Shown one piece after another: positions 1 through 64,000 of a stretch of DNA of 64,000 nucleotides. The stretch comes from Synergistes jonesii (lineage in GTDB: Bacteria > Synergistota > Synergistia > Synergistales > Synergistaceae), in NCBI RefSeq assembly GCF_000712295.1, contig NZ_JMKI01000026.1, forward strand, positions 1-64,000, written 5' to 3'. The notes below the pieces were generated by a model, which did no database searches, was not told the DNA's origin, and saw only the letters and a program-made list of their open reading frames with translations. The position numbers and the translations under genes are program-made. Each line of letters opens with the position of its first letter. Within the stretch, counting starts at the first letter, position 1.

Positions 1-1
1 A

Positions 2-1138
2 GCCCTGCGCATGGGGCTCGGCATCACGGGCGTCTTCATGCTCGTCGGCCCCTTCTTCATCACAAAATGGATATTCCACGGAGACATCACCCTCTTCTGG
101 GCGGTCCTCTCGGGAGTCCTCTGCGGGCTGCTCATCGGTGCGGCGACTGAATACTACACCTCCGGCGACTACGGCAGCGTCAAAGAAATCGCCCAGGCCT
201 CCGAGACTGGTGCGGCGACCAACATCTTGGCGGGACTCGGCGTAGGCATGAAATCGACGGCCATCCCCGTCATCCTGGTCTGCTGTGCGATAATGGCCGG
301 AGTATTCTTCGGCGGGCTCTACGGCATATCCTGCGCGGCCGTAGGCATGCTCGCCATAACCGGCATGGCCCTTTCAGTAGACGCCTACGGTCCCATAGCC
401 GACAACGCGGGAGGCATCGCCGAAATGGCCGAACTCCCCGAAGAAGTCCGCAACATCACCGACAAACTCGACGCCGTCGGCAACACCACGGCGGCCGTCG
501 GCAAAGGCCTTGCGATCGGCTCCGCCGCGCTCACGGCCCTTGCACTCTTCGTGACCTTCGCGCAGGCCACGCGGCTCAAAGCGATAGACCTACAGAACCC
601 CGCCGTGATGGCCGGACTCTTCATCGGCGGGCTGCTCCCCTTCATCTTCAGCGCCTTCTCCATCCAGGCCGTCAGCCGCGCCGCTGAGAAAATGATCGAA
701 GAAGTCCGCCGTCAATTCCGCGAAATCCCCGGTATAATGGAAGGCACGGGACGTCCGGAATACGAGCGCTGCGTAGACATCTCGACGGCGGCGGCGCTGA
801 AAGAAATGATAGTTCCAGGGCTCATGGCGGTCCTTGCTCCCGTAGCGGTAGGCTTCCTGCTTGGTCCGCAGGCGCTGGGCGGCATGCTCGGCGGCTCCAT
901 AGTCACGGGAGTAATGATGGCCATCTTCATGTCCAACGCTGGAGGGGCGTGGGACAACGCTAAGAAATTCATCGAGTCCGGTGCGCACGGCGGCAAAGGC
1001 AGCGCGCCCCACGCCGCGGCGGTCGTCGGCGACACGGTGGGCGACCCGTTCAAAGACACGGCCGGCCCGAGCCTCAACATACTGATCAAGCTGATGTCCG
1101 TCGTCGCTACCGTACTCGCTCCGCTCTTCGTTATGTAA
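2..1138 (+). CDS. hppA: Membrane-bound ion-pumping pyrophosphatase, C-terminal part
   Basis: The reading frame is open from the window edge, so this is the last ~378 residues of a protein normally 650-750 long. Family members hydrolyse pyrophosphate and pump H+ or Na+ across the cytoplasmic membrane. The motif [10 protein letters not shown] is visible; the alanine after GNTTA is the signature of the K+-dependent subfamily (K+-independent members carry lysine there). The C-terminal active-site stretch [12 protein letters not shown] followed by [15 protein letters not shown] supplies pyrophosphate/Mg-binding Asp and Lys residues. Several hydrophobic membrane helices separate the motifs. The helix that distinguishes Na+ from H+ pumps lies upstream of the window, so the ion cannot be assigned. 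A strong hairpin follows the stop codon. Confidence 0.95.
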
Positions 1139-1172
1139 CGCTATAAAATCCGCAGAACGCGTGATAATATTG

Positions 1173-1200
1173 GAAGAGGGAGAGATTACTCTCCCTCTTC
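1173..1200 (+). terminator. Intrinsic terminator after hppA
   Basis: A perfect 12-bp stem (GAAGAGGGAGAG / CTCTCCCTCTTC) with the 4-nt loop ATTA sits 35 nt after the hppA stop. A weak T-rich stretch (TGCTCTTT) follows. It separates hppA from the dnaG-rpoD operon. Confidence 0.75.
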
Positions 1201-1241
1201 TGCTCTTTGAAGAAATATAACTGTTTTATGAGGTGAATTTC

Positions 1242-2981
1242 ATGCCAGATGACGACGTTAGGGAAATCAAATCAAGGCTTGACATCGTTGACGTCGTCTC
1301 TGAATATGTGAAGCTCAAAAGAAACGGACGCACATTTTGGGGCTGTTGCCCCTTTCACAATGAGAAGACCCCGTCGTTCTCGGTCTCTCCGGAACGTCAG
1401 ACCTTTCACTGTTTCGGCTGCGGCAAGGGCGGCGATATTTTCACCTTTATTATGGAAGCGGAGCATCTTGAATTCCGCGAAGCGCTCGAACGCCTTGCCG
1501 AAAGGGCGGGAGTCGCACTGTCACAGCGTGGAAAGGGACGTTCGCCAAAGGGCGATAAGGAGATCAACCGCGCGGCGCTGGACTTTTTTACAGAATCCTT
1601 GAACGGCGCCGGAGGCGAACCGGCGAGAAAATATCTCGAAAAGCGTTCTATCGCGCCCGAGGACTGCCGCCGCTTCGAACTTGGCTGGGCCCCGAATTCA
1701 TGGGATATGCTGTCGCGCCGTCTCGAAAAAGCTGGCTACAGAGCATCTGTGCTTGTGGACAACGGGCTCGCATCGGTTGGAAAGAGCGGAGGCTGCTACG
1801 ACCGCTTCAGAGGGCGCCTTATGTTCCCGATATACAACATTACAGGACGGCTCGTTGGCTTCGGCGGACGGATACTCGACGGCGAAGGCGCGAAATATCT
1901 GAACAGTCCCGAAAGCAGATTATTCAATAAACGCCATAACCTATATCTGCTCGACAAGGCGAAGGGCCCTATGAGCACCATGGGGCATGCGATACTGGTA
2001 GAAGGGTATTTCGACGCGATACGCGCGCATCTCTGCGGCTATACTAACGCAGTCGCCTCGCTCGGCACTTCTCTGACGCAGGAGCAGGCGGCTTTGATAA
2101 AACGAATGACCGGACTCTGCTATGTGTGTTATGATTCTGATTCCGCCGGACAAGAGGCGTCGCTGCGTGCTATGTACGTCTTGCAGGGCGAAGGCGTCGC
2201 GGCAAGGCGCGTTGTCTGGCAACAGGGGAAGGATCCCGATGAATTGTTGCTTCAGCCCGACGGCGGGGAGCTTTTTGAAAAAGCTCTTAAAAGCGCGCTG
2301 CCGCTACCGCTCTTCCACGCGCAGTTGAGAAAGCGCGATATGGAGGACCCACTGAAGGTCGAAGCCGCAAGGCGCGACCTGCTTGACGGGTTGGCGTCGC
2401 TTTCTGTCTTCGACCTGACGCCGTATCTCGGCGAGTTGGCGGAGATTCTGGGAATTTTCCCGCACGAGGTGCAGAACCTCGTCGCGGGGCGCAGAACGAA
2501 GAAAGGCGACGGCAGCGGAGGCGGAGCCGCTGGAAGGGGGAGTTTTTACGCTTTCGGCGCGACACGCGGCGCTGAAAACGATATAGAGTGCATGATGTGC
2601 AGCATGCTGTGGAACAATAAAAAGCTTCGCTCTGCTTTCAGCATGGAAGAGCTGATGAGCTTCATGGACGATCCTGACGTGCAGAACGTCGTCTACGCGC
2701 TGCTTGGCGGCGATGATATTGATGCCATTGAGAGACGCTGGCAGCAGACTGGCGAGACGCGCGGAATGGAGATAGTGGCCAGGGGGAACGGCCTGCTCGC
2801 AAGGGAAGGGATGAACGAAGAAACGGCCGCAGAGCTCGCTGAGGCGCTGAGGCAGCGCTATTTGAAAAAGAGGAAGGATCTTTTGCTTGACAAAATCAGG
2901 AACGGAACTATCAACGAGAAGGAATACGAAGAGTATTATAGATATATAAGGTCATTAAAAGGAGGGAATACAAGGGCATGA
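1242..2981 (+). CDS. dnaG: DNA primase DnaG
   Basis: Primase that makes RNA primers for the replisome. The N-terminal CHC2 zinc domain is visible (CPFH near residue 36 and CFGC near 57, i.e. Cys/His/Cys/Cys), followed by the primase core and a TOPRIM domain near residue 250 (LVEGYFDA, then [10 protein letters not shown] with the metal-binding Asp pair). The C-terminal third would contain the helicase-binding region and is poorly conserved. Length (579 aa) is normal. The frame also opens at an upstream GTG (1233), but AGGTG at 1231-1235 is well placed as the ribosome-binding site for the ATG at 1242, so that start is chosen. It overlaps rpoD by 4 nt (ATGA), the usual macromolecular-synthesis arrangement. 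Confidence 0.97.
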
Positions 2982-4342
2982 AAAAGGCGAAAAGTAAGAA
3001 AACAAAAGAAGAAGTTATGCCTGAAGCAGTCTCCCCAGCATCCAAAGAACCTGAGGGCGCCGAAAATGTGTATGATATTCTGAACGAAGAGCCGAAGCCG
3101 GAGGAGATTGGACTTTCGGAGAACGGCGAGATCGATGAAATTGCTATCGACGAGCCCTCTGGCGACGATTCCGATTTGATGAACGCCGTATCCAAGGGGG
3201 AAGGAGACGATGACGCCGCCCGTCTCGGAGAGGGCGACGATCAGGATTCCGTCGATTACAGCGCGTATATCGACAATGTGCGCGAACTGCTCCACGAGGG
3301 ACGCGAAAAGGGCTTCGTCACATACGAGGATATAGAAAAGAGGATGCCTAAGGACTTCCTCACGGCCGATATACTCGATAATCTCTATACTAACCTGATG
3401 GAACTCGGCGTCGACGTACTGGACGAGCCGAAAACAAAGGTCGACCCGTCAGAGGGAGAGGCGCTTATCCCAGGTGCGGTGAGCAGCGAAGAGATAGGAG
3501 ACCTTGAAGATCTGCCTCTTTCCGATCCTGTGCGCATGTACCTGCGTGAGATAGGCAAGATACCTCTGCTCACTTCGGAGGATGAAGTCGTGCTTGCAAA
3601 GGGCGTCGAAGCGGGCGACAACTCCTGCAAGGACAAGCTCGTGGAGGCAAATCTGCGCCTCGTCGTCAGCATTGCGAAAAAATACATAGGGCGCGGGATG
3701 CTTTTTCTTGACCTTATTCAGGAGGGCAACCTTGGACTGATACGCGCGGTCGAAAAGTTCGATTATCATAAGGGCTACAAATTCAGCACCTACGCGACTT
3801 GGTGGATTCGCCAGGCGATCACGCGTGCAATAGCCGACCAGGCCCGCACGATACGCATCCCCGTGCATATGGTCGAGACGATAAACAAACTGATACGCGT
3901 ATCCCGCCAGCTCGTACAGCGCCTCGGGCGCGAGCCTACAGCCGAAGAGATAGCGAAGAACATGGAGGTCGATCCGAATCGCGTAGAAGAGATACAGCGC
4001 ATCGCTCAGGAACCCGTCTCACTTGAGACTCCTATAGGAGAGGAGGAAGACAGCCAGCTCGGCGACTTCCTTGAGGACAAGGACCTTCCGAGCCCTGAGG
4101 AGGCGGCCGCGAGCCAGATTCTCCGCGAGCAGCTCGATGAGATGCTCGACGACCTGACGGACAGGGAACGTGAAGTGCTCCGCCTGCGCTTCGGCCTGGA
4201 AGACGGGCACGCTCATACGCTCGAAGAGGTCGGGCGCCGCTTCGGTGTAACGCGCGAGCGCATCAGGCAGATCGAAGCGAAAGCGTTGAGAAAGTTGAGG
4301 CATCCGAGCCGCAGCAAAAAGCTGAAAGATTTTATTGAATGA
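2978..4342 (+). CDS. rpoD: Primary RNA polymerase sigma factor (sigma-70, RpoD)
   Basis: Housekeeping sigma factor of 454 aa. The first ~170 residues are very acidic and contain a region 1.1-like segment. Region 1.2 begins at [11 protein letters not shown]. Region 2 contains the helices that melt and read the -10 element ([41 protein letters not shown]). Region 3 follows with [12 protein letters not shown]. Region 4 ends with the -35-recognition helix ([18 protein letters not shown]). Length and motif order fit a primary rather than an alternative sigma factor. The start overlaps the dnaG stop, implying translational coupling. Promoters elsewhere in this window with TTGACA/TATAAT-like boxes are those this factor should read. 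Confidence 0.98.
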
Positions 4343-4397
4343 GCTCCCTGCGGCGCAAGCTGTAGTTGCTTCTGTCGTTCGGAATCTTTGTAATTTA

Positions 4398-4426
4398 TTG
4401 CACAAACTTCCGATTAGCTTTATACT
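4398..4426 (+). promoter_or_regulatory. Sigma-70 promoter for rqcP
   Basis: The -35 box TTGCAC (4398-4403) and -10 box TATACT (4421-4426) are separated by 17 bp. They lie in the 109-bp gap after rpoD and just upstream of rqcP, so rqcP can be transcribed independently of dnaG-rpoD. Confidence 0.6.
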
Positions 4427-4451
4427 TCTGTGATATAAGCGAGGTGCGGCA

Positions 4452-4724
4452 GTGAGACTTGATAAATTTTTAAAGCTTTCACGTCTGGTGAAGCGCAGGA
4501 CTGTGGCGCAGGAGATGGCGGAGATAGGCGCGGTGCGCATAAACGGACGCGTCTGCAAACCCTCCGCCGAGGTAAAGGAGTACGACACCTTAGATATAGC
4601 GTACCCGCGGCGCATACTCACCGTAAGAGTGCTGACCGTTGACGAAGCCGCCCTAAAGCGCAACGCTGAAGCCTACGAACTCGTCAACGAAGAAAAAGCT
4701 GACTCGGAGAGCAGACCGTGGTAG
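4452..4724 (+). CDS. rqcP: S4-domain RNA-binding protein RqcP-like
   Basis: A 90-aa protein that is almost entirely an S4 RNA-binding domain (MRLDKFLKLSRLVKRRT, then VRINGRVCKPSAEVKEYD). The sequence matches the RqcP/YabO family, which acts with RqcH in bacterial ribosome-associated quality control by stabilising peptidyl-tRNA on obstructed 50S subunits during C-terminal tailing. Hsp15-type heat-shock proteins share the fold and are the alternative. Translation starts at GTG, with GAGGTG 5 nt upstream as ribosome-binding site. No rqcH gene is present in this window. Confidence 0.85.
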   Translation: MRLDKFLKLSRLVKRRTVAQEMAEIGAVRINGRVCKPSAEVKEYDTLDIAYPRRILTVRVLTVDEAALKRNAEAYELVNEEKADSESRPW

Positions 4725-4762
4725 GATTCGTCAATTATTTTCGTTTGGAAGGTGAAGTAACG

Positions 4763-4790
4763 TTGTTTCATACATCTGTTGTACTACAAT
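4763..4790 (+). promoter_or_regulatory. Probable promoter for rex
   Basis: TTGTTT (4763-4768) and TACAAT (4785-4790) are 16 bp apart, about 60 bp before rex. The -10 lies within the small dyad TTGTACTACAA. No copy of the usual Rex operator (TTGTGAAN4TTCACAA) is visible, so autoregulation is not shown. Confidence 0.45.
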
Positions 4791-4848
4791 GCCGCGCTTT
4801 TCGCGTGAGTGCAGAGAGTTGCGCAGCTTTGCTGGAGGATAAGAGCAG

Positions 4849-5505
4849 ATGAAGGTCGCGGAACCGACGGTCGAAAGGCTGATACAGTATTACCGGCTCA
4901 TGGCGTCCATGAAGGAGGAAGGGCGGAAGGTCGTTTCCTCGCTTCAGATAGGAGAGATGCTTGGCATTAAGGCAAGCCAGGTGCGCAAGGACCTGTCGTA
5001 CTTTGGAGAAATAGGCAAGCGCGGAGTGGGCTATCATGTGAACCGCCTCTGCACTCATATCGAAAACATACTCGCGTCGCCGCGTGTATGGCACGTCGCG
5101 CTCGCCGGCGTCGGCAATCTCGGCACGGCGCTTATGGGGCACGCGGCTTTCCAGAGCTATAAGTTCAACGTTGAAGCTCTTTTTGACGTGGACCCGGAAA
5201 AGGTCGGTAAAAAGATAATGGGGGTCGACTGTTTCCACTCCGACGAGATAGCGAGGGTCATGGAGGAGCGCAACATCGAAGTCCTTCTGCTGGCGGTGCC
5301 GGCCTCCGCGGCTCAGAGCTGCGTCGATCAGGCTGTGCGTTCTCCGACGCTTAAAGGGATACTGGCGTTCACGCCCGCAACCGTGATAGTCCCGGACAGG
5401 ATACTATTCTACAGGGTGGACATATTCGTCGAGCTCGAAAAGCTTCTTTTCTTCCTCAAGGAGCGCGAGAAGAATACTTTGAAGCCGGGCGAAAAAATAG
5501 TATAG
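4849..5505 (+). CDS. rex: Redox-sensing transcriptional repressor Rex
   Basis: Rex senses the NADH/NAD+ ratio and represses fermentative and respiratory genes when NAD+ is high. The N-terminal winged helix (PTVERLIQYYRLM, then SSLQIGEMLGIKASQVRKDLSYFGEIGKRG) is followed by a Rossmann domain whose GAGVGNLGTAL-type dinucleotide loop reads ALAGVGNLGTAL near residue 85. The C-terminal helix used for domain swapping is present. Length (218 aa) is standard. GGAGG upstream of the ATG supports the start. Presence of Rex suits a fermentative anaerobe. Confidence 0.95.
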   Translation: MKVAEPTVERLIQYYRLMASMKEEGRKVVSSLQIGEMLGIKASQVRKDLSYFGEIGKRGVGYHVNRLCTHIENILASPRVWHVALAGVGNLGTALMGHAAFQSYKFNVEALFDVDPEKVGKKIMGVDCFHSDEIARVMEERNIEVLLLAVPASAAQSCVDQAVRSPTLKGILAFTPATVIVPDRILFYRVDIFVELEKLLFFLKEREKNTLKPGEKIV

Positions 5506-5587
5506 TCTAACTGATGATGTCATGTTAAAATAAACTGGTGTGCTGGATATTGGCATAAAGTATTGTGTATTGTAAGGAGGAATTTTT

Positions 5588-5989
5588 TTGGGTCAGCAGG
5601 GCGGAATGGCAGGTATGTTGTTGCCTCTGGCAATGTTTGCGGCGATTTTCTACTTTATGATCATCAGGCCGCAGAAGAAAAAGCAGAAAGCGCACGATGA
5701 GATGCTAGCCAGCATAAGCAGGGGAGACACGGTGATCACCGCCGGAGGCTTCTTCGGCATAGTCCGCGACATCCTCGACGACAGCTATCTTGTCGAACTG
5801 GACCAGGGCGTTACGGCGCGCATTTTAAAGAGCTCTATTTCGATGAAGAAGGGCGAAGGCAGCAGCGTGTCCCAGCAGCCGAAGAAAAAGAAATCCAAGA
5901 AAGCCGAAGAACAGCCCGCCGAAACAGCGGCGATCGAAGAAAGCACGGCCCCCGCGGAAACGGCGGCGGACGGCGAAAGAGAAGCTTAG
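5588..5989 (+). CDS. yajC: Preprotein translocase accessory subunit YajC
   Basis: Small inner-membrane protein that associates with SecDF. One N-terminal transmembrane helix (about residues 8-26) is followed by the family motif FYFMIIRPQKKKQK and a small beta domain (GDTVITAGGFFGIVRDI). The C-terminal ~40 residues are a Lys-rich then Glu/Ala-rich low-complexity tail longer than in enterobacterial YajC. Translation starts at TTG, with a full AAGGAGG 7 nt upstream. It is first in a yajC-secD-secF cluster. Confidence 0.93.
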   Translation: MGQQGGMAGMLLPLAMFAAIFYFMIIRPQKKKQKAHDEMLASISRGDTVITAGGFFGIVRDILDDSYLVELDQGVTARILKSSISMKKGEGSSVSQQPKKKKSKKAEEQPAETAAIEESTAPAETAADGEREA

Positions 5990-6068
5990 CATTTATCGGT
6001 AAAGATTTGGATTTTTGCGGAGAGGGCTTAAAGTCCACTCCGTTTTCTTTGCAGGGAGGCGCATTAGA

Positions 6069-7451
6069 ATGTTAAAAAGAGACAGGTGGCGGCTCATAGT
6101 TGTCGCCGCGGTTGTTCTCATCGCCGCAGCAGTGGCGTTTCCGATAAAAGGAAAAGTACGCCTTGGGCTCGACCTCAGAGGCGGCGTTCATATAATACTT
6201 CAGGCGAAGGGCACGCCTGAGAACCCGCTTACAGCGGACAGCCTTGAAAGGCTTCTCGTAGTTCTGCGCTCGCGCATAGACCAGTACGGCATCGCGGAGC
6301 CGCTCATCCAGCGCGAAGGCGAGGACAGGATAGCGGTCGACCTTCCCGGCGTAGAAGACCCTGAAGCGGCGCTCGATCTGATCGGGCGCACCGCAGTTCT
6401 TCAGTTCCGCCAGGTGCTTGGAGAATCTCCGAGGGTGCCGGCGGAGCCGATACGCTCCAATTATGACAGCGACGATCAGTTCAAAGCTGCCGAGGGACGC
6501 TGGAATGCCGCGAAGAACGAAGTCGAAGAATATGTTAAGCAGATGGAGGAGGCCGTTAAGACGAACCCCGACATGCTCGTAGCGAAGAGCGAGAGCGGCA
6601 GCGCCTACCTGCTTGGCAAGATGTACGTCGGCGGCGGCGACCTCACCAAGGCCGAGACGAACTTCGACCAGTTCGGCAAGGCGGCCGTTTCGCTGAAATT
6701 CAACCCCGAAGGCGCAAAGCTCTTTGATGAGGCGACGGCGGCGAATATACAGAAACAAATAGCGATCGTCCTCGACAACGTAGTCATTTCGGCGCCTGTC
6801 GTGCAGCAGCGTATCTCGGGCGGCGAAGCTCAAATCACCGGCTCTTTCACGACGGCCGAGGCAAACCGCCTCGCTATCATGCTCCGCGCGGGGGCTCTGC
6901 CCGTAGAGGTAGAGGTGCTGGAGAACCGCTCGGTCGGACCGTCGCTCGGCGCCGACTCGATACATGACGGCGTGAAATCAGGCCTTATCGGCGCGGCGCT
7001 CGTAGTCGTCTTCATGATCGTCTACTACGGGATGCTCGGCATCGCGGCCGACATAGCCCTCGCCGTCGCGATGCTCCTCGTCGTTGCCGCGATTATCGCT
7101 CTGAAGTCGACTCTTACTCTGCCGGGCATCGGAGGTATGGTGCTTACGATAGGCATGGCGGTCGACGGCAACATCCTGATATACGAACGAATGAAAGAAG
7201 AATTCCGCTCAGGCAAAACGATAATGGCGGCCCTCGACGCCGGCTTCCGCAAGGCTCTGGTCGTCATACTCGATTCGAACATAACGACGCTTATCGCAGC
7301 GGCGATTCTGTTCTACTTCGGCAGCGGCCCGATTCGCGGATTCGCTGTAACGTTGAGCGTCGGCGTCGTTGCGTCGGTTTTCTGCAACACGGTGGTTACG
7401 CGGACACTGCTGGGCGTGATGCTTTCAGCCCGCAAAAACGCTACCTTTTAG
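6069..7451 (+). CDS. secD: Protein translocase subunit SecD
   Basis: RND-family subunit that uses the ion gradient to complete Sec protein export. An N-terminal transmembrane helix precedes the large periplasmic P1 region (starting LGLDLRGGVHIILQA). A five-helix RND membrane domain follows, containing the conserved VLTIGMAVDGNILIYERMKEE segment with the functionally important Asp. At 460 aa it resembles the shorter SecD forms outside enterobacteria. The ATG at 6069 is preferred because GGGAGG lies 9 nt upstream; an in-frame TTG at 6015 lacks such support. secF starts 17 nt after the stop. Confidence 0.95.
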   Translation: MLKRDRWRLIVVAAVVLIAAAVAFPIKGKVRLGLDLRGGVHIILQAKGTPENPLTADSLERLLVVLRSRIDQYGIAEPLIQREGEDRIAVDLPGVEDPEAALDLIGRTAVLQFRQVLGESPRVPAEPIRSNYDSDDQFKAAEGRWNAAKNEVEEYVKQMEEAVKTNPDMLVAKSESGSAYLLGKMYVGGGDLTKAETNFDQFGKAAVSLKFNPEGAKLFDEATAANIQKQIAIVLDNVVISAPVVQQRISGGEAQITGSFTTAEANRLAIMLRAGALPVEVEVLENRSVGPSLGADSIHDGVKSGLIGAALVVVFMIVYYGMLGIAADIALAVAMLLVVAAIIALKSTLTLPGIGGMVLTIGMAVDGNILIYERMKEEFRSGKTIMAALDAGFRKALVVILDSNITTLIAAAILFYFGSGPIRGFAVTLSVGVVASVFCNTVVTRTLLGVMLSARKNATF

Positions 7452-7468
7452 AAATGAGGCAATGACAA

Positions 7469-8350
7469 ATGGCTACCTTTGACGCTTCAAAGCTCAATTT
7501 CCAATTCATGAAGTACAGAAAGATACTGGTAGGGCTCAGCCTCGTATGTATCGTCGCGTCCATCGCCCTACTCTGCACTAAGGGGCTTAATCTGGGAGTC
7601 GACTTCACCGGCGGGCTCGTCCTTCAGGTGAAATTCGACCAGCCGACGGACATTGCCAACGTCCGTTCCGCTCTTTCAAAGATCGGGCAGGGCAACGCAA
7701 CGATACAGGCGTTTGACCAGAACGACGTTCTGCTTCGCTTTCAGGCTCAGGATGAGCAGGTCCGCAAAAATGTACTCGCGGTCCTTTCCGCCGATATAGG
7801 AGGCTATAAGATTCTCCGCGTCGACAAGATCGGTCCTGTCGTAGGAAAAGAGCTCCGCGCACAGGCCGGATATTCGCTCTTCCTCGCGCTCGCCGGGATC
7901 CTTATTTACATGGCTTACCGTTTCCGCCTCCGCTTCGGCGCAGCGGCGGTCGCTGCGCTGATGCACGACGTTATCTTGATGCTCGGGGCGTACAGCCTCA
8001 CCGGCAAAGAAATCTCCGTGACGTTCATCGCGGCGGTCCTTACTGTGGCCGGTTACTCTCTGAACGACTCGATAGTAGTCCTCGACCGCATACGCGAGAA
8101 CTGGGGAAGTGTACGCAGCGTGGGCATCGAAAAGCTCGTCAATACGTCGGTCAACCAGACGCTGTCGCGCACGATAAACACTTCTGTGACGACTTTGCTT
8201 CCTGTCATGGCGATGTTCCTTTTCGGAGGAGAAGTCATAAGCAATTTTGCGTTTGCTTTCCTCGTCGGCATCGCCGTCGGCACCTACAGCTCGATCTACA
8301 TCGCGAGCTCGCTGCTCGTCGAATGGTACAGCCGCTCTCCGAAATTTTAA
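7469..8350 (+). CDS. secF: Protein translocase subunit SecF
   Basis: Partner of SecD. It shows the SecF N-terminal signature GLNLGVDFTGGLVLQV, a short periplasmic domain and the RND helices with the conserved AGYSLNDSIVVLDRIREN segment. Length (293 aa) is typical. It is the last gene of the yajC-secDF unit and is followed directly by an intrinsic terminator. Confidence 0.95.
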   Translation: MATFDASKLNFQFMKYRKILVGLSLVCIVASIALLCTKGLNLGVDFTGGLVLQVKFDQPTDIANVRSALSKIGQGNATIQAFDQNDVLLRFQAQDEQVRKNVLAVLSADIGGYKILRVDKIGPVVGKELRAQAGYSLFLALAGILIYMAYRFRLRFGAAAVAALMHDVILMLGAYSLTGKEISVTFIAAVLTVAGYSLNDSIVVLDRIRENWGSVRSVGIEKLVNTSVNQTLSRTINTSVTTLLPVMAMFLFGGEVISNFAFAFLVGIAVGTYSSIYIASSLLVEWYSRSPKF

Positions 8351-8379
8351 AAATTTCCCTGCGGCTCTTACAATACTGA

Positions 8380-8420
8380 AAATCTCTCCCGCCAGAGCGG
8401 CGGAGAGAGATTTTTTTTAT
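8380..8420 (+). terminator. Intrinsic terminator after secF
   Basis: An imperfect GC-rich stem (AAATCTCTCCCGCC with GGCGGAGAGAGATTT, loop around AGAGC) is followed by an uninterrupted run of eight T. It lies 30 nt after the secF stop. Confidence 0.85.
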
Positions 8421-8496
8421 TTTATGTTGTATGATATACCGGTATATGAAGATGCGCGGAAGAAAAATTTTTCTTTCGCAGACGGGGGGATTTCGC

Positions 8497-8853
8497 TTGA
8501 AAAGTTATATTCTTGCCATTGTGCTGACTATGTTTGTATCAGCTCTGTTCGCCTTTCAGAATATCGGCGATGTCACGGTGCGTTTTCTTATATTTGAATG
8601 GGTCTTTCCGCAGGGCGTCTGGGAGGTCGTGCTCTTTTCATCCGGCGCGGCGGTCATGTGGTTCTTTTCTCTCTTCTCGGTCTTTGAGGTGCGCTCGAAG
8701 ATGAAGAAGGAATTGAAGGCAAAGGATGAGAAGATCGAAACGCTGGAAAAAGAGAAGAAAGCGATACTCGACACGCTTGCCCACGGCGCCTCCGCGCCCC
8801 AGGAGAACGCGGCGCAGGCGGCCGGACGGTCAGAAAGCGAGACAACAGATTAA
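8497..8853 (+). CDS. LapA-domain (DUF1049-like) small membrane protein
   Basis: Two hydrophobic helices (YILAIVLTMFVSALFAFQN and a second around VWEVVLFSSGAAVMWFFSLF) are joined by the NIGDVTVRF linker characteristic of the LapA/DUF1049 family. A charged coiled coil follows (about residues 75-100). In E. coli the relative LapA works with LapB in regulating lipopolysaccharide synthesis; whether this copy does so is not shown. The frame opens at 8431, but GGGGGGA 6 nt before the TTG at 8497 and the position of the first membrane helix favour the later start (118 aa). recJ begins 2 nt after its stop. Confidence 0.7.
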   Translation: MKSYILAIVLTMFVSALFAFQNIGDVTVRFLIFEWVFPQGVWEVVLFSSGAAVMWFFSLFSVFEVRSKMKKELKAKDEKIETLEKEKKAILDTLAHGASAPQENAAQAAGRSESETTD

Positions 8854-8855
8854 CA

Positions 8856-10514
8856 TTGGTTGTCCGCTGTACAAAAGATTCTCTTAATATTTACAGAAGG
8901 TCTGAGACATCCGCAGAGATCGCCGCTAAGTTCAGCTGTTCGCCGCTTCAGGCGTCGCTTCTGGAGATGCGCGGGGTCACGGCCGACGATATGCCAGCGG
9001 AGGTGCGCGACTGGCTCTCACCCTCTCTCTCGGGGCTGCTGGAGAAGCTGGACCTTGGGGAGAGGGGCAGAAGATCGGCGGAGCTCATAAACGGTGTTAC
9101 ACCGTCGTCGAGAGTCGTTGTCTACGGCGACTACGACGTGGACGGTATATCCGCGACGGCGATAGCGATGGAGCTCGTGCTCGCGCGCGGGGCGCACGTG
9201 CGCTATTTCATTCCTCACAGATTCAATCAGGGATACGGCCTGCATAAAGACGTAGCCGAGACGATAGCTAAGCACGGCTGCGATCTTGTTATAGTCGTCG
9301 ACTGCGGCTCTCAGGACGCGGAAGCCGTCGAGGCGTTGAAATCGTCCGGAATCCCCGTAGTGATATTCGATCATCATCTCGTAGAGAGCACTCCCGCCGC
9401 GTGTGACGCGATCATCAACCCGCAGATCGCCGGAGACCCGGCCGCAAAAAAGCTCTGCGCCGCCGGCGTCATATGGTGTTGGATATGGCAGAACGAGCTG
9501 CTTCCTGAGAGCTCGCTGATGCGCGTGCTCGACGTCGTGGCTCTCGCTACGATAGCGGACTGCGTTTCACTCGCCTCGCCTCTGAACAGAGCGCTAGTAC
9601 GGGAGGGGCTCAAATCCATCCGCACTCAGACGCGCCCAGGGCTTTCGATTCTGATGGAACAGCTCGGAATAACACCTTCCGCCGTGGACACGGAGGACCT
9701 CGCGATGAAGGTGATACCGTGTCTTAACGCGGCGGGGCGCCTCTATCTCGCGGATCTTGCGGAGGATATACTTTTCCCGGGAAAGAATCTCGCGTTGAAC
9801 GTGAGCCGTCTCATCGCGCTCAACCGCAGAAGGCGCGAGCTTTCCTCGAAGATACTCGATCAGATCGACACGGCGTCGGAGGGCGATTATAAATATGTGC
9901 TGACGAACAGCGAATGGTCCGTCGGAGTTTTGAGCAGCGTCGCAAGCCGCATCTGCAGCGAACGTAACTCGCCGGTGGCGCTCGTCGCATCCGCGGGCGG
10001 CGTTATGCGCGGCACGCTGCGCATGCCCTCCGACGGCGACGCAGTCGGCGTGCTGAAGAAAATAGCGCCTTTGCTCAACACGTGGGGTGGGCATCGTCTT
10101 GCTGCCGGCTTCAGCGTGAAGGCCGAAAACTGGGAGAAGGTCCGCGAACTTCTGGAGGAAATGCTTTCCCTCGTGAAACCGGTGCCCGAAAAAGAAGATC
10201 TGCTCTACTGGGAGCCGGGCAATATGGACATCGACACTTGGTCCGAGGCCGCGGTGCTGGGCCCATTTGGGATGGACAATCCATTCCCTCTGCTTTATTC
10301 CCCGTGCAATGGAAAGATAAACATCCTGCCGCTGGGCAGGACGGGCAAGCATGTCAAGGTGGAGACGGGATCCGCTTCGCTTCTCGCGTTTGGTGCGGCC
10401 GACATGTTCGGCGACGCCGCGGATATCGAAGGCTGGGCGTATAAGCCGCGCATCGACACGTGGCGCAGCGTCACGTCGCTGCAGTTCGTGCTCGAAAAAA
10501 TGGTGATGCGCTGA
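8856..10514 (+). CDS. recJ: Single-stranded-DNA exonuclease RecJ (DHH family)
   Basis: 5'-3' single-strand exonuclease of recombination and mismatch repair. Metal-binding motifs are in order: VVVYGDYDVDGISATAI, VVDCGSQD, VIFDHHLVE and CLNAAGRL, then the DHHA1 motif WGGHRLAAGFSV. A C-terminal OB-like domain completes 552 aa, which is normal. Translation appears to start at TTG (8856) directly after the LapA-like gene, but no clear ribosome-binding site is seen and the N-terminus is uncertain by a few codons. Confidence 0.93.
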   Translation: MVVRCTKDSLNIYRRSETSAEIAAKFSCSPLQASLLEMRGVTADDMPAEVRDWLSPSLSGLLEKLDLGERGRRSAELINGVTPSSRVVVYGDYDVDGISATAIAMELVLARGAHVRYFIPHRFNQGYGLHKDVAETIAKHGCDLVIVVDCGSQDAEAVEALKSSGIPVVIFDHHLVESTPAACDAIINPQIAGDPAAKKLCAAGVIWCWIWQNELLPESSLMRVLDVVALATIADCVSLASPLNRALVREGLKSIRTQTRPGLSILMEQLGITPSAVDTEDLAMKVIPCLNAAGRLYLADLAEDILFPGKNLALNVSRLIALNRRRRELSSKILDQIDTASEGDYKYVLTNSEWSVGVLSSVASRICSERNSPVALVASAGGVMRGTLRMPSDGDAVGVLKKIAPLLNTWGGHRLAAGFSVKAENWEKVRELLEEMLSLVKPVPEKEDLLYWEPGNMDIDTWSEAAVLGPFGMDNPFPLLYSPCNGKINILPLGRTGKHVKVETGSASLLAFGAADMFGDAADIEGWAYKPRIDTWRSVTSLQFVLEKMVMR

Positions 10515-10541
10515 TTTCAGCGATATACGGCGGCTCTTTTC

Positions 10542-12887
10542 ATGGAACGGATAAATGGTAACGCTCAAGCGGCGGCGGCGAACGCCCGCACCGCACATAT
10601 GAAGGAAATAGCCGGAAGGGGTGGCTTCCCTGCTGTGGAAAAGGAGAGCCGCGCGCTGATGGAGGGCTATTGGGGGCGTGTCTCGGAGGAGCAGCGCGTT
10701 CCCTCTCTGCGTCTTGCGTGGCAGGAGCTGTGGGCCAAGATGACCCTTTACCTCCCAAAGGAGGACGCCAAGAAGGTCGGCGAAGCCTTCGTCTTCTCGT
10801 CGGTCGCGCACGCTCATCAGCGCCGCCACAGCGGCGAACCTTACGTTATACACACCGTGAGCGTCGCGGCGATACTCGCCGGCATGAAATTCGACAGGGA
10901 CGTGCTGATCGCGGCTCTGATGCACGACGTGCTAGAAGACACTGAAGTTACGCCAGAGCAGCTCGAAGAAAAATTCGGAAGCGACGTGCACGCGCTCGTC
11001 GACGGCCTGACGAAGCTGGGGAAGCTGCAATTCAACTCGGAAGAGGAATATCAGTCGGAAAATCTGCGCAAGATGTTCTCGCATATGGCGAAGGATATAC
11101 GCGTCGTCTTTATAAAGCTTGCGGACCGTCTGCACAACATGCGCACGATATCGTCTCACAGACACGAGAAGCAAGAGAAAATCTCACGCGAGACTCTGGA
11201 TATTTACGCGCCGCTCGCGCACAGGCTCGGAATGTATCAGATAAAGCGCGAGCTCGAAGACCTTTCCTTCTGCATACTCGATCCTGAGACCTACTATGAC
11301 ATCAAGCGCCGCGTGCGCAAAAAGCTGCCGCGCCGCGAAGAGGTCATAAAAAAGGCGATGGATATCCTTAATCAGAAGATCGCCGAAGAAAATATAGCGG
11401 CGTCGATCAAGGGGCGGTCGAAGCACATTTACAGTATCTACTGCAAGATGCGCCGCAAGAATCTATCGTTCGACCAGCTTTACGACATCCTTGCGCTTCG
11501 CGTGATCGTGAAGACTATTGGAGAATGCTACCAGGTGCTGGGAATAGTCCATACGCTGTGGAGCCCGATTCCCGGGCTTTTCGACGACTATATCGCTAAC
11601 CCGAAGAGAAATCAGTATCAGTCCCTTCATACGACGGTAATAGGGCCGGAGGGCGACCCGCTCGAGGTGCAGATACGCACCGAGGAGATGAACCTCCTAG
11701 CCGAATACGGTATCGCGGCGCACTGGAACTACAAAGAAGGCGGCCGCAAAGTCGACGAGATGGACAAGCGCCTGAACTTTATACGCATGGCGCTAGATTC
11801 GGTACGGCCTCCGGCATCAGTGGGGGACGCGCCGCATAAGGAAAGTTCGGGAGCTGATTCGGAAAGGACGCTCTTTCTCGATAATCTGAAGACCGACGTC
11901 CTTACGGAAGAAGTCTTCGTATATACGCCCAAGGGGCGCATCGTACGCATCCCGAAGGGCTCCACGTCGATAGACTTCGCCTATGCAGTCCACACTCAGG
12001 TAGGGCACACCTGCGTCGGAACGGTCATCAACGGCCGCATAGCACCGCTCGACCAGGAGCTGAAGGACGGCAACATCGTAAAGATACTTACCTCTCCGCA
12101 GGGCAAGCCCTCCCGCGACTGGCTGAAGATAGCGAAGTCGAGCCGCGCGCGCAACAAGATAAGATCGTGGTTCCGCCAGCAGGAGAGCCAGGGACGCGAC
12201 GAAAAATTGAAGCACGGGCGCGAGCTCCTCGAAAGAGAGGCGGCGCGCCGCTATCCGAATGTAGAAAACCCGCTCTCCTCCTTTACCTCACAGCTCACGC
12301 ATATCGCGCGCGAACTGGGCTACGGCGGCCTTGACGACCTGACGGTCGCAGTCGGCGCCGGCATCCATTCCACCGCCGCGGTCTTTGGACGCCTGCCGGC
12401 GGACGCGTCGAAAGCGCAGGCGCCGGTGCCTGACGCGGCTTCGGCTCAACCCCGTAAAGAAGCGGATTCGGAGGTCGTAGTCGACGGCGTGCAGGGCGTC
12501 CTCGTGACCCTCGCGCAGTGCTGCAGGCCGATACCGGGCGACGAGATCGGCGGCTTCGTAACGCAGAGTAGAGGGATTTCCGTCCACCGGAAGGATTGTC
12601 GAAATTATAAAAAAAGCGACGAATCGAGGCGCGTCGACGTCTTCTGGGGAAAGCCGAAGGCCACGCGCTACATTGCGCGCGTAAACGTCGAAGGCGTGGA
12701 GAAGCCCTCTCTGCTCGCCGATATCGTACAGACGACGGCGCAGATGGACGGACTCGTATCGCGCGTAATACACAACACGAGCTCGCGCGTCGTGGCTGAT
12801 TTTCAGGTCAAGGACCTCGAACATCTTTACAGGATCATGGGCAAACTCAATAATATTCCCGGAGTGCTGGAGGTCAATAGAGAATGA
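10542..12887 (+). CDS. relA: Bifunctional (p)ppGpp synthetase/hydrolase (Rel/SpoT)
   Basis: Stringent-response enzyme that makes and degrades (p)ppGpp. The HD hydrolase domain is intact ([17 protein letters not shown], then [12 protein letters not shown] near residue 130). The synthetase domain carries [20 protein letters not shown] and the [24 protein letters not shown] motifs. A TGS domain ([19 protein letters not shown]), the zinc-finger/RIS region ([15 protein letters not shown]) and a C-terminal ACT domain follow. The ~60 residues before the HD domain and the linker before LAQCC are longer and less conserved than usual. It overlaps dtd by 4 nt, the common rel-dtd pairing. Confidence 0.95.
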
Positions 12888-13327
12888 AAGCTGTTCTGCA
12901 GAGGGTGACGTCGTCGAAGGTATCGGTCGAGGGCAGGGCTATAGGCGAGATAGGGCGCGGGATAACCGTGCTCCTCTGCGCTGTGCCTGGCGATACACAG
13001 AAGGATGTCGACTGGCTTGCCGAAAAAATAGTGAATCTCAGGATATTCGACGACGAAGAGGGCAAAATGAATCTTTCACTGAAGGACGTGAAGGGCTCGG
13101 CTCTCGTCGTCTCGCAGTTCACGCTCTGCGGAGACTGCCGCAAAGGCCGCCGCCCTTCGTGGGCGAAGGCGGCAGCGCCGGAATTCGCGAACGAAATGTA
13201 TGGGAAATTCATCGAGGCTGTGAAAAAAAACGGAGTGCCTACAGAACATGGGCAGTTTCAGGCATATATGGCCGTGGATATTCAAAACGACGGTCCCGTG
13301 ACATTGATAATAGATACTAAGGAGTGA
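12884..13327 (+). CDS. dtd: D-aminoacyl-tRNA deacylase
   Basis: Removes D-amino acids (and glycine mischarged on tRNA-Ala) from tRNA. Both active-site elements are present: [17 protein letters not shown] and the Gly-cis-Pro motif in NDGPVTL near the C-terminus. Length (147 aa) is exactly that of the family. The ATG overlaps the rel stop (ATGA). Confidence 0.96.
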
Positions 13328-13332
13328 GCGAA

Positions 13333-13962
13333 ATGGAAATAAAAAGGTTTCCGCTCGGAATGTTATGGACAAACTGTTATCTCATATGGGATGATAACGG
13401 CGACGGCTTTATAGTCGACCCGGGCGGCCCTGCGCAGGATGTCGCTGATTTTGTCCGCGAAAAAGGAATAAAGGTGCATAGAATCCTCCTGACGCACGGG
13501 CACGCCGACCATATCGGCGGTTTGGAGCAGCTGCGCGGCACGGCTGATCAGGGGGTTGCGGTTCACGAGGAGGACGCCGACTGTCTTACAAGCCCGGGCA
13601 GAAACCTTTCTTCCTACATGGGCGGCGAGGTGGAGGCGCGCCCGGCGGAAAAGCTGCTGCGCGACGGAGATAGAATGACTGTCGGAAAGATGACCCTCGA
13701 GATAATACACACGCCGGGGCATACGCCGGGGGGAATCTGCATCGTCGTTTCTGACGGCGGCGAAAAAATACTGATTTCCGGCGACACGCTCTTCGCCCGC
13801 TCGATAGGCAGAAGCGATCTGCCCGGCGGTGACGAAGATACTTTGATAGAATCTCTTAAGAGGCTTGACGATTTTCCAAAGGATATGCGGGTCTTCCCGG
13901 GGCACGGGCCTGAAACGACTATCGGCGCGGAGAAGCTTTATAACCCTTACTGGCCGAGATAG
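13333..13962 (+). CDS. Metallo-beta-lactamase-fold hydrolase (glyoxalase II-like)
   Basis: The zinc motif LTHGHADHIGG (HxHxDH) near residue 57, the downstream His in HTPGHTPGG, the Asp in ISGDTLF and the final FPGHGPET give a complete dinuclear-metal site. The family is widespread next to rel-dtd and usually annotated as a hydroxyacylglutathione-hydrolase-like thioesterase; its substrate here is unknown. GTG at 13324 is in frame, but AAGGAG lies 8 nt before the ATG at 13333, which is preferred (209 aa). radC follows after 5 nt. Confidence 0.88.
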   Translation: MEIKRFPLGMLWTNCYLIWDDNGDGFIVDPGGPAQDVADFVREKGIKVHRILLTHGHADHIGGLEQLRGTADQGVAVHEEDADCLTSPGRNLSSYMGGEVEARPAEKLLRDGDRMTVGKMTLEIIHTPGHTPGGICIVVSDGGEKILISGDTLFARSIGRSDLPGGDEDTLIESLKRLDDFPKDMRVFPGHGPETTIGAEKLYNPYWPR

Positions 13963-13967
13963 GAGCC

Positions 13968-14660
13968 ATGGAGTTTTCGAGCCTCCCATCAGATGAAAAA
14001 CCGCGTGAAAAGTTATTCACGCACGGCCCCTCGTCTCTTTCGCTGGCGGAGCTCGTCGCGGTATTATTGAGGACGGGCCGGCAGGGCGAGGACGTAGTCG
14101 AGATGTCGCGGAATCTTATAGCGCGCATGGGCGGCCTGGAAGGGCTGACGCGCGCGGCGACCGAAGAACTTTTGCAGGAGAAGGGGCTGAAGCAGGCGAA
14201 GGTCGCCTCTCTTGTCGCTGCGCTTGAGCTCGGCAAGAGGATAGCTCTTCTCAAAAGCGAAAAAAGAGGGGACTGGAAGCAGCCGTTGCTCGCTAAGGCG
14301 CTTGAAGTTAAACATATGGAGCGCGAATGCATCTACGCTTTCTTCCTCGACGTTAAGGACAGGGTCATAGGGGAGGATGTGATATCCTACGGCGGGCTTT
14401 CAGGCGCCTTCCTCGACATGCCGTATCTTTTCCGGCAGGCCGTGAGGCTGTCGGCCGCGAAAATCGCGCTGATGCACAACCATCCCGACGGCTGTGCCTC
14501 GCCGAGCAGAGAAGACCTATCCCTTACAGAGCACGTCGAGCGCGGCCTGCGCTGTCTCGGAATGGAACTCAAGGGACACTATATAGCAGCGGGAGGAGAG
14601 CTTTATACGGTAAAGGGTGAGGAAGTTTCGCCGGACGCGGCGGATTCCGCAACGAATTGA
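13968..14660 (+). CDS. radC: RadC family protein (JAB/MPN domain)
   Basis: An N-terminal helix-hairpin-helix segment (LSLAELVAVLLRTGR) precedes a C-terminal JAB1/MPN domain with the zinc motif HNHPDGCASPSREDLSLT. Despite its name the family is not firmly tied to DNA repair; its catalytic role remains unsettled. Length (230 aa) is typical. It precedes the mreBCD genes, an arrangement common in many bacteria. Confidence 0.93.
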   Translation: MEFSSLPSDEKPREKLFTHGPSSLSLAELVAVLLRTGRQGEDVVEMSRNLIARMGGLEGLTRAATEELLQEKGLKQAKVASLVAALELGKRIALLKSEKRGDWKQPLLAKALEVKHMERECIYAFFLDVKDRVIGEDVISYGGLSGAFLDMPYLFRQAVRLSAAKIALMHNHPDGCASPSREDLSLTEHVERGLRCLGMELKGHYIAAGGELYTVKGEEVSPDAADSATN

Positions 14661-14702
14661 CTTACGGTGCGGCAGGATAAAAATCGAAAGCTGGTGTTTT
14701 AA

Positions 14703-15758
14703 TTGTTCAGTTTTAAACCAAACCTCTTCAGACAGGATGTAGGAATAGATATAGGTACGGTTAACACCGTGATTTATGTAAAATCCAAGGGGGTCGTGAT
14801 AGACGAGCCCTCCGTCGTAGCGGTGCGCAGGCGTGGCCGCAAGGGACAGAAGGAAATAATAGCGTTCGGCTCCGCGGCTAAAAAGATGATCGGGCGCACG
14901 CCCCAGGGCATAACGACGCTGAAGCCGCTCTCCTACGGAGTCATAGCGGATTTTGACATGACGCGCTATATGATACGCCACTACTTGTCTCAAGCCTCGC
15001 CGCAGAACGGCTTTTTCTCGCATCCGCGCGTCGCGGTCTGCGTTCCGGCCTCCGTCACGGAGGTGGAAAAGCGCGCCGTCGTCGAGGTGACGCTCGCGGC
15101 TGGGGCCAAAGAGGCTTTTGTCGTCGAAGAGCCGCTCGCCGCGGCTATGGGCATCGGCCTTCCGATAGACGAGGCGCGCGGCACGATGATCGTAAACATG
15201 GGCGGAGGCACCTGCGAGGTTGCAGTCATATCTCTCGGAGGCATAGTTATAAACCAGTCGGTAAGGGTCGCCGGGGAGGCGCTCGACGAAGCGATCGTCT
15301 CGCTGCTCAGGCAGAATTACACACTCGCTATAGGCGAAAGCACCGCAGAGGAGATAAAGATCGCGATAGGCTCGGTGATACCTCTCGAGCAGGAGTTGAG
15401 GATGGACGTCAAGGGAAGGGATCTGCTGAACGGGCTCCCGCGCGTCATAAGCATCGGTTCGGAGGAAGTCCGCGAGGCGATGGAGCCCGTCATAGCCCAG
15501 ATAGAAGAGACGGTACATTCGACGCTCGAACGTACTCCGCCGGAGCTCGTGCGCGATATAGTCGACCAGGGAATCATGCTCTCCGGGGGGACGGCGAACC
15601 TACGTGGGCTCAACATACGCTTCGCGGACGCCCTCAACGTTCCCGTGCATATCGCGGACCAGCCGGTCTACTCCGTCGCGCTGGGGCTTGGAAGGATGCT
15701 TGAAATGCCGCGCGGGAAGGAGAGCGTGTCAGTCACAGTTGAAAAACAGGATGCGTAG
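14703..15758 (+). CDS. mreB: Rod-shape-determining actin homologue MreB
   Basis: Cytoskeletal ATPase that organises sidewall peptidoglycan synthesis. The actin-fold phosphate loop VGIDIGTVNTVIYV, the phosphate-2 motif MIVNMGGGTCEVAVIS and the adenosine motif MLSGGTANLRGL are all present. Length (351 aa) is normal. An N-terminal FSFKPNLF segment resembles the membrane-anchoring helix. Translation starts at TTG, about 40 nt after radC. Confidence 0.96.
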   Translation: MFSFKPNLFRQDVGIDIGTVNTVIYVKSKGVVIDEPSVVAVRRRGRKGQKEIIAFGSAAKKMIGRTPQGITTLKPLSYGVIADFDMTRYMIRHYLSQASPQNGFFSHPRVAVCVPASVTEVEKRAVVEVTLAAGAKEAFVVEEPLAAAMGIGLPIDEARGTMIVNMGGGTCEVAVISLGGIVINQSVRVAGEALDEAIVSLLRQNYTLAIGESTAEEIKIAIGSVIPLEQELRMDVKGRDLLNGLPRVISIGSEEVREAMEPVIAQIEETVHSTLERTPPELVRDIVDQGIMLSGGTANLRGLNIRFADALNVPVHIADQPVYSVALGLGRMLEMPRGKESVSVTVEKQDA

Positions 15759-15772
15759 GGAGGAGGCGGATA

Positions 15773-16564
15773 ATGCGGATTCTCTGCCGCGAGAGCCGGC
15801 CGTGGCTTAATTCCTTCATTTCGGTCCTCGCAGGGGCGGCGATCCTCTTTTTATCTGCGGGCACAGACGGCGTGAAACACGGAGCCGTCGAGCTTGTGAA
15901 CGGAATTCTCTCTTATCCCGAGAAGCCCGTCCTCTACCTGCGCAACATCATAAAGCTGAGCGGGAACTGGGTCCTCGAGCGCGACAATCTTAACGAGCGT
16001 GTCGAGAAGCTCGAGCTTAAAAACCTCGCTCTCGAGGAGGCGTTGCAGCGCGCCGGAGTTAAAAGCCCGGCGCCGAAGGGCGGCTATCTGCGCGCCGTCG
16101 TCACGCTGCGCTATCCTCAGGAGTGGTGGCAGGAGCTTCGCATCGACAGGGGGGCTCAGGAGGGCGTTCGCGAAGGGGCGGCCGTCGCTTCCGAGGGCTT
16201 TCTCGTAGGACGCGTGACGCGCGTCTCCGCCCACTCGTCGTGGGTCGAGCTTATAACTTCATCCTCCTTTCTTATCGCGGCCGCGGTCGACCAGACTCGC
16301 GACCTCGGCGTCGCCGCCGGCGACGGCAGGGGGCATCTGCGCCTGCTTTACATTCCCGAAGAGAGGAACGTCAGGCGCGGGATGAGCGTTTCGACATCGC
16401 TGATGAGCGACGTAATCCCACCGGGGCTTGCGATCGGCACGATAATCGGGATCGACGAGGAGAAGGAGGGGTATAAGGAGATGCGCCTGAGCGCCGGCGC
16501 TCACCTTACGCAACTCTACAACGTCGACGTCTTTATGCCTTCGAGCGGAGGCGCGCAGCGATGA
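15773..16564 (+). CDS. mreC: Rod-shape-determining protein MreC
   Basis: Bitopic periplasmic scaffold of the elongasome. It has one N-terminal membrane helix (about residues 13-29), a coiled coil around residues 60-90 (NLNERVEKLELKNLALEEAL) and the MreC beta domain (WWQELRIDRGAQEGVREGA; LVGRVTRVSAHSSWVELIT). 263 aa. It starts 14 nt after mreB and overlaps mreD by 4 nt. Confidence 0.93.
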   Translation: MRILCRESRPWLNSFISVLAGAAILFLSAGTDGVKHGAVELVNGILSYPEKPVLYLRNIIKLSGNWVLERDNLNERVEKLELKNLALEEALQRAGVKSPAPKGGYLRAVVTLRYPQEWWQELRIDRGAQEGVREGAAVASEGFLVGRVTRVSAHSSWVELITSSSFLIAAAVDQTRDLGVAAGDGRGHLRLLYIPEERNVRRGMSVSTSLMSDVIPPGLAIGTIIGIDEEKEGYKEMRLSAGAHLTQLYNVDVFMPSSGGAQR

Positions 16565-17028
16565 TTCTGCTTTCTTTGATATGGCTGCTGCAGGATTTCG
16601 CGCAGCTGCTGCTGATGGGCATCTGCATGATACCCGACGTCTTCCTGCTGACGATTCTTTTTATCGCGCTGCTGCCGGAAAAGTCAAAGGAGGAACAGTC
16701 GAAGCTCGTGTGGATAGCCTTCTTCGGCGGCCTGTTGTGGGACCTTCGCTGGACGAACCTCCCAGGGCTCACCTCCGCGATCAGCGGCGGCGTCATAGGT
16801 CTCGCCTGCTTCATCTGGCAGAAGCTTCCGGCGATTGGGCGCACCCCCTTCGCGTTCATGGCGGTTTCGGCGTTCTGCGAGCTCGTCTACGCGCTCGGAC
16901 ATTATTTCTTTTGGACGATACCGAGCCAGAGCGCGCTGCGCCAGTTCATCGTGCAGCAGCTTATAGCGGTGCCGGTGATAATAATTTTTGCGTGGCTTTT
17001 CGGCAGGGCTTCCGAAAGAAATGGCTGA
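16561..17028 (+). CDS. mreD: Rod-shape-determining protein MreD
   Basis: A 155-aa integral membrane protein with about five hydrophobic helices. It is recognised by size, topology, the position between mreC and the PBP2 gene, and the GLLWDLRWTNLPGLTSA segment typical of MreD. The start overlaps mreC (ATGA), and the end overlaps the next start by 8 nt. Confidence 0.87.
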   Translation: MILLSLIWLLQDFAQLLLMGICMIPDVFLLTILFIALLPEKSKEEQSKLVWIAFFGGLLWDLRWTNLPGLTSAISGGVIGLACFIWQKLPAIGRTPFAFMAVSAFCELVYALGHYFFWTIPSQSALRQFIVQQLIAVPVIIIFAWLFGRASERNG

Positions 17029-18838
17029 GCAGAAATATTCAAAATTCGATACGATGAGGCGGCTCCGCTTCCTGCAGTGGGCGCTGCTCTTTTCTTTCAC
17101 GCTGCTCGCGGCGGGGCTCTTTTATTTTCAGGTCGCGAACGGCGACACCTATGTCAAGCTTGCTTCCCAGAACAGGCTGAGGATACTGCGCATACTTCCG
17201 CCGCGCGGCGGCATCGTAGACATAAACGGCGCGCCGCTGGCTGTCAACGTGCGCACCTTCAACATAAACGGCTATCCGGTCGACCTGCAGAAGGAAGAGA
17301 ACGTCAAGATCGTGACTGAGTTGCTCAACCGCAGCGGGATACCGATGACGGAGGAAAAATTCAGGGAGACCGTTTCAAAGCAGTATTCGGCCCCTTACCG
17401 CGCGATAACCGTAGCGACGAACCTCACCTTCGCGCAGGTCGCAGAGCTGGTAATGGATAAAGATTTCCGCCACGTGCTCTTCCCGACGCCCGTCTGGCGG
17501 CGCACTTACCCTGCGGCGCAGTACGCGGCGCACGTCGTCGGCTATGTCGCCGAGATAACGAAAGAGGAGCTTGAAGCGAAAGACACGGAAATTTACCGCG
17601 GCGGCGACATGATAGGCAAAAACGGCGTCGAGGGCGAGTACGAAGATTCGCTGCGCGGAGCCGCCGGCGAAGAGGTTATAGAGGTGGATTCGCGCGGCAG
17701 AAAACTGCGCGACGTGAGCTATGTGAAATCGACAAAAGGAAAGGACATGATGCTCGCCATCGACCTCGCAGCTCAGCGCTACGCGGCGGAGCTAATAGGA
17801 AAATACAGAGGCAGCGTCATAGCGATGAACGTCAACGACGGCAGCGTGCGCTGTCTTTACTCATCGCCTTCCTTCGACCCGAACCCTCTCACGTGGGGCA
17901 TCACACATAAAGAATGGGCGGCCCTGACCGACCACCGCGAAAGGCCGATGATGAATCGCGCCATATCTGGGGCGTATCCGCCGGCTTCGACGTTCAAGAT
18001 AATCACGGGCTCGGCTCTGCTTGAAAGCGGAGTCGCGAACAGAAATACGACGGTCTACTGCCCGGGCTACTTCGAGCTCGGCGGCAAACGCTTCCGCTGC
18101 TGGAAGCACAGTGGACACGGACGCGAAAACATAATCGCAGCGCTCCGCGATTCCTGCGACGTATTTTTTTACGAGCTCTCGAACGAGATGGGGATAAGCA
18201 GGCTTATCCGCACCGCGTCGAAATTCGGAATCGGAAAAAGGACCGGCGTAGATATAGCCGGCGAAGCGTCGGGGACTCTCGCCGGCCCGGAGTGGAAGAA
18301 GAGGAGGATAAAGGAGAACTGGTACGGCGGCGACACAGTCAACTATTCGATAGGGCAGGGCTACGTGCTTATGACGCCGCTGCAGGTCGTCCGCGCCTAT
18401 GCGGCCATAGCCAACGGAGGGAAACTTTTGAAGCCGCGCCTGAACACTGAAGCGCCGGTCGAAAGTATCCCTCTCGATATTCGCCCCGACGTGTTAAAAT
18501 TGATAAGGCGCGGCGTCGAAGAAGTTACCAGAAGCGGCACGGGGCGCAGAGCCGCGAATTACGGCATAAAGATCGCAGGCAAGACGGGGACTGCGCAGAA
18601 CTCGCAGGGCGAGGACCACGCGTGGTTCGTCGGCTACGCGCCGGTCGACAAACCGCAGTACGCGGTGGTCGCGATCGCGGAAGCCGGCAAGGGCGGATCG
18701 TCCGTCGCGGGGCCGATAGTGGGAAAGATGTTGAATTTCCTGATAAACGGCAAAAAATACGCGGAAGAGAAGCCGCAGGAAAAGAAGGAAGCGGCCGGGC
18801 GAGGAGCTGAAGCGCCAGCTGACGGACAGGAACGCTGA
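17021..18838 (+). CDS. mrdA: Penicillin-binding protein 2 (elongasome transpeptidase)
   Basis: Class B penicillin-binding protein that cross-links sidewall peptidoglycan with RodA. One N-terminal membrane anchor, the dimerisation/pedestal domain (LPPRGGIVDINGAPLAVN) and the transpeptidase domain are visible. Catalytic motifs: SxxK in PPASTFKIITG, the SCD second motif, and KTG in IAGKTGTAQNSQ. The ATG at 17021 (605 aa) overlaps the end of mreD; an in-frame TTG at 16988 is possible but would add 11 atypical residues. The C-terminus is Lys/Glu-rich low complexity. Confidence 0.94.
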   Translation: MAEQKYSKFDTMRRLRFLQWALLFSFTLLAAGLFYFQVANGDTYVKLASQNRLRILRILPPRGGIVDINGAPLAVNVRTFNINGYPVDLQKEENVKIVTELLNRSGIPMTEEKFRETVSKQYSAPYRAITVATNLTFAQVAELVMDKDFRHVLFPTPVWRRTYPAAQYAAHVVGYVAEITKEELEAKDTEIYRGGDMIGKNGVEGEYEDSLRGAAGEEVIEVDSRGRKLRDVSYVKSTKGKDMMLAIDLAAQRYAAELIGKYRGSVIAMNVNDGSVRCLYSSPSFDPNPLTWGITHKEWAALTDHRERPMMNRAISGAYPPASTFKIITGSALLESGVANRNTTVYCPGYFELGGKRFRCWKHSGHGRENIIAALRDSCDVFFYELSNEMGISRLIRTASKFGIGKRTGVDIAGEASGTLAGPEWKKRRIKENWYGGDTVNYSIGQGYVLMTPLQVVRAYAAIANGGKLLKPRLNTEAPVESIPLDIRPDVLKLIRRGVEEVTRSGTGRRAANYGIKIAGKTGTAQNSQGEDHAWFVGYAPVDKPQYAVVAIAEAGKGGSSVAGPIVGKMLNFLINGKKYAEEKPQEKKEAAGRGAEAPADGQER

Positions 18839-18861
18839 TTTTTTCTCGTGGGGGTTGAAGA

Positions 18862-19542
18862 ATGATTCAATTGAAGGGCAGACAGGCAGGGTCGCTGCGA
18901 TGTATCATACCTGCCGACATGAGCGAGCGCGAGATGCTCGAAGGCTTCGAGACGCTGCTTTCGACGGGCGGCCGCCTGCTCAAAGGAAACAACGTCGAGA
19001 TAGATCTTCAGACGCGGGCCTTCAAGCCTGAACTGCTCTTAAAAATCTGGAAAAACTTTATCGAACCTGCCGGCTGCACCGTCTCGCGTTGGATCGCGGC
19101 GGACGGAGGCGCAAGAGAGCTGCTCGTCAGAATGGGCTTTTGCGCTTCGGCAGACGGAGGCTTTCCTTTAAAAAACGGATACAGGGGCGAACGCGAGGCG
19201 GAAGAAAAAAGCTTTCCCGGCTTCGTCTATTTCGGCACGCTGCGCGGCGGCCAGAGCATAGGGCACAACGGCGATATAGTCGTGATCGGCAACGTGAATC
19301 AGGGCGCCGAGATCGCCGCGAAGGGAAACGTCACAGTGATAGGGCGGCTTAACGGTCTCGTACACGCCGGCTGCGGCGGGGACGACGGCGTTGCGGTCGT
19401 CGCGCGCTCCCTCGAAACGGGGCAGGTCCGTATAGGAACGAAGCTCGGCATTATAGACAGGAATTCGCCTTTCTGGGGAAGAGCTGTTACATTGAAAATA
19501 AACGACAATGAAGTTCAGGTCGCTCCGTGGCCGGAGCTTTGA
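18862..19542 (+). CDS. minC: Septum site-determining protein MinC
   Basis: Inhibitor of FtsZ ring assembly away from mid-cell. The C-terminal beta-helix domain is clear (LRGGQSIGHNGDIVVIG, NVNQGAEIAAKGNVTVIGRL, LVHAG), including the MinD-interaction surface. The N-terminal FtsZ-binding domain is divergent, as usual. 226 aa. It is followed by minD and minE in the standard order. Confidence 0.92.
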   Translation: MIQLKGRQAGSLRCIIPADMSEREMLEGFETLLSTGGRLLKGNNVEIDLQTRAFKPELLLKIWKNFIEPAGCTVSRWIAADGGARELLVRMGFCASADGGFPLKNGYRGEREAEEKSFPGFVYFGTLRGGQSIGHNGDIVVIGNVNQGAEIAAKGNVTVIGRLNGLVHAGCGGDDGVAVVARSLETGQVRIGTKLGIIDRNSPFWGRAVTLKINDNEVQVAPWPEL

Positions 19543-19570
19543 AGGGGATGAAACCTTGGGTGGAGAAAAA

Positions 19571-20371
19571 ATGAAGTGCAGAACGATCGTGATTACTTCC
19601 GGCAAGGGCGGCGTCGGCAAAACGACGGCGACGGCGAATATCGCCGCGGCGCTCGCCCAATCGGGCTATAAGGTCGTAGCCGTGGACGGAGACGTTGGGC
19701 TGCGGAACCTCGACGTCATAATGGGACTCGAAAACCGCATAGTCTACACGCTGATCGACGTCATCGAAGGGAATTGCCGGCTGAATCAGGCGCTTATCCG
19801 CGACAAGAGGCTCGATAGCCTCTATATGATTCCGACGGCGCAGTCGAAGACTAAGGACGCCGTCTCCGCCGAGCAGATGGAAAAGATATGCGCCGACCTC
19901 GCGCCGGATTTCGATTTCATATTGATAGACAGCCCGGCGGGAATAGAGGCCGGCTTCCGCAACGCGGCCGCCGGCGCCGCGGAAGCGCTGGTCGTGACGA
20001 CGCCGGAGGTCTCGGCGGTGCGCGACGCCGACCGTATAATCGGGCTGCTGGAATCGATGGGCAAATCGCCGATAAAGCTTATCGTGAACAGGATACGCCC
20101 CGAGATGGTGAAGCGTGGAGAGATGCTGAGCGTCGACGACGTACTCGACATACTCGCGGTCGACTTAGTCGGCGTGATACCGGACGACAAATCGATCATC
20201 ACCTCGGCGAACAGCGGCGAGCCTCTTATCTTTTCAGCTGCGACGAAGGCGGGAGAGGCTTTCAAAAATATTTCCAAACGCATATGCGGCGAAAGAGTGC
20301 CCTTCATGGACCTCTTCGACAACGACGGCGGAGTTTGGGCGTCTATCCGCAGATTCTTTTCCAAAGGGTAG
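19571..20371 (+). CDS. minD: Septum site-determining ATPase MinD
   Basis: ParA/MinD ATPase that recruits MinC to the membrane and oscillates with MinE. The deviant Walker A motif SGKGGVGKTTATANIAAAL starts at about residue 10. Also present are switch-I VDGDVGLRNLDV and the Walker B region DFILIDSPAGIE. The C-terminal end (WASIRRFFSKG) fits the amphipathic membrane-targeting helix. An in-frame upstream start at 19508 would overlap minC; the ATG at 19571 gives the standard N-terminus (266 aa). Confidence 0.96.
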   Translation: MKCRTIVITSGKGGVGKTTATANIAAALAQSGYKVVAVDGDVGLRNLDVIMGLENRIVYTLIDVIEGNCRLNQALIRDKRLDSLYMIPTAQSKTKDAVSAEQMEKICADLAPDFDFILIDSPAGIEAGFRNAAAGAAEALVVTTPEVSAVRDADRIIGLLESMGKSPIKLIVNRIRPEMVKRGEMLSVDDVLDILAVDLVGVIPDDKSIITSANSGEPLIFSAATKAGEAFKNISKRICGERVPFMDLFDNDGGVWASIRRFFSKG

Positions 20372-20380
20372 GTGGACGAA

Positions 20381-20719
20381 GTGGGAATACTTGACTGCCT
20401 GGGCGGGCTTTTCGGCAGACAGAAGAGCGGCAGCGTCGCTAAGGAACGCCTTCAGCTCGTCCTGATACACGACAGGAACGACATATCGCCGGAGATCTTG
20501 AACGCTCTTCGTGGCGACCTGATAAACACGATAAAAAAATATCTTGAGATAGACGAGAACGGCATAGAGCTCGACCTCAACAGAGAGGATCACTCCGTAG
20601 CGCTGCTTGCGTCAATACCGCTGAAGAACATGAGGAGGCACGCGCCCGAGGCTCCTCAGGCGCAGCAGAAGACGTCGCAGAAGGTCCAGGCGCAGGAGAA
20701 GAAGGGAAAGAAAAAGTAA
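20381..20719 (+). CDS. minE: Cell division topological specificity factor MinE
   Basis: Stimulates MinD ATPase and confines MinC to the poles. The N-terminal membrane-binding/anti-MinCD segment (ILDCLGGLFGRQKSGSVAKERLQLVLIHDRND) and the dimeric topological-specificity domain are recognisable. The last ~28 residues are an unusual Gln/Lys/Ala-rich tail (QAQQKTSQKVQAQEKKGKKK) not part of the canonical protein. AGGTGG 5 nt before the GTG at 20381 favours that start; GTG at 20372, right after the minD stop, is the alternative (115 aa). Confidence 0.9.
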   Translation: MGILDCLGGLFGRQKSGSVAKERLQLVLIHDRNDISPEILNALRGDLINTIKKYLEIDENGIELDLNREDHSVALLASIPLKNMRRHAPEAPQAQQKTSQKVQAQEKKGKKK

Positions 20720-20754
20720 GCGGAGCTGAATAATTTTTTGCGCCGCGCTCTGAA

Positions 20755-21876
20755 ATGGCTGAAAAATTTTCCACCTCTTGGGCGGATATAAGGACCTACA
20801 CGGACTGGCTACTGCTGGCCGCCGGGCTGCTGCTCTTCTGCTTGGGGCTCGCCGCGATATACAGCGCGAGCGCGTCCTTCGCTAAAGGCGGCGCGGCGCT
20901 CTCCGGCTTCGTCATAAAGCAGGCGGCGTGGGGGGCGATCGGCTCGCTGATCTATATCGCGGCGGTCAAGGCGGATTACCGGAATTTCATGAAGTACGCG
21001 GCGCCGCTCTTCGCCTGCATGGTGCTTACGCTGATCGTCCTGCTGCTTTCGGGGCACAGCGCGCGGGGGGCGCAGCGCTGGTTCAATTTCGGATTTTTCC
21101 GCTTCCAACCGTCGGAGTTCGGCAAGGTTGTATTCGCGCTTGCGCTTGCCAAGCTCTGCGCCGCGTTGCCGCCGAACAGCCCGCGCAGGATATGCGCCGC
21201 CTGCGCCGTCGCCGGAGCGGCGATACTGCCGATAATGCTTCAACCCGACTTGGGCAGTTCTCTTGTTTACGCCGTAATGCTTTTAGCGGTTTTTGTGGCT
21301 GCCGGTATGCCTGTGAAGTTCCTCGCCTCGATCGTCGGCGCCGGACTCGCGGCTCTGCCTTTGCTCTGGTTCATAATGAAGCCCTACCAGAGGATGCGCG
21401 TTATGGTTTTCATCGATCCGACGGTAGACCCGCAGGGCGCCGGCTATAACGTGATTCAGTCGCGCATAGCGGTGGGCTCGGGCGGGCTTTTTGGAAAGGG
21501 CTTCATGCACGGCACTCAGGGGAAGCTGCACTTTCTGCCGGAGCCCCATACGGATTTCATATTCAGCGTTTTTTCCGAGGAATTCGGCTTTTTGGGCTGC
21601 TCCGTCGTTTTGCTGCTTTTCGCGCTGCTGCTCTGGCGCGTCTTGAATATCGCGCAGTATACGAAGGATATGCGTGGAAAATTGTTTTGCGCGGCCGTCG
21701 CGGCGTGGCTCTGGTTCCAGATAGCCGAGAGCGTCGCTATGAGCATGGGGCTCGCGCCGGTGACGGGGATACCGCTGCCCCTCTTCAGCTACGGCGGCAG
21801 TTCCATACTCGTCATATCGCTCGCGCTCGGCCTCGTCCAGAGCGTTAACGTCGCCGCGAGGCAGGATAGATTCTGA
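20755..21876 (+). CDS. rodA: Peptidoglycan glycosyltransferase RodA (SEDS family)
   Basis: Polytopic SEDS polymerase of the elongasome, partner of the PBP2 encoded upstream. About ten membrane helices. Conserved segments include RWFNFGFFRFQPSEFGKV (extracellular substrate region), LQPDLGSSLVY with the catalytic Asp, SRIAVGSGGLFGKG, LPEPHTDFIFSVFSEEFGF and IPLPLFSYGGSS. Length (373 aa) and its position after mrdA and minCDE favour RodA over FtsW. Confidence 0.93.
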   Translation: MAEKFSTSWADIRTYTDWLLLAAGLLLFCLGLAAIYSASASFAKGGAALSGFVIKQAAWGAIGSLIYIAAVKADYRNFMKYAAPLFACMVLTLIVLLLSGHSARGAQRWFNFGFFRFQPSEFGKVVFALALAKLCAALPPNSPRRICAACAVAGAAILPIMLQPDLGSSLVYAVMLLAVFVAAGMPVKFLASIVGAGLAALPLLWFIMKPYQRMRVMVFIDPTVDPQGAGYNVIQSRIAVGSGGLFGKGFMHGTQGKLHFLPEPHTDFIFSVFSEEFGFLGCSVVLLLFALLLWRVLNIAQYTKDMRGKLFCAAVAAWLWFQIAESVAMSMGLAPVTGIPLPLFSYGGSSILVISLALGLVQSVNVAARQDRF

Positions 21877-21942
21877 CTCGAATATATACGCTGCGCGCTT
21901 TTGCGCGCTACGCTTCATATAAAAGTTTTTGGAGGGTTTGTT

Positions 21943-23724
21943 ATGTCCGGTGGAATTGACGAGGAGCGCATGCGCGTGCTGCTCTCCTCCGTAAAGCACC
22001 CGTCGCGCTACATCGGCGGCGAATGGGGAAGCGGCCCCGTGAAGGAGGGGCGCGATATAGTGCGCGTATGTTACGCTTTCCCCGACGTTTACGAGGTGGG
22101 CATGAGCTACCTCGGCTTTCAGATTCTCTACCCGCTTACCAAGTCTCTGCCCTACGCCGACGCGGAGCGCGTCTATACACCTTGGCCGGATATGGAGGAA
22201 GCGATGCGCGGCAGCGGAACGCCGCTTTGGTCGCTCGAAAGCCGGCGTCCCCTCAGGGATTTCGACGCGGTGGGCGTCACTCTTCAGTACGAGCTTTCCT
22301 GCACGAATATCCTTACGATACTCGACCTTTCGGGCATTCATTTCCGGTCGGCCGACCGCGGCGAGGAGGAGCCGCTGCTTTTGGCCGGCGGCATAGGGGC
22401 CCTCTCGCCGGAGCCCGTGGCGCCCTTCTTCGACGCCTTCATGGCCGGAGACGGTGAGGCGCTTATCCCCGAAGTCCTGAGCCGCCTGCACGAACTGAAA
22501 GGCGCGAAGCGCGCCGAAAAGCTTTCGGCGCTCGCCGCGATAGAGGGCGTGTACGTCCCGGCTATTCACGGCACGAACAAAAGAATACGCCGCCGCATCG
22601 TCGAAAATCTCGACGACGCCTTCTACCACACGACGATGATCGTGCCGAACACCGCAATAGTACACGACAGGGCCGCCGTGCAGGTATTCAAGGGCTGTAC
22701 CCGCGGCTGCCGTTTCTGCCAGGCCGGAGTGATCGACCGCCCTCTGCGCGAAAGGAGCGCCGAGTCCGTCTGCCGTCAGCTGGAGGCTCTGCTCGAGAGT
22801 ACGGGCTGGGAGGAGGCCGGGCTGCTTTCCCTCGCCACCTGCGACTGGAAGGGGCTGCCGGAGGCCATGGAGAAACTGGCACCTATGCTCGCAGAATATA
22901 AAATAAAGCTCTCGCTGCCGAGCCTGCGCGTCGACGCTTTTTCCGTCGACCTCGCGTCAAGGCTCGAATCGCTGAGAAAAGGGGGGCTCACATTCGCGCC
23001 CGAGGCCGGGACGCAGAGGCTTCGCGACGTGATAAACAAGGGCGTGACGGAGGAGGATATCGAAGCCGCGCTTGAGGCGACTTTCGCCCACGGCTGGGAG
23101 CGTGTCAAATTGTATTTCATGATGGGGCTGCCGACGGAAACGGAGGAGGACCTCGCCGGCATACTGGAAATATGCGGCAGGGCCGTCACCGCGGCGAAAC
23201 GCCACAAGCGCCGCGGCGACGTTAACGCGTCGGTCGCCGGCTTCGTACCGAAGGCGCACACTCCTTTTCAGTGGGAGAAGCAGGCGTCTATAGAGGAGCT
23301 TCGCGAGCGCGGCCGCTGGCTCAAATCGAAGGTTCGAAGCAGGAAGGTCTCCCTTTCCTATCACGAGCCGGAGCAGACCTTTCTCGAAGGGGTTTTCGCG
23401 CGCGGCGACTCGGCGCTCGCGCCCGCGATAGAAAGGGCGTGGCTCGCCGGCGAACGCTTCGACGGATGGAGCGAATATTTTAATTTCGGCCGCTGGATGA
23501 AGGCCTTCGAGGAGCTCGGCATGGACGCCGCCTCCTACACTGCGGAACGTGCCCTCGGCGCCGCTCTGCCATGGGATCATATCGACTGCGGCGTCGATAA
23601 AGAATATTTGCTGCTCGAACGCGAAAGGGCTTACAGGGCAGAGGTCACGCGCGACTGCCGCGGCGGTTGCAACGGCTGCGGCTGGCAGGGGCGCGCGGAG
23701 GTGTGCGGCGGTGGCGAGAATTAG
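21943..23724 (+). CDS. B12-binding/radical SAM protein of the TIGR03960 family
   Basis: A 593-aa radical SAM enzyme with the iron-sulfur motif FKGCTRGCRFCQAG (CxxxCxxC) near residue 250. A preceding domain (VYEVGMSYLGFQILY) resembles the B12-binding/UPF0004-like N-terminus of this family. A second cysteine cluster CRGGCNGCGWQG closes the protein. The family typically sits before TIGR03936 and RNase G genes, as here; the reaction is not established. Start ATG at 21943 is supported by GGAGGG 6 nt upstream. A small GCGCGC-TTTT-GCGCGC hairpin (21893-21908) lies in the gap after rodA. Confidence 0.9.
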   Translation: MSGGIDEERMRVLLSSVKHPSRYIGGEWGSGPVKEGRDIVRVCYAFPDVYEVGMSYLGFQILYPLTKSLPYADAERVYTPWPDMEEAMRGSGTPLWSLESRRPLRDFDAVGVTLQYELSCTNILTILDLSGIHFRSADRGEEEPLLLAGGIGALSPEPVAPFFDAFMAGDGEALIPEVLSRLHELKGAKRAEKLSALAAIEGVYVPAIHGTNKRIRRRIVENLDDAFYHTTMIVPNTAIVHDRAAVQVFKGCTRGCRFCQAGVIDRPLRERSAESVCRQLEALLESTGWEEAGLLSLATCDWKGLPEAMEKLAPMLAEYKIKLSLPSLRVDAFSVDLASRLESLRKGGLTFAPEAGTQRLRDVINKGVTEEDIEAALEATFAHGWERVKLYFMMGLPTETEEDLAGILEICGRAVTAAKRHKRRGDVNASVAGFVPKAHTPFQWEKQASIEELRERGRWLKSKVRSRKVSLSYHEPEQTFLEGVFARGDSALAPAIERAWLAGERFDGWSEYFNFGRWMKAFEELGMDAASYTAERALGAALPWDHIDCGVDKEYLLLERERAYRAEVTRDCRGGCNGCGWQGRAEVCGGGEN

Positions 23725-24316
23725 AATACTCTACGAGAAGAAGGGGCTTTTCACCTTTGTCAATCACTTGGACCTGCCTGTAGTAATGTCGCGCGCCGCG
23801 AAGCGCGCCGGCTTGAGGCAGGAATTTACGGCCGGCTTCTCGCCGCATCCGCGCATAAGCCTTGCGCCCCCCCTCGCGACGGGAGTCGAAGGCTCGGCCG
23901 AGCCGGCCGACTTCTGGTTCGACGAGTGGAATGAAAAATCGCTCTTTCGCTGGAACGCAAGGCTCCCGAAAGGGCTTAAAATATTAAAGTACGCGGAAAT
24001 AACGGAGGAAAAGGTGCTCGCGAAATCGATCGACGCGGCCCTTTACAGCTTTGCCGGCGCAAGAGCCGCGCTCGGCGCGGAGGCCAAGGAAGCCGTCGCC
24101 TCCGAGGCGCGGCGTCGCGGCGCCCTTTACCGCTGCGATTTCGACGGCGGCGTCGTAACGCTCGCGGCAGGCGAGCTTGAGCGCTGCGGCGCGGGGCCTC
24201 TCGTTAAGGCCCTGATAGCGGCGGAGATCGTAGCGGGTTGGAGCGAGCTGCGCATTGCGCGCCTCGCAGTCGGGCGCTGGGATGAAGAATCAAAATCCGT
24301 GCTGCCGCTCATTTAA
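23711..24316 (+). CDS. TIGR03936-family (DUF2344) radical-SAM-linked protein
   Basis: A 201-aa protein beginning ARIRILYEKKGLFTFVNHLDL, with the family motif GFSPHPRISLAPPLATGVEG. Members are found beside, or fused to, the TIGR03960 radical SAM protein, and the two probably act together, possibly on RNA given the adjacent RNase G; this is inference. The GTG at 23711 lies 9 nt after GGAGG and overlaps the previous gene by 14 nt. Longer frames upstream are only the overlap with that gene. Confidence 0.85.
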   Translation: MARIRILYEKKGLFTFVNHLDLPVVMSRAAKRAGLRQEFTAGFSPHPRISLAPPLATGVEGSAEPADFWFDEWNEKSLFRWNARLPKGLKILKYAEITEEKVLAKSIDAALYSFAGARAALGAEAKEAVASEARRRGALYRCDFDGGVVTLAAGELERCGAGPLVKALIAAEIVAGWSELRIARLAVGRWDEESKSVLPLI

Positions 24317-24331
24317 CGGAGGATTGGGAAT

Positions 24332-25834
24332 ATGACAGGCCGTTCAAAAAAAATAATCGCGAACCTGATCGACCCGGAGGAGATTCGGATAGCGATAATA
24401 GACGAAAAGGGAAAGCTATACGAGTTTTACATCGAAAGGATGCTCGAACATCAAAGGACCGGAGAAATTTACAAGGCTCGCGTCGACAGCGTGCTCAAGG
24501 GGATGAACTCGGCCTTTCTGAATCTCGGCGACGGTAAAAACGGCTTTCTCTATCTTGACGACGTAAAGAATATCGAAGTCAAACAGGGCATGGAGATGCT
24601 CGTGCAGGTCGTGAAGAACGCGCGCAAGGGAAAGGGCGCGCGCGTCTCTCCGAGGATATCCCTCGCCGGGCGCTATATGGTGCTGATACCCTATGGGCAT
24701 GAAACCGGGGTATCCAAGCGCATCGCCAGCGACGGCGAGCGCACGAGGCTGAGGATCATGGCGAAAGAGCTGCGTCCGCAGGGCTTCGGGATAATAATCA
24801 GGACGGTAGCCGAAGGCTGCGATATGCTGGAGCTGAAGAAAGACGTCGACGCGCTCGTCGCGCAGTGGGGGGCGATACGCCGCGGCGCGAAGCAGAACGG
24901 CGCGCCCTGTCTCGTGCATCGCGACACCGGCCTGCTCGAGCGCGTGCTTCGCGACGAGCTGACCGACGAGATAGACGAAATAGTGATAGACAGCGAAGAG
25001 GAAAAGGCGTCTACAGAGGCGATAGTGAGGAGATTTTTCCCGGACAAGGAGATAGAAGTGAACCTCTTCCGTGGAAAGATGCCGCTTTTCGACGTTTACG
25101 GGCTTGAAAGCCAGATCGCCGAGCTACAGAGCAGGAAAGTCTGGCTCCCTTCAGGCGCCTACTTAGTCATCGACCAGACCGAGGCCCTGACCGTCATCGA
25201 CGTCAACACAGGAAAGTTCGTCGGCTCGAAGAATCTCAACGACACTGTGCTCAAGACGAACATGGAGGCTGCCGTAGAGATAGCGCGTCAGCTTCGCCTG
25301 CGCGCTCTCGGCGGGATCGTCGTCGTCGACTTTATAGACATGGAAAAGGAAGAAAACAACCAGGCGCTCGTGAAAGAGCTTCAGGAGCTCTTCAAGAGCG
25401 ACAGGTGCAAGGCGCGCGTCTACGGCGTCACAGGGCTCGGCCTCGTCGAGATAACGCGCAAGCGCGCGCGCACCGACCTGCGCGCCGCCCTGATGCGCAG
25501 CTGCCCTTACTGCGGCGGCCTCGGCACGGTGCCGTGCGAGGAGAGCGTAGCGCTCCAGATAAAGCGCTTCATAAGAAAGATAGTGCTTTCGTCGAAATCC
25601 GAGGCGCTGCTCGTCGAATGCTCCGAGGGCGTGGCGGAATATATATGCGAGACCTTCCTCGAACTTTGGGAAGAGGAGTTTGAGAAAAAAATTTTCATAC
25701 GCGGCCGCCCCGGTATGTCGTGGGGCAAATTCCGGCTTGAATGCCAGGGCTCGCTGCATCAGGTCGAACACAGGATAAGCGTTCTTCAGAAACGAGAGGG
25801 TTGGGCAGTTGTACATAGGTCGCCTTCAGCTTAA
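24332..25834 (+). CDS. rng: Ribonuclease E/G family endoribonuclease (RNase G)
   Basis: Single-strand endoribonuclease for rRNA maturation and mRNA turnover. An S1-like domain begins with IYKARVDSVLKGMNSAFLNLG. The catalytic DNase I-like domain contains VIDVNTGKFVGSKN and the later Asp in VVVDFIDME, which bind Mg2+. The zinc-link CPYCGGLGT is at about residue 391. At 500 aa it lacks the long C-terminal degradosome scaffold of E. coli RNase E. The 3' end overlaps smc by 26 nt. Confidence 0.94.
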   Translation: MTGRSKKIIANLIDPEEIRIAIIDEKGKLYEFYIERMLEHQRTGEIYKARVDSVLKGMNSAFLNLGDGKNGFLYLDDVKNIEVKQGMEMLVQVVKNARKGKGARVSPRISLAGRYMVLIPYGHETGVSKRIASDGERTRLRIMAKELRPQGFGIIIRTVAEGCDMLELKKDVDALVAQWGAIRRGAKQNGAPCLVHRDTGLLERVLRDELTDEIDEIVIDSEEEKASTEAIVRRFFPDKEIEVNLFRGKMPLFDVYGLESQIAELQSRKVWLPSGAYLVIDQTEALTVIDVNTGKFVGSKNLNDTVLKTNMEAAVEIARQLRLRALGGIVVVDFIDMEKEENNQALVKELQELFKSDRCKARVYGVTGLGLVEITRKRARTDLRAALMRSCPYCGGLGTVPCEESVALQIKRFIRKIVLSSKSEALLVECSEGVAEYICETFLELWEEEFEKKIFIRGRPGMSWGKFRLECQGSLHQVEHRISVLQKREGWAVVHRSPSA

Positions 25835-28800
25835 AGGCTTTAAAAGCTTCGGCGGCTCCCACGACTTGATACTTTCGTCGGGTTTCACGGCGATAGTCGG
25901 GCCGAACGGCAGCGGTAAAAGCAATCTGCTCGACGCGCTGAGATGGTCGCTCGGCGACAGCAGCGCTTCGCGCCTCCGCATCAGCCGCCAGTCGGACCTG
26001 CTTTTCCAAGGCTCCGTGAGCCGAGAGAGGGCAAAGGAGGCCGAGGTCACGCTGCATCTGCGCGACGAGGAGCGCGTGTGCACGATAAAGCGCCGCGTCT
26101 CCGCGCCCGACGGCCTGACGAGCCTCTTCGTCGACAACTCGCGCAGGACGCTGACCGAGCTCGACGCGCTGAAGCGTCAGTGGAAGCTCGAAGGCGCGCG
26201 CTTCGCCTTCATCGGGCAGGGCGAAGTGCAGGAAACGCTGAAGCAGAGCCCGGTGGAGCGCAGGATGTACTTCGAGCTGCTCTTCGGCATAGACATTTAC
26301 AGAAAAAAAAGAATGGAGGCGCAGGAGAGGCTCGCTACGGTCGAAGAAGAGAGCGGGCAGCTCCGCCACCTGATGGGCGAGCTCTTCTCGCGCCGCGAGG
26401 AGATAGCGCCGGAGGTCGGGCGCGCCGTAGAGATGCGCGCTATATTAGATGGTATCGAGGGAGACAGAAAGCTGCTGTACTGGCTTCGCCGCGCCGAATG
26501 CGAGCGCGTCGCGGCGGCGCTTTCCGTCGAGCTTGAAGCGGCATCCGCGCTGCGCGAGGGCTCTTTATTCTGGTCCGGCTTCTGGAAGAAAGCCGGAAGC
26601 GCGATAGAGGCGAAAATAAGCCGCGCGGCTCAGGCCCACGGCAGGCAGACGTGGGAGCTCGAGCAGTGCCGCAGCCGCTTCGACGGCCTTATGAAATCCG
26701 GCTACGCGTCGGCGACCAGCCTGCGCGGCGCGAAGGCGCGCATCGCCGAGGGGCGCGAAGAGAGGGCGGAGGCCAAAGAGCGTCACGAAAAACTTCTTGC
26801 AGAGCAGAAAGCTTCGGTCGACGAGAATAAAAAGGCGCGCGAGGAAGTCGAGAGGGCGCAGAAGGCGCTCGACGCGACAGAAAAAAAATGGAAGGAATAC
26901 AATGAGCGGCTCGAAGCGACGCGCCGGGAGCGCGAAGAGTGGAACGCAGAAAAGGCGCGCCTCGACGGCGAGCTTCAGAAGAGCCGCGCTAAGCTCTCAT
27001 ATCTCGGCAAAGAGCTTCTGGAAATGCGCTCGAAAAAGGACGGCGTCCCAGACGAGCGCAAAGACATAGACCTTCAGATAAAACAAATTTCCGGCGACAG
27101 GGAGAGACTCAACTCTGAGCAGGAAAAATCTGTCAAGGAGCATGGCGAGTTGTACGCGCTCTGCCAGAGATTGGCCGCGGAGCTGCAGCGTGCGAAGCGC
27201 GAGGCGTCGAACCTGCGCTCGAAGCTGAACGACGCGGCAGACGCGCTTCAGGCTGGGCTTTACCCGGCGCCTGTGCGCCATCTGCTATCGGCGGCCAAGT
27301 TGAAGCGCCTCAACGCCGACCCTCACGCGGTCATCGACGTGATTGCCGCGCCTGTCGACCTTGCCGCGGCGCTTGAGGCTTACCTCGGCGGACGCCAATT
27401 CCAGCTTTTAGTCGAAGACATGGAAGAAGCAGGACGCTGCATCGACCGCCTGAAGCAGAACTCCGCCGGCACGGCCACTTTCCTGCCCCTTGAGCGCGCA
27501 AGGCCGCGCTATCCCAACAAGGCTTACAGGCTCCCGCAGCGCGGCGTCGTCGGCTGGGCCACAGAGCTGGTGAAGGTGGAGGATCACTGGCTGCCGGCGA
27601 TACAGCACATCATGGGGGATCTGCTCATCGTAGACAAATACGACACAGGAAAGGAGCTAGTCCGCTCTGGCTTCAGATCGCCGGTCGTCACGATGGAAGG
27701 CGACGTCTTCCAGCCCGGCGGCACGGTCAGCGGCGGGCGCAGCCAGAAGAGCGGCAGGGCGCTGGAAATGAAGGCGCAGGTAGCGCGGCTCGAAGAGGAA
27801 GCGGCGAAAGCCAAGAGCGAAGCCGAAGCCATTGCTCAAAAATACAAAGTGGCCGAGGCCAAAGAAATCGCCGCCTCCGAGGCGAAAGAAGAGTATACGC
27901 GTAGGATACGCGAGCTGAACGGCAAGGCGGCGGTGCTCGAAGACCAGAAGGAACGCATCGCGCGCGAACAGCGCCGCGCCGCTTCGGAGCGTACGCGCGT
28001 GCTTGAATCGATAAAGGCCGAGGGCGTTAACTGGCAGAATATCGCGGCGTCGATCGCGGCGCTTGAGGAGAAGCGCGACAGCGCGTCCGACGTGGAGGAT
28101 GACAGAAAACTCATCGAAGAGCGCGAAAAGTGCCGCGCGCGCGCCGCCGTCGCTGCGAGCGCCCTTTCCTCCGGCTTCGCGATGATGGAGCGCATCAGAA
28201 ACGACGTGCGCGCTCAGGAGAACAAGCTGCGCAGACTTGACGAAGAAATGTCCGAGCTTGACCAGCAGTGCGTGCGCGAACGCGCAAACCTCGCGAGGAT
28301 CGGCGGAAGCTGCCTCGAAATACACAACCGCAGAAAAGAGCTCGTAGCACAGATGGAGGAGCACGGCAGTCTCTATACCGGGCTTGAAAGGCTGAAAAAA
28401 TATATAGCGGCGCGCGGAGCGAAAGCCGAGCAGAGAGCGCTGGCAGAGAACGAAAGGCTCGCCGCGATGCGCTCGAAGAAGAGCGAGACGGAACGCGACC
28501 TTGACGAGCTTTGCAACACATGGGAAGAACAATTCCCGTATCCTGGCTCAGAAGAACTGCCCAAAGACGTAAAAATCGAGGAACTTCGCCACAGGATACG
28601 CGACGGAGACAGAAAGATAAAGGCCTTTGGCGACGTGAACATGGGCGTGCTCCCCGAGGATGAGAGCCTCAAAGACCGCTTGGCCTTCCTCGGCGAGCAG
28701 CTTGAGGACGTGCGCGCAAGCGCCGCCGAGATACAGAAGCTCATAACCGACGCCGACGTAATGGCTCACAGGCAGTTCTCCGAGCAGCTTCAGAAAGTCG

Positions 28801-29228
28801 ACGGGCGTTTCTGCTCTCTCTTCAGGACGCTCTTCGGCGGTGGAGAGGCCCACCTCGTGATGACCGACGGAGAAACGATATGGACCAGCGGCGTCGAGAT
28901 AGACGCGCGCCTCCCCGGTAAGCACACGCAGGTGCTGAATCAGTACTCCGGCGGCGAGCGCTCCCTTATCTCCATATCGCTGCTTTTTGCCACTATGGAG
29001 GTGGCGGGCTCGCCTATCGCCGTGCTCGACGAGGTCGACGCGGCGCTCGACGAGGCCAACCTGCGCCGCTTTAGCGAACTCACTAAAGAGTACGCGAAGA
29101 GCCGCCAGATACTCGCGATGACGCACAGGCGCGCAACGATGGAGCGCGCGGACGTGCTCTACGGCGTCACGTTGCAGGAGCAGGGACTTTCACAGGTCGT
29201 CGGCGTGCGGCTGGAGGATTGGACGTAA
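25809..29228 (+). CDS. smc: Chromosome segregation ATPase SMC
   Basis: Condensin ATPase. Walker A GPNGSGKSN is near residue 33. Two long coiled coils (about 170-480 and 660-910) flank the hinge region (about 485-650, including LAAALEAYLGGRQFQLLVED). The C-terminal head carries the ABC signature NQYSGGERSLISISLLFA and Walker B SPIAVLDEVDAALDEAN. Length (1139 aa) is normal. Translation starts at TTG inside the end of rng, with GAGAGGG upstream, implying coupling. Confidence 0.95.
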   Translation: MYIGRLQLKGFKSFGGSHDLILSSGFTAIVGPNGSGKSNLLDALRWSLGDSSASRLRISRQSDLLFQGSVSRERAKEAEVTLHLRDEERVCTIKRRVSAPDGLTSLFVDNSRRTLTELDALKRQWKLEGARFAFIGQGEVQETLKQSPVERRMYFELLFGIDIYRKKRMEAQERLATVEEESGQLRHLMGELFSRREEIAPEVGRAVEMRAILDGIEGDRKLLYWLRRAECERVAAALSVELEAASALREGSLFWSGFWKKAGSAIEAKISRAAQAHGRQTWELEQCRSRFDGLMKSGYASATSLRGAKARIAEGREERAEAKERHEKLLAEQKASVDENKKAREEVERAQKALDATEKKWKEYNERLEATRREREEWNAEKARLDGELQKSRAKLSYLGKELLEMRSKKDGVPDERKDIDLQIKQISGDRERLNSEQEKSVKEHGELYALCQRLAAELQRAKREASNLRSKLNDAADALQAGLYPAPVRHLLSAAKLKRLNADPHAVIDVIAAPVDLAAALEAYLGGRQFQLLVEDMEEAGRCIDRLKQNSAGTATFLPLERARPRYPNKAYRLPQRGVVGWATELVKVEDHWLPAIQHIMGDLLIVDKYDTGKELVRSGFRSPVVTMEGDVFQPGGTVSGGRSQKSGRALEMKAQVARLEEEAAKAKSEAEAIAQKYKVAEAKEIAASEAKEEYTRRIRELNGKAAVLEDQKERIAREQRRAASERTRVLESIKAEGVNWQNIAASIAALEEKRDSASDVEDDRKLIEEREKCRARAAVAASALSSGFAMMERIRNDVRAQENKLRRLDEEMSELDQQCVRERANLARIGGSCLEIHNRRKELVAQMEEHGSLYTGLERLKKYIAARGAKAEQRALAENERLAAMRSKKSETERDLDELCNTWEEQFPYPGSEELPKDVKIEELRHRIRDGDRKIKAFGDVNMGVLPEDESLKDRLAFLGEQLEDVRASAAEIQKLITDADVMAHRQFSEQLQKVDGRFCSLFRTLFGGGEAHLVMTDGETIWTSGVEIDARLPGKHTQVLNQYSGGERSLISISLLFATMEVAGSPIAVLDEVDAALDEANLRRFSELTKEYAKSRQILAMTHRRATMERADVLYGVTLQEQGLSQVVGVRLEDWT

Positions 29229-29950
29229 TGGAAAAGTGCCACGATCTGCTCCGCGGGGTGCTTAAAATATATCAGCCCGACGAGCGCGAGGGGCTTCGCG
29301 TCAACGTGGACACGATACTGCTCGCCCACTTCACGCGCCCAAAGCGCGGCGAAAAGATCCTGGAGATAGGCTGTGCGCACGGCGCAGTTTCTCTGATACT
29401 GGCGAAGCGCGGTTTCAGCGTGCAAGGCGTCGACATTCAGCCGCACCTTATAGAGCTCGCGAAGAGAAATGCGGCGCTCAACGGCCTTGATGCTGATTTT
29501 TTCGCGGCCGACATACGCGATTATAAAAAAATCGCGCCGGCGCAGAGCTTCGATAGAATCGTAGTCAACCCTCCCTACGATGAGGAGGGGAGCTGCCGCC
29601 GCAGTCCGAGCGAAGCGCGTTCGGCATCCGTGCAGGGTTCCCGATGCACGCTCGGCGATATAATCGCCGCCTCGCACTATCTTCTGAAAAACAGAGGGCG
29701 CCTTGACATAGTGATTCGCAGCGACAGGACGGGCGAATTGTTCGCGCTCCTCGACAGATACAAAACGCCGCCGAAGATCATGAGGTGCGTACACCCGCGC
29801 CCGAAAGGGCGCGCCTCCGTCCTGCTCGCCGAAGCCGTGCGCTCGGGCGGAAAAGGCATAGTCGTGGAGCCGCCGCTGTTTATCGTAGACGAAAGCGGTG
29901 CGGAAACGCCGGAGCTCAAAGCCGCCTACGCGATAGAGGAGGGCGATTGA
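29228..29950 (+). CDS. SAM-dependent methyltransferase, TrmN6/YfiC-like
   Basis: A 240-aa class I methyltransferase with SAM motif ILEIGCAHGAVSLIL and the catalytic NPPY motif (IVVNPPYDEEG) typical of N6-adenine or N5-glutamine methylation. The closest family in architecture is the tRNA1(Val) A37 N6-methyltransferase. The C-terminal strand HPRPKGRASVLLAEAV matches that family. ATG overlaps the smc stop by 1 nt (TAATG), and its own stop overlaps the rsmI start. Confidence 0.82.
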   Translation: MEKCHDLLRGVLKIYQPDEREGLRVNVDTILLAHFTRPKRGEKILEIGCAHGAVSLILAKRGFSVQGVDIQPHLIELAKRNAALNGLDADFFAADIRDYKKIAPAQSFDRIVVNPPYDEEGSCRRSPSEARSASVQGSRCTLGDIIAASHYLLKNRGRLDIVIRSDRTGELFALLDRYKTPPKIMRCVHPRPKGRASVLLAEAVRSGGKGIVVEPPLFIVDESGAETPELKAAYAIEEGD

Positions 29951-30777
29951 TGCCGCTCGTCATCGTCCCGACCCCGATAGGCAACCTTGAAGACATCACG
30001 CTTCGAGCGCTGCGCGAGCTGCGCGCGGCGGACGTTATAGCCTGCGAAGACACACGCCGCACGCTGCGCCTGCTGAACCACTTCGATATAAAAAAAGAGC
30101 TGCTCTCATGCCACGAACACAACGAGCGCAGGCGCGTCGATACCATATGCGCTCTGCTGGCAGAGGGAAAGCGCGTCGCGCTCGTCTCGGACGCCGGAAC
30201 GCCTGGGCTTTCCGATCCCGGCGCGGCTGCCGCGCGCGAGGCTGCCGCGCGCGGCTTCGAGGTCGACGTCCTGCCGGGCGCAAACGCCCTTCTTCCCGCA
30301 CTGCTGCTTTCCGGCGCGTCTATGGAATCATTTTTCTTCGCGGGGTTTTTGAAGGGCAAAAGCGGGGAAAAGAGAAAAAAGCTCGAAGAAATTTCGCAGC
30401 TTCCCGACACCCTCGTCTTTTACGTGGCGCCGCACCGCCTTACGGAAGAACTCGCCTTCATCGCCTCCGTCCTCGGGGACAGGCGCGCGGCGCTCGTGCG
30501 CGAGATCAGCAAGGTGCACCAGGAAACGATACGCGGTACTTTGCTGGGAATTTGTGATACAATGCCACAAGAAAAAATTCGCGGCGAGTTCGTCTGCGTC
30601 GTCGAAGGCGCGGAAGGAAAAACGATGGAAGAAGCCTCGTGGCGCGAGGAAGCCGCCGCGATGGCGCAAAGCGGAGAAAGGACGAAAAACATCGCCGCGG
30701 CGCTCGCCGAAAAATACGGTGTGCAGAGAAACGCGGTCAAAAGATTCATAATAGAAAATTTCAACGGGGAGGCCTAA
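29950..30777 (+). CDS. rsmI: 16S rRNA (cytidine-1402-2'-O)-methyltransferase RsmI
   Basis: Tetrapyrrole-methylase-fold enzyme that 2'-O-methylates C1402 of 16S rRNA. The N-terminus LVIVPTPIGNLEDITLRAL is diagnostic; CEDTRRTLRLLNHF, LVSDAGTPGLSDPG and VLPGANALLPAL are all present. The C-terminal ~45 residues form a helix-rich tail (NIAAALAEKYGVQRNAVKRF) common in the family. 275 aa; ATG overlaps the previous stop (TGATG). metG follows after 3 nt. Confidence 0.95.
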   Translation: MPLVIVPTPIGNLEDITLRALRELRAADVIACEDTRRTLRLLNHFDIKKELLSCHEHNERRRVDTICALLAEGKRVALVSDAGTPGLSDPGAAAAREAAARGFEVDVLPGANALLPALLLSGASMESFFFAGFLKGKSGEKRKKLEEISQLPDTLVFYVAPHRLTEELAFIASVLGDRRAALVREISKVHQETIRGTLLGICDTMPQEKIRGEFVCVVEGAEGKTMEEASWREEAAAMAQSGERTKNIAAALAEKYGVQRNAVKRFIIENFNGEA

Positions 30778-30780
30778 ATC

Positions 30781-32739
30781 ATGGCTGAAAAAAATTTCTA
30801 CATCACAACGCCGATATACTACGTCAACGACGTGCCGCACATCGGGCACGCCTACACGACTATAGCGGCGGACGTGCTGAACCGCTGGCACAAATCCGGC
30901 GGCGAGGACAGCTATTTCCTGACGGGCACTGACGAACACGGACAGAAAATACAGACCGCGGCGGAGAAGAGGGGCATGACGCCGCTCGAACTCTGCGACG
31001 AGGTCGTGCAGAACTTCAAGAGGCTCTGGAAAGTCCTGAACATCGATAACGACGATTTCATAAGGACGACGCAGCCGCGGCACGAAAGGGTCGTGCAGGA
31101 GATATTCCGCCGCCTGATGGCCTCCGGCGACATATACAAAGGGGAGTACGAGGGCTGGTACTGCGTCCCCTGCGAGACCTACGTGCCGGAGGCGCAGATG
31201 GGCGATAGCCAGACCTGCCCGGACTGCCACAGGCCTCTGATAAAAATGACGGAGGAGACCTACTTCTTCCGCCTCTCAAAATTCGCCGAGCCGCTGCTCA
31301 AATTCTACGAGGAGCACCCCGACGCGATAATGCCGAAAAAGCGCTACAACGAAGTCGTCAGCTTCATCAGGGGCGGCCTTCGCGATCAGTCGATATCGCG
31401 CACGACGCTCAAATGGGGCATCCCCCTTCCCGGCGACGAGGCCCACGTCATCTACGTCTGGTTCGACGCTCTGATCAACTACCTCTCGGCGCTCGACTTC
31501 CCGCAGGAGGGCGGTAAATGGCAGGTCTACTGGCCCATCGCGCGTCACCTCGTCGGCAAAGACATCATCCGCTTCCACTGCGTGATATGGCCGGCGATGC
31601 TGATGGCGCTCGGTCTCAATCCGCCGGTCCGCGTCTTCGCTCACGGCTGGTGGACGGTGGACGGCGAAAAAATGTCGAAATCCTTCGGCAACGTCGTCGA
31701 CCCCTTCGAGATGGTCGATGTGTACGGCATCGACCCTTTCCGCTACTTCCTGCTGCGCGAAGTTCCCTTCGGGCACGACGGAGACTTCTCGGAAGCCGCG
31801 TTAGTCCAGCGCATAAACTCCGACCTCGCGAACGACCTCGGCAATCTCCTCTCGCGCTCGCTGCAGATGATAGAGAAATACCGCGGCGGCAAACTGCCTG
31901 CGTCGTACAGCGCGACGGAGCTCGACGATGAGATAAAGGCCATGGGCGAAAAAACCTTCGCCGAGAGCTCCACTCTGATGGATGACTTCGCGTTCGACGA
32001 CACGCTCAAATGCCTTTGGGCCTTCGTCGGACGCGCGAACAAATACATCGACGAGACAGAGCCGTGGAGGCTCGGCCGCGAGGGCGACGTCGACCGCCTC
32101 GACGCCGTGCTGCGCACGCTGTGGGAATCGCTGCGCCTTTCCGCCGTGCTCGTCGCTCCCTTTATGCCTGATACGGGCGCTAAAATATGGAGCCAGCTCG
32201 GACTCGCCGGCGGCCCGCTCGAATGCGGCCGCGCCAACTGGAAGTGGGGCGAGCTCCCAGGCGCCGTCAAGGTCGACCGCAGCGGGATACTCTTCCCTCG
32301 CATAGACGTTGAGAAGTGGAAAAAAGAAAAAGAGACGCGCGATCTTGCGAAGCGCGCGAAAGCCGACCCCGCCGCGTTCTTTAAATACGCCGACAAAAAG
32401 CCGCAGATCGAATACGACGACTTCGCCAAGCTCGACCTGCGCGTTGCGCTCGTCGAAAAAGTAGAAGTAGTTCCAAAGGCCGACAAACTCTACATCCTGC
32501 ACCTCGACCTCGGCAATGAAAAGCGCGCCATCGTTTCGAGCATCAGAGACTTCTACAAGCCGGAAGAGCTCGAAGGCAAAAAAATAGTCGTCCTCTGCAA
32601 CCTCAAGCCGGCGAAATTCCGCGGCGTCCAGAGCGACGGCATGCTCCTCGCGGCCGAAAGCCCCGAGACGCGGCGGGAGGTCCTTACGCTGCTCACAGTG
32701 ATGGACGATTCGATTCCGACCGGAAGCAGGATAAGCTAA
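30781..32739 (+). CDS. metG: Methionyl-tRNA synthetase
   Basis: Class I synthetase with HIGH-type motif HIGHAYTT near residue 20 and KMSKS in GEKMSKSFGN near 300. A CxxC...CxxC zinc knuckle is at about 126-150 (CVPCETY, TCPDCHRP). A C-terminal tRNA-binding domain (FAKLDLRVALVEKVEVVPKADKLY, then GVQSDGMLLAAE) gives the dimeric 652-aa form. It lies at the end of the long rng-smc-rsmI transcription unit. Confidence 0.97.
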   Translation: MAEKNFYITTPIYYVNDVPHIGHAYTTIAADVLNRWHKSGGEDSYFLTGTDEHGQKIQTAAEKRGMTPLELCDEVVQNFKRLWKVLNIDNDDFIRTTQPRHERVVQEIFRRLMASGDIYKGEYEGWYCVPCETYVPEAQMGDSQTCPDCHRPLIKMTEETYFFRLSKFAEPLLKFYEEHPDAIMPKKRYNEVVSFIRGGLRDQSISRTTLKWGIPLPGDEAHVIYVWFDALINYLSALDFPQEGGKWQVYWPIARHLVGKDIIRFHCVIWPAMLMALGLNPPVRVFAHGWWTVDGEKMSKSFGNVVDPFEMVDVYGIDPFRYFLLREVPFGHDGDFSEAALVQRINSDLANDLGNLLSRSLQMIEKYRGGKLPASYSATELDDEIKAMGEKTFAESSTLMDDFAFDDTLKCLWAFVGRANKYIDETEPWRLGREGDVDRLDAVLRTLWESLRLSAVLVAPFMPDTGAKIWSQLGLAGGPLECGRANWKWGELPGAVKVDRSGILFPRIDVEKWKKEKETRDLAKRAKADPAAFFKYADKKPQIEYDDFAKLDLRVALVEKVEVVPKADKLYILHLDLGNEKRAIVSSIRDFYKPEELEGKKIVVLCNLKPAKFRGVQSDGMLLAAESPETRREVLTLLTVMDDSIPTGSRIS

Positions 32740-32772
32740 GTAGCCGGACAAATAGAAAATCTGCTGACAAGA

Positions 32773-32809
32773 TCGGCGCGGTTCTTAAAAAAGCTGCGCC
32801 GACTGTTTT
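32773..32809 (+). terminator. Probable terminator after metG
   Basis: A 7-bp stem (TCGGCGC / GCGCCGA) with a 16-nt loop, followed by the T-rich CTGTTTTC, lies about 35 nt downstream of the metG stop. Confidence 0.5.
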
Positions 32810-32830
32810 CAAACCGCCCGAAAGAGTAAA

Positions 32831-32856
32831 GGCGACGGACGCGCGCGTCCGTCGCC
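32831..32856. repeat. 26-bp perfect palindrome
   Basis: GGCGACGGAC, a central GCGCGC and GTCCGTCGCC form a self-complementary 26-mer between metG and tRNA-Leu. No T-run follows on either strand, so it is not an obvious terminator. It may be a second 3'-end hairpin of the metG transcript or a protein-binding site. Confidence 0.6.
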
Positions 32857-32886
32857 GCAACAACGCCGCCATTCGCGCAAAACGCC

Positions 32887-32915
32887 TTGCTTTATTGTCG
32901 CCGGAACTGTAAAAT
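32887..32915 (+). promoter_or_regulatory. Promoter of tRNA-Leu
   Basis: TTGCTT (32887-32892) and TAAAAT (32910-32915) are 17 bp apart, 10 bp before the mature 5' end of the tRNA. Confidence 0.6.
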
Positions 32916-32925
32916 ACCTGATTAT

Positions 32926-33009
32926 GCGGGAATGGCGGAACTGGTAGACGCGCTGGACTTAGGATCCAGTGGATTTTCCGTGGGGGTTCGAGTCCCCCTT
33001 CCCGCACCA
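32926..33009 (+). tRNA. tRNA-Leu (anticodon UAG)
   Basis: Acceptor arms GCGGGAA and TTCCCGC pair, followed by A and an encoded CCA. The anticodon stem CTGGA/TCCAG holds the loop CTTAGGA, giving anticodon TAG at 32960-32962. A long variable arm (around GGATTTTCC) marks it as a class II tRNA. The T arm is GGGGGTTCGAGTCCCCC. Confidence 0.95.
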
Positions 33010-33154
33010 AATTAATATAATCCGAACCTTTTTCCAGACAATAAGGGATGTGTTGATATTTAAGGAATAGAGTATGAAAGCGAGCTAACGATACGAAACG
33101 CTCAAAAGGTTTATTGACGTTGTCTTTACGGAGAATGGATATCAGCGCTGTTCC

Positions 33155-34018
33155 TTACATCTCTATCCCCAGCAATTTCTGCGCGCCCCAGCCTATCATG
33201 AAGGAGAGCGCCGCGACTCCCAAGCTTACGCAGACCATTTCGGCGAAGGCGGGGAAAAATTTTTCTTTGCGTACGACCGAGACGTAAAAGGTGAAGAGCA
33301 TGATGACGAACACGGCGTTCGCGAGGCAGCAGAAGAGCGCGGCCAGCGGCGAGGAGATCAGCGCGTAGGGAACGAGCAGCATGCAAACGGCGAACATGTA
33401 GGCGATGCCCGTGTAGAGCGCGGCTTTCAGCGGGCGTCCGTCGCCGCCGGTGTTTTTCTTAGCGAGGTATTCCGACGCGGCCATTGAAAAGGTCGCGGCG
33501 CTGCCCGTTATGAAGCCGGCCATGCAGATGACGGCGCTGTCGCCGAGCGCGAAGGTGAAGCCGGCGAGCGCGCCGGTCAGCTCCACAAGCGCGTCGTTTA
33601 TGCCGAGCACCATCGAGCTTATATATTTCAGCCGTTCGTCGTCGATCATCGCCAGCAGCTCGCGCTCGTGCTCCTGTTCGTCCTCGTATATTTTCAACGC
33701 CTCCGGCACTTCGTCTGCTATCGAAGCGTAGATCGCCTGAGCCCTTTCCTCGCCGCGCTCCATCAGGTTGATGACGAAGGTGAGTCCGAAGAGGAAGCCG
33801 CAGAGGCGGTAGAAAAATATTTTCAGCGCCGACGGCTTCGGCGTGGCGCCGGTGTATCTGCCCCAGATCTGCGCGTGGAGGAGCTCGCCGTCGGAGATTT
33901 TTTTGAGCGTCTTCGCGTTTTCGCCGTCGGCGCGCTTCGACATGCGGGCATAGACGATATGCTCTGTCATTTCGTTCAGCTGCATCTCCTTGATGGTTTT
34001 AAGCGCTCTTCTGTTCAT
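33155..34018 (-). CDS. Ferritin-like/VIT1 family metal (Fe/Mn) transporter
   Basis: A 287-aa protein with an N-terminal ferritin/rubrerythrin-like helical region and a C-terminal VIT1/CCC1 membrane domain. The helical part has carboxylate/His motifs (GELLHAQIW and EDEQEHERELL, both ExxH-like). The membrane domain carries MVLGINDALVELTGALAGFTFAL, FITGSAATFSMAASEYLAKK and three further hydrophobic helices. Family members export Fe2+ or Mn2+ from the cytoplasm, and the ferritin-like part probably collects iron. ATG at 34018 overlaps the stop of the upstream hydrolase gene by 4 nt, so the two are one operon. The frame stays open upstream, but the start at 34018 is the first with family similarity. 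Confidence 0.83.
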   Translation of the reverse strand: MNRRALKTIKEMQLNEMTEHIVYARMSKRADGENAKTLKKISDGELLHAQIWGRYTGATPKPSALKIFFYRLCGFLFGLTFVINLMERGEERAQAIYASIADEVPEALKIYEDEQEHERELLAMIDDERLKYISSMVLGINDALVELTGALAGFTFALGDSAVICMAGFITGSAATFSMAASEYLAKKNTGGDGRPLKAALYTGIAYMFAVCMLLVPYALISSPLAALFCCLANAVFVIMLFTFYVSVVRKEKFFPAFAEMVCVSLGVAALSFMIGWGAQKLLGIEM

Positions 34019-34947
34019 CTTACGCCTTCCGCCTCTATATTTTCGTTTCTCTCTATGTATTTCAGGTAGCCGTTCGCGGATTGGCGGATGAAGTGCTCTT
34101 CGCGTTCCTTCACGCCTATGGGCAGTTTTGACAGCTTTGCGAGCTCTGGGTCGTTTGTCTTGAGTTTGGCCACGGCTTCTTCCACCGTCAGCGGCCGCGG
34201 CTCGCGTGAGAGTATTTCCAGCCAGAGTGTCATTTGTTTTTTGCCGGCGGCGAATTTTCCGCGATAGTCGTAAAAGTATCCGGAATGCGGGAAGCAAACT
34301 ATGTCGATACCTTCGAGCGCGAGCAGTTTGTCGAGAGAGGCGATGGCGGTTTCGTAGAAGAATCTGTGCGGCGTCGCCGGACGCAGGAATATATCCTCAT
34401 CTTCTGTCTTTGTGAAGCAGCCCGCCGCTTCCCCGGCGAAAAGTATTTTTTTGCCGTTCATTTCGTATATGTAGGAGCTGTGATGTGGCGAATGCCCGGG
34501 CGTGTCTATTACGCTCAGGCCGCCGATGCCTCCGTCGATGATGTTTTCCGCCGGCAGCGGCTTCGGCGCGCCGTAAGTGTCGCAGAGGCCGCCGAGAACG
34601 GCGCGGCTGCCATCCATGAGTTTTGAAGGGTCGATCAAATGCCGGCGTCCTTTTTCGGGCGCAAGAACTTTTGTTTCCGGGTGAGCTGCGATAAACTGCC
34701 CAACGCCCCCGGCGTGGTCAAGGTGTATATGCGTATATACCAGGTAATCTATTTTGTCGGCGTTAAGCTCGCGCAGCCGGCGCAGAAGCTCCGGCACGGA
34801 GCATGCGGGGCCGGTCTCGACGAGTATCGTTTGTTCGCGGGCTTCGTCGCGCAGCAGCCAGCCGTCGAGGAACGATTCAAAGCCGCCGCGCGGTATCACA
34901 AGATTTATTTTATAAAAGTTCGGAAGGATTTCCGTTGCCGCCATCAT
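34015..34947 (-). CDS. Metallo-beta-lactamase-fold hydrolase
   Basis: A 310-aa MBL-fold protein with THIHLDHAGG (HxHxDH) near residue 80, HSPHHSSYIY (third His) and later His residues of the metal site (CFPHSGYF). Family members include glyoxalase II-like thioesterases and lactonases; the substrate is unknown. TAGGAG precedes the tandem ATGATG, giving a start at 34947. It is the first gene of a two-gene operon with the ferritin-like/VIT transporter. Confidence 0.82.
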   Translation of the reverse strand: MMAATEILPNFYKINLVIPRGGFESFLDGWLLRDEAREQTILVETGPACSVPELLRRLRELNADKIDYLVYTHIHLDHAGGVGQFIAAHPETKVLAPEKGRRHLIDPSKLMDGSRAVLGGLCDTYGAPKPLPAENIIDGGIGGLSVIDTPGHSPHHSSYIYEMNGKKILFAGEAAGCFTKTEDEDIFLRPATPHRFFYETAIASLDKLLALEGIDIVCFPHSGYFYDYRGKFAAGKKQMTLWLEILSREPRPLTVEEAVAKLKTNDPELAKLSKLPIGVKEREEHFIRQSANGYLKYIERNENIEAEGVR

Positions 34948-35103
34948 TCTCCATCTCCTATCGCGTCTCGCGCTACTATTATAAAGCTTTTCCTCTCTTT
35001 GAGATAAATGCGCGCCGACGGCGTCTCTTGCCCGAGCCGCTTTCCGCAGCTTTCGCCGCAAAACGCCATGATATTTTAACGTTTATGAAAACGAAAAAGA
35101 TAC

Positions 35104-35109
35104 TATAAT
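35104..35109 (+). promoter_or_regulatory. -10 element for the flavin reductase gene
   Basis: A perfect TATAAT, 34 bp before the ATG at 35144, with only a weak upstream -35 match (TTTATG region). Confidence 0.4.
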
Positions 35110-35143
35110 AGACGCATGCAATTGAGGGAAAGAGGCGAAGCTG

Positions 35144-35704
35144 ATGGCAAAACATATATGGAAAGCCGGCACGATGCTTTATCCTCTGCCGGTCGCTATG
35201 GTCTCGTGCGGCACGATGGAGAAGTCGAACATAATGACGGCCGCATGGACGGGCATTATAAATTCCGACCCGCCGATGACTTATATCTCGCTCAGGCCGG
35301 AGCGTTATTCATACGGGATAATAAAAGAGGCGGGGGAGTTCGTCATAAATCTGACGACCGAAAGGCTGCTCTGGAACGCCGACTTCTGCGGAGTGAAGAC
35401 GGGGCGCGACCGTAGGAAATTTTCGCTGCCCGGGCTCACCGCGGTGAAGGCCTCGCAGCTTGACGCTCCGATGATCGCCGAAAGTCCGGTAAACCTCGAA
35501 TGCGTCGTCGATAAGATAATGCCCCTCGGCAGCCACGATATGTTCGTTTCAAAGATAGTCGCGGTGAACGTGAACGAAGATCTGCTCGATGCAAAGGGCG
35601 TCCTGCACCTTGAAAAGGCGGCGCTGATCGTGACTTCGCACGGCAGCTATTACGCGCTCGGCCGCCGGCTTGGGACCTTCGGATATTCTGTGAAGAAGAA
35701 ATAG
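35144..35704 (+). CDS. Flavin reductase-like (flavoredoxin) family protein
   Basis: A 186-aa FMN-binding split-barrel protein of the flavin reductase/flavoredoxin type. The segments PLPVAMVSCGTMEKSNIMTA and PPMTYISLRPERYSYGIIKE are characteristic, as is FVINLTTERL. Members transfer electrons via FMN or reduce flavins; the partner is unknown. A Cys-rich mini-gene follows 12 nt later, probably in the same transcript. Confidence 0.82.
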   Translation: MAKHIWKAGTMLYPLPVAMVSCGTMEKSNIMTAAWTGIINSDPPMTYISLRPERYSYGIIKEAGEFVINLTTERLLWNADFCGVKTGRDRRKFSLPGLTAVKASQLDAPMIAESPVNLECVVDKIMPLGSHDMFVSKIVAVNVNEDLLDAKGVLHLEKAALIVTSHGSYYALGRRLGTFGYSVKKK

Positions 35705-35716
35705 GGGCGTGACAGA

Positions 35717-35884
35717 ATGCTGAGATGCGCGATATGCGAAAAGCCGCTGCGCGAATGCTGCGACCTTTTCCACGAAGCGGAGGACGAATTCGGCAACAAC
35801 GTAGTTATATGCAATGAGTGCGCGATAGAGCACAAGATACCCTTCGAAGACGAAGCGGAGAAGCCGAAGGAAGAGGGGGAATAA
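35717..35884 (+). CDS. 55-aa Cys-rich (zinc-ribbon-like) protein
   Basis: A short frame beginning MLRCAICEKPLRECCDLFH with a second pair CNECAIEH near residue 33. The spacing CxxC ... CxxC suggests one zinc or iron site. The tail is Glu/Lys-rich. It is 12 nt downstream of the flavin reductase gene, in the same direction and with the codon bias of the region. No function is recognised. Confidence 0.6.
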   Translation: MLRCAICEKPLRECCDLFHEAEDEFGNNVVICNECAIEHKIPFEDEAEKPKEEGE

Positions 35885-35893
35885 ATTTAAAGG

Positions 35894-35934
35894 GAGCTGC
35901 CGTAGCGAGCGGGATTTTGGCTTAGCGGCAGCTC
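35894..35934 (+). terminator. Possible terminator after the Cys-rich mini-gene
   Basis: GAGCTGCCG (35894-35902) pairs with CGGCAGCTC (35926-35934), 10 nt after the stop codon. The loop is long and the downstream T-tract weak (TCATTC). Confidence 0.4.
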
Positions 35935-36058
35935 TCATTCTTGCAGGCATATGCCGAGCTGTAAAATTAAGCGCCGCCTGCTGCCGTATTGCCGAAAAAT
36001 CTCGCTCTTTTTTCTGAGCGAACAAGCTTTTTGAGACGCAGCAATTGATTATTTTGAC

Positions 36059-36086
36059 GAAAACATGGAGTGTGCTCCATGTTTTT
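36059..36086 (+). terminator. Intrinsic terminator upstream of the APC permease gene
   Basis: AAAACATGGAG and CTCCATGTTTT form an 11-bp stem with loop TGTG, followed by TTCGCTTT. The A- and T-tracts make it potentially bidirectional. The rest of the 315-bp gap 35885-36199 holds no gene. Confidence 0.7.
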
Positions 36087-36110
36087 CGCTTTGCGGAGCT
36101 TTTTCTATGC

Positions 36111-36141
36111 TTGACATTGAGAAGGCACACGTGTCTATACT
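36111..36141 (+). promoter_or_regulatory. Promoter with internal palindrome for the APC permease gene
   Basis: A consensus -35 TTGACA (36111-36116) and TATACT (36136-36141) are separated by a long 19-bp spacer that contains the palindrome ACACGTGT (36127-36134). A palindrome inside an over-long spacer is a plausible regulator site. Confidence 0.5.
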
Positions 36142-36199
36142 CTAAACTATCGAAGACATACAAGGAACAAATTCTTATGTTAGAAAGGAGATAATTATA

Positions 36200-37684
36200 A
36201 TGTCAGAAATACAGACAAGCACGCTGAAGCGCTCCTTCGGCATGCGCGAAGCGGTAACGATCACAGTCGGTACCGTTATAGGCGTTGGGCTGTTCACGGT
36301 TGGGGCAAACGTCGTCGGCCTAATGGGAGCTTCGGTCATATTGGCGACGTTTGTCGCCATGATCGTCAGCGTATATCCCGCCCTGCTCTACGCGGAGATG
36401 GGCGCTGCGCTGCCTTACGCCGGCGGCACTTACAAGTACGCTGCGCTTGGCATCGGCAAACCTATGGGGATGCTGGCTGGGTGGAACTTCATCATCTCTC
36501 TGGTGGCGGTGACGAGCGGCGAAGCGATGGCCTTCAGCTTCTACTTTAAGGCCGTCTTCCACGTCTTCGGCTGCGAGCTGCCGATAAGCGACGTGTTCAT
36601 CGCCTGCTTTGTAGTCGGCGCCTTCATATACACCAACGTCCGCGGCGTCGAAATAACCGGCAGGCTGCAGAACGGATTTATGTTCTTCTTCTGGGGCGTC
36701 GCGCTCGTATGGTTCCTGATGATGATACCGAACGTCGATTTGCAGAATTACGTGCGCCTGCCTGAATACGTTGATTTCAAGCCGGCCGGATTCATCGGAT
36801 CCGTAGCGATGATCTGGTGGTGTTTCGCCGGCTTTGAAACTTGCTGCGCCATGGGAGAAGAGATCAAATACCCGCAGATAAATATACCTCGCGCCCTCTT
36901 CCTGGCCCCCTTTATCGTCTTTGCCGTAAACGCGGCGTTTCAGTGGTTTCTCGTTGGCATCGTGCCCACGGCGCAGCTCGGCGCGATCGCTTCGGCCGAC
37001 GCTCCCTACGCGGAGGCGATGAAGATCGCTGGGATCCTTGGCTTCCCGCTGCTTATGCTCGCGCTGGGCATCGCCTTTGGAGGAGACTTTTCTACTCTGA
37101 ACGCAAGCATCGCCGTTCCTCCGCGCTACCTGTTCACGATGGCGAGGGATGGGGCGGTGCCGCAAATATTCGCCAAGGTACATCCGAAGTACAAAACTCC
37201 GTATGTTTCCATCATAGCGCTCGGCACGCTCTCCATCGCACTGATAGCTACTGATTCGCTGATCTACATCGCATCTCTCAGCCTCTTTGCCGACCTGTTT
37301 TACTATGTGATTGGCATCGCCGCCGCCTTAGGCCTTCGGATCAAACATAAAGAGCTCAATCGTCCATACAGGGCGCCGGGAATAACGATAGGAGCGCCTG
37401 TCAGCGTACTTATCTATATTGTCATGATGACCCAGCTGCCTCCCGACGCGCTGCTTACAGGCATAGTTTGGTGCGCCCTCGGGCTTCTGATCTACTGCTT
37501 CTGCCGTAAAAGATATGCGGCGAATGAGGACGAGGCGCTGAGTTCGCAGATTTTGCTTGCAGAGACTCCTTCGGCGGAAGAGATGGAGAAGATGGACAGG
37601 GAATATAAGATATGGCGACGTATAGTGGCGGTTGCGGTAGTGATCGCAGCGGCTATCTACGCGTTGCCCTTCTCAATCGGCTGA
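36200..37684 (+). CDS. APC-family amino acid permease
   Basis: A 494-aa polytopic transporter with about twelve membrane helices. The first helix carries the unwound substrate-binding motif TVGTVIGVGLFTVG, followed by AEMGAALPYAGGTYKYAALGIGKPMGMLAGWN, the APC signature for helices 2-3. The substrate is not deducible; amino acid uptake or exchange is expected. It has its own promoter and AAAGGAG before the ATG, and no co-transcribed enzyme gene. It is related in architecture to the permease at 58591-60051. Confidence 0.88.
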   Translation: MSEIQTSTLKRSFGMREAVTITVGTVIGVGLFTVGANVVGLMGASVILATFVAMIVSVYPALLYAEMGAALPYAGGTYKYAALGIGKPMGMLAGWNFIISLVAVTSGEAMAFSFYFKAVFHVFGCELPISDVFIACFVVGAFIYTNVRGVEITGRLQNGFMFFFWGVALVWFLMMIPNVDLQNYVRLPEYVDFKPAGFIGSVAMIWWCFAGFETCCAMGEEIKYPQINIPRALFLAPFIVFAVNAAFQWFLVGIVPTAQLGAIASADAPYAEAMKIAGILGFPLLMLALGIAFGGDFSTLNASIAVPPRYLFTMARDGAVPQIFAKVHPKYKTPYVSIIALGTLSIALIATDSLIYIASLSLFADLFYYVIGIAAALGLRIKHKELNRPYRAPGITIGAPVSVLIYIVMMTQLPPDALLTGIVWCALGLLIYCFCRKRYAANEDEALSSQILLAETPSAEEMEKMDREYKIWRRIVAVAVVIAAAIYALPFSIG

Positions 37685-37887
37685 GAGGCATGTGGTAAAG
37701 CTATTGGCGCCCGCAGTTTGACTTGCAGGAGATATTTTCGCCGCCGCGGCCGTAAGCGCTGACAGCGGCGAGGTCGATCAGAGAAACATTGAGAGGGGAG
37801 CGCCTCGTCGCGGTCGAAGGCTGCCGTCTTCAAAGACAGGCTTTGGAATTATATTGAAGCACTCTATGGCCGAACGGCAGGTACGAG

Positions 37888-37908
37888 AGGGGGAAGAAAA
37901 TTCCCCCT
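37888..37908 (-). terminator. Possible terminator after ahpC
   Basis: AGGGGGAA and TTCCCCCT form an 8-bp stem with a 5-nt loop, 22 nt beyond the ahpC stop. No T-run follows on the minus strand, so efficiency is doubtful. No other gene is apparent in 37685-37929. Confidence 0.35.
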
Positions 37909-37929
37909 GCTCCTTTCTCTCTGATAAAG

Positions 37930-38493
37930 CTAAAGCTTCCCAACGAGAGTCGGATCGGGCTTCAGCGTGTCGTCGCCGGGCGTCCAAGCGGCGGGGCAGA
38001 CGCGGTCGCCGTACTTCGCGACGAACTGGCAGGCCTGAAGCTTTCTCAGAAGCTCCGCGGCGCTGCGTCCGACATTAGCGGCGCTGACCTCGTAGGCGCA
38101 GATTTTCCCCTGCGGGTTTACGATGAAGCTGCCGCGCTCGGCGAATCCTTTGTCTTCGTCCATCACGCCGAAATCTTTCGCGAGCTTCCCCGACGGGTCG
38201 GCGAGCATAGGGAATCTTATAGCCTTGATAGCCTCCGAAGCGTCATGCCACGCCTTGTGCGCGAAGTGCGTGTCGCAGGAGACTGAGTAGACCTCGCAGT
38301 CGGCCTCCTTGAATTCTTCGTAGCGGTCGGCGAGCTCCTTGAGTTCCGTCGGACATACAAATGAAAAATCGGCAGGATAGAAGAAAAATACTGCCCAGTG
38401 ACCGAGCACATCGTTCTTTACGATCGTCTTGAAGTCGTCTTCGTGGTACGCTTTTGTTGAAAAAGCCCCGATCTCTTTTCCGATAAGCGACAT
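37930..38493 (-). CDS. ahpC: Peroxiredoxin AhpC
   Basis: Typical 2-Cys peroxiredoxin (187 aa) that reduces hydrogen peroxide and alkyl hydroperoxides. The peroxidatic Cys is in FYPADFSFVCPTEL near residue 47 and the resolving Cys in GDRVCPAAW near 165. C-terminal sequence DPTLVGKL fits AhpC. No ahpF lies beside it. GAGGAGG stands 9-10 nt before the ATG. It starts about 70 bp downstream of tatD on the same strand. Confidence 0.95.
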   Translation of the reverse strand: MSLIGKEIGAFSTKAYHEDDFKTIVKNDVLGHWAVFFFYPADFSFVCPTELKELADRYEEFKEADCEVYSVSCDTHFAHKAWHDASEAIKAIRFPMLADPSGKLAKDFGVMDEDKGFAERGSFIVNPQGKICAYEVSAANVGRSAAELLRKLQACQFVAKYGDRVCPAAWTPGDDTLKPDPTLVGKL

Positions 38494-38564
38494 TTTTATT
38501 ACCTCCTCGAATCTGTTTTTACCATTTTATTCGATGGCGCGGCGCTTATGGAATTCGCGCCCCT

Positions 38565-39368
38565 CTATTTTATACGAAAAGCCCTTTCTCCGTTTTTCTT
38601 CACGATCTCCGCGAACTCTTCGAGAGGCAGGGCCTTGAGCATCGAAAGGTATTCGTAGACGCAGCGGACGAGGGCCGGCTCGTTGGGCTTTCCCCTGTGC
38701 CCTTGCGGCGCGAGGTAGGGAGAGTCCGTCTCGCATAAAATCTTCTCGATAGGCGCGTTCATCGCAATCTCGCGTAGAATTTTATTTTTCGGATAGGTCA
38801 CCGGCCCGGCGAAAGAGAGGTAAAAGCCCATTTCGAGGGCCCGCCGCGCCTCGTCGGCGTTTCCGGAGAAGCAGTGAACGACGCCGCCTGCTCTCTCAGC
38901 GCCGCATTCGCGCATTATCGCCAAAAGCTCTGCGTTGGCGTCGCCTCGGGATTTGTCCTGGGCGTCGCGGACATGTATGACTATCGGCTTGTTTATCTTC
39001 GCGGCAAGCTCGATCTGTTCGGCTAAGATTCTGCGCTGGACCCCGCGCGGCGAAATGTCGTAGAAATAGTCGAGCCCGATCTCGCCGATCGCGAGCACCC
39101 TTTCGCTTCCTGCGATATCCTCTATAGCGGAGAGGTAGTCGGAAGACGCGTTCTTCGCCTCGTGAGGATGCACGCCGGCGAGCGCGTAAATCTCCGGCGC
39201 GTCTCTCTGCCTTTCGGCGAGCTCTGCGGCTTCGCGGCTCGACGCCTCGTCGGCCGACGCGAAAATCATGCGTTTCACGTCGTTTGCCGCAGCGTTTGCG
39301 AAGAGCTCCGAAAGGCCGCCGGGAAAATATTCTCTGTTCAGATGGCAATGTGTGTCGGTTAAAAACAT
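38565..39368 (-). CDS. tatD: TatD-family metal-dependent deoxyribonuclease
   Basis: A 267-aa TIM-barrel hydrolase with the complete metal set: TDTHCHLN at the N-terminus, IGEIGLDYFYD, VIHVRDA, VVHCFSG and CETDSPYLAPQGHRGKPNEP. Family members are 3'-5' exonucleases or D-aminoacyl-tRNA/DNA-processing enzymes. Upstream in-frame codons exist, but AAAGGAA before the ATG at 39368 fixes the start. Confidence 0.93.
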   Translation of the reverse strand: MFLTDTHCHLNREYFPGGLSELFANAAANDVKRMIFASADEASSREAAELAERQRDAPEIYALAGVHPHEAKNASSDYLSAIEDIAGSERVLAIGEIGLDYFYDISPRGVQRRILAEQIELAAKINKPIVIHVRDAQDKSRGDANAELLAIMRECGAERAGGVVHCFSGNADEARRALEMGFYLSFAGPVTYPKNKILREIAMNAPIEKILCETDSPYLAPQGHRGKPNEPALVRCVYEYLSMLKALPLEEFAEIVKKNGERAFRIK

Positions 39369-39481
39369 CAAAAATTCCTTTCGTCGATAAACGCTTACGC
39401 ACAGCTGCAATTATACAGCCAAGCGGGCGCTTTGGTTGACGGGATGGGATTAAATCGGTCGGGCGAATGTTGCGAAAAAAT

Positions 39482-39510
39482 TTGACGTATCACTGTAAAT
39501 GTCGTAGAAT
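39482..39510 (+). promoter_or_regulatory. Promoter for ferredoxin-tRNA unit
   Basis: TTGACG (39482-39487) and TAGAAT (39505-39510), 17 bp apart, 30 bp before the ferredoxin start. Confidence 0.65.
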
Positions 39511-39539
39511 ACGTCCTTGTGGAAGGGAGATGACGCGCT

Positions 39540-39719
39540 TTGCCCATCAAAGTTAATTTTGACGACTGCATCGGCTGCGGCGTCTGCGCGGAGCTTTCTC
39601 CGGACAATTTCAAGCTTGACGAGGATGAAGGAAAGACGACGGTTATAAACGCCGAAGCCTCCACTTCAGCGAAAGAAGCGGCTGACAGTTGTCCAGTCTC
39701 CGCTATCACGGCGGACTAA
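39540..39719 (+). CDS. Single-cluster [4Fe-4S] ferredoxin
   Basis: A 59-aa protein with DDCIGCGVCAELSPDNF (CxxCxxC) and a remote CPVSAI, the ligand set of a one-cluster ferredoxin. The N-terminal PIKVNFD and acidic surface fit an electron carrier of anaerobic metabolism. Start is TTG (39540) after GGAAGGGAG; an ATG at 39530 is out of frame. It is followed 15 bp later by a tRNA gene, probably in the same transcript. Confidence 0.85.
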   Translation: MPIKVNFDDCIGCGVCAELSPDNFKLDEDEGKTTVINAEASTSAKEAADSCPVSAITAD

Positions 39720-39734
39720 AGGCTCACACAGCGA

Positions 39735-39811
39735 GGGCCCATAGCTCAATTGGTTAGAGCTCCCGGCTCATAACCGGATGGTTTCAGGTTCGATTCCTGA
39801 TGGGCCCACCA
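39735..39811 (+). tRNA. tRNA with CAU anticodon (elongator Met or Ile2)
   Basis: Acceptor GGGCCCA pairs with TGGGCCC, followed by A and encoded CCA. The D arm is GCTCAATTGGTTAGAGC, the anticodon loop CTCATAA gives CAT, and the T arm is CAGGTTCGATTCCTG. The paired first base excludes the initiator tRNA. Whether C34 is lysidine-modified (Ile2) or it is Met cannot be read from the gene alone. Confidence 0.9.
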
Positions 39812-39823
39812 GAATTCTCCGAC

Positions 39824-39848
39824 CCCGCCTCTTGAAGGCGGGATTTTT
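39824..39848 (+). terminator. Intrinsic terminator after the CAU tRNA
   Basis: CCCGCCT/AGGCGGG stem with loop CTTGA followed by ATTTTTGTT. Confidence 0.85.
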
Positions 39849-39849
39849 G

Positions 39850-42339
39850 TTATCTGTCGTTTTTCCTTTTGAACCATTTAACTATTTCCCACCAGAACGT
39901 CGCGCAGGCGGCGATCAAAAGAGCGGCGGCGAATTCCGCGGGGCTCAACGGCTTGAGCTTTGCGGGGCGCGCCGCCTGCGGCAGCAGAGAAAGCGCCGTC
40001 AGGCATAGCAGGACGCCGGCGTTCACGAGCCACGCGATCATATCGGTAGAGGCGCTTTTTCCGGCGAAAGCGAAGTCTTTATCGGAGCGGTTGACGTAGA
40101 CGAGAAAGAGGTTAGAGAGCACGAGCACCGTCAGGAAGAAGGTCCTCGCGTGCTCGGCTCCTCCTCTTGGAAGCGCCGCGCAGTAGGAGTCGAACGCGGC
40201 GGCGAAAATCGCCGATCCCTGGGCGAGCGCCTTGCCGAGCAGTTTGGCGGTGATTATCGGCGCGCCGGTCTGTCGCGGCGGCCTCTCCATTATGTCGCGC
40301 TCCTCGGGCTGGCGTTCGAAGACGATCGAACAAGTCGGATCGATTATCAATTCGAGCAGGGCGACGTGCAGCGGCGCGAGCACCGCCGGAAGCGCGAGCA
40401 GCGGCGCGGCGAGAGCCGATAGCGCGATCGGGATGTGAATCACGAGGATGTATTCCATAGCCTTTCTGATGTTGTCGTAGATGCGGCGTCCGTCGCGTAT
40501 AGTGCGGACGATTGTGGAGAAGTCGTCGTCGAGCAGAACCATGTCGGCCGCTTCACGCGCGACGTCAGTGCCGCGTCCTCCCATCGCTATTCCTATGTCC
40601 GCGTATTTGAGCGCCGGCGCGTCGTTGACACCGTCGCCGGTCATCGCGACTACTTCGCCGCGCGAACGCAGCGCGCTGACTATGCGCATCTTTCCGCGCG
40701 GCAGCACGCGCGAGAAGATCGTCACATCACCGAGCTTTTCGTCGAGTTCGTCCGGGCTCATTTTTTCGAGTTCTTCGCCGTTTATCATCACGTGCTCCTT
40801 CTCGCCGCAGCCGAGCCCTATGTCGTGCGCTATGCGGTGGGCGGTGACGCTGTTGTCCCCGGTTATCATGACGACGCGCACTCCGGCGCTGCCGCATGCT
40901 TTGATCGATTCTGCGACGTTCCTGCGCGGCGGATCGGAGAAGGCGGCGAGCCCCGCCAGGCGGAAGCGGCATTCGTTCATTTTTTCGGGGATGCCGCACA
41001 TCTCGTCGTTGTAGGCGACCGCGAGCACACGGCAGCCGGCCTCGGCGAGGCGTCTTTGTTCGCGCGAAGCCGCCTGCCGTTCGCTGTCGCTGAGGGCGCA
41101 GAGGGCAAGTATATTTTCCGGCGAGCCCTTCGCGGCGGCCGTTATTTTTCCTTTGTACGACCAGACGTGGCACATCATCCGCGATTCTGACGAGAAGGGG
41201 TATTCGTGCAGCAGACGTTGCCCCTGCAGCAACTTTACGTTGATGTTTCTTTTCAGCGCCTCGTCGAGCACGGCGCGCTCCATCGGGTCGTAAGGGTCCG
41301 TCTCAGAAGCCAGCACGGATACCTCGGCGAGTTTTTTGACGGAGGTTCCTGCGAGCGGGACGAATTCCTTGAGCGACATGCGGTTTTCGGTGAGGGTACC
41401 GGTCTTGTCGACGCATAGCACCGTAACGGCGCCGAGCGTCTCGACGGACGGGATGCGCCTTATCAGCGCGCTGCGCTTCGCGAGCCTCCAGGCGCCGAGC
41501 GCGAGGAAGACGGTGAGCACGACGGGGAATTCCTCCGGGATCGTCGCCATCGCTATCGTTACTCCGGCGAGCACGGCGTCTATCGGGCTGCTCCCGCGGT
41601 AATAGGTCGCCGCTATCACGAACGCGAGCATCAGCATGCTGAAAAGGGAGCAGTCGCGCACGAGGCGGCGCGTCTGCCTTTCGAGCGGCGTAGGACGCTC
41701 CGGGGCGCTTGCGACGTCGGAAGCTATCTTGCCGTACTCCGTGCGCGCGCCGGTGTCGAGCACGCGCACTACCGCGCGTCCAGCGACTGCATTCGTCCCC
41801 GCGTAGCAGCGGTCCGTGCGCCAAACGCCGCCGCCCTCCGCCGGCGCGCAGCTCTTCCAGACTATATCCGACTCGCCGGTCAGCGCCGATTCGTCGACGC
41901 CGAAACCGTCGTTTTCGAGTATCTCTCCGTCGGCCGCGACGCGTTTACCCTCCGATACGACGATTATATCTCCGGGAACTAAATCCTCCGAAGCGATCTC
42001 GACCGTATATCCGCCGCGACGCGCCGTGACCTTCGGAGAGGAGAGCGATTTCAGCGTTTCCAGCGTTTTATCGGTCTTCCACTCTTGGTATATGTTTATC
42101 GCGCTCATGAATATCACAAACGCGAGCATGACGGCGCCGTCGCGCGGCTCGCCGAGCAGGAAGTAGATGCACGCCGCGCCGGTCAGCAGCAGGAATATCG
42201 GCTCAAGAAAGGACTTGAGTGCCTTTTTCAGGCGGCTCTCCCTTTCGCCGTCGACAAAGCTGTTGCTGCCGTATTTTGCGCGGCGTCTGAGCACTTCCTG
42301 CTCATCCAGCCCGTGATATTTTTCATTTATCTCTGTCAT
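39850..42339 (-). CDS. P2-type cation-transporting ATPase, probably transition-metal efflux
   Basis: An 829-aa P-type ATPase with phosphorylation motif VLCVDKTGTLTEN, actuator TGES in LTGESDIVWK, and hinge TGDGVNDAPALKYADIGIAMG. The fourth membrane helix has IPEEFPVV where Ca2+ pumps have PEGLP. The sixth helix reads ELIIDPTCSIVFE rather than the NxxTDG Ca2+-site motif. This subgroup is often labelled calcium-transporting, but the leader upstream looks like a NiCo (czcD) riboswitch, which points to export of Co2+, Ni2+ or Fe2+. That assignment is inference from regulation and altered ion-site residues. No N-terminal heavy-metal-binding domain is present. The start at 42339 lies about 50 nt after the leader terminator. 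Confidence 0.88.
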   Translation of the reverse strand: MTEINEKYHGLDEQEVLRRRAKYGSNSFVDGERESRLKKALKSFLEPIFLLLTGAACIYFLLGEPRDGAVMLAFVIFMSAINIYQEWKTDKTLETLKSLSSPKVTARRGGYTVEIASEDLVPGDIIVVSEGKRVAADGEILENDGFGVDESALTGESDIVWKSCAPAEGGGVWRTDRCYAGTNAVAGRAVVRVLDTGARTEYGKIASDVASAPERPTPLERQTRRLVRDCSLFSMLMLAFVIAATYYRGSSPIDAVLAGVTIAMATIPEEFPVVLTVFLALGAWRLAKRSALIRRIPSVETLGAVTVLCVDKTGTLTENRMSLKEFVPLAGTSVKKLAEVSVLASETDPYDPMERAVLDEALKRNINVKLLQGQRLLHEYPFSSESRMMCHVWSYKGKITAAAKGSPENILALCALSDSERQAASREQRRLAEAGCRVLAVAYNDEMCGIPEKMNECRFRLAGLAAFSDPPRRNVAESIKACGSAGVRVVMITGDNSVTAHRIAHDIGLGCGEKEHVMINGEELEKMSPDELDEKLGDVTIFSRVLPRGKMRIVSALRSRGEVVAMTGDGVNDAPALKYADIGIAMGGRGTDVAREAADMVLLDDDFSTIVRTIRDGRRIYDNIRKAMEYILVIHIPIALSALAAPLLALPAVLAPLHVALLELIIDPTCSIVFERQPEERDIMERPPRQTGAPIITAKLLGKALAQGSAIFAAAFDSYCAALPRGGAEHARTFFLTVLVLSNLFLVYVNRSDKDFAFAGKSASTDMIAWLVNAGVLLCLTALSLLPQAARPAKLKPLSPAEFAAALLIAACATFWWEIVKWFKRKNDR

Positions 42340-42386
42340 TTGTCCCTCGCCTCGTGATGCGCGGCCGCATGTATTTGCATGAAAAT

Positions 42387-42425
42387 GCGGCCCGCGGAAT
42401 CGTTTTTAACGGTCCCACGGGCCGC
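42387..42425 (-). terminator. Riboswitch expression-platform terminator
   Basis: On the minus strand the arms 42425-42408 and 42404-42387 pair over 18 positions with two G-U pairs and one C-A mismatch, loop AAA, then ATTTTC. The wobble pairs form only in minus-strand RNA, so this is the transcribed strand. The 5' arm contains the P4 and P1 strands of the adjoining aptamer, making the two folds mutually exclusive. Confidence 0.75.
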
Positions 42426-42526
42426 GAATTTTATCCGCCCGCTGCCGGGTTGTCGTCCCGGCCCAGCCGCACGCCTTCGCCGACTTCAGAAATATCCGAA
42501 CCGCCGGCGGGAGTCGCCTGCTCCAT
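42409..42526 (-). promoter_or_regulatory. NiCo (czcD-type) riboswitch aptamer
   Basis: Read 5'-3' on the minus strand: AGCAGGCG (42522-42515); P2 hairpin with arms 42509-42503/42484-42478 and inner stem TTCGG/CTGAA; GCGGCTGGGC ending at 42461; P3 hairpin 42461-42457/42449-42445; GGCAGC (42446-42441); P4 42441-42437/42422-42418; and TGGGAC (42417-42412). The order and the conserved joining segments (GCAGGC, GCYGGGC, GCARC, TGGGAC) match my recollection of the NiCo riboswitch, whose G-rich internal loops bind Co2+/Ni2+ and reportedly Fe2+. P1 is short (ATGG/CCGT). Ligand binding would sequester the terminator's 5' arm and switch the ATPase gene on. A covariance-model search would decide. Confidence 0.7.
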
Positions 42527-42541
42527 GTTTAATTGAACAAC

Positions 42542-42570
42542 ATTCTAAATTAAGGGCGCCCTGTTGTCAA
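42542..42570 (-). promoter_or_regulatory. Promoter of the riboswitch-P-type ATPase unit
   Basis: Consensus TTGACA (42570-42565) and TAGAAT (42547-42542) with a 17-bp spacer. The spacer contains the 10-bp palindrome AGGGCGCCCT. Transcription would begin near 42535, just before the aptamer. Confidence 0.75.
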
Positions 42571-42587
42571 ATTCTGACGACTTTACA

Positions 42588-43703
42588 TCAGCGCATCGCC
42601 GCCGCGGGCTGCCTCCTCGCGTCGCGCTCTCGCGTCATCAGCAGCTGAAATACTTGAACGCCGCGCGCTCGGAAGACTCCGGCGCAGCATAAGAGGTAAT
42701 ACTCCCACATGCGGCGGAAGCGCTCGCCGTATTTATCCGCGAAGGCTGGCCACGCTTTTATGAAATTCCTGTACCAGCAGAGCAGCGTTTTGTCGTAATT
42801 ATCGCAGAGGTTTTGCAGATCCTCTATCACGAAGAGCCCTTCGGCGGAAGAGCTCATCTGGGCGATTGACGGCAGAGCGCCGTTCGGGAAGATATATTTA
42901 TTCAGCCACGGGTCGCAGTTCAGCCCTGACGCGTTCGAGCCTATCGTGTGCAGTAGAAAGAGGCCGTCCTTTCTCAGCACGCGGTGCGCGGTCTCCATAT
43001 AGGCGCGGAAATTTTTCTGCCCGACGTGCTCGAACATGCCGACGGAGATGATCTTGTCGTACTCTCCTTTTATTTCGCGGTAGTCGCAGTCGATGAATTC
43101 GACCGGCAGGCCTTTGCACTCTTCGCGCGCGAACGCGAGCTGCTCTTTGGAAATGTTCACGCCTGTGACGCGGCAGCCGTAACGCAGCGCCATGTACTTT
43201 GCAAGGCCTCCCCAGCCGCAGCCTATGTCGAGCAGGTTGTCTCCCTTTCTGAGCTCGAGCTTCTTTGCGATCAGCTCAAGCTTGTTTACCTGCGCCTGGG
43301 CAAGGTCGTCTGTGTCCTTGAAATACGCGCAGCTGTACTGATGCAGCGGGTCGAGGAAGGAGAAGAAGAAGTCGTTCCCAATGTCGTAATGCCCTTCGGC
43401 TACTATACGGCTGCGGGAACGCGACTGAAGGTTCAGCAACTTAGCGGGGAGGAAAAGCAGCGCATAGCGCGGACTCCCCTTGATGTCGTATTCTACGCCG
43501 CATTTCAGGATGCGGCAGAGCAGTTCGTCAACGCGGCGGCAGTTCCACCATCCGTCCATATAGCTCTCTCCGAGGCCGAGGCTCTTTTCCGCGATGACGC
43601 GGTGGTAAAAGCCGTCATTGACGATCTGCGGGTCCCACTCGTGCGGCCCGTTAAACTCTATGCCGACGCTTGCCAGCCTTTGCTGGACAATTTTTGGAAA
43701 CAT
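42588..43703 (-). CDS. cfa: Cyclopropane-fatty-acyl-phospholipid synthase
   Basis: SAM-dependent enzyme that methylenates unsaturated acyl chains of membrane phospholipids. Visible motifs: YDIGNDFFFSFLDPLHQYSCAYF (bicarbonate/substrate region), LLDIGCGWGGLAKYMA (SAM motif I), VTGVNISKEQLAFA, and ISVGMFEHVGQKNF. At 371 aa it is close to E. coli Cfa. A GTG at 43712 is in frame, but the ATG at 43703, 7 nt after GAGGT, is preferred. A TATAAT at 43784-43779 and the dyad TTTCTTTGACAAAGAAA just upstream mark the promoter region. Confidence 0.94.
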   Translation of the reverse strand: MFPKIVQQRLASVGIEFNGPHEWDPQIVNDGFYHRVIAEKSLGLGESYMDGWWNCRRVDELLCRILKCGVEYDIKGSPRYALLFLPAKLLNLQSRSRSRIVAEGHYDIGNDFFFSFLDPLHQYSCAYFKDTDDLAQAQVNKLELIAKKLELRKGDNLLDIGCGWGGLAKYMALRYGCRVTGVNISKEQLAFAREECKGLPVEFIDCDYREIKGEYDKIISVGMFEHVGQKNFRAYMETAHRVLRKDGLFLLHTIGSNASGLNCDPWLNKYIFPNGALPSIAQMSSSAEGLFVIEDLQNLCDNYDKTLLCWYRNFIKAWPAFADKYGERFRRMWEYYLLCCAGVFRARGVQVFQLLMTRERDARRQPAAAMR

Positions 43704-43778
43704 GTATCTCACCTCTGTATTCGCTTCGGTACTTTCGGCGCGCGGCAGCGCTGCCTCAAATATCAGTCATTTGAATAT

Positions 43779-43803
43779 ATTATAGCTTTCTTTGTCAAAG
43801 AAA
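43779..43803 (-). promoter_or_regulatory. cfa promoter region with dyad
   Basis: Minus-strand TATAAT (43784-43779) is preceded by the perfect inverted repeat TTTCTTTGACAAAGAAA (43803-43787), which covers the spacer and could be an operator. No well-spaced -35 is evident, consistent with activator or alternative sigma control. Confidence 0.4.
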
Positions 43804-43872
43804 AAAAGTGAAAGTCGATAAGTAAAATGATTTAAATGTATCAAAAGTAAATTAAGCGCACGCGTCGACTCT

Positions 43873-43901
43873 TTTACAACGGAACGATTTTGTTATATAC
43901 T
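43873..43901 (+). promoter_or_regulatory. Promoter for the DUF486 gene
   Basis: TTTACA (43873-43878) and TATACT (43896-43901) with a 17-bp spacer, 79 bp before the ATG. Confidence 0.5.
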
Positions 43902-43979
43902 GCCTCTGCTGATTTTTCGCGACGTCGGTGCTGGCGCGCGGGATCAATTTTTGCCGCAAAGCGGCGAAGGGGTACTTTA

Positions 43980-44324
43980 ATGCTGAAATACGTCTATCCG
44001 ATAGCGCTGCTTTTCGTTTCAAACATATTTATGACCTTCGCGTGGTACGGGCATCTGAAATATATCGGCACAAAGCCGCTGATAATGGCGATACTCGTCA
44101 GCTGGGGCGTCGCGTTTTTCGAATACTGCTTCCAGGTGCCGGCGAACCGCATGGGGCGTCTCGTTTATACACTGCCACAGCTAAAGATAATGCAGGAAGT
44201 GATCACGATGACGATTTTCGCGGGCTTTTCCGTCTTCGTCATGAAGGAGAAGCTTTCGTTGAATTACCTGTTCGCGGCTCTGTGCATGGTCGGTGCCGTC
44301 TTTTTTATTTTCAGAGGGAACTGA
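43980..44324 (+). CDS. DUF486 / DMT-superfamily small membrane protein
   Basis: A 114-aa protein with four hydrophobic helices. The motif FMTFAWYGHLKY, AILVSWGVAFFEYCFQVPANR, and QLKIMQEVITMTIFAGFSVFVMKEKLS are characteristic of DUF486, a family related to small drug/metabolite transporters. The substrate is unknown. GAAGGGG before the ATG supports the start; an upstream in-frame ATG at 43890 lacks this. Confidence 0.85.
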   Translation: MLKYVYPIALLFVSNIFMTFAWYGHLKYIGTKPLIMAILVSWGVAFFEYCFQVPANRMGRLVYTLPQLKIMQEVITMTIFAGFSVFVMKEKLSLNYLFAALCMVGAVFFIFRGN

Positions 44325-44471
44325 GTCGTCCTCTTCGGCGCGCGGCCGGCAGAAGCCTATCGGGTATTCTGCTTTCGTATAAGAAAACCGCAGCCGCCGA
44401 CGAATTTTTTCGCTTGGTTTATAGGATAAAAGAGGCTGAAAAATCCACGAGCTTCTGCGGGCGGAAAATAA

Positions 44472-44500
44472 GCGGGCTGCGCTTCGCCTGCGCAGCCCGC
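44472..44500. terminator. Bidirectional terminator between DUF486 gene and pckA
   Basis: GCGGGCTGCG/CGCAGCCCGC, a 10-bp stem between convergent genes. CGCTTTTTAAC follows on the plus strand and TTATTTTCC on the minus strand. Confidence 0.8.
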
Positions 44501-44532
44501 CGCTTTTTAACAGCTTTGAAGGCTTTTTTGAT

Positions 44533-46191
44533 TTATTTCAGCGAATTGATTACCTTTTCTATCGCTTCATGTGCGTCCTGCGGCAGCTTGTCTATTCCGC
44601 CCTTCGCCGTGTCGCGCGATTTTACGAACTTCAGGCGGTCGTTCATGCGGTTCGCGAACTGCGCTCTGTAGGCCGCGTCGCCGAAGTCCGGCTCGAAGCC
44701 CTCTATCGGCATATATTCCATCCCTTCGATGCCGCCGAGCCGTTTCCACTGCGCCTTTTCCTCGACGATCGATTCGAGTATCGTCAGCGTCATCTCTTTC
44801 GGCACCTTCTTCTCGGTGAAAAAGCCGGTGTTGAGGATATAGCACTGAACGCCGTCCTCGAAGAGCTGGCGGAAGCGCGCGTAGTCCATTTCCAGCGGAT
44901 AGGTGCGGAAAGGATTCGCGTAGCTTTCGATGACCAGGGCGTCGGGGTCGACGCCGGGCGCGAGTCGCTCGGCGGTCGTGCGCTTAGTTGCGAGCGTCGC
45001 GCCCATCACGGAGGCGAGAGACGGGCCGGCGAGCTTCACGACGGGCGGAAGCGTCGGGTCTTTCATCAGCCAGCAGATCGCGTTGAGCGGTTCGTCGATT
45101 CTGTCTATCCTGTTCGGCGTCCAGAAGCGCGATTTGACTGCACGTCCGTTTCCGTTCCTTATATCTTCGCTTACGACCATCACCTTGCCGTCGGCCGTTC
45201 TCGTCGCACCGCAGTTCTGCAGTGTCAGCAGATATTTGTTGTCGGGGCAGCCGATAGGGTAGTCCTGCATCTTGTCGAAGTACGCCGGCTCAAGCGCGAT
45301 CGCGTATTTCTCCTTGACGTTTATCACGACCGCGTCGTCGTGAAGTACTGTGACGTTGTACTTCCCGCCGTGTTTGGCGTGGGTGATCGTCGATTTCCCT
45401 GAGCCGGAGAGGCCGAACGCGGCGAGCACGAACTTTTTGCCGCTGCCGTCCTTCAGCTCGTAGCGCTTCAGGCCGCCGTGGCAGGAAGCGTAGCCGTTAC
45501 GCGCCGCTACGCCCCAGGCGAGCGTAAGGGTACCCTTCTTGAATTCGCCGAAGTAGCGCATGCCGAGTATAGCGGCGCAGTTCTGTTCTGGCGAGAAGAA
45601 GGCGAGCCCGAGCGGGAAGTCTGGATGCGTCCAGTACGGATCGGAGTATACGAAAATATCTCCGTCGTTCGGCAGATGGCGCGATTTCTTATAGCGCTCC
45701 TCGTATTCGGCGTTCATATACTGGAAGTTCATCATCCAGCTGTAGAGGTTGTTCTCGAAACCTTCGGGAATCATGATGTTCGCGCCGACCATGAAATCCT
45801 CGTCGAGCCCGATGACCGCGCGGGCCGAGTAGAATTTCCTGAATCTCCCGTTGTGGATCGCTTCGCGGAGAATCGTCGCGAGGGCCGTCGTCGAGACGCC
45901 GGCCTCTCCGACTATCCGGCGCGCCGCGGCGCAGCGGCCGAAAACCGCTCCGTCGTTGAAGAGCAGAACATTAGCGTCTTCAGGGAGCCCAAGGTCCGCC
46001 GCGCGGTAGACGGGCATAGCCGTCATCTCTATCGTGCCGGGAGAGTTTTTAGCTAGCCTGTACGCTGTGGCGGTATCCTTTACCTGGACGACGTTGTTGC
46101 CGTAAAAGGCGCTTTCTATCGTCGTCCTGACCGGATTCGGATTGAGCTTTTTAAAGCTTTCCAAATCAACAAAATAACCTTGCGTTGCCAT
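44533..46191 (-). CDS. pckA: Phosphoenolpyruvate carboxykinase (ATP)
   Basis: Interconverts oxaloacetate + ATP and PEP + CO2 + ADP. The P-loop is FGLSGSGKSTITH, and the kinase-2 region VLHDDAVVINVKEKYAIALEPAYFDK carries the metal/nucleotide-binding Asp residues. TLQNCGATRTADGKVM and ANPFRTYPLEMDYARF are present. Length (552 aa) matches ATP-type enzymes; the N-terminal half is more divergent than E. coli PckA. GGAGG 8 nt upstream fixes the ATG at 46191. In amino-acid-fermenting anaerobes it can run in the ATP-forming direction; the direction here is unknown. Confidence 0.9.
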   Translation of the reverse strand: MATQGYFVDLESFKKLNPNPVRTTIESAFYGNNVVQVKDTATAYRLAKNSPGTIEMTAMPVYRAADLGLPEDANVLLFNDGAVFGRCAAARRIVGEAGVSTTALATILREAIHNGRFRKFYSARAVIGLDEDFMVGANIMIPEGFENNLYSWMMNFQYMNAEYEERYKKSRHLPNDGDIFVYSDPYWTHPDFPLGLAFFSPEQNCAAILGMRYFGEFKKGTLTLAWGVAARNGYASCHGGLKRYELKDGSGKKFVLAAFGLSGSGKSTITHAKHGGKYNVTVLHDDAVVINVKEKYAIALEPAYFDKMQDYPIGCPDNKYLLTLQNCGATRTADGKVMVVSEDIRNGNGRAVKSRFWTPNRIDRIDEPLNAICWLMKDPTLPPVVKLAGPSLASVMGATLATKRTTAERLAPGVDPDALVIESYANPFRTYPLEMDYARFRQLFEDGVQCYILNTGFFTEKKVPKEMTLTILESIVEEKAQWKRLGGIEGMEYMPIEGFEPDFGDAAYRAQFANRMNDRLKFVKSRDTAKGGIDKLPQDAHEAIEKVINSLK

Positions 46192-46220
46192 GATACTTAC
46201 CTCCACCAATTAAAGAAAAT

Positions 46221-46237
46221 TGTAACAATCGCTTACA
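46221..46237. promoter_or_regulatory. Operator-like dyad in the pckA leader
   Basis: TGTAACAATCGCTTACA (arms TGTAA/TTACA, 7-nt centre) lies between the pckA transcription start and its ribosome-binding site. On the minus strand it reads TGTAAGCG..., resembling but not matching the 14-nt catabolite-responsive element. Confidence 0.4.
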
Positions 46238-46254
46238 TTTCCTTTTATATGCGT

Positions 46255-46282
46255 AGCATACACCAATTTTTAAAATTAACAA
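46255..46282 (-). promoter_or_regulatory. pckA promoter
   Basis: TTGTTA (46282-46277) and TATGCT (46260-46255) are separated by 16 bp, with the start site about 55 nt before the pckA ATG. Confidence 0.55.
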
Positions 46283-46511
46283 TACTATTTGCACAAAAAG
46301 GGTAATTTCAGAATATTTGAATTATAGCCGTAAGTCTAATAAAAATTGGCTGCTCTGTTCAGCAAAAACGCGTTACGGATAGTAAAAATTGAGCCAAAAA
46401 TACGACGCATGATAAGAAGAACGTCTTCGAAGATGAAGGCGGAATTTAACGAACGCGCTCATAAGGTAAAACTTTCGTCGCTACGGTGCGTTTATCATTT
46501 ATGCACAAAAG
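46283..46511. other. Non-coding stretch upstream of pckA
   Basis: An AT-rich region between the pckA promoter and the terminator of the UPF0173 gene. Short open frames lack ribosome-binding sites and recognisable protein sequence. I see no RNA gene or repeat. Confidence 0.5.
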
Positions 46512-46547
46512 CGCCGCCGCTGTGCGCATAGCGCGTCTGCGGCGGCG
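46512..46547 (-). terminator. Terminator after the UPF0173 hydrolase gene
   Basis: CGCCGCCGC/GCGGCGGCG stem with further pairing inside, followed on the minus strand by TTTTGTGC; 40 bp past the stop. Confidence 0.75.
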
Positions 46548-46586
46548 TCAGGTTTTTCACGGCGAGTAGCCACACCTGGGTTGTTT

Positions 46587-47282
46587 TTAAAATTCGAGCG
46601 TTTCTCCGTATCCGAGCACGACGACCTCTGTTCCCAGGAGCCCCGCCTCTTTGACCGCCGCGGCAAAGTCCTGCGGATCCGTCCTGATATTGGGGAAGGT
46701 GTTGTAGTGCATCGGGACCGCCCTGATCGGCTTGATGAATTCCACAGCGCGTACGGCGTCTTCGGCGTCCATCGTATAGTAGCCGCCGATCGGAAGGCAG
46801 GCGACGTCTATCTTCTCAGCTTCAAGCAGCTTCATATCCATCGCGAGCCCCGTATCGCCGGCGTGATAGAGTTTTTTCCCCTCGGCCTCGATCACGAAGC
46901 CGCAGGCTACGCCGCCGTAGCGCGGGGTGTCGCCGTCTATTATCTGGTCGCCGTGCCACGCCGGAGCGAGCTTGACTCTCCCGAAAGGAAATTTTGCGCG
47001 CCCCCCTATATGCATGCCTTCGGTTTTTACGCCCTTCTGCGCGAGCCATGCGGCCGTTTCGTTGCAGCTGAATACGCGCGCCCCCGTCCTCTTCGCGATC
47101 TCTATAGTATCGCCGACGTGGTCGCCGTGAGCGTGCGTCAGGAATACAGCGTCGAGCTCCTTAAAGTCGGAGGGTTTCGCCGCCGAGTTCGGATTTCCGC
47201 TGAGGAATGGGTCGATCAACGCCTTAAGTCCGGCCCCCTCTATATAAAACGCGCTGTGCCCAAGATAACGTAGCCTTACCAT
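46587..47282 (-). CDS. UPF0173-family metal-dependent hydrolase (MBL fold)
   Basis: A 231-aa metallo-beta-lactamase-fold protein with RYLGHSAFYIEG at the N-terminus, zinc motif LTHAHGDHVGD, AWHGDQ, YHAGDTGLAMDMKLL, and the C-terminal PMHYNTFP. This is the UPF0173 (YtkL-like) signature. Substrate unknown. It is a single-gene unit with its own terminator. Confidence 0.9.
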   Translation of the reverse strand: MVRLRYLGHSAFYIEGAGLKALIDPFLSGNPNSAAKPSDFKELDAVFLTHAHGDHVGDTIEIAKRTGARVFSCNETAAWLAQKGVKTEGMHIGGRAKFPFGRVKLAPAWHGDQIIDGDTPRYGGVACGFVIEAEGKKLYHAGDTGLAMDMKLLEAEKIDVACLPIGGYYTMDAEDAVRAVEFIKPIRAVPMHYNTFPNIRTDPQDFAAAVKEAGLLGTEVVVLGYGETLEF

Positions 47283-47352
47283 TTATATGCCCCCTGTCCT
47301 TAGATGATATTAATATTATAAATGACTGAGGGCGTATTTCGGAGATAAAATA

Positions 47353-47380
47353 AAGAAGGGCCCTTCGCGAGCCCCTCTTT
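47353..47380 (-). terminator. Possible terminator after the FadL-family gene
   Basis: Minus strand AGGGGC...GGGCCCT (one mismatch) followed by TCTTTATTTTATC, 24 bp after the stop. Confidence 0.45.
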
Positions 47381-47403
47381 TGGCCGTCTGTTTTATGCGG
47401 AAG

Positions 47404-48687
47404 TTATTTCAGCTTCAGCGTGCAGCCGAGCGATACGACCTGGGTCAACCCGTCGTAAATATACGCTTTGCTGAAATCCGCGCCGCCTATGTGCGAAGAG
47501 ACGTCTCTGTCTCCCGCCCATATGGCGGTGTATGAGAAGGCGATCTCGCAGTTATCCGCCGGGCGGTATTTGAAGCCTATACTTCCGCGGTGGCGGTCGC
47601 CCGTCGGGACTGTGAAGTCCATCCTTTCGTCGGGCACGGGGCTCTCGTCGAATACGTAACCGCAGAGCAGGCTCCACTTTTTGCTGAGCTTGTGCTCAAG
47701 CCCGATGCCTACGCGCCACGCGGGGTGCCAGTCCTTGACGGCGTTCGTGCCGCCGATTATCCCGAGGAGCTTGTCGTCGAAGGTGAGATTCAGCTCGTTG
47801 TAGGTCGCCCAGTTCGTCCATATAGCGTCGATTTCGACGCGCGTCCTCTCGTTGAACTTATGTCCGATGCCGAAGGATATTGAATCGGGCAGAGTGACCG
47901 TGCCGTGCGCCTGAGTGTCGAGGCGGTAACTGCCGAAGCCGGCAAGCGTGCCCTCGAAGTCCGCGTCGGCGTCCATCTTCTGCTTGACCCGCGAACGGTA
48001 GGTGACGGCGAACGAAGTCTTGGGCGAGAAGTCGTACATCAGCGAAGCGACCCAGCCGACGTTCATGCTGTGCCCCTCTACGTCGGATTCAAGATCGCCT
48101 AAGTAGCCGAGCGCGCCATAGCTGACCGGCGTCATTTTCCTCATCCTCAGGTTGACGCGGTTTATATCGAGGCCGACTGCGGCCGAAAGCCTGCTGCCGA
48201 TTTTGAACGCATAGGTCGGCTGCACCGTAAAGCCCTGCATTGCGGTGAAGATCGTGTCGTAGCGTCCTGCCCACGCGTCGTCGTATTCTATCTGGTTGCC
48301 GAAGCGCGGGAATACGGCAAGGCCGAACCATCCGTTGTTGCCGACTTTTCTCGCATAGTACAAGTAAGGCGCGAAAGCGGGGCTGTATTCGTTGTGGTAG
48401 TCGTCCGGGCGCGCGAAGTTCAGCGGCCCGTTTATAAACTCTACCGACGTTGCAGGATTTATCCAGCTCGAGCCGAAGCTCAGATAACTGCCGTTGAGCT
48501 TTGTTATTGCGGCGGGGTTGTAGGCGAGTACGGCCGGGTCTTCTTCGGCGAACATGTAATTGTCCCCCATGCCGGTGCCCGCGGCGCTCCATTCGTATAC
48601 GCCGAAGCCCTCGGCGTATACGACAGCTGGGAGTGAAAGCGCGAGCAGCGCGGAGATGAGCGCCGCGAACAATATCCTCTTATCCAA
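47404..48687 (-). CDS. OmpP1/FadL/TodX-family outer membrane transport protein
   Basis: A beta-barrel for hydrophobic substrates, preceded by a signal peptide (about residues 1-26, hydrophobic core ILFAALISALLALSLPAVVYA, cleavage after YA). The FadL hatch motif follows: GFGVYEWSAAGTGMGDNYMFAEEDPAVLAYNPAAITKL, where NPA is invariant. The barrel region shows alternating aromatic strands and ends in a C-terminal LGCTLKLK strand. The TTG at 48687 is 9 nt after GGAAGGA and is preferred over TTG 48696. It is 20 bp downstream of the Rrf2 gene, so probably co-transcribed with it. It is evidence for an outer membrane. Confidence 0.88.
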   Translation of the reverse strand: MDKRILFAALISALLALSLPAVVYAEGFGVYEWSAAGTGMGDNYMFAEEDPAVLAYNPAAITKLNGSYLSFGSSWINPATSVEFINGPLNFARPDDYHNEYSPAFAPYLYYARKVGNNGWFGLAVFPRFGNQIEYDDAWAGRYDTIFTAMQGFTVQPTYAFKIGSRLSAAVGLDINRVNLRMRKMTPVSYGALGYLGDLESDVEGHSMNVGWVASLMYDFSPKTSFAVTYRSRVKQKMDADADFEGTLAGFGSYRLDTQAHGTVTLPDSISFGIGHKFNERTRVEIDAIWTNWATYNELNLTFDDKLLGIIGGTNAVKDWHPAWRVGIGLEHKLSKKWSLLCGYVFDESPVPDERMDFTVPTGDRHRGSIGFKYRPADNCEIAFSYTAIWAGDRDVSSHIGGADFSKAYIYDGLTQVVSLGCTLKLK

Positions 48688-48706
48688 TAAAAACAATCCT
48701 TCCCTG

Positions 48707-49207
48707 TTAGATTTTTTTCTGACTCACATTTCCAAAATTTGGATGCCTCTGGCCGAGGCTCGGCGTGACGACGGAGATCTCGATGCTCACCTCGGTGCCG
48801 TTGGCGTAGTACGACGCGAACTCGGCTACGCTCCGCGACGCTAGATAACGGAAGAACGCTCTTGAAAGCTCGTCCATCATCCCGCCGATGAAGCATTTTT
48901 TGCCGCGGCAGCCTTCAAGCTTGCAGCCGCTTGCCTTAAACGGGCCTCCCAGTACCTCGAAGATTGGATAGAGCGGGGTCTCCGACGGGACGCAGTTCAG
49001 CTTATAGCCGCCGCCGGGACCGCGCACCGATTTGATGAGCCCGCATCTGCATAGACGCTGTAGAATCTTGGATAAATACGGCTCCGATGTGCCTATTATG
49101 TCAGCGAGATGCTTAGTTGTGAGACATTTGTCGGGTTCTTTCGCGAGCTCTCCGAACGCGTGAAGTCCGAGGAGCAAAGGTTCAGGCAGGCCTGCTATTG
49201 GATTCAT
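48707..49207 (-). CDS. Rrf2-family transcriptional regulator with Cys cluster
   Basis: A 166-aa Rrf2 regulator: winged helix LTTKHLADIIGTSEPYLSKILQRL, then GLIKSVRGPGGGYKL, and a cysteine cluster GCKLEGCRGKKC near residue 100. Iron-sulfur Rrf2 proteins (IscR, NsrR) have C-x5-C-x5-C; here the spacing is C-x4-C-x4-C, so cluster or thiol sensing is plausible but unproven. It precedes the FadL-type gene in one operon. A dyad overlaps its own -10 box, suggesting autoregulation. ATG follows GGAGGGGG closely. Confidence 0.88.
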   Translation of the reverse strand: MNPIAGLPEPLLLGLHAFGELAKEPDKCLTTKHLADIIGTSEPYLSKILQRLCRCGLIKSVRGPGGGYKLNCVPSETPLYPIFEVLGGPFKASGCKLEGCRGKKCFIGGMMDELSRAFFRYLASRSVAEFASYYANGTEVSIEISVVTPSLGQRHPNFGNVSQKKI

Positions 49208-49239
49208 CTTCCCCCTCCTTCCCAAGCTGACGCCTAACT

Positions 49240-49280
49240 GGAATAGTGGATATTTTATTCCACCTTTTTATATGAGTCAA
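49240..49280 (-). promoter_or_regulatory. Promoter and operator of the Rrf2-FadL operon
   Basis: TTGACT (49280-49275) and TAAAAT (49257-49252) with a 17-bp spacer. The inverted repeats TGGAAT-n12-ATTCCA (49239-49262) and GTGGA/TCCAC (49246-49263) straddle the -10, a good position for repression by the Rrf2 product. Confidence 0.65.
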
Positions 49281-49333
49281 TAGATAATTCGAAGAAATAG
49301 ATATTTTAAGAGTGCTACAGTAGCCCTTAAAGC

Positions 49334-49360
49334 AAAAGGCAGGCGTACTTCGCGCCTGCC
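49334..49360 (-). terminator. Terminator after the DUF815 gene
   Basis: GGCAGGCG/CGCCTGCC stem (8 bp, loop TACTTCG) followed on the minus strand by TTTTGCTTT, 33 bp past the stop. Confidence 0.8.
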
Positions 49361-49392
49361 CGTCCGTCTTTTGTATCAGTAACTTCTTTTGC

Positions 49393-50700
49393 TTACTCTT
49401 CCGGTTTTTTGCCTCCGGCAAGGAATTCGACGTACTGTCTCGCGCTCCTGCCGGAGAAGCCGCCGTGCTTGAGCTCCCAGCGTATCGCGCCGAGTTCGAA
49501 TTCTTCGCCGGAGGCGTCGACTCCGTACTCTTCGGCGAGGGCGCGCGCGATGCGCAGATATTCTTTCTGCTCCGGAGAAATGTAGCGCACGAGTATGCCG
49601 AAGCGGTCGACGAGGGACATTTTTTCCTGCATCGTCTCGGACTCGTGCACGTCGTCGTCCTTGTCGGCGCGGTCGCCCCACGTCTCCTTCATCAGGTGGC
49701 GGCGGTTCGACGTCGCGTAGATGAGGACGTTGTCGGGGCGCTTTTCGATTCCACCCTCTATGAAAGCCTTGAGGAATTTGTACTCGACCTCGGAGGGTTC
49801 GAAGGATAGATCGTCCATGAAGAGGATAAATTTATAATTGCGGCGCTTTATCGCGTCGAGTATCGTCGAGAGGTCGTTTATCTGGTGCTTGTAGACCTCT
49901 ATCATACGAAGGCCCCGCTGCGCGCATTCGTTGAGTATCGCCTTTATCGTCGAAGATTTTCCCGTGCCGCCCTCCCCGTAGAGGAGGACGTTGTTCGCCG
50001 GGCGCCCCGAGAGGAAGGCGTCCGTGTTTTCTGCAACGATCTTTTTTTGCTCCTCGTAGCCGATGATGTCCGAAAGGGTGATTTTTTCAATAGGAGCGGC
50101 CGGCACTATCCCGCGTTCGTGGGAATCCCAGCGGAAACCGCAGTAAAGCGCGAATTTTCCGCAGCCGCGCTCTTCGTAGAATTTTTCCGCGGCCGCCATA
50201 AGCTCGGCGCCGCTGGAGGCCATGGCGAAGTCCGCTGCCAGCGCCGCAGCGGCCGCGTTTTCGCTTTTCTTCGAGGAAGGCGTGAAATCGGCGAGGCAGC
50301 CGCCAATATCGACGCCTATCTTTTTTTCGAGCGCGCGGAAGTCATAATTCATATACGCGTACAGCGTGTCAAAGTCGTTCGCGGCGAGCCGCAGCATCGT
50401 GCCGCCGGAGATTTTTCTGCGCTCGTGCGAAAGAGCGAAGGCGTTTTCCCTTTGCGAGAGCAGGCGCGCGAGCCACGTGCGCCACACGCTTCCCGCTATG
50501 CCGAGCCCCTCGGCCGCCGCGGCCATCTTTTCTACGCAGTCGCAGTAGCGTCTTACGCTCTCTGCGGGCATTTCGCCTGTAGCTCCGGCGCGTTCGGCTT
50601 TTATCAGCGCCGTTACTCCGGAGAATACTTCGTCGCTCTCAAAGTTGCGGTAGACGATAAGCTCTCCGGCGGGAGGCATAGCTCCGCTTCTACTCTTCAT
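49393..50700 (-). CDS. DUF815 AAA-family ATPase
   Basis: A 435-aa ATP-binding protein. The C-terminal half is the DUF815 domain: Walker A LLYGEGGTGKSSTIKAIL near residue 240, Walker B FILFMDDLSFEPSE, and sensor-like IYATSNRRHLMKETW. The N-terminal half is helical and variable. No biochemical role is established. Candidate starts are GTG 50715, ATG 50700 and ATG 50679; 50700, after GGAAG, is chosen and overlaps the end of typA by 11 nt, suggesting coupling. Confidence 0.85.
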   Translation of the reverse strand: MKSRSGAMPPAGELIVYRNFESDEVFSGVTALIKAERAGATGEMPAESVRRYCDCVEKMAAAAEGLGIAGSVWRTWLARLLSQRENAFALSHERRKISGGTMLRLAANDFDTLYAYMNYDFRALEKKIGVDIGGCLADFTPSSKKSENAAAAALAADFAMASSGAELMAAAEKFYEERGCGKFALYCGFRWDSHERGIVPAAPIEKITLSDIIGYEEQKKIVAENTDAFLSGRPANNVLLYGEGGTGKSSTIKAILNECAQRGLRMIEVYKHQINDLSTILDAIKRRNYKFILFMDDLSFEPSEVEYKFLKAFIEGGIEKRPDNVLIYATSNRRHLMKETWGDRADKDDDVHESETMQEKMSLVDRFGILVRYISPEQKEYLRIARALAEEYGVDASGEEFELGAIRWELKHGGFSGRSARQYVEFLAGGKKPEE

Positions 50701-52588
50701 CTTCTTCCGCGCCACTGATACCGGCCCTGATGCGCGCCTTTTTGCGCTGGTCGGCGTCGAGTATCATCTTGCGTATGCGCACCGAAAGCGGGGTGACTTC
50801 TACGAGCTCGTCGTCGCTTATCCATTCGAGCGCGGAATCGATCGTAATCTGGCGCGGCACGTCGAGGACTATCATCATGTCCTTCGTAGCGGAGCGGTGG
50901 TTAGTCTGCTGCTTGCGCTTGCTGGGGTTACAGGGGATGTCCTTATTGCGCGACGCCTCGCCTATGACCTGTCCGTTGTAGACCATATCCCCGGGTTTGA
51001 TGAAAAGAGTGCCGCGCTCCTGAAGGTTCTCAAGCGCGTAGCTCGTCGCCGCGCCCGTGTCTACGCTGACGAGCGAGCCGCGCGAACGCGAATTTATCTC
51101 GCCGACCCATTCCCCGTAGCCGACGAAGCGCGAGGAAAGTATGCCCAAGCCGCGCGTGTCCGTCAGAAATTCGCCGCGGTAGCCGATGAGGCCGCGCGTC
51201 GGTATCCTGAACTCAAGGCGCAGAACGCCGGTGCCGCTGTTTTCCATATTTTTCAACTCGCCCCTGCGCTGCGCGAGCTTCTGTATAACCACGCCCTGAT
51301 ATTCCTCAGGCACGTCGATGATCAGCTCTTCCATAGGTTCGAGGGTGCGTCCTCCGTCGTCATGCTGTACTATTACTTCCGGGCGAGATACGCATATCTC
51401 TGAGCCCTCGCGGCGCATCTCTTCGATCAAAATGCCGAGGTGCAGTTCGCCGCGCCCTGAAACCTTTATGCCGTCAGGGCGTCCGATGTCCTCCATTCGC
51501 AGCGCGGGGTCTATCTTCGTCTCGCGTTCGACGCGCGACTTGAGCTGACGCAGCGTGATCGCGTTGCCGTCCTGTCCGGCGAAGGGGCTCGTGTTTACGA
51601 TGAAGAACATCGATACCGTCGGTTCCTCGATGTCGAGCGGCGGGAGCGCGTGACCCGCTATCTCTGGCGAGCTCACGGTATCGCCAAGGTCGATGTTCGC
51701 AGGGCCAGTGAACCATACGATGTCGCCAGCGCCGGCCTCCTCGACCTCGGCGCGGTCGAGCCCCTTTGTCACGTAGAGGTGCGTGCAGGCCGAAGTGTCG
51801 GTCGAAACTACCTTCCAGTCCGTTTGTTCGTAATCCGTCCAGCGCGTATGCGTGCGCAGTATCCTGTCGCCCTTTTTCAGCGTGCCCTGCAATATCCTGC
51901 CGCAGCCGATGCGGCCGAGGTATTCGCTCCACGTGAGCGTGCAGACCTGCATCAGGAAGGGCTTTTCCATTTCTGCCTTCGGCGCTGGCACGCGTTCGAT
52001 TATAGTTTTGAAAAGATCGTCCATGCCGGCCTTAGCGTTGTCCTCGTTTTTCTTAAGATCGGCGACGAACCAGCCCTGCAGGCCGGAGCCGTAGAGCACC
52101 GCGAAGTCGCACTGTTCTTCCGTCGCGCCGAGCTCTATGAATAGGTCGAAGGTCTTGTCGAGCGCGATCTCAGGCTCGGCGTTCGGGCGGTCGACCTTGT
52201 TGACTATCACTATCGGCTTGAGGCCGAGCTTCAGCGCGCGCATCAGAACGTAGCGCGTCTGGGGCATGGGCCCTTCGTTCGCGTCTACGAGAAGCAGAAC
52301 GGAGTCCACCATCGAGAGAACTCTTTCTACCTCGCCGGAAAAATCGGCGTGCCCCGGCGTGTCTACGATATTTATCTTATAGCCGCCCCACTCGACTGTA
52401 CAGTGCTTGGCCTTTATCGTAATGCCGCGCTCGCGCTCCAGGCTGCCTGCGTCCATAACGCGCTCCTCCATCAGCTGATTGTCGCGGAAAAGGTGGGCGG
52501 CTTTGAAGATGCCGTCGATGAGCGTTGTCTTGCCGTGGTCTATGTGGGCGATTATAGCGATATTCCTGATTTTTGAAGAGTCCTGCAT
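50690..52588 (-). CDS. typA: Ribosome-associated GTPase TypA/BipA
   Basis: Translational GTPase involved in ribosome assembly and stress adaptation. G1 [12 protein letters not shown], the G3 sequence [17 protein letters not shown] and the G4 sequence [11 protein letters not shown] are followed by EF-G-like domains and the BipA-specific C-terminal domain ([32 protein letters not shown]). 632 aa, a little longer than usual because of an acidic tail. Likely first gene of a two-gene operon. Confidence 0.97.
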
Positions 52589-52672
52589 TTTATATATTCC
52601 TCTCGCTTAAGCGCCTGTTTACTTCATTGCGCCATGAAAAAATAACGTCTGCTTTAACCAGACCAAAAAATT

Positions 52673-52702
52673 ATATTAGCACTGAAGCGCCGGATCTGTC
52701 TA
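52673..52702 (-). promoter_or_regulatory. Possible typA promoter
   Basis: TAGACA (52702-52697) and TAATAT (52678-52673) with an 18-bp spacer, about 85 bp before typA. Confidence 0.4.
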
Positions 52703-52838
52703 TAATTTTTTAAAGGGCGCGCGGCAAGGGGCGACGCCCGCAATTCGTCAGGGCTTTCGGAAGCGCCGCTGCCCGGCTTGAAGAAGCGCGGCCTATAGGC
52801 TATATTTAGAAAATAAAATTTGCGGGGATGGTTCCGTT

Positions 52839-53768
52839 ATGAGAAAAGCTGTGATAGACGTAGGCACTAATTCGATAAAATGCTGCTTGGCGGAAAGCGC
52901 GGAAAACGACGGAAGCTTCACCGTCCTCAAGGATTCCGTCAGCATAACGAGGCTCGGAGAGGGGCTGAGAGAGAACGGCGGCATAAGCGCCGCCGCGCTT
53001 GAGAGGAACGCCCGCGCCGCGGCTGATTTTGTGAACGAAGCGCGCGCGGCAGGCGCCGAGGTGAAAATAGTCGGCACTATGGCGCTGAGGAGCGCGAAGA
53101 ACGCCGGCGCCTTCATAGTCAGGGTCAGAGAACTGACCGGCGAAGAGCTCTGCGTCATCACGGGAGAAGAAGAGGCGCTGCTGCTTTACACTGCCGTCAT
53201 AGCGGGGATACCGAAGGCAGCGGAATCGGATTTCGTCGCATTCGACGCCGGCGGCGGCAGCACCGAATTCGTATACTGCGCGCGCGGCGCGATAAAGCGT
53301 AAATTCAGCATCAACGTCGGCTGTGTGCTCGCGACGGACGCGTATTTTCCCGAAACGCCGGTGTCGGCGGAGAAGCTCGACTTCGCGCGCGCGCGGATTA
53401 AAAAAGAGCTATCCGAAGGCGGCGTCGCTCCCGGCGCCGAAATGCTCGTGGGACTTGGCGGAAATATCACAGCCCTTGCTGCCGTAAAGCACAAAATGGC
53501 GCTCTACGACGCGGAAGTCATTCACGGCTCGACCCTTACGCTCTGCGACGTCCGCGCGCAGATGGCGGATTACGCGGCTAAAACGATTGAAGAGCGCAGA
53601 AAGATTCTCGGGCTGCACCCGCAGCGCGCCGACGTGATTTTAGGAGGGGCGTGCATCGTCGAAGCCGCGATGGAGCTCTGCGGCGTCCATTCGCTCATCG
53701 TGAGCGACAGAGGGATGCGCCACGGCCTTCTATATAAGCTTTTCAAAAAACAGCGGCATGATTTTTAG
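52839..53768 (+). CDS. Ppx/GppA-family phosphatase
   Basis: A 309-aa ASKHA-fold protein: AVIDVGTNSIKCCLAE (phosphate 1), TMALRSAKNAGAFI, ITGEEEALLLYTAV, FDAGGGSTEFVY (phosphate 2) and VGLGGNITALAAVKH. Members hydrolyse polyphosphate or the 5'-phosphate of pppGpp. This is the short form without the C-terminal HD domain of E. coli Ppx, so substrate choice is open. A terminator-like hairpin follows. Confidence 0.9.
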   Translation: MRKAVIDVGTNSIKCCLAESAENDGSFTVLKDSVSITRLGEGLRENGGISAAALERNARAAADFVNEARAAGAEVKIVGTMALRSAKNAGAFIVRVRELTGEELCVITGEEEALLLYTAVIAGIPKAAESDFVAFDAGGGSTEFVYCARGAIKRKFSINVGCVLATDAYFPETPVSAEKLDFARARIKKELSEGGVAPGAEMLVGLGGNITALAAVKHKMALYDAEVIHGSTLTLCDVRAQMADYAAKTIEERRKILGLHPQRADVILGGACIVEAAMELCGVHSLIVSDRGMRHGLLYKLFKKQRHDF

Positions 53769-53783
53769 GGCTCCAGGCCGCTC

Positions 53784-53838
53784 TGCCGGCACTCGCCGTG
53801 GAGACGGGGCGGCTTACCGGCACGGCAAGATTTTTTGT
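53784..53838 (+). terminator. Terminator after the Ppx/GppA gene
   Basis: TGCCGG/CCGGCA outer arms enclosing a smaller CCGT-GGAG-ACGG hairpin, followed by CGGCAAGATTTTTTG. Confidence 0.6.
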
Positions 53839-53931
53839 GATGCTGCACAATAATGCAAAAAAGGATATTTATTTTTTGTGCGGAAAGTGGTAAAAATATA
53901 ACCGAAATGTCGAGCGGAGGTAAGCTGACGC

Positions 53932-54153
53932 ATGGAGTGCATTGCAACATTTGACACGACGCATATGGCGCTTTATTTCGAAAAAGCCTGCCGCGCGGAG
54001 GGGCTGAGCGTGAAGATAGTGCCCGTGCCGCGCAGCATTTCCGCAAGCTGCGGCCTCGCTTGCAGCTATCCCTGCGCCGATGCCGACGGCGTAAAAAAAA
54101 TCGCCGCGGAAAAATCGATAGAAGTCGCCGATTATCACAAGCTGGCGTCGTAA
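53932..54153 (+). CDS. DUF3343 (putative Se/S carrier-like) protein
   Basis: A 73-aa protein with ATFDTTHMALYFEKACRAEG and VPVPRSISASCGLACSYPC, the DUF3343 signature. This small family is found in anaerobes and is annotated as a putative selenium/sulfur carrier; direct evidence is thin. Three Cys residues cluster in the middle. GGAGG precedes the ATG. It follows the Ppx/GppA gene but beyond a terminator. Confidence 0.85.
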   Translation: MECIATFDTTHMALYFEKACRAEGLSVKIVPVPRSISASCGLACSYPCADADGVKKIAAEKSIEVADYHKLAS

Positions 54154-54221
54154 AGGCGCACTTCATCTGCCGAGCAGCTGAAAATAGCGCCCGCGAATAA
54201 ACGCGGAACGCTGGAGGATTT

Positions 54222-54500
54222 TTATTCGCCCTCCTCCGGCGGCTTCTCGTCCTTGAAATATTTCTTCCAGAAAAGCATCGATAGAAAGCGCCACAGGAGA
54301 TAGCCGAGGCAGACTATTGCTATCGATAGCCATAGTAGGGTGTAAAAATTGATTCCCGCTCCGGCCAGGCGCGAGATGCCGGCGCGGCGCGTCCCGCCGC
54401 TTCCCGGGCCGAAGAATTTCCACGCCCATATCGCGATCATCGCCACGGACAGCGCAGTGAGAATCCTGTTGAGCAATTTGCCGAAATTTCCGCCGTTCAC
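54222..54500 (-). CDS. Small two-helix membrane protein, unknown
   Basis: A 92-aa frame with two hydrophobic helices (about residues 10-28 and 50-75), a short basic loop and a charged C-terminus (KKYFKDEKPPEEGE). GTG start with GGAG upstream, 2 nt after the ClC stop, so it is probably co-expressed with the ClC protein and might be an accessory subunit. No family recognised. Confidence 0.6.
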   Translation of the reverse strand: MNGGNFGKLLNRILTALSVAMIAIWAWKFFGPGSGGTRRAGISRLAGAGINFYTLLWLSIAIVCLGYLLWRFLSMLFWKKYFKDEKPPEEGE

Positions 54501-54502
54501 CT

Positions 54503-55918
54503 CTATCTCCTCCTTATCAGCTTGGAGTTTATCCTTTCAATGTAAAAATGTGCTATCCGCCGCAGAGAAATACTCTCGAAGCGTCTCACGAGCCTCTCTC
54601 CGCGCTCCGTCCTCTTTATCACGAAGGTGCGGGCCTTGGGCGAAAGAAGCACCTGCGTGGGGTAGAGGCTTCTGTGTCCCACCGCTATATATGATACGGC
54701 GCAGGCGACTCCCGCGAAAGCCGCGATTTGCGCTCCGAACATCTCCATCGCAAGTATCGTGCCGGAGATAGGCGTGTTCGTCGACGCGGCGAGCACCGCA
54801 GTCACGCCGAGCGCGGCGCAGAAGGAGGGATCGAGCCCGGTGATCGCAGAGAAGAGCAGCCCGGATGACGCGCCGATGAAAAACGTAGGAGTGATCTCTC
54901 CGCCGCAGCCTCCGGCCGACAGCGTGACGCCCATAGCGAGAATCTTGATAATAAATCCCAACGGCAGGCTCTTCTCTCCTGTGATCATATCCCTTATCAC
55001 GCCGCTGCCGAGGCCGAGAAAATCTTTCCCGAAGATGAGCCATATCGCGAGCAGCAGCAGCGCGCCACTGACGGGGCGCTTCCACCCCGTGATTCCGCAG
55101 CGCGCGAATGCCCTGTTTATTAAGTGGATCCCCTCGATGTTCATAATGGCGATGATGCCGAAAAAAACTCCGGCGGCAAGCACGGCTGAAAGAGACGCCG
55201 GCCCCAGCGTTGGGATATGGACGACATAATAGGGGAGATGCCCCGCTCCGATCGCCGAGGCGGTGAAATATCCGGCGATGCCGCTTATCAGAGACGGCAG
55301 CAGAACGTCGTAAAAAATCTGTCCGACGAAGAGGACCTCGACCGCGAATATCGCGCCGGCTACCGGCGTGCCGAAGACAGCGCAGAAGCCCGCAGAAATG
55401 CCGCAGACTATTATTCTTTTCATGTCGGACTCGTCGAGCCTGAAAATTTTCCCGATGACGTAAGAAACGCCGGAGCCGATCTGTGCGCAGGGGCCCTCGA
55501 TGCCGACCGAGCCGCCGGAGGAGATCGTGACGATCGTAGCGGCGATCTTCACGGGCACAGCTTTGAAGTCGATCACGGTCCTTTTCTTGTTGTGTATAGC
55601 GTCGATAACGGCCTCCGTGCCGTGCCCGGCCGACTGTGGTGCGAGCATGCGAACAAGGTAATAACTGACGAAGAGCCCGGGCATGAGCAGCAGATAATGG
55701 AAGTCCCCAATCTTTGAAGCGTAAGCCATCGAATGACGAAGCGCGAGCAGGAAGCCCCCGCAGACGAGCCCGACCATGACGCCCGTCAGCACCGCGAATG
55801 CGCACCATTTTACAACGCTGCACATCAGCCACATTTCGTCACGCACTATGTCGGAGCTATTGGATTTTTCTTCTATGTCTATCGTGAGCTGTTTTTCATT
55901 ATTATCTGGATCGTCCAT
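54503..55918 (-). CDS. ClC-family anion channel/transporter
   Basis: A 471-aa ClC protein with about a dozen membrane helices. The gating-glutamate motif is GIEGPCAQIG (canonical GREGP), so the glutamate is kept. The helix-N motif reads GGEITPTFFIG instead of the usual GGxFxP; a Glu and Thr at these positions are also reported in fluoride-selective CLC-F. The first motif (GSGIP in E. coli) is replaced by SAGHGTEA. Anion selectivity is therefore uncertain. A GTG at 55927 is in frame; ATG 55918 is preferred after GGTGA. Confidence 0.85.
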   Translation of the reverse strand: MDDPDNNEKQLTIDIEEKSNSSDIVRDEMWLMCSVVKWCAFAVLTGVMVGLVCGGFLLALRHSMAYASKIGDFHYLLLMPGLFVSYYLVRMLAPQSAGHGTEAVIDAIHNKKRTVIDFKAVPVKIAATIVTISSGGSVGIEGPCAQIGSGVSYVIGKIFRLDESDMKRIIVCGISAGFCAVFGTPVAGAIFAVEVLFVGQIFYDVLLPSLISGIAGYFTASAIGAGHLPYYVVHIPTLGPASLSAVLAAGVFFGIIAIMNIEGIHLINRAFARCGITGWKRPVSGALLLLAIWLIFGKDFLGLGSGVIRDMITGEKSLPLGFIIKILAMGVTLSAGGCGGEITPTFFIGASSGLLFSAITGLDPSFCAALGVTAVLAASTNTPISGTILAMEMFGAQIAAFAGVACAVSYIAVGHRSLYPTQVLLSPKARTFVIKRTERGERLVRRFESISLRRIAHFYIERINSKLIRRR

Positions 55919-55965
55919 AATTATCACCGTCAGTCAATTTTAACATAAAGTCCGCCCAACTGCGC

Positions 55966-55971
55966 TATAAT
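55966..55971 (+). promoter_or_regulatory. -10 element abutting the 55978 gene
   Basis: Perfect TATAAT only 6 bp before the ATG, embedded in the dyad GCGCTATAATAGCGT. A promoter here would give an almost leaderless mRNA. A weak -35 (TTAACA) lies 20 bp upstream. Confidence 0.4.
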
Positions 55972-55977
55972 AGCGTC

Positions 55978-56589
55978 ATGAGAGTAAGAATTGCGGAACT
56001 GACGGGCAAAGCGGCAAAAATTTTGATATTAGCGGCCGTGTTAGCGTCATTTTTCTTCATCGCCCGGAGGATAACGACAAAGGAAGCTTATATCGCTCAC
56101 GAAAAAGCGCAGTGCCGCGCGATCGCGATAAGCACTGCGCTCTGCGCTGCGGACGCGGCCTTGAGCGATCCGGCGGTCGCTTCGCTCGTTAAAGAATCGG
56201 GAGCGCTCGAATATATTTCAGATCACCAAAAAACGCCCGACAACATAAGCGTGAGCGTCACGATGATGAGTTCGGACGAAGGAAAATCCCTGATACGTTC
56301 GCGGTCCGCGTCCGGCTGGAATTCCCGCAGCCCTCAGCGCTCCGAGTTCTCTGTCATATTGGATGAGGACGGAAAAACTCTTTTTAAAAGGGAAGAGGAC
56401 GCTGAAGCCGCGCGTCTTATAACGGAGGCGCGAAAGAAAATCGGCGCCGAAGAAAAGTTAAAGGAGCATACGTTCACCTTCCCTAACGAACGCCCCTGTC
56501 CCGCGCCCTTCACCGCCAAAAGCGCTTTGGTCGACTGCTTAGGCGAAAAAAAAGTCTGGATAATATTTTTTGATAAAGGCGGCGATTAG
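55978..56589 (+). CDS. Membrane-anchored protein of unknown function
   Basis: A 203-aa protein with one N-terminal hydrophobic helix (about residues 14-30) and a soluble, probably periplasmic remainder. Features: a Cys-containing helical stretch (AQCRAIAISTALCAADAAL), a central NISVSVTMM strand, a Ser/Arg-rich segment (IRSRSASGWNSRSPQRSEF) and a C-terminal FTAKSALVDCLGEKKVWIIFF. The layout (anchor, then a small sensor-like domain) recalls periplasmic input domains, but no kinase or methyl-accepting module follows. No ribosome-binding site precedes the ATG. Not recognised. Confidence 0.6.
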   Translation: MRVRIAELTGKAAKILILAAVLASFFFIARRITTKEAYIAHEKAQCRAIAISTALCAADAALSDPAVASLVKESGALEYISDHQKTPDNISVSVTMMSSDEGKSLIRSRSASGWNSRSPQRSEFSVILDEDGKTLFKREEDAEAARLITEARKKIGAEEKLKEHTFTFPNERPCPAPFTAKSALVDCLGEKKVWIIFFDKGGD

Positions 56590-56734
56590 CGCCCGCAGGT
56601 ATACTTTTTGTCCCGACTTTGTTTATAAAATTTACAGGCTTATAGACAAAAGTTAAGATAGCTTATTACTCAACGCTGTATTAACTGCTTAAAGTAGTTT
56701 TTCGTAAATTCGAGAAATATTTGAATCTCTTGTT

Positions 56735-56763
56735 TTGCATATTGTTTTGTGGATTATTACTAT
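56735..56763 (+). promoter_or_regulatory. Possible promoter of a structured RNA
   Basis: TTGCAT (56735-56740) and TACTAT (56758-56763) with a 17-bp spacer; transcription would enter the foldable segment 56777-56848. Confidence 0.4.
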
Positions 56764-56776
56764 GTTTGCTAACCTT

Positions 56777-56848
56777 CGTTCAAACAGGTTCATCCCGTCT
56801 CTCTACGAGACAAGCTTGTCGGCGGATAACTTATTGTCTGCCTGAACG
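56777..56848 (+). ncRNA. Candidate structured RNA
   Basis: CGTTCA/TGAACG form an outer stem enclosing two hairpins: GTCTC-TCTAC-GAGAC (56797-56811, overlapping the palindrome GACAAGCTTGTC) and GGCGGATAACTTATTGTCTGCC-like pairing (56821-56842; written as arms GGC/GCC and ATAA/TTAT). A promoter-like pair precedes it. No terminator is obvious and no known RNA family is recognised. Confidence 0.3.
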
Positions 56849-57104
56849 CGTCCGGATACAGAACTTGATTTGCTGCCCCCGCATGTGAGAGATATATATT
56901 GTGGAATTATATAGATTCTGCTCTCGAACGCGCCCGAATACCGGAAATGATAATACTCGATCCGTATATAGATAAGACTTCAAAAAATAATGCAATTACC
57001 CGCATTGCCACCTTCTTAAACAAGGCTGTTTCTGCCCTTTCACCCATAGATATTACCTATAAGAAAAAGCCACAAAATTCTATTCGATATTATCGTATTT
57101 ATAT

Positions 57105-57133
57105 TTGACAATATAGAATAGACATAGTAATAT
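57105..57133 (+). promoter_or_regulatory. Promoter of the HpsN-like/permease operon
   Basis: Consensus TTGACA (57105-57110), 17-bp spacer, TAATAT (57128-57133). Imperfect inverted arms CTATTCGATAT (57080-57090) and ATATAGAATAG (57111-57121) flank the -35. Confidence 0.65.
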
Positions 57134-57136
57134 ATG

Positions 57137-57166
57137 GCTATTCCGAACGCTATGTTCGATAATAGC
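57137..57166. promoter_or_regulatory. Operator-like dyad in the operon leader
   Basis: GCTATT (57137-57142) with AATAGC (57161-57166), and inside these CGAAC (57144-57148) with GTTCG (57154-57158). The dyad lies at the expected transcription start, immediately before the AAAGGAGG of the dehydrogenase gene. The motif TTCGATA recurs upstream at 57083-57089. A likely target of the IclR regulator encoded at 60533. Confidence 0.5.
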
Positions 57167-57184
57167 AAAAAGGAGGATTGTATC

Positions 57185-58468
57185 ATGCCAAGAGAGTATT
57201 TAAAGAAAGCAATACCGCAAACCCCAGAGGATATGAGCGAAGTAGTTGAAACTGTAGCTAAACTTATATCTGAAGTACGAGAGAAAGGAGATTCCGCTGT
57301 CCGTTTATTGACCAAAAAGTTTGATAATATCGACCTTGAAAAGATGGTTTATACGGAAGAAGATTTTAACGCCGCTGAAAAGGCTATGCCTGTCACGCTT
57401 AAAGAAGATATGGATTTTGGTTTCAATCAAGTAACAAATTTTGCTAAAGCACAGTTTGATACTATTTCAGAATTTGAAAAGGAAGTAGGCCCAGGTATCC
57501 ATATGGGGCATCGCATTATACCTATTTCCAGTGTCGGCGCATATATTCCTGGCGGACGCTATCCAATCCTTTCAGCTCCACCTATGCTTATATGCCCTGC
57601 AAAAGTCGCAGGTGTCTCCCGCATTGTAGCCTGCACTCCTCCGAGAAAAGACGGGAAACTACATCCTGCTACCCTATACGCTATTAAACGCTGCGGTGCA
57701 GATGAATGCTACTGCGTTGGAGGCGTACAGGCGATTGCGGCAATGGCGTATGGTACAGAAACGATTCGTCCAGTTGATAAAATAGTTGGTCCAGGAAATA
57801 AGTGGGTCACCGAAGCTAAACGTCAGGTCAACGGCGTAGTGGGACTTGATTTGCAGGCGGGGCCCAGTGAAATATTGGTTTTAGCTGATAAAACTGGGCA
57901 GGCAGATATAATAGCCGCGGACTTATTAGGGCAACTCGAACATGATCCAAATGCCCGTGGCGTCCTTGTTACAAATAGCCGTGAGCTTGGTGAAGCAACT
58001 ATCGCTGAGGTTGAAAGACAAGTTAAACTGCTTGCTACTTGTGAGACAGCGAGTACATCTTGGAAGAATCATGGAGAGGTGGTCATTACGAGCTCCATGG
58101 AAGAAGCGTGTGATTTTGCGAACGAATGGGCTCCAGAGCACTTGGAAATCCATTGTAAACATCCCGACGTCATGCTTTCGAGGCTCCACAATTATGGTTC
58201 TTGCTTTGTGGGAGTAAATGCGGCAGAAGTCTTTGCTGACAAGGTTTCTGGCACTAATCATACGCTTCCAACAGGCAGAGCGGCCCGCTATACAGGCGGC
58301 GTGTGGGTAGGCACTTTCCTAAAATGGATCACACATCAATGGGTTGACAAGGAAGCAATGAAACTCCTCGCACATATCGTATATCGTCAAAGTACGATCG
58401 AAGGTATGGTTGCACATGCTGAATCAGCGGCAATACGTCTACGCAAAGTAGGAGAACCAGTAGATTAA
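57185..58468 (+). CDS. HisD-family dehydrogenase, HpsN-like (sulfopropanediol 3-dehydrogenase clade)
   Basis: A 427-aa NAD+- and Zn2+-dependent dehydrogenase of the histidinol dehydrogenase fold. Zinc and catalytic residues are kept: GQLEHD (Gln, His), APEHLEI (Glu-His catalytic pair), ADKVSGTNHTLPT (Asp, His) and IEGMVAHAE. The segments MGHRIIPISSVGAYIPGGRYP and LPTGRAARYTGGVWVGTFLKW belong to the non-biosynthetic HpsN-like clade, which oxidises alcohols such as 2,3-dihydroxypropane-1-sulfonate to acids. It lies with a permease and an IclR regulator and no other his gene, so a catabolic role is inferred; the substrate is unproven. Start ATG 57185 follows AAAGGAGG. The gene is AT-richer than the chromosome around it. 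Confidence 0.82.
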   Translation: MPREYLKKAIPQTPEDMSEVVETVAKLISEVREKGDSAVRLLTKKFDNIDLEKMVYTEEDFNAAEKAMPVTLKEDMDFGFNQVTNFAKAQFDTISEFEKEVGPGIHMGHRIIPISSVGAYIPGGRYPILSAPPMLICPAKVAGVSRIVACTPPRKDGKLHPATLYAIKRCGADECYCVGGVQAIAAMAYGTETIRPVDKIVGPGNKWVTEAKRQVNGVVGLDLQAGPSEILVLADKTGQADIIAADLLGQLEHDPNARGVLVTNSRELGEATIAEVERQVKLLATCETASTSWKNHGEVVITSSMEEACDFANEWAPEHLEIHCKHPDVMLSRLHNYGSCFVGVNAAEVFADKVSGTNHTLPTGRAARYTGGVWVGTFLKWITHQWVDKEAMKLLAHIVYRQSTIEGMVAHAESAAIRLRKVGEPVD

Positions 58469-58488
58469 CCAAAAGCACATAACACAGA

Positions 58489-58522
58489 AGCGCCTGTATT
58501 GAGGGAAAACTATACAGGCGCT
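58489..58522 (+). terminator. Hairpin between dehydrogenase and permease genes
   Basis: AGCGCCTGTAT/ATACAGGCGCT, an 11-bp perfect stem with a 12-nt loop and only a short T tract (TTG). It may attenuate or stabilise the upstream message within the operon. Confidence 0.55.
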
Positions 58523-58590
58523 TTGACCACATAGCTGTAATCAAAGGGATCTGGTATCGATGTAATAATTTTTATATTGGGGGGATAAGG

Positions 58591-60051
58591 ATGTCAGAGA
58601 TAAGATCATTGGAAAATGCCAGCGAACGTGTTTCTCTTAGAAAAACTCTCAGCAGGACCGAAATCTGGGCCTTAGCTTTTGGAGCTATAGTTGGATGGGG
58701 CTGGGTCATGATGGCTGGTCGCTGGGTGGGGCTAGCTGGTACGCTTGGAGCGATATGCGCTTTCCTAATAGCTATGGTTTTTTGTAGTTTGATCGGGATG
58801 GCATATGCAGAGCTAACTCCTGCCCTTCCGCTTGCAGGCGGCGAATTAGTATTTTCTTACCGTGCTGTAGGTTATAATTTTGGTTGGTTCACAGGATGGG
58901 CAATGAGCTTTGCTTATGTGGCAGTCGCCGCTTGGGAAGGGCCTGCTTTTGCGACTGCGGTTGACTACCTTGTAAATTTACCTGAGATAGGCTCGATATG
59001 GACCATTGAAGGATATACTATCTATTCACCCTGGTTGATCGTGGCTATTTTAGGTACTTTATTTACAGTTGGCTGTCATTATTTCGGCATGCGCGTTACT
59101 GCGATATTCAACACTATAGCTGCGATAGCCCTCGTAGTTGGCGGCCTGGTTTTTTCTTTAGGCTCAATAACTTTTGGAGATATCGCCAACGCTGTGCCAT
59201 GGTTTCAAGGGGGTACTGACGGTCTTATCGCAGTGCTTCTGATGGCGCCGGCCATGTTTGTTGGTTTCGATGTTATACCTCAAGCCGTAGAAGAAATGTC
59301 GATACCACTTAAGCAAGTTGGTAATCTTGTAATTTTTGCAATTTGTTTAGGAGGCCTATGGTATATTTTAATGATCTTGGGTGTGGCATTTGGAGCTCCT
59401 TATGCTTTCACAAAAGCAGCAAAAATACCTGTCGCTGACGTGACCGCATACGTTATGAACTCTAAGCTATTAGGCTCTCTGGTGATAGTGGCGGGCATCG
59501 GAGGCATTCTTACCAGTTGGAATGCTATGTATCTTGGCGGCAGCCGCATTATTTTCGCTATGGCCAGGGCTAAAATGCTTCCGCCGATCTTTGCAAAATT
59601 ACACCCTAAGTATGGTTCACCGTATGTAGCAATTCTGCTGATTGGTACTTTGGGATTACTTGGTACGTTGACAGGCAAAAACGCCCTCGGCTGGTTCGTA
59701 GATGCTTCTTCTTTTGGTGTGGTGGTCGGTTACTTGTGTGTCTCTATTTCCTTCTTCATACTTAAAAAGAAAGAACCTGAGATGAAACGCCCTTTTATTG
59801 CTCCTGGCGGACGTTTTATGGGGATACTTTCTATCCTTGCCTCGATCTGTTTTATCGTTCTATATCTACCGTTTGGACCTGGTGGTGGGCTGGGATATCA
59901 CGAATGGTATATGGTTATCCTATGGGTAGTTATCGGTACGATACTATATTTGGTTAATAATTTACAGCATAGCTATGTCTCTAACGAAGAACGTGAGTTT
60001 CTAATTTTTGGAGAAAAATACTCACGCCCTGCCAGATTAAACAAAAAATAA
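58591..60051 (+). CDS. APC-family permease
   Basis: A 486-aa transporter with about twelve helices. Helix 1 carries the substrate-binding break in GAIVGWGWVMMAGRWVG, followed by AELTPALPLAGGELVFSYRAVGYNFGWFTGW. The substrate would be an amino acid or related amine/sulfonate; co-location with the HpsN-like dehydrogenase suggests it imports that enzyme's substrate or a precursor. GGGGGGATAAGG precedes the ATG. It is AT-richer than the permease at 36200 and not a recent duplicate of it. Confidence 0.88.
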   Translation: MSEIRSLENASERVSLRKTLSRTEIWALAFGAIVGWGWVMMAGRWVGLAGTLGAICAFLIAMVFCSLIGMAYAELTPALPLAGGELVFSYRAVGYNFGWFTGWAMSFAYVAVAAWEGPAFATAVDYLVNLPEIGSIWTIEGYTIYSPWLIVAILGTLFTVGCHYFGMRVTAIFNTIAAIALVVGGLVFSLGSITFGDIANAVPWFQGGTDGLIAVLLMAPAMFVGFDVIPQAVEEMSIPLKQVGNLVIFAICLGGLWYILMILGVAFGAPYAFTKAAKIPVADVTAYVMNSKLLGSLVIVAGIGGILTSWNAMYLGGSRIIFAMARAKMLPPIFAKLHPKYGSPYVAILLIGTLGLLGTLTGKNALGWFVDASSFGVVVGYLCVSISFFILKKKEPEMKRPFIAPGGRFMGILSILASICFIVLYLPFGPGGGLGYHEWYMVILWVVIGTILYLVNNLQHSYVSNEEREFLIFGEKYSRPARLNKK

Positions 60052-60081
60052 AATTCCAGTCTAAAAACGCTTTGGGTATTT

Positions 60082-60117
60082 GGGAGAACATTGTGGGGAA
60101 CAATTCAATGTTCTCCC
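60082..60117 (+). terminator. Terminator after the permease gene
   Basis: GGGAGAACATTG/CAATGTTCTCCC, a perfect 12-bp stem with a 12-nt loop, 30 bp after the stop. No T-run follows, so it may work with Rho or as a 3' stabiliser. Confidence 0.6.
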
Positions 60118-60456
60118 GTTGATCTGTAGTTAAAATAAACATCCCCGCATAATGCTGTTTAGTAAAACAACTTGGGCTTATGTTTACACATGAAATTTTT
60201 TCACCGAAAAGGTGTATGATTGTTATGTATAAGATACCAGCCAAAAATCAGGAAGCAATTTAACAAACTGCGAAGAACAATTATCTACACATCTGCAGTT
60301 CTGTTGTCTAAAGTACACCAACCTCTTTTCACTGCTGTTCAGCACAAACTGTAGAAACGACAACCTTCCCTCTATCAAGGGTAAATATACCGCTTGAAGG
60401 ACTTCCTGGAAACAATACGACAGGGAGCCTGTACTTATTTGGGGTTACTCGACATT
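60118..60456. other. AT-rich intergenic stretch before the IclR gene
   Basis: No convincing gene in about 340 bp. Only small dyads such as CACC-GAAAA-GGTG are seen. No repeat ends or insertion-sequence remnants are recognised. Confidence 0.5.
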
Positions 60457-60485
60457 TTGTGTTTAAGGAATTATCGTGTTATACT
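60457..60485 (+). promoter_or_regulatory. Promoter for the IclR gene
   Basis: TTGTGT (60457-60462) and TATACT (60480-60485) with a 17-bp spacer, 48 bp before the ATG. Confidence 0.5.
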
Positions 60486-60532
60486 ACGACCGTAAGTTAT
60501 GAATAATATTTAGGAGTTGTTATTTTGCCAAA

Positions 60533-61300
60533 ATGAAGATAAAGAGTAGCGTGCGTACAATTCAATCTGTTCAACGTGCGATAGATATACTTAACCTTTT
60601 TGATTTCTCACGAAAAGAAATATCTCTTTCAGAAATATGTGACGCCACAAAATTAAATAAAAGTACAACATATGGACTGATTAGTACGTTATTAAAAAAT
60701 GGTTACTTGGATAAAGACCAGACAAGCGGAAAGTACACTCTCGGCGGCGTGCTGCTCGCGAAGGCATCTACGAGAGAATCGCCTATCAATGTTAATATAA
60801 GTGCACTAGGTTCCCCTAAATTAGACGTATTAGTCAATCAATACTGCATGACGGGCACATTATTCGCTCATTATGCCAACACGCTGACTTGTCTAAGGAT
60901 GTTGTCGCCGATTAATGGATACAGCGTTACGTTTGAATTAGAGACCAATATGGCTTATCATGCTGCGGCATCGGGGAAATTATTATTAGCGCACTATACA
61001 AACGAAGAGGTTGAAAAAATATTAACCAAATCTCCATTTGTCCGTTATACGGATTCAACTATTATGGATATAAACACATTACTAAACGAACTTGAAATCA
61101 TTAGGGCGCGCGGCTACTCTATTGAAGATGATGAAATACAAATTGGTATTTTCTCTATTGCTAGCCCAATATATGAACACAACGACATCTTTGCGGGTAC
61201 AATGAGCCTTACCGGTGCAACTCAGGCTACAAAGATGCGCCTCAAGAATATTATCGAAGATATTACGACAGCAACGAAAGAAATTTCAAGCTTTTTGTGA
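60533..61300 (+). CDS. IclR-family transcriptional regulator
   Basis: A 255-aa regulator. N-terminal winged helix: SVQRAIDILNLFDFSRKEISLSEICDATKLNKSTTYGLISTLLKNGYL. The C-terminal IclR effector domain is recognisable by GYSVTFELETNMAYHAAASGKLLLAHY and RARGYSIEDDEIQIGIFSIASPIY. IclR proteins control nearby catabolic operons in response to the substrate or an intermediate, so the HpsN-like/permease operon is the likely target. Strongly AT-rich. The only AGGAG lies 16 nt before the ATG, farther than normal, and no better in-frame start is seen. Confidence 0.9.
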   Translation: MKIKSSVRTIQSVQRAIDILNLFDFSRKEISLSEICDATKLNKSTTYGLISTLLKNGYLDKDQTSGKYTLGGVLLAKASTRESPINVNISALGSPKLDVLVNQYCMTGTLFAHYANTLTCLRMLSPINGYSVTFELETNMAYHAAASGKLLLAHYTNEEVEKILTKSPFVRYTDSTIMDINTLLNELEIIRARGYSIEDDEIQIGIFSIASPIYEHNDIFAGTMSLTGATQATKMRLKNIIEDITTATKEISSFL

Positions 61301-61312
61301 GAATACAACACA

Positions 61313-61738
61313 TCACGAATATTCCATCGGGCGGCGCTGGAGTATCATCAGGCCGTCGCGCGGCTCGAAGCCTAAGCGCCCCATGAACGATGTCAGCTCG
61401 CTCGTGTAGGTGACGATCACTGGGACGTTTTTCAGCGCCGGATGTTCGAGCGCGTATTTGAGAAGCTGAGAGCCGACGCCCTTGCCCTGATAATCCGGGT
61501 GGACGAGTATGTCCCACAGGGAGCCGCGGAATACGAAGTCTGTCAGCACGCGGCAGAAGGCTATCAGTTTGCCGTTGTGACGTATTGAAAAGCACATACT
61601 GGTACCTTCGAGCATCTTTGCGATCTGCTCAAGAGAGCGGCTCCTTCCCCAGCGCGTGAAGCGGTAGAGGTCCTGAAGGTCGGCGGGAGAGAGGGCGAGC
61701 TTGCTGTCGTAAAATGTATACTCAGGATTTAATTTCAT
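61313..61738 (-). CDS. GNAT-family N-acetyltransferase
   Basis: A 141-aa acetyltransferase with the acetyl-CoA-binding motif VHPDYQGKGVGSQLLKYAL and the C-terminal YTSELTSFMGRLGFEPRDG strand-helix. The substrate is unknown. Its start overlaps the end of the upstream zinc-ribbon gene by 17 nt. GC content returns to the chromosomal level, so the acquired region ends between 61300 and 61313. Confidence 0.88.
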   Translation of the reverse strand: MKLNPEYTFYDSKLALSPADLQDLYRFTRWGRSRSLEQIAKMLEGTSMCFSIRHNGKLIAFCRVLTDFVFRGSLWDILVHPDYQGKGVGSQLLKYALEHPALKNVPVIVTYTSELTSFMGRLGFEPRDGLMILQRRPMEYS

Positions 61739-61976
61739 TTTTAAGGTTTTCGCGCAGCGGCTCTATTTTCGCGCTTTTGCCGTCACGAGCGAGGGCGAGG
61801 CCGCCGATTATATTGCGCAGGTCTCCGCGCCTAGCGTCCTTCGATATGGGTATTTCCATAAGCTGGCCGGCGCCGCATTTGCCGCAGGTCCACATCACGC
61901 GCGCGACTCCGCCTTCGTCGGGCGTTCCGGCAAGGATTTTTAATTCGCTGCATTTCTGACAGGCTACGATATACAT
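61722..61976 (-). CDS. Small zinc-ribbon-like protein
   Basis: An 84-aa protein with IVACQKCSELKIL and MWTCGKCGAGQ, i.e. CxxC and CxxC, about 24 residues apart, followed by a basic tail. Fits a one-zinc ribbon. GTG at 61994 is an alternative start. Overlaps the GNAT gene, so both are probably expressed together. No function recognised. Confidence 0.7.
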   Translation of the reverse strand: MYIVACQKCSELKILAGTPDEGGVARVMWTCGKCGAGQLMEIPISKDARRGDLRNIIGGLALARDGKSAKIEPLRENLKNEIKS

Positions 61977-62019
61977 AGCAGATTCTTCTTTCACAAAGAT
62001 TTCGCCGCAGGCTGCCGCC

Positions 62020-63228
62020 TTACGGTTTTTTCAGAGTGCATTTTACTCTCAGCGGCCCTTCGCTGTAAATATCTCTTTCGGTAACTATTTCCAGCGAAAG
62101 CGCTTCTTTCGTCTGCTCTATGCTGTCTAGGACCGCGATGAATTCTCCCGTGTCCGTAGAGCCTACGTTTCCGGTGAGCGGGTCGCGCATGACTCCGTCT
62201 CCGGCTGCTTTTTGATTAAGCGAGCGCAAGGCCCGGAAAACTGTCTCTTCGATTTCCTGTCGCGGCGTGCCTGGTTCAAAGGTGTGTGTATAAAGGGTTT
62301 TGCCTTCGCTGTAGACGAGCGATGAGCGATGAGTCTCGATCTGGGCGCTGACCGCTTCGCCCGCGACGGCGTTGCCGAGGGCCGTCAGTCGCATCAGCCA
62401 GCGTCCGGGATTGCGCGTCAGGATGCTGCGCACGGCAATTATCGAATCCTCGGTCACCTCCGGCAGCATTATCCTTTCGGCGTCCCTTATGCCGAAGCGA
62501 TAGGCCAAAAGGGCGCGCGCTTCGCGGCGCAGCCTCTCGATATATTCGCCGACCTGGGCTTCTGTTATCGGCGTTCCCGTTATGACGGCCTGAGCCAGTA
62601 TTTCGTCGGAGAAGGCTGCGATTCTGCCTTCACGAAGGCGCTGCAGGCCGGACTTCAGCGCCTCGGCTTCTTTTTTGAGCGAGCCGATCGACGCTTCAAG
62701 CTTTTTGCTTTCGGAGAGCAGCTTTTCGTTTTCCTTTTGCAGAACCGCTTGTTCTGCGCGCGTCTTGTCGCGCATCGCCGTCATCGCCGAGAGCTTCGCG
62801 CGAGTCTCTGCGAGATTTTTCGTGCCCTCTTCGAGCTGCCTTTCAACGGAGCGCAGCTCCTCTTCCTTTTCGGAGAGGTCGCCCCTGCTCTGGAAGAGGT
62901 CTATCTCCATGCGCCCTATCGTCTCTTCGTTTTTCTTCAGTTCTTCGCGCGTCGACAGCAGCTGACGCTGTATGACCTGCATGCTGAATAGAGCGGTGCG
63001 CACCTGTTCGGACGCGACGCTCAGTGTGAAAATTGTCGCGAGAGCTATCCCGACGCCCGTGAAGACGGAAATTATACGCGACGTATATCTCGGACGGAGC
63101 TTTAAAAAGGTTATGCGCTTTTTGCCGAGCTTCATGCCGATGATGTCGCCGGCCCATGAGACGAGCGCGCTGACTATTATTAGAGCCCCTATCAGTACCC
63201 AGTTTATATCGTGAAATATCTCGAACAA
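62020..63228 (-). CDS. DUF3084 coiled-coil membrane protein
   Basis: A 402-aa protein. Two N-terminal membrane helices (about residues 10-30 and 53-72) flank a basic loop with GMKLGKKRITFLKLRPRYTSRIISVFTG, the DUF3084 signature. A long coiled coil (about 85-205) and a C-terminal globular domain (about 215-400) follow. The family occurs in cyanobacteria, Synergistota and some Firmicutes; its function is unknown, though architecture suggests a cell-envelope role. Confidence 0.85.
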   Translation of the reverse strand: MFEIFHDINWVLIGALIIVSALVSWAGDIIGMKLGKKRITFLKLRPRYTSRIISVFTGVGIALATIFTLSVASEQVRTALFSMQVIQRQLLSTREELKKNEETIGRMEIDLFQSRGDLSEKEEELRSVERQLEEGTKNLAETRAKLSAMTAMRDKTRAEQAVLQKENEKLLSESKKLEASIGSLKKEAEALKSGLQRLREGRIAAFSDEILAQAVITGTPITEAQVGEYIERLRREARALLAYRFGIRDAERIMLPEVTEDSIIAVRSILTRNPGRWLMRLTALGNAVAGEAVSAQIETHRSSLVYSEGKTLYTHTFEPGTPRQEIEETVFRALRSLNQKAAGDGVMRDPLTGNVGSTDTGEFIAVLDSIEQTKEALSLEIVTERDIYSEGPLRVKCTLKKP

Positions 63229-63281
63229 TTAGCTACCTCGCAACAAAATAATTTGCGTAACCGAAAAATATTTCTGTTTCT

Positions 63282-63290
63282 ATTATAACA
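63282..63290 (-). promoter_or_regulatory. Extended -10 promoter for the DUF3084 gene
   Basis: Minus strand TGTTATAAT (TGn before a perfect TATAAT) about 54 bp before the start codon. An extended -10 explains the lack of a clear -35. Confidence 0.5.
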
Positions 63291-63308
63291 GAGAAAGGGC
63301 GCAAAGAA

Positions 63309-63338
63309 GCGCGCGGAAAAGATGCTGAGCGCGCCGTT
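63309..63338 (-). terminator. Possible terminator after the ABC permease gene
   Basis: GCGCGC arms around a T-rich loop, followed on the minus strand by TTCTTTG, directly downstream of the permease stop and upstream of the DUF3084 promoter. Confidence 0.4.
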
Positions 63339-63347
63339 TTGTCGTGT

Positions 63348-64000
<653 letters not shown>

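Follow-up and report, generated by a model that had tools for sequence, protein, structure and literature searches.

A NiCo-class riboswitch overlapping a transcription terminator precedes a P2-type cation-transporting ATPase gene in Synergistes jonesii

Results

The window (the whole stretch of 64,000 nucleotides analyzed here) contains, on its minus strand, an intergenic region bounded by a cyclopropane-fatty-acid-synthase-like gene, which ends at 42588, and a P-type ATPase gene, which starts at 42339. On this strand, to which all features below belong, a promoter, a NiCo aptamer, a terminator, a Shine–Dalgarno-like GAGGG (42344..42348, read from the sequence), and the ATPase gene follow one another. 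The consensus promoter that an earlier note on this DNA had claimed was indeed found directly upstream of the aptamer. Its −35 hexamer TTGACA (42565..42570) is separated by 17 nt from the −10 hexamer TAGAAT (42542..42547), which amounts to 11/12 consensus matches over both hexamers, and transcription would be expected to start near 42534. A TTGAC…−10 pair of similar kind is located directly upstream of the aptamer in most relatives of the same bacterial family.

The aptamer had been recognized in the earlier note from motif blocks (AGCAGGCG, GCGGCTGGGC, GGCAGC, and TGGGAC) and the accompanying hairpins, all of which are in place on the minus strand. The covariance-model search proposed there yielded a match to the NiCo riboswitch family (RF02683) at 42408..42535, covering the full length of the model (positions 1–96 of 96) with 43.5 bits, compared with a gathering score of 37 bits. 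The E-value was 1.6e-6 when the 64-kb window was searched against 4227 Rfam families, 1.6e-8 when RF02683 alone was searched against the whole genome, and 6.2e-9 when the search was restricted to the intergenic region. This was the sole NiCo match in the whole 2.74-Mb genome. For the intergenic region, Rfam listed NiCo alone, which was the best match within clan CL00122 and was overlapped by one match from the same clan with a lower score. A score of 43.5 bits is modest for NiCo, as many copies from Clostridia reach 60–80 bits. Judged by its sequence, the element is a NiCo-class riboswitch and was correctly identified; the class itself is already known. An orthologous element in a genome of the same genus (G172; L021/L042) scored 36.2 bits, just under the cut-off of 37, so that a clear homologue would escape routine annotation.

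The aptamer consists of four helices around a four-way junction. P1 is formed by AUGG (42523..42526, from the Rfam alignment) and CCGU (42409..42412), with an additional C-G pair inside, and the Rfam NiCo model likewise draws it as four pairs plus C-G. The earlier note had considered a P1 of 4 bp unusually short. This was not borne out: counted as contiguous pairs outward from GGGAC in those NiCo elements with a readable P1, 4 is the commonest length (range 2–6), both in Synergistota and in other phyla. The P2 arm (42465..42518) has a base of GGC/GCU (42518–42516/42467–42465) plus an A-U and a C-G pair above a G·G mismatch, followed by an enlarged upper stem of ∼40 nt; this extended P2 deviates from the consensus. 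P3 is a hairpin of GCCGGG-ACGACAA-CCCGGC (42444..42462, from the Rfam alignment), and P4 one of GCGGGC...GCCCGU (42417..42442; strands 42442–42437/42422–42417), the closing pair of which is a G·U wobble in the window copy.

Two junction strands stand out by their conservation: GGG, comprising J2/3 and the first base of P3 (42462..42464), was present in every element parsed, and GGGAC, comprising J4/1 and the start of the P1 3′ strand (42412..42416), was found in all elements examined. The GGG within both strands is thus shared by the window copy and every relative parsed. By analogy to the crystallized aptamer (PDB 4RUM), both strands are expected to carry metal-binding guanines; that of J2/3 would match G45–G47, and a residue-by-residue mapping of the window guanines to G46, G47, G87, and G88 of 4RUM can be inferred.

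Among ten relatives of the same bacterial family, 97.7% of the cells in P1 to P4 were paired, and when the pairing partners were slid by 1–3 columns as a control, paired cells fell from about 97% to 25–51%. P1, the base of P2, and P3 are nearly invariant in the ten family elements and therefore neither support nor contradict pairing. In P4, four of the six pairs were changed on both sides among the ten relatives, and these compensatory changes were more numerous than in the slid controls and in all, or almost all, of the shuffles.

The aptamer runs directly into an intrinsic terminator hairpin (42387..42425), with the 5′ arm at 42425–42408 and the 3′ arm at 42404–42387, followed by AUUUUC, that is, by a short U-tract. 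The stem of 18 positions described previously was recovered as 17 pairs and one C·A mismatch (−29.9 kcal/mol), and its direction is fixed, as had been argued, by two pairs that are U·G and G·U in minus-strand RNA and mismatches on the other strand. The 5′ arm holds the P4 and P1 strands on their 3′ side, in agreement with the earlier reading, and also the entire J4/1; 10 paired nucleotides, belonging to P4, P1, and the C-G pair that adjoins P1, are common to this arm and the aptamer. Thus, the complete aptamer and the terminator are mutually exclusive. The proposed layout of an ON switch is kept in relatives: GGGAC was located inside the terminator arm in 47 of 48 NiCo elements examined, which came from Synergistota, Clostridia, Coriobacteriia, and others, and in the one exception (L090) the terminator scan found none. 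In the ten family elements, the terminator showed compensatory changes in five pairs (11 cells), again more than in the slid controls and in all, or almost all, of the shuffles. The C·A mismatch (42412 and 42400) is kept in ten of ten family members and pairs lower down in the stem covary; this conserved mismatch may tune terminator strength against P1.

When folding of the growing transcript was computed (ViennaRNA), P1 and P4 reached probabilities of about 0.5 and 0.6, respectively, with the aptamer just complete, and the terminator reached 1.0 once its full arm had been made. For the isolated aptamer stretch, forcing the aptamer fold cost 8.2 kcal/mol relative to the best thermodynamic fold. 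This poor standing is no peculiarity of the window copy, the range in the family being 0 to 15 kcal/mol, and the deficit does not argue strongly against function because energy models omit the metal-bound junction.

The gene governed by this region (39850..42339) starts 68 nt past the aptamer and encodes a protein of 829 amino acids. The earlier assignment as a P-type ATPase was confirmed by its domains (E1-E2 ATPase, Cation_ATPase_N, and Cation_ATPase_C) and the presence of DKTGT; the gene is intact, and the assignment could be refined to a P2-type cation-transporting ATPase with an altered ion site. The protein stayed under every curated transporter-specific cut-off, those for Ca2+ and P1B heavy-metal types included. 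Assignment as a Ca2+-transporting PMR1/SERCA equivalog was rejected (TIGR01522, 499.8 of 798.3 bits; TIGR01116, 388.2 of 703.4 bits), as was assignment as a heavy-metal P1B ATPase (TIGR01525, 261.5 of 346.25 bits), the M4 motif being PEEFP and not of the CPC/SPC type.

Among proteins of solved structure, Listeria LMCA1 and human ATP2C1 come closest. The ion site comprises PEEFP (E269 and E270), H635, E663, and D667. Aligned to LMCA1, the Asn of M5 is replaced by H635, the Asn of M6 by E663, and the Ala after the M4 Glu by E270; among the Ca2+ ligands of M4–M6 (M5 Asn, M6 Asn and Asp), D667 alone is kept. By SERCA numbering, I638 takes the place of a Glu that belongs to the first of the Ca2+ sites in SERCA. 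None of E269, E270, H635, E663, and D667 varies among nine Synergistota proteins, the motifs PEEFP, HxP, and ELIID were found again in most relatives read, and every full-length relative has an intact reading frame. As a His and acidic residues have been gained and the SERCA site-I Glu is absent, the sequence suggests a single ion site with a His ligand, fit for a divalent transition metal.

NiCo elements were present in 22 of 188 Synergistota genomes. These contained 24 elements, 10 of which precede this type of ATPase, 12 a CDF-type gene (six confirmed with Pfam), and two lie at contig ends. The NiCo-linked P-type ATPase occurs in nine Synergistota genomes besides that of the window, complete in eight and running off a contig end in one. 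In the bacterial family of the window, eight loci (window included) have the ATPase, and two genomes (G127 and G128) have a CDF gene. In the latter two (L027 and L028), a near-identical riboswitch precedes the CDF exporter; the output gene has been swapped under a conserved switch. In the simplest reading of this comparison, one and the same metal sensor can have either the ATPase or the CDF as its output, the two being interchangeable. One Synergistota genome (G119) carries the NiCo–CDF locus three times on contig 1 (5255–5337, 2730525–2730609, and 2756313–2756397), with the downstream genes conserved; as all are near contig ends, duplication or assembly overlap is possible.

In the genome of the window itself, no match to Cation_efflux (Pfam) was found, and the CDF family appears to be missing. 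This genome encodes four P-type ATPases, and the three besides the window protein appear from their sequences to be of the P1B type. One of them (L131, contig 51) is unusual in its M4 motif, VDYSCAIKLATP, which lacks the customary CPC; besides it, CopA-like and ZntA-like pumps are encoded elsewhere in the genome.

Outside Synergistota, NiCo was found before the ATPase gene in all 14 of the nearest relatives scanned, in 9 of the 16 next relatives (for one, L071, the match lies upstream at a distance of about 2.2 kb), and in one of the 14 distant relatives. The pairing of switch and pump is thus old and common, and no local oddity. One of these loci (L057, from Acetobacterium sp.) has molybdenum (1295–1411), fluoride (2756–2815), and NiCo (3790–3884) riboswitches on the same strand within 2.6 kb.

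Discussion

The identity of the aptamer, the mutually exclusive folds, the promoter, and the linkage to the ATPase gene are established at the level of sequence and comparison. Members of the NiCo class mediate metal-dependent antitermination of exporter genes, and in 4RUM Co2+ is bound by four conserved guanines (PMC7689651; PMC7917058). Taken together, we consider it highly probable (about 0.93) that the element is a NiCo-class (czcD) metal riboswitch that works as an ON switch of transcription for the gene of a divalent transition-metal exporter. As a member of this class, the window RNA would be predicted to bind Ni2+/Co2+ (or Fe2+) cooperatively, with read-through depending on the metal. 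We infer metal binding, the direction of the response, and the exporter function for the window system as follows. RNA polymerase would begin near 42534 and transcribe the four-helix aptamer first. Without metal, the downstream complement would capture the 3′ strands of P4, J4/1, and P1, so that a strong terminator would form and transcription end short of the gene. At high levels of free metal, ions at the guanines of J2/3 and J4/1 would lock the four-way junction, keeping P4 and P1 together; the 5′ arm of the terminator would then stay occupied, the polymerase would read into the ATPase gene, and the P2-type ATPase would pump the metal out. Most likely, the window switch activates expression of a membrane metal pump as a metal such as iron, cobalt, or nickel accumulates in the cell.

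Two readings without such a response, or with a different RNA, fare poorly against the data. That the element is a constitutive intrinsic terminator or attenuator, or a decayed NiCo aptamer no longer binding metal, would fit its modest score, the relative of the same genus below the cut-off at 36.2 bits, and the extended P2 off the consensus. However, decay would be expected to lose the junction strands, yet GGG and GGGAC show no variation, in contrast to the covarying P4 and terminator, and the ATPase frame remains intact in all full-length relatives; we regard this explanation as highly improbable. An ordinary terminator only is ruled out by the full-length NiCo match together with the conserved junction strands. 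Less credible still is a chance match or a different RNA class, be it the yybP-ykoY manganese riboswitch or some other member of CL00122. Other metal riboswitches do control similar ATPases (PMC11477304), and a lower-scoring match from the same clan overlaps the element, but NiCo is the best match in the clan (E 6.2e-9) with its full-length architecture, and no manganese riboswitch match was found anywhere in the genome of the window; at the level of sequence models, this explanation is refuted.

The metal-responsive ON switch for an exporter is compatible with more than one ligand, and sequence alone cannot choose among Fe2+, Co2+, Ni2+, and Mn2+; Fe2+ or Co2+/Ni2+ are the leading candidates. 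With the switching mechanism unchanged, the physiological ligand in this anaerobe could be Fe2+ (or Mn2+); the ATPase would then export iron (or manganese), and Ni2+ and Co2+ would be ligands in vitro only. To this possibility we assign a little less than an even chance. The class was first described as Ni2+/Co2+-selective in the original reports on Clostridium, which speaks against this possibility, but later work on the affinities of a czcD riboswitch relative to cellular metal levels favored Fe2+/Mn2+, and the NiCo-linked ATPase of Listeria gave Fe2+ resistance (PMC7689651); elsewhere, the class has been named the Fe2+ riboswitch (PMC11477304). The lack of both CDF and manganese riboswitch matches in the genome points the same way, as does the ion site with its His and acidic residues and without the SERCA site-I Glu, which is compatible with a single transition-metal site. 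His and carboxylates, however, fail to separate Fe2+ from Mn2+, Co2+, and Ni2+. We put forward, more tentatively still, that the NiCo-linked ATPases with PEEFP, HxP, and ELIID might constitute a distinct branch of transition-metal (probably Fe2+) exporters within the otherwise Ca2+-type P2 ATPases, and that the RNA in these anaerobes might be an iron, not a nickel/cobalt, switch. As near-identical switches in one family control either the ATPase or the CDF gene, the two proteins probably share a substrate metal, and comparing them offers a route to what the NiCo class senses in anaerobes.

The closest known NiCo (czcD) copies, those of an Erysipelotrichaceae bacterium (PDB 4RUM) and Clostridium scindens, were reportedly described by Furukawa et al. 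in 2015. The window copy shares with them the four helices, the four-way junction, and the GGG strands, as well as the overlapping terminator, the ON logic, and the exporter gene downstream (PMC7689651; PMC7917058). It differs in its longer P2 arm, a P1 of AUGG/CCGU instead of ACUG/CAGU, a G·U at the base of P2, and the gene controlled, which encodes a P2-type ATPase and not a CDF protein. A NiCo aptamer also precedes the gene of a P-type ATPase metal exporter in Listeria monocytogenes (LMO3448, PfeT-like; PMC7689651), but this pump is of the P1B type, whereas that of the window is of the P2 type with PEEFP. Likewise, the yybP-ykoY manganese riboswitch turns on YoaB-type P-type ATPase exporters (Lactococcus; CD2503 of C. 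difficile; PMC11477304), with an aptamer different from NiCo and without a match in the genome of the window. LMCA1 (lmo0841), the closest solved relative, shares the overall P2 architecture (396 bits across almost the full length), but its Ca2+ site is not conserved in the window ATPase (PEA/PEE, M5 Asn/H635, and M6 Asn/E663). Set beside these systems, the locus adds a chromosomal NiCo switch from Synergistes and links the class, across several phyla, to a branch of P2-type ATPases.
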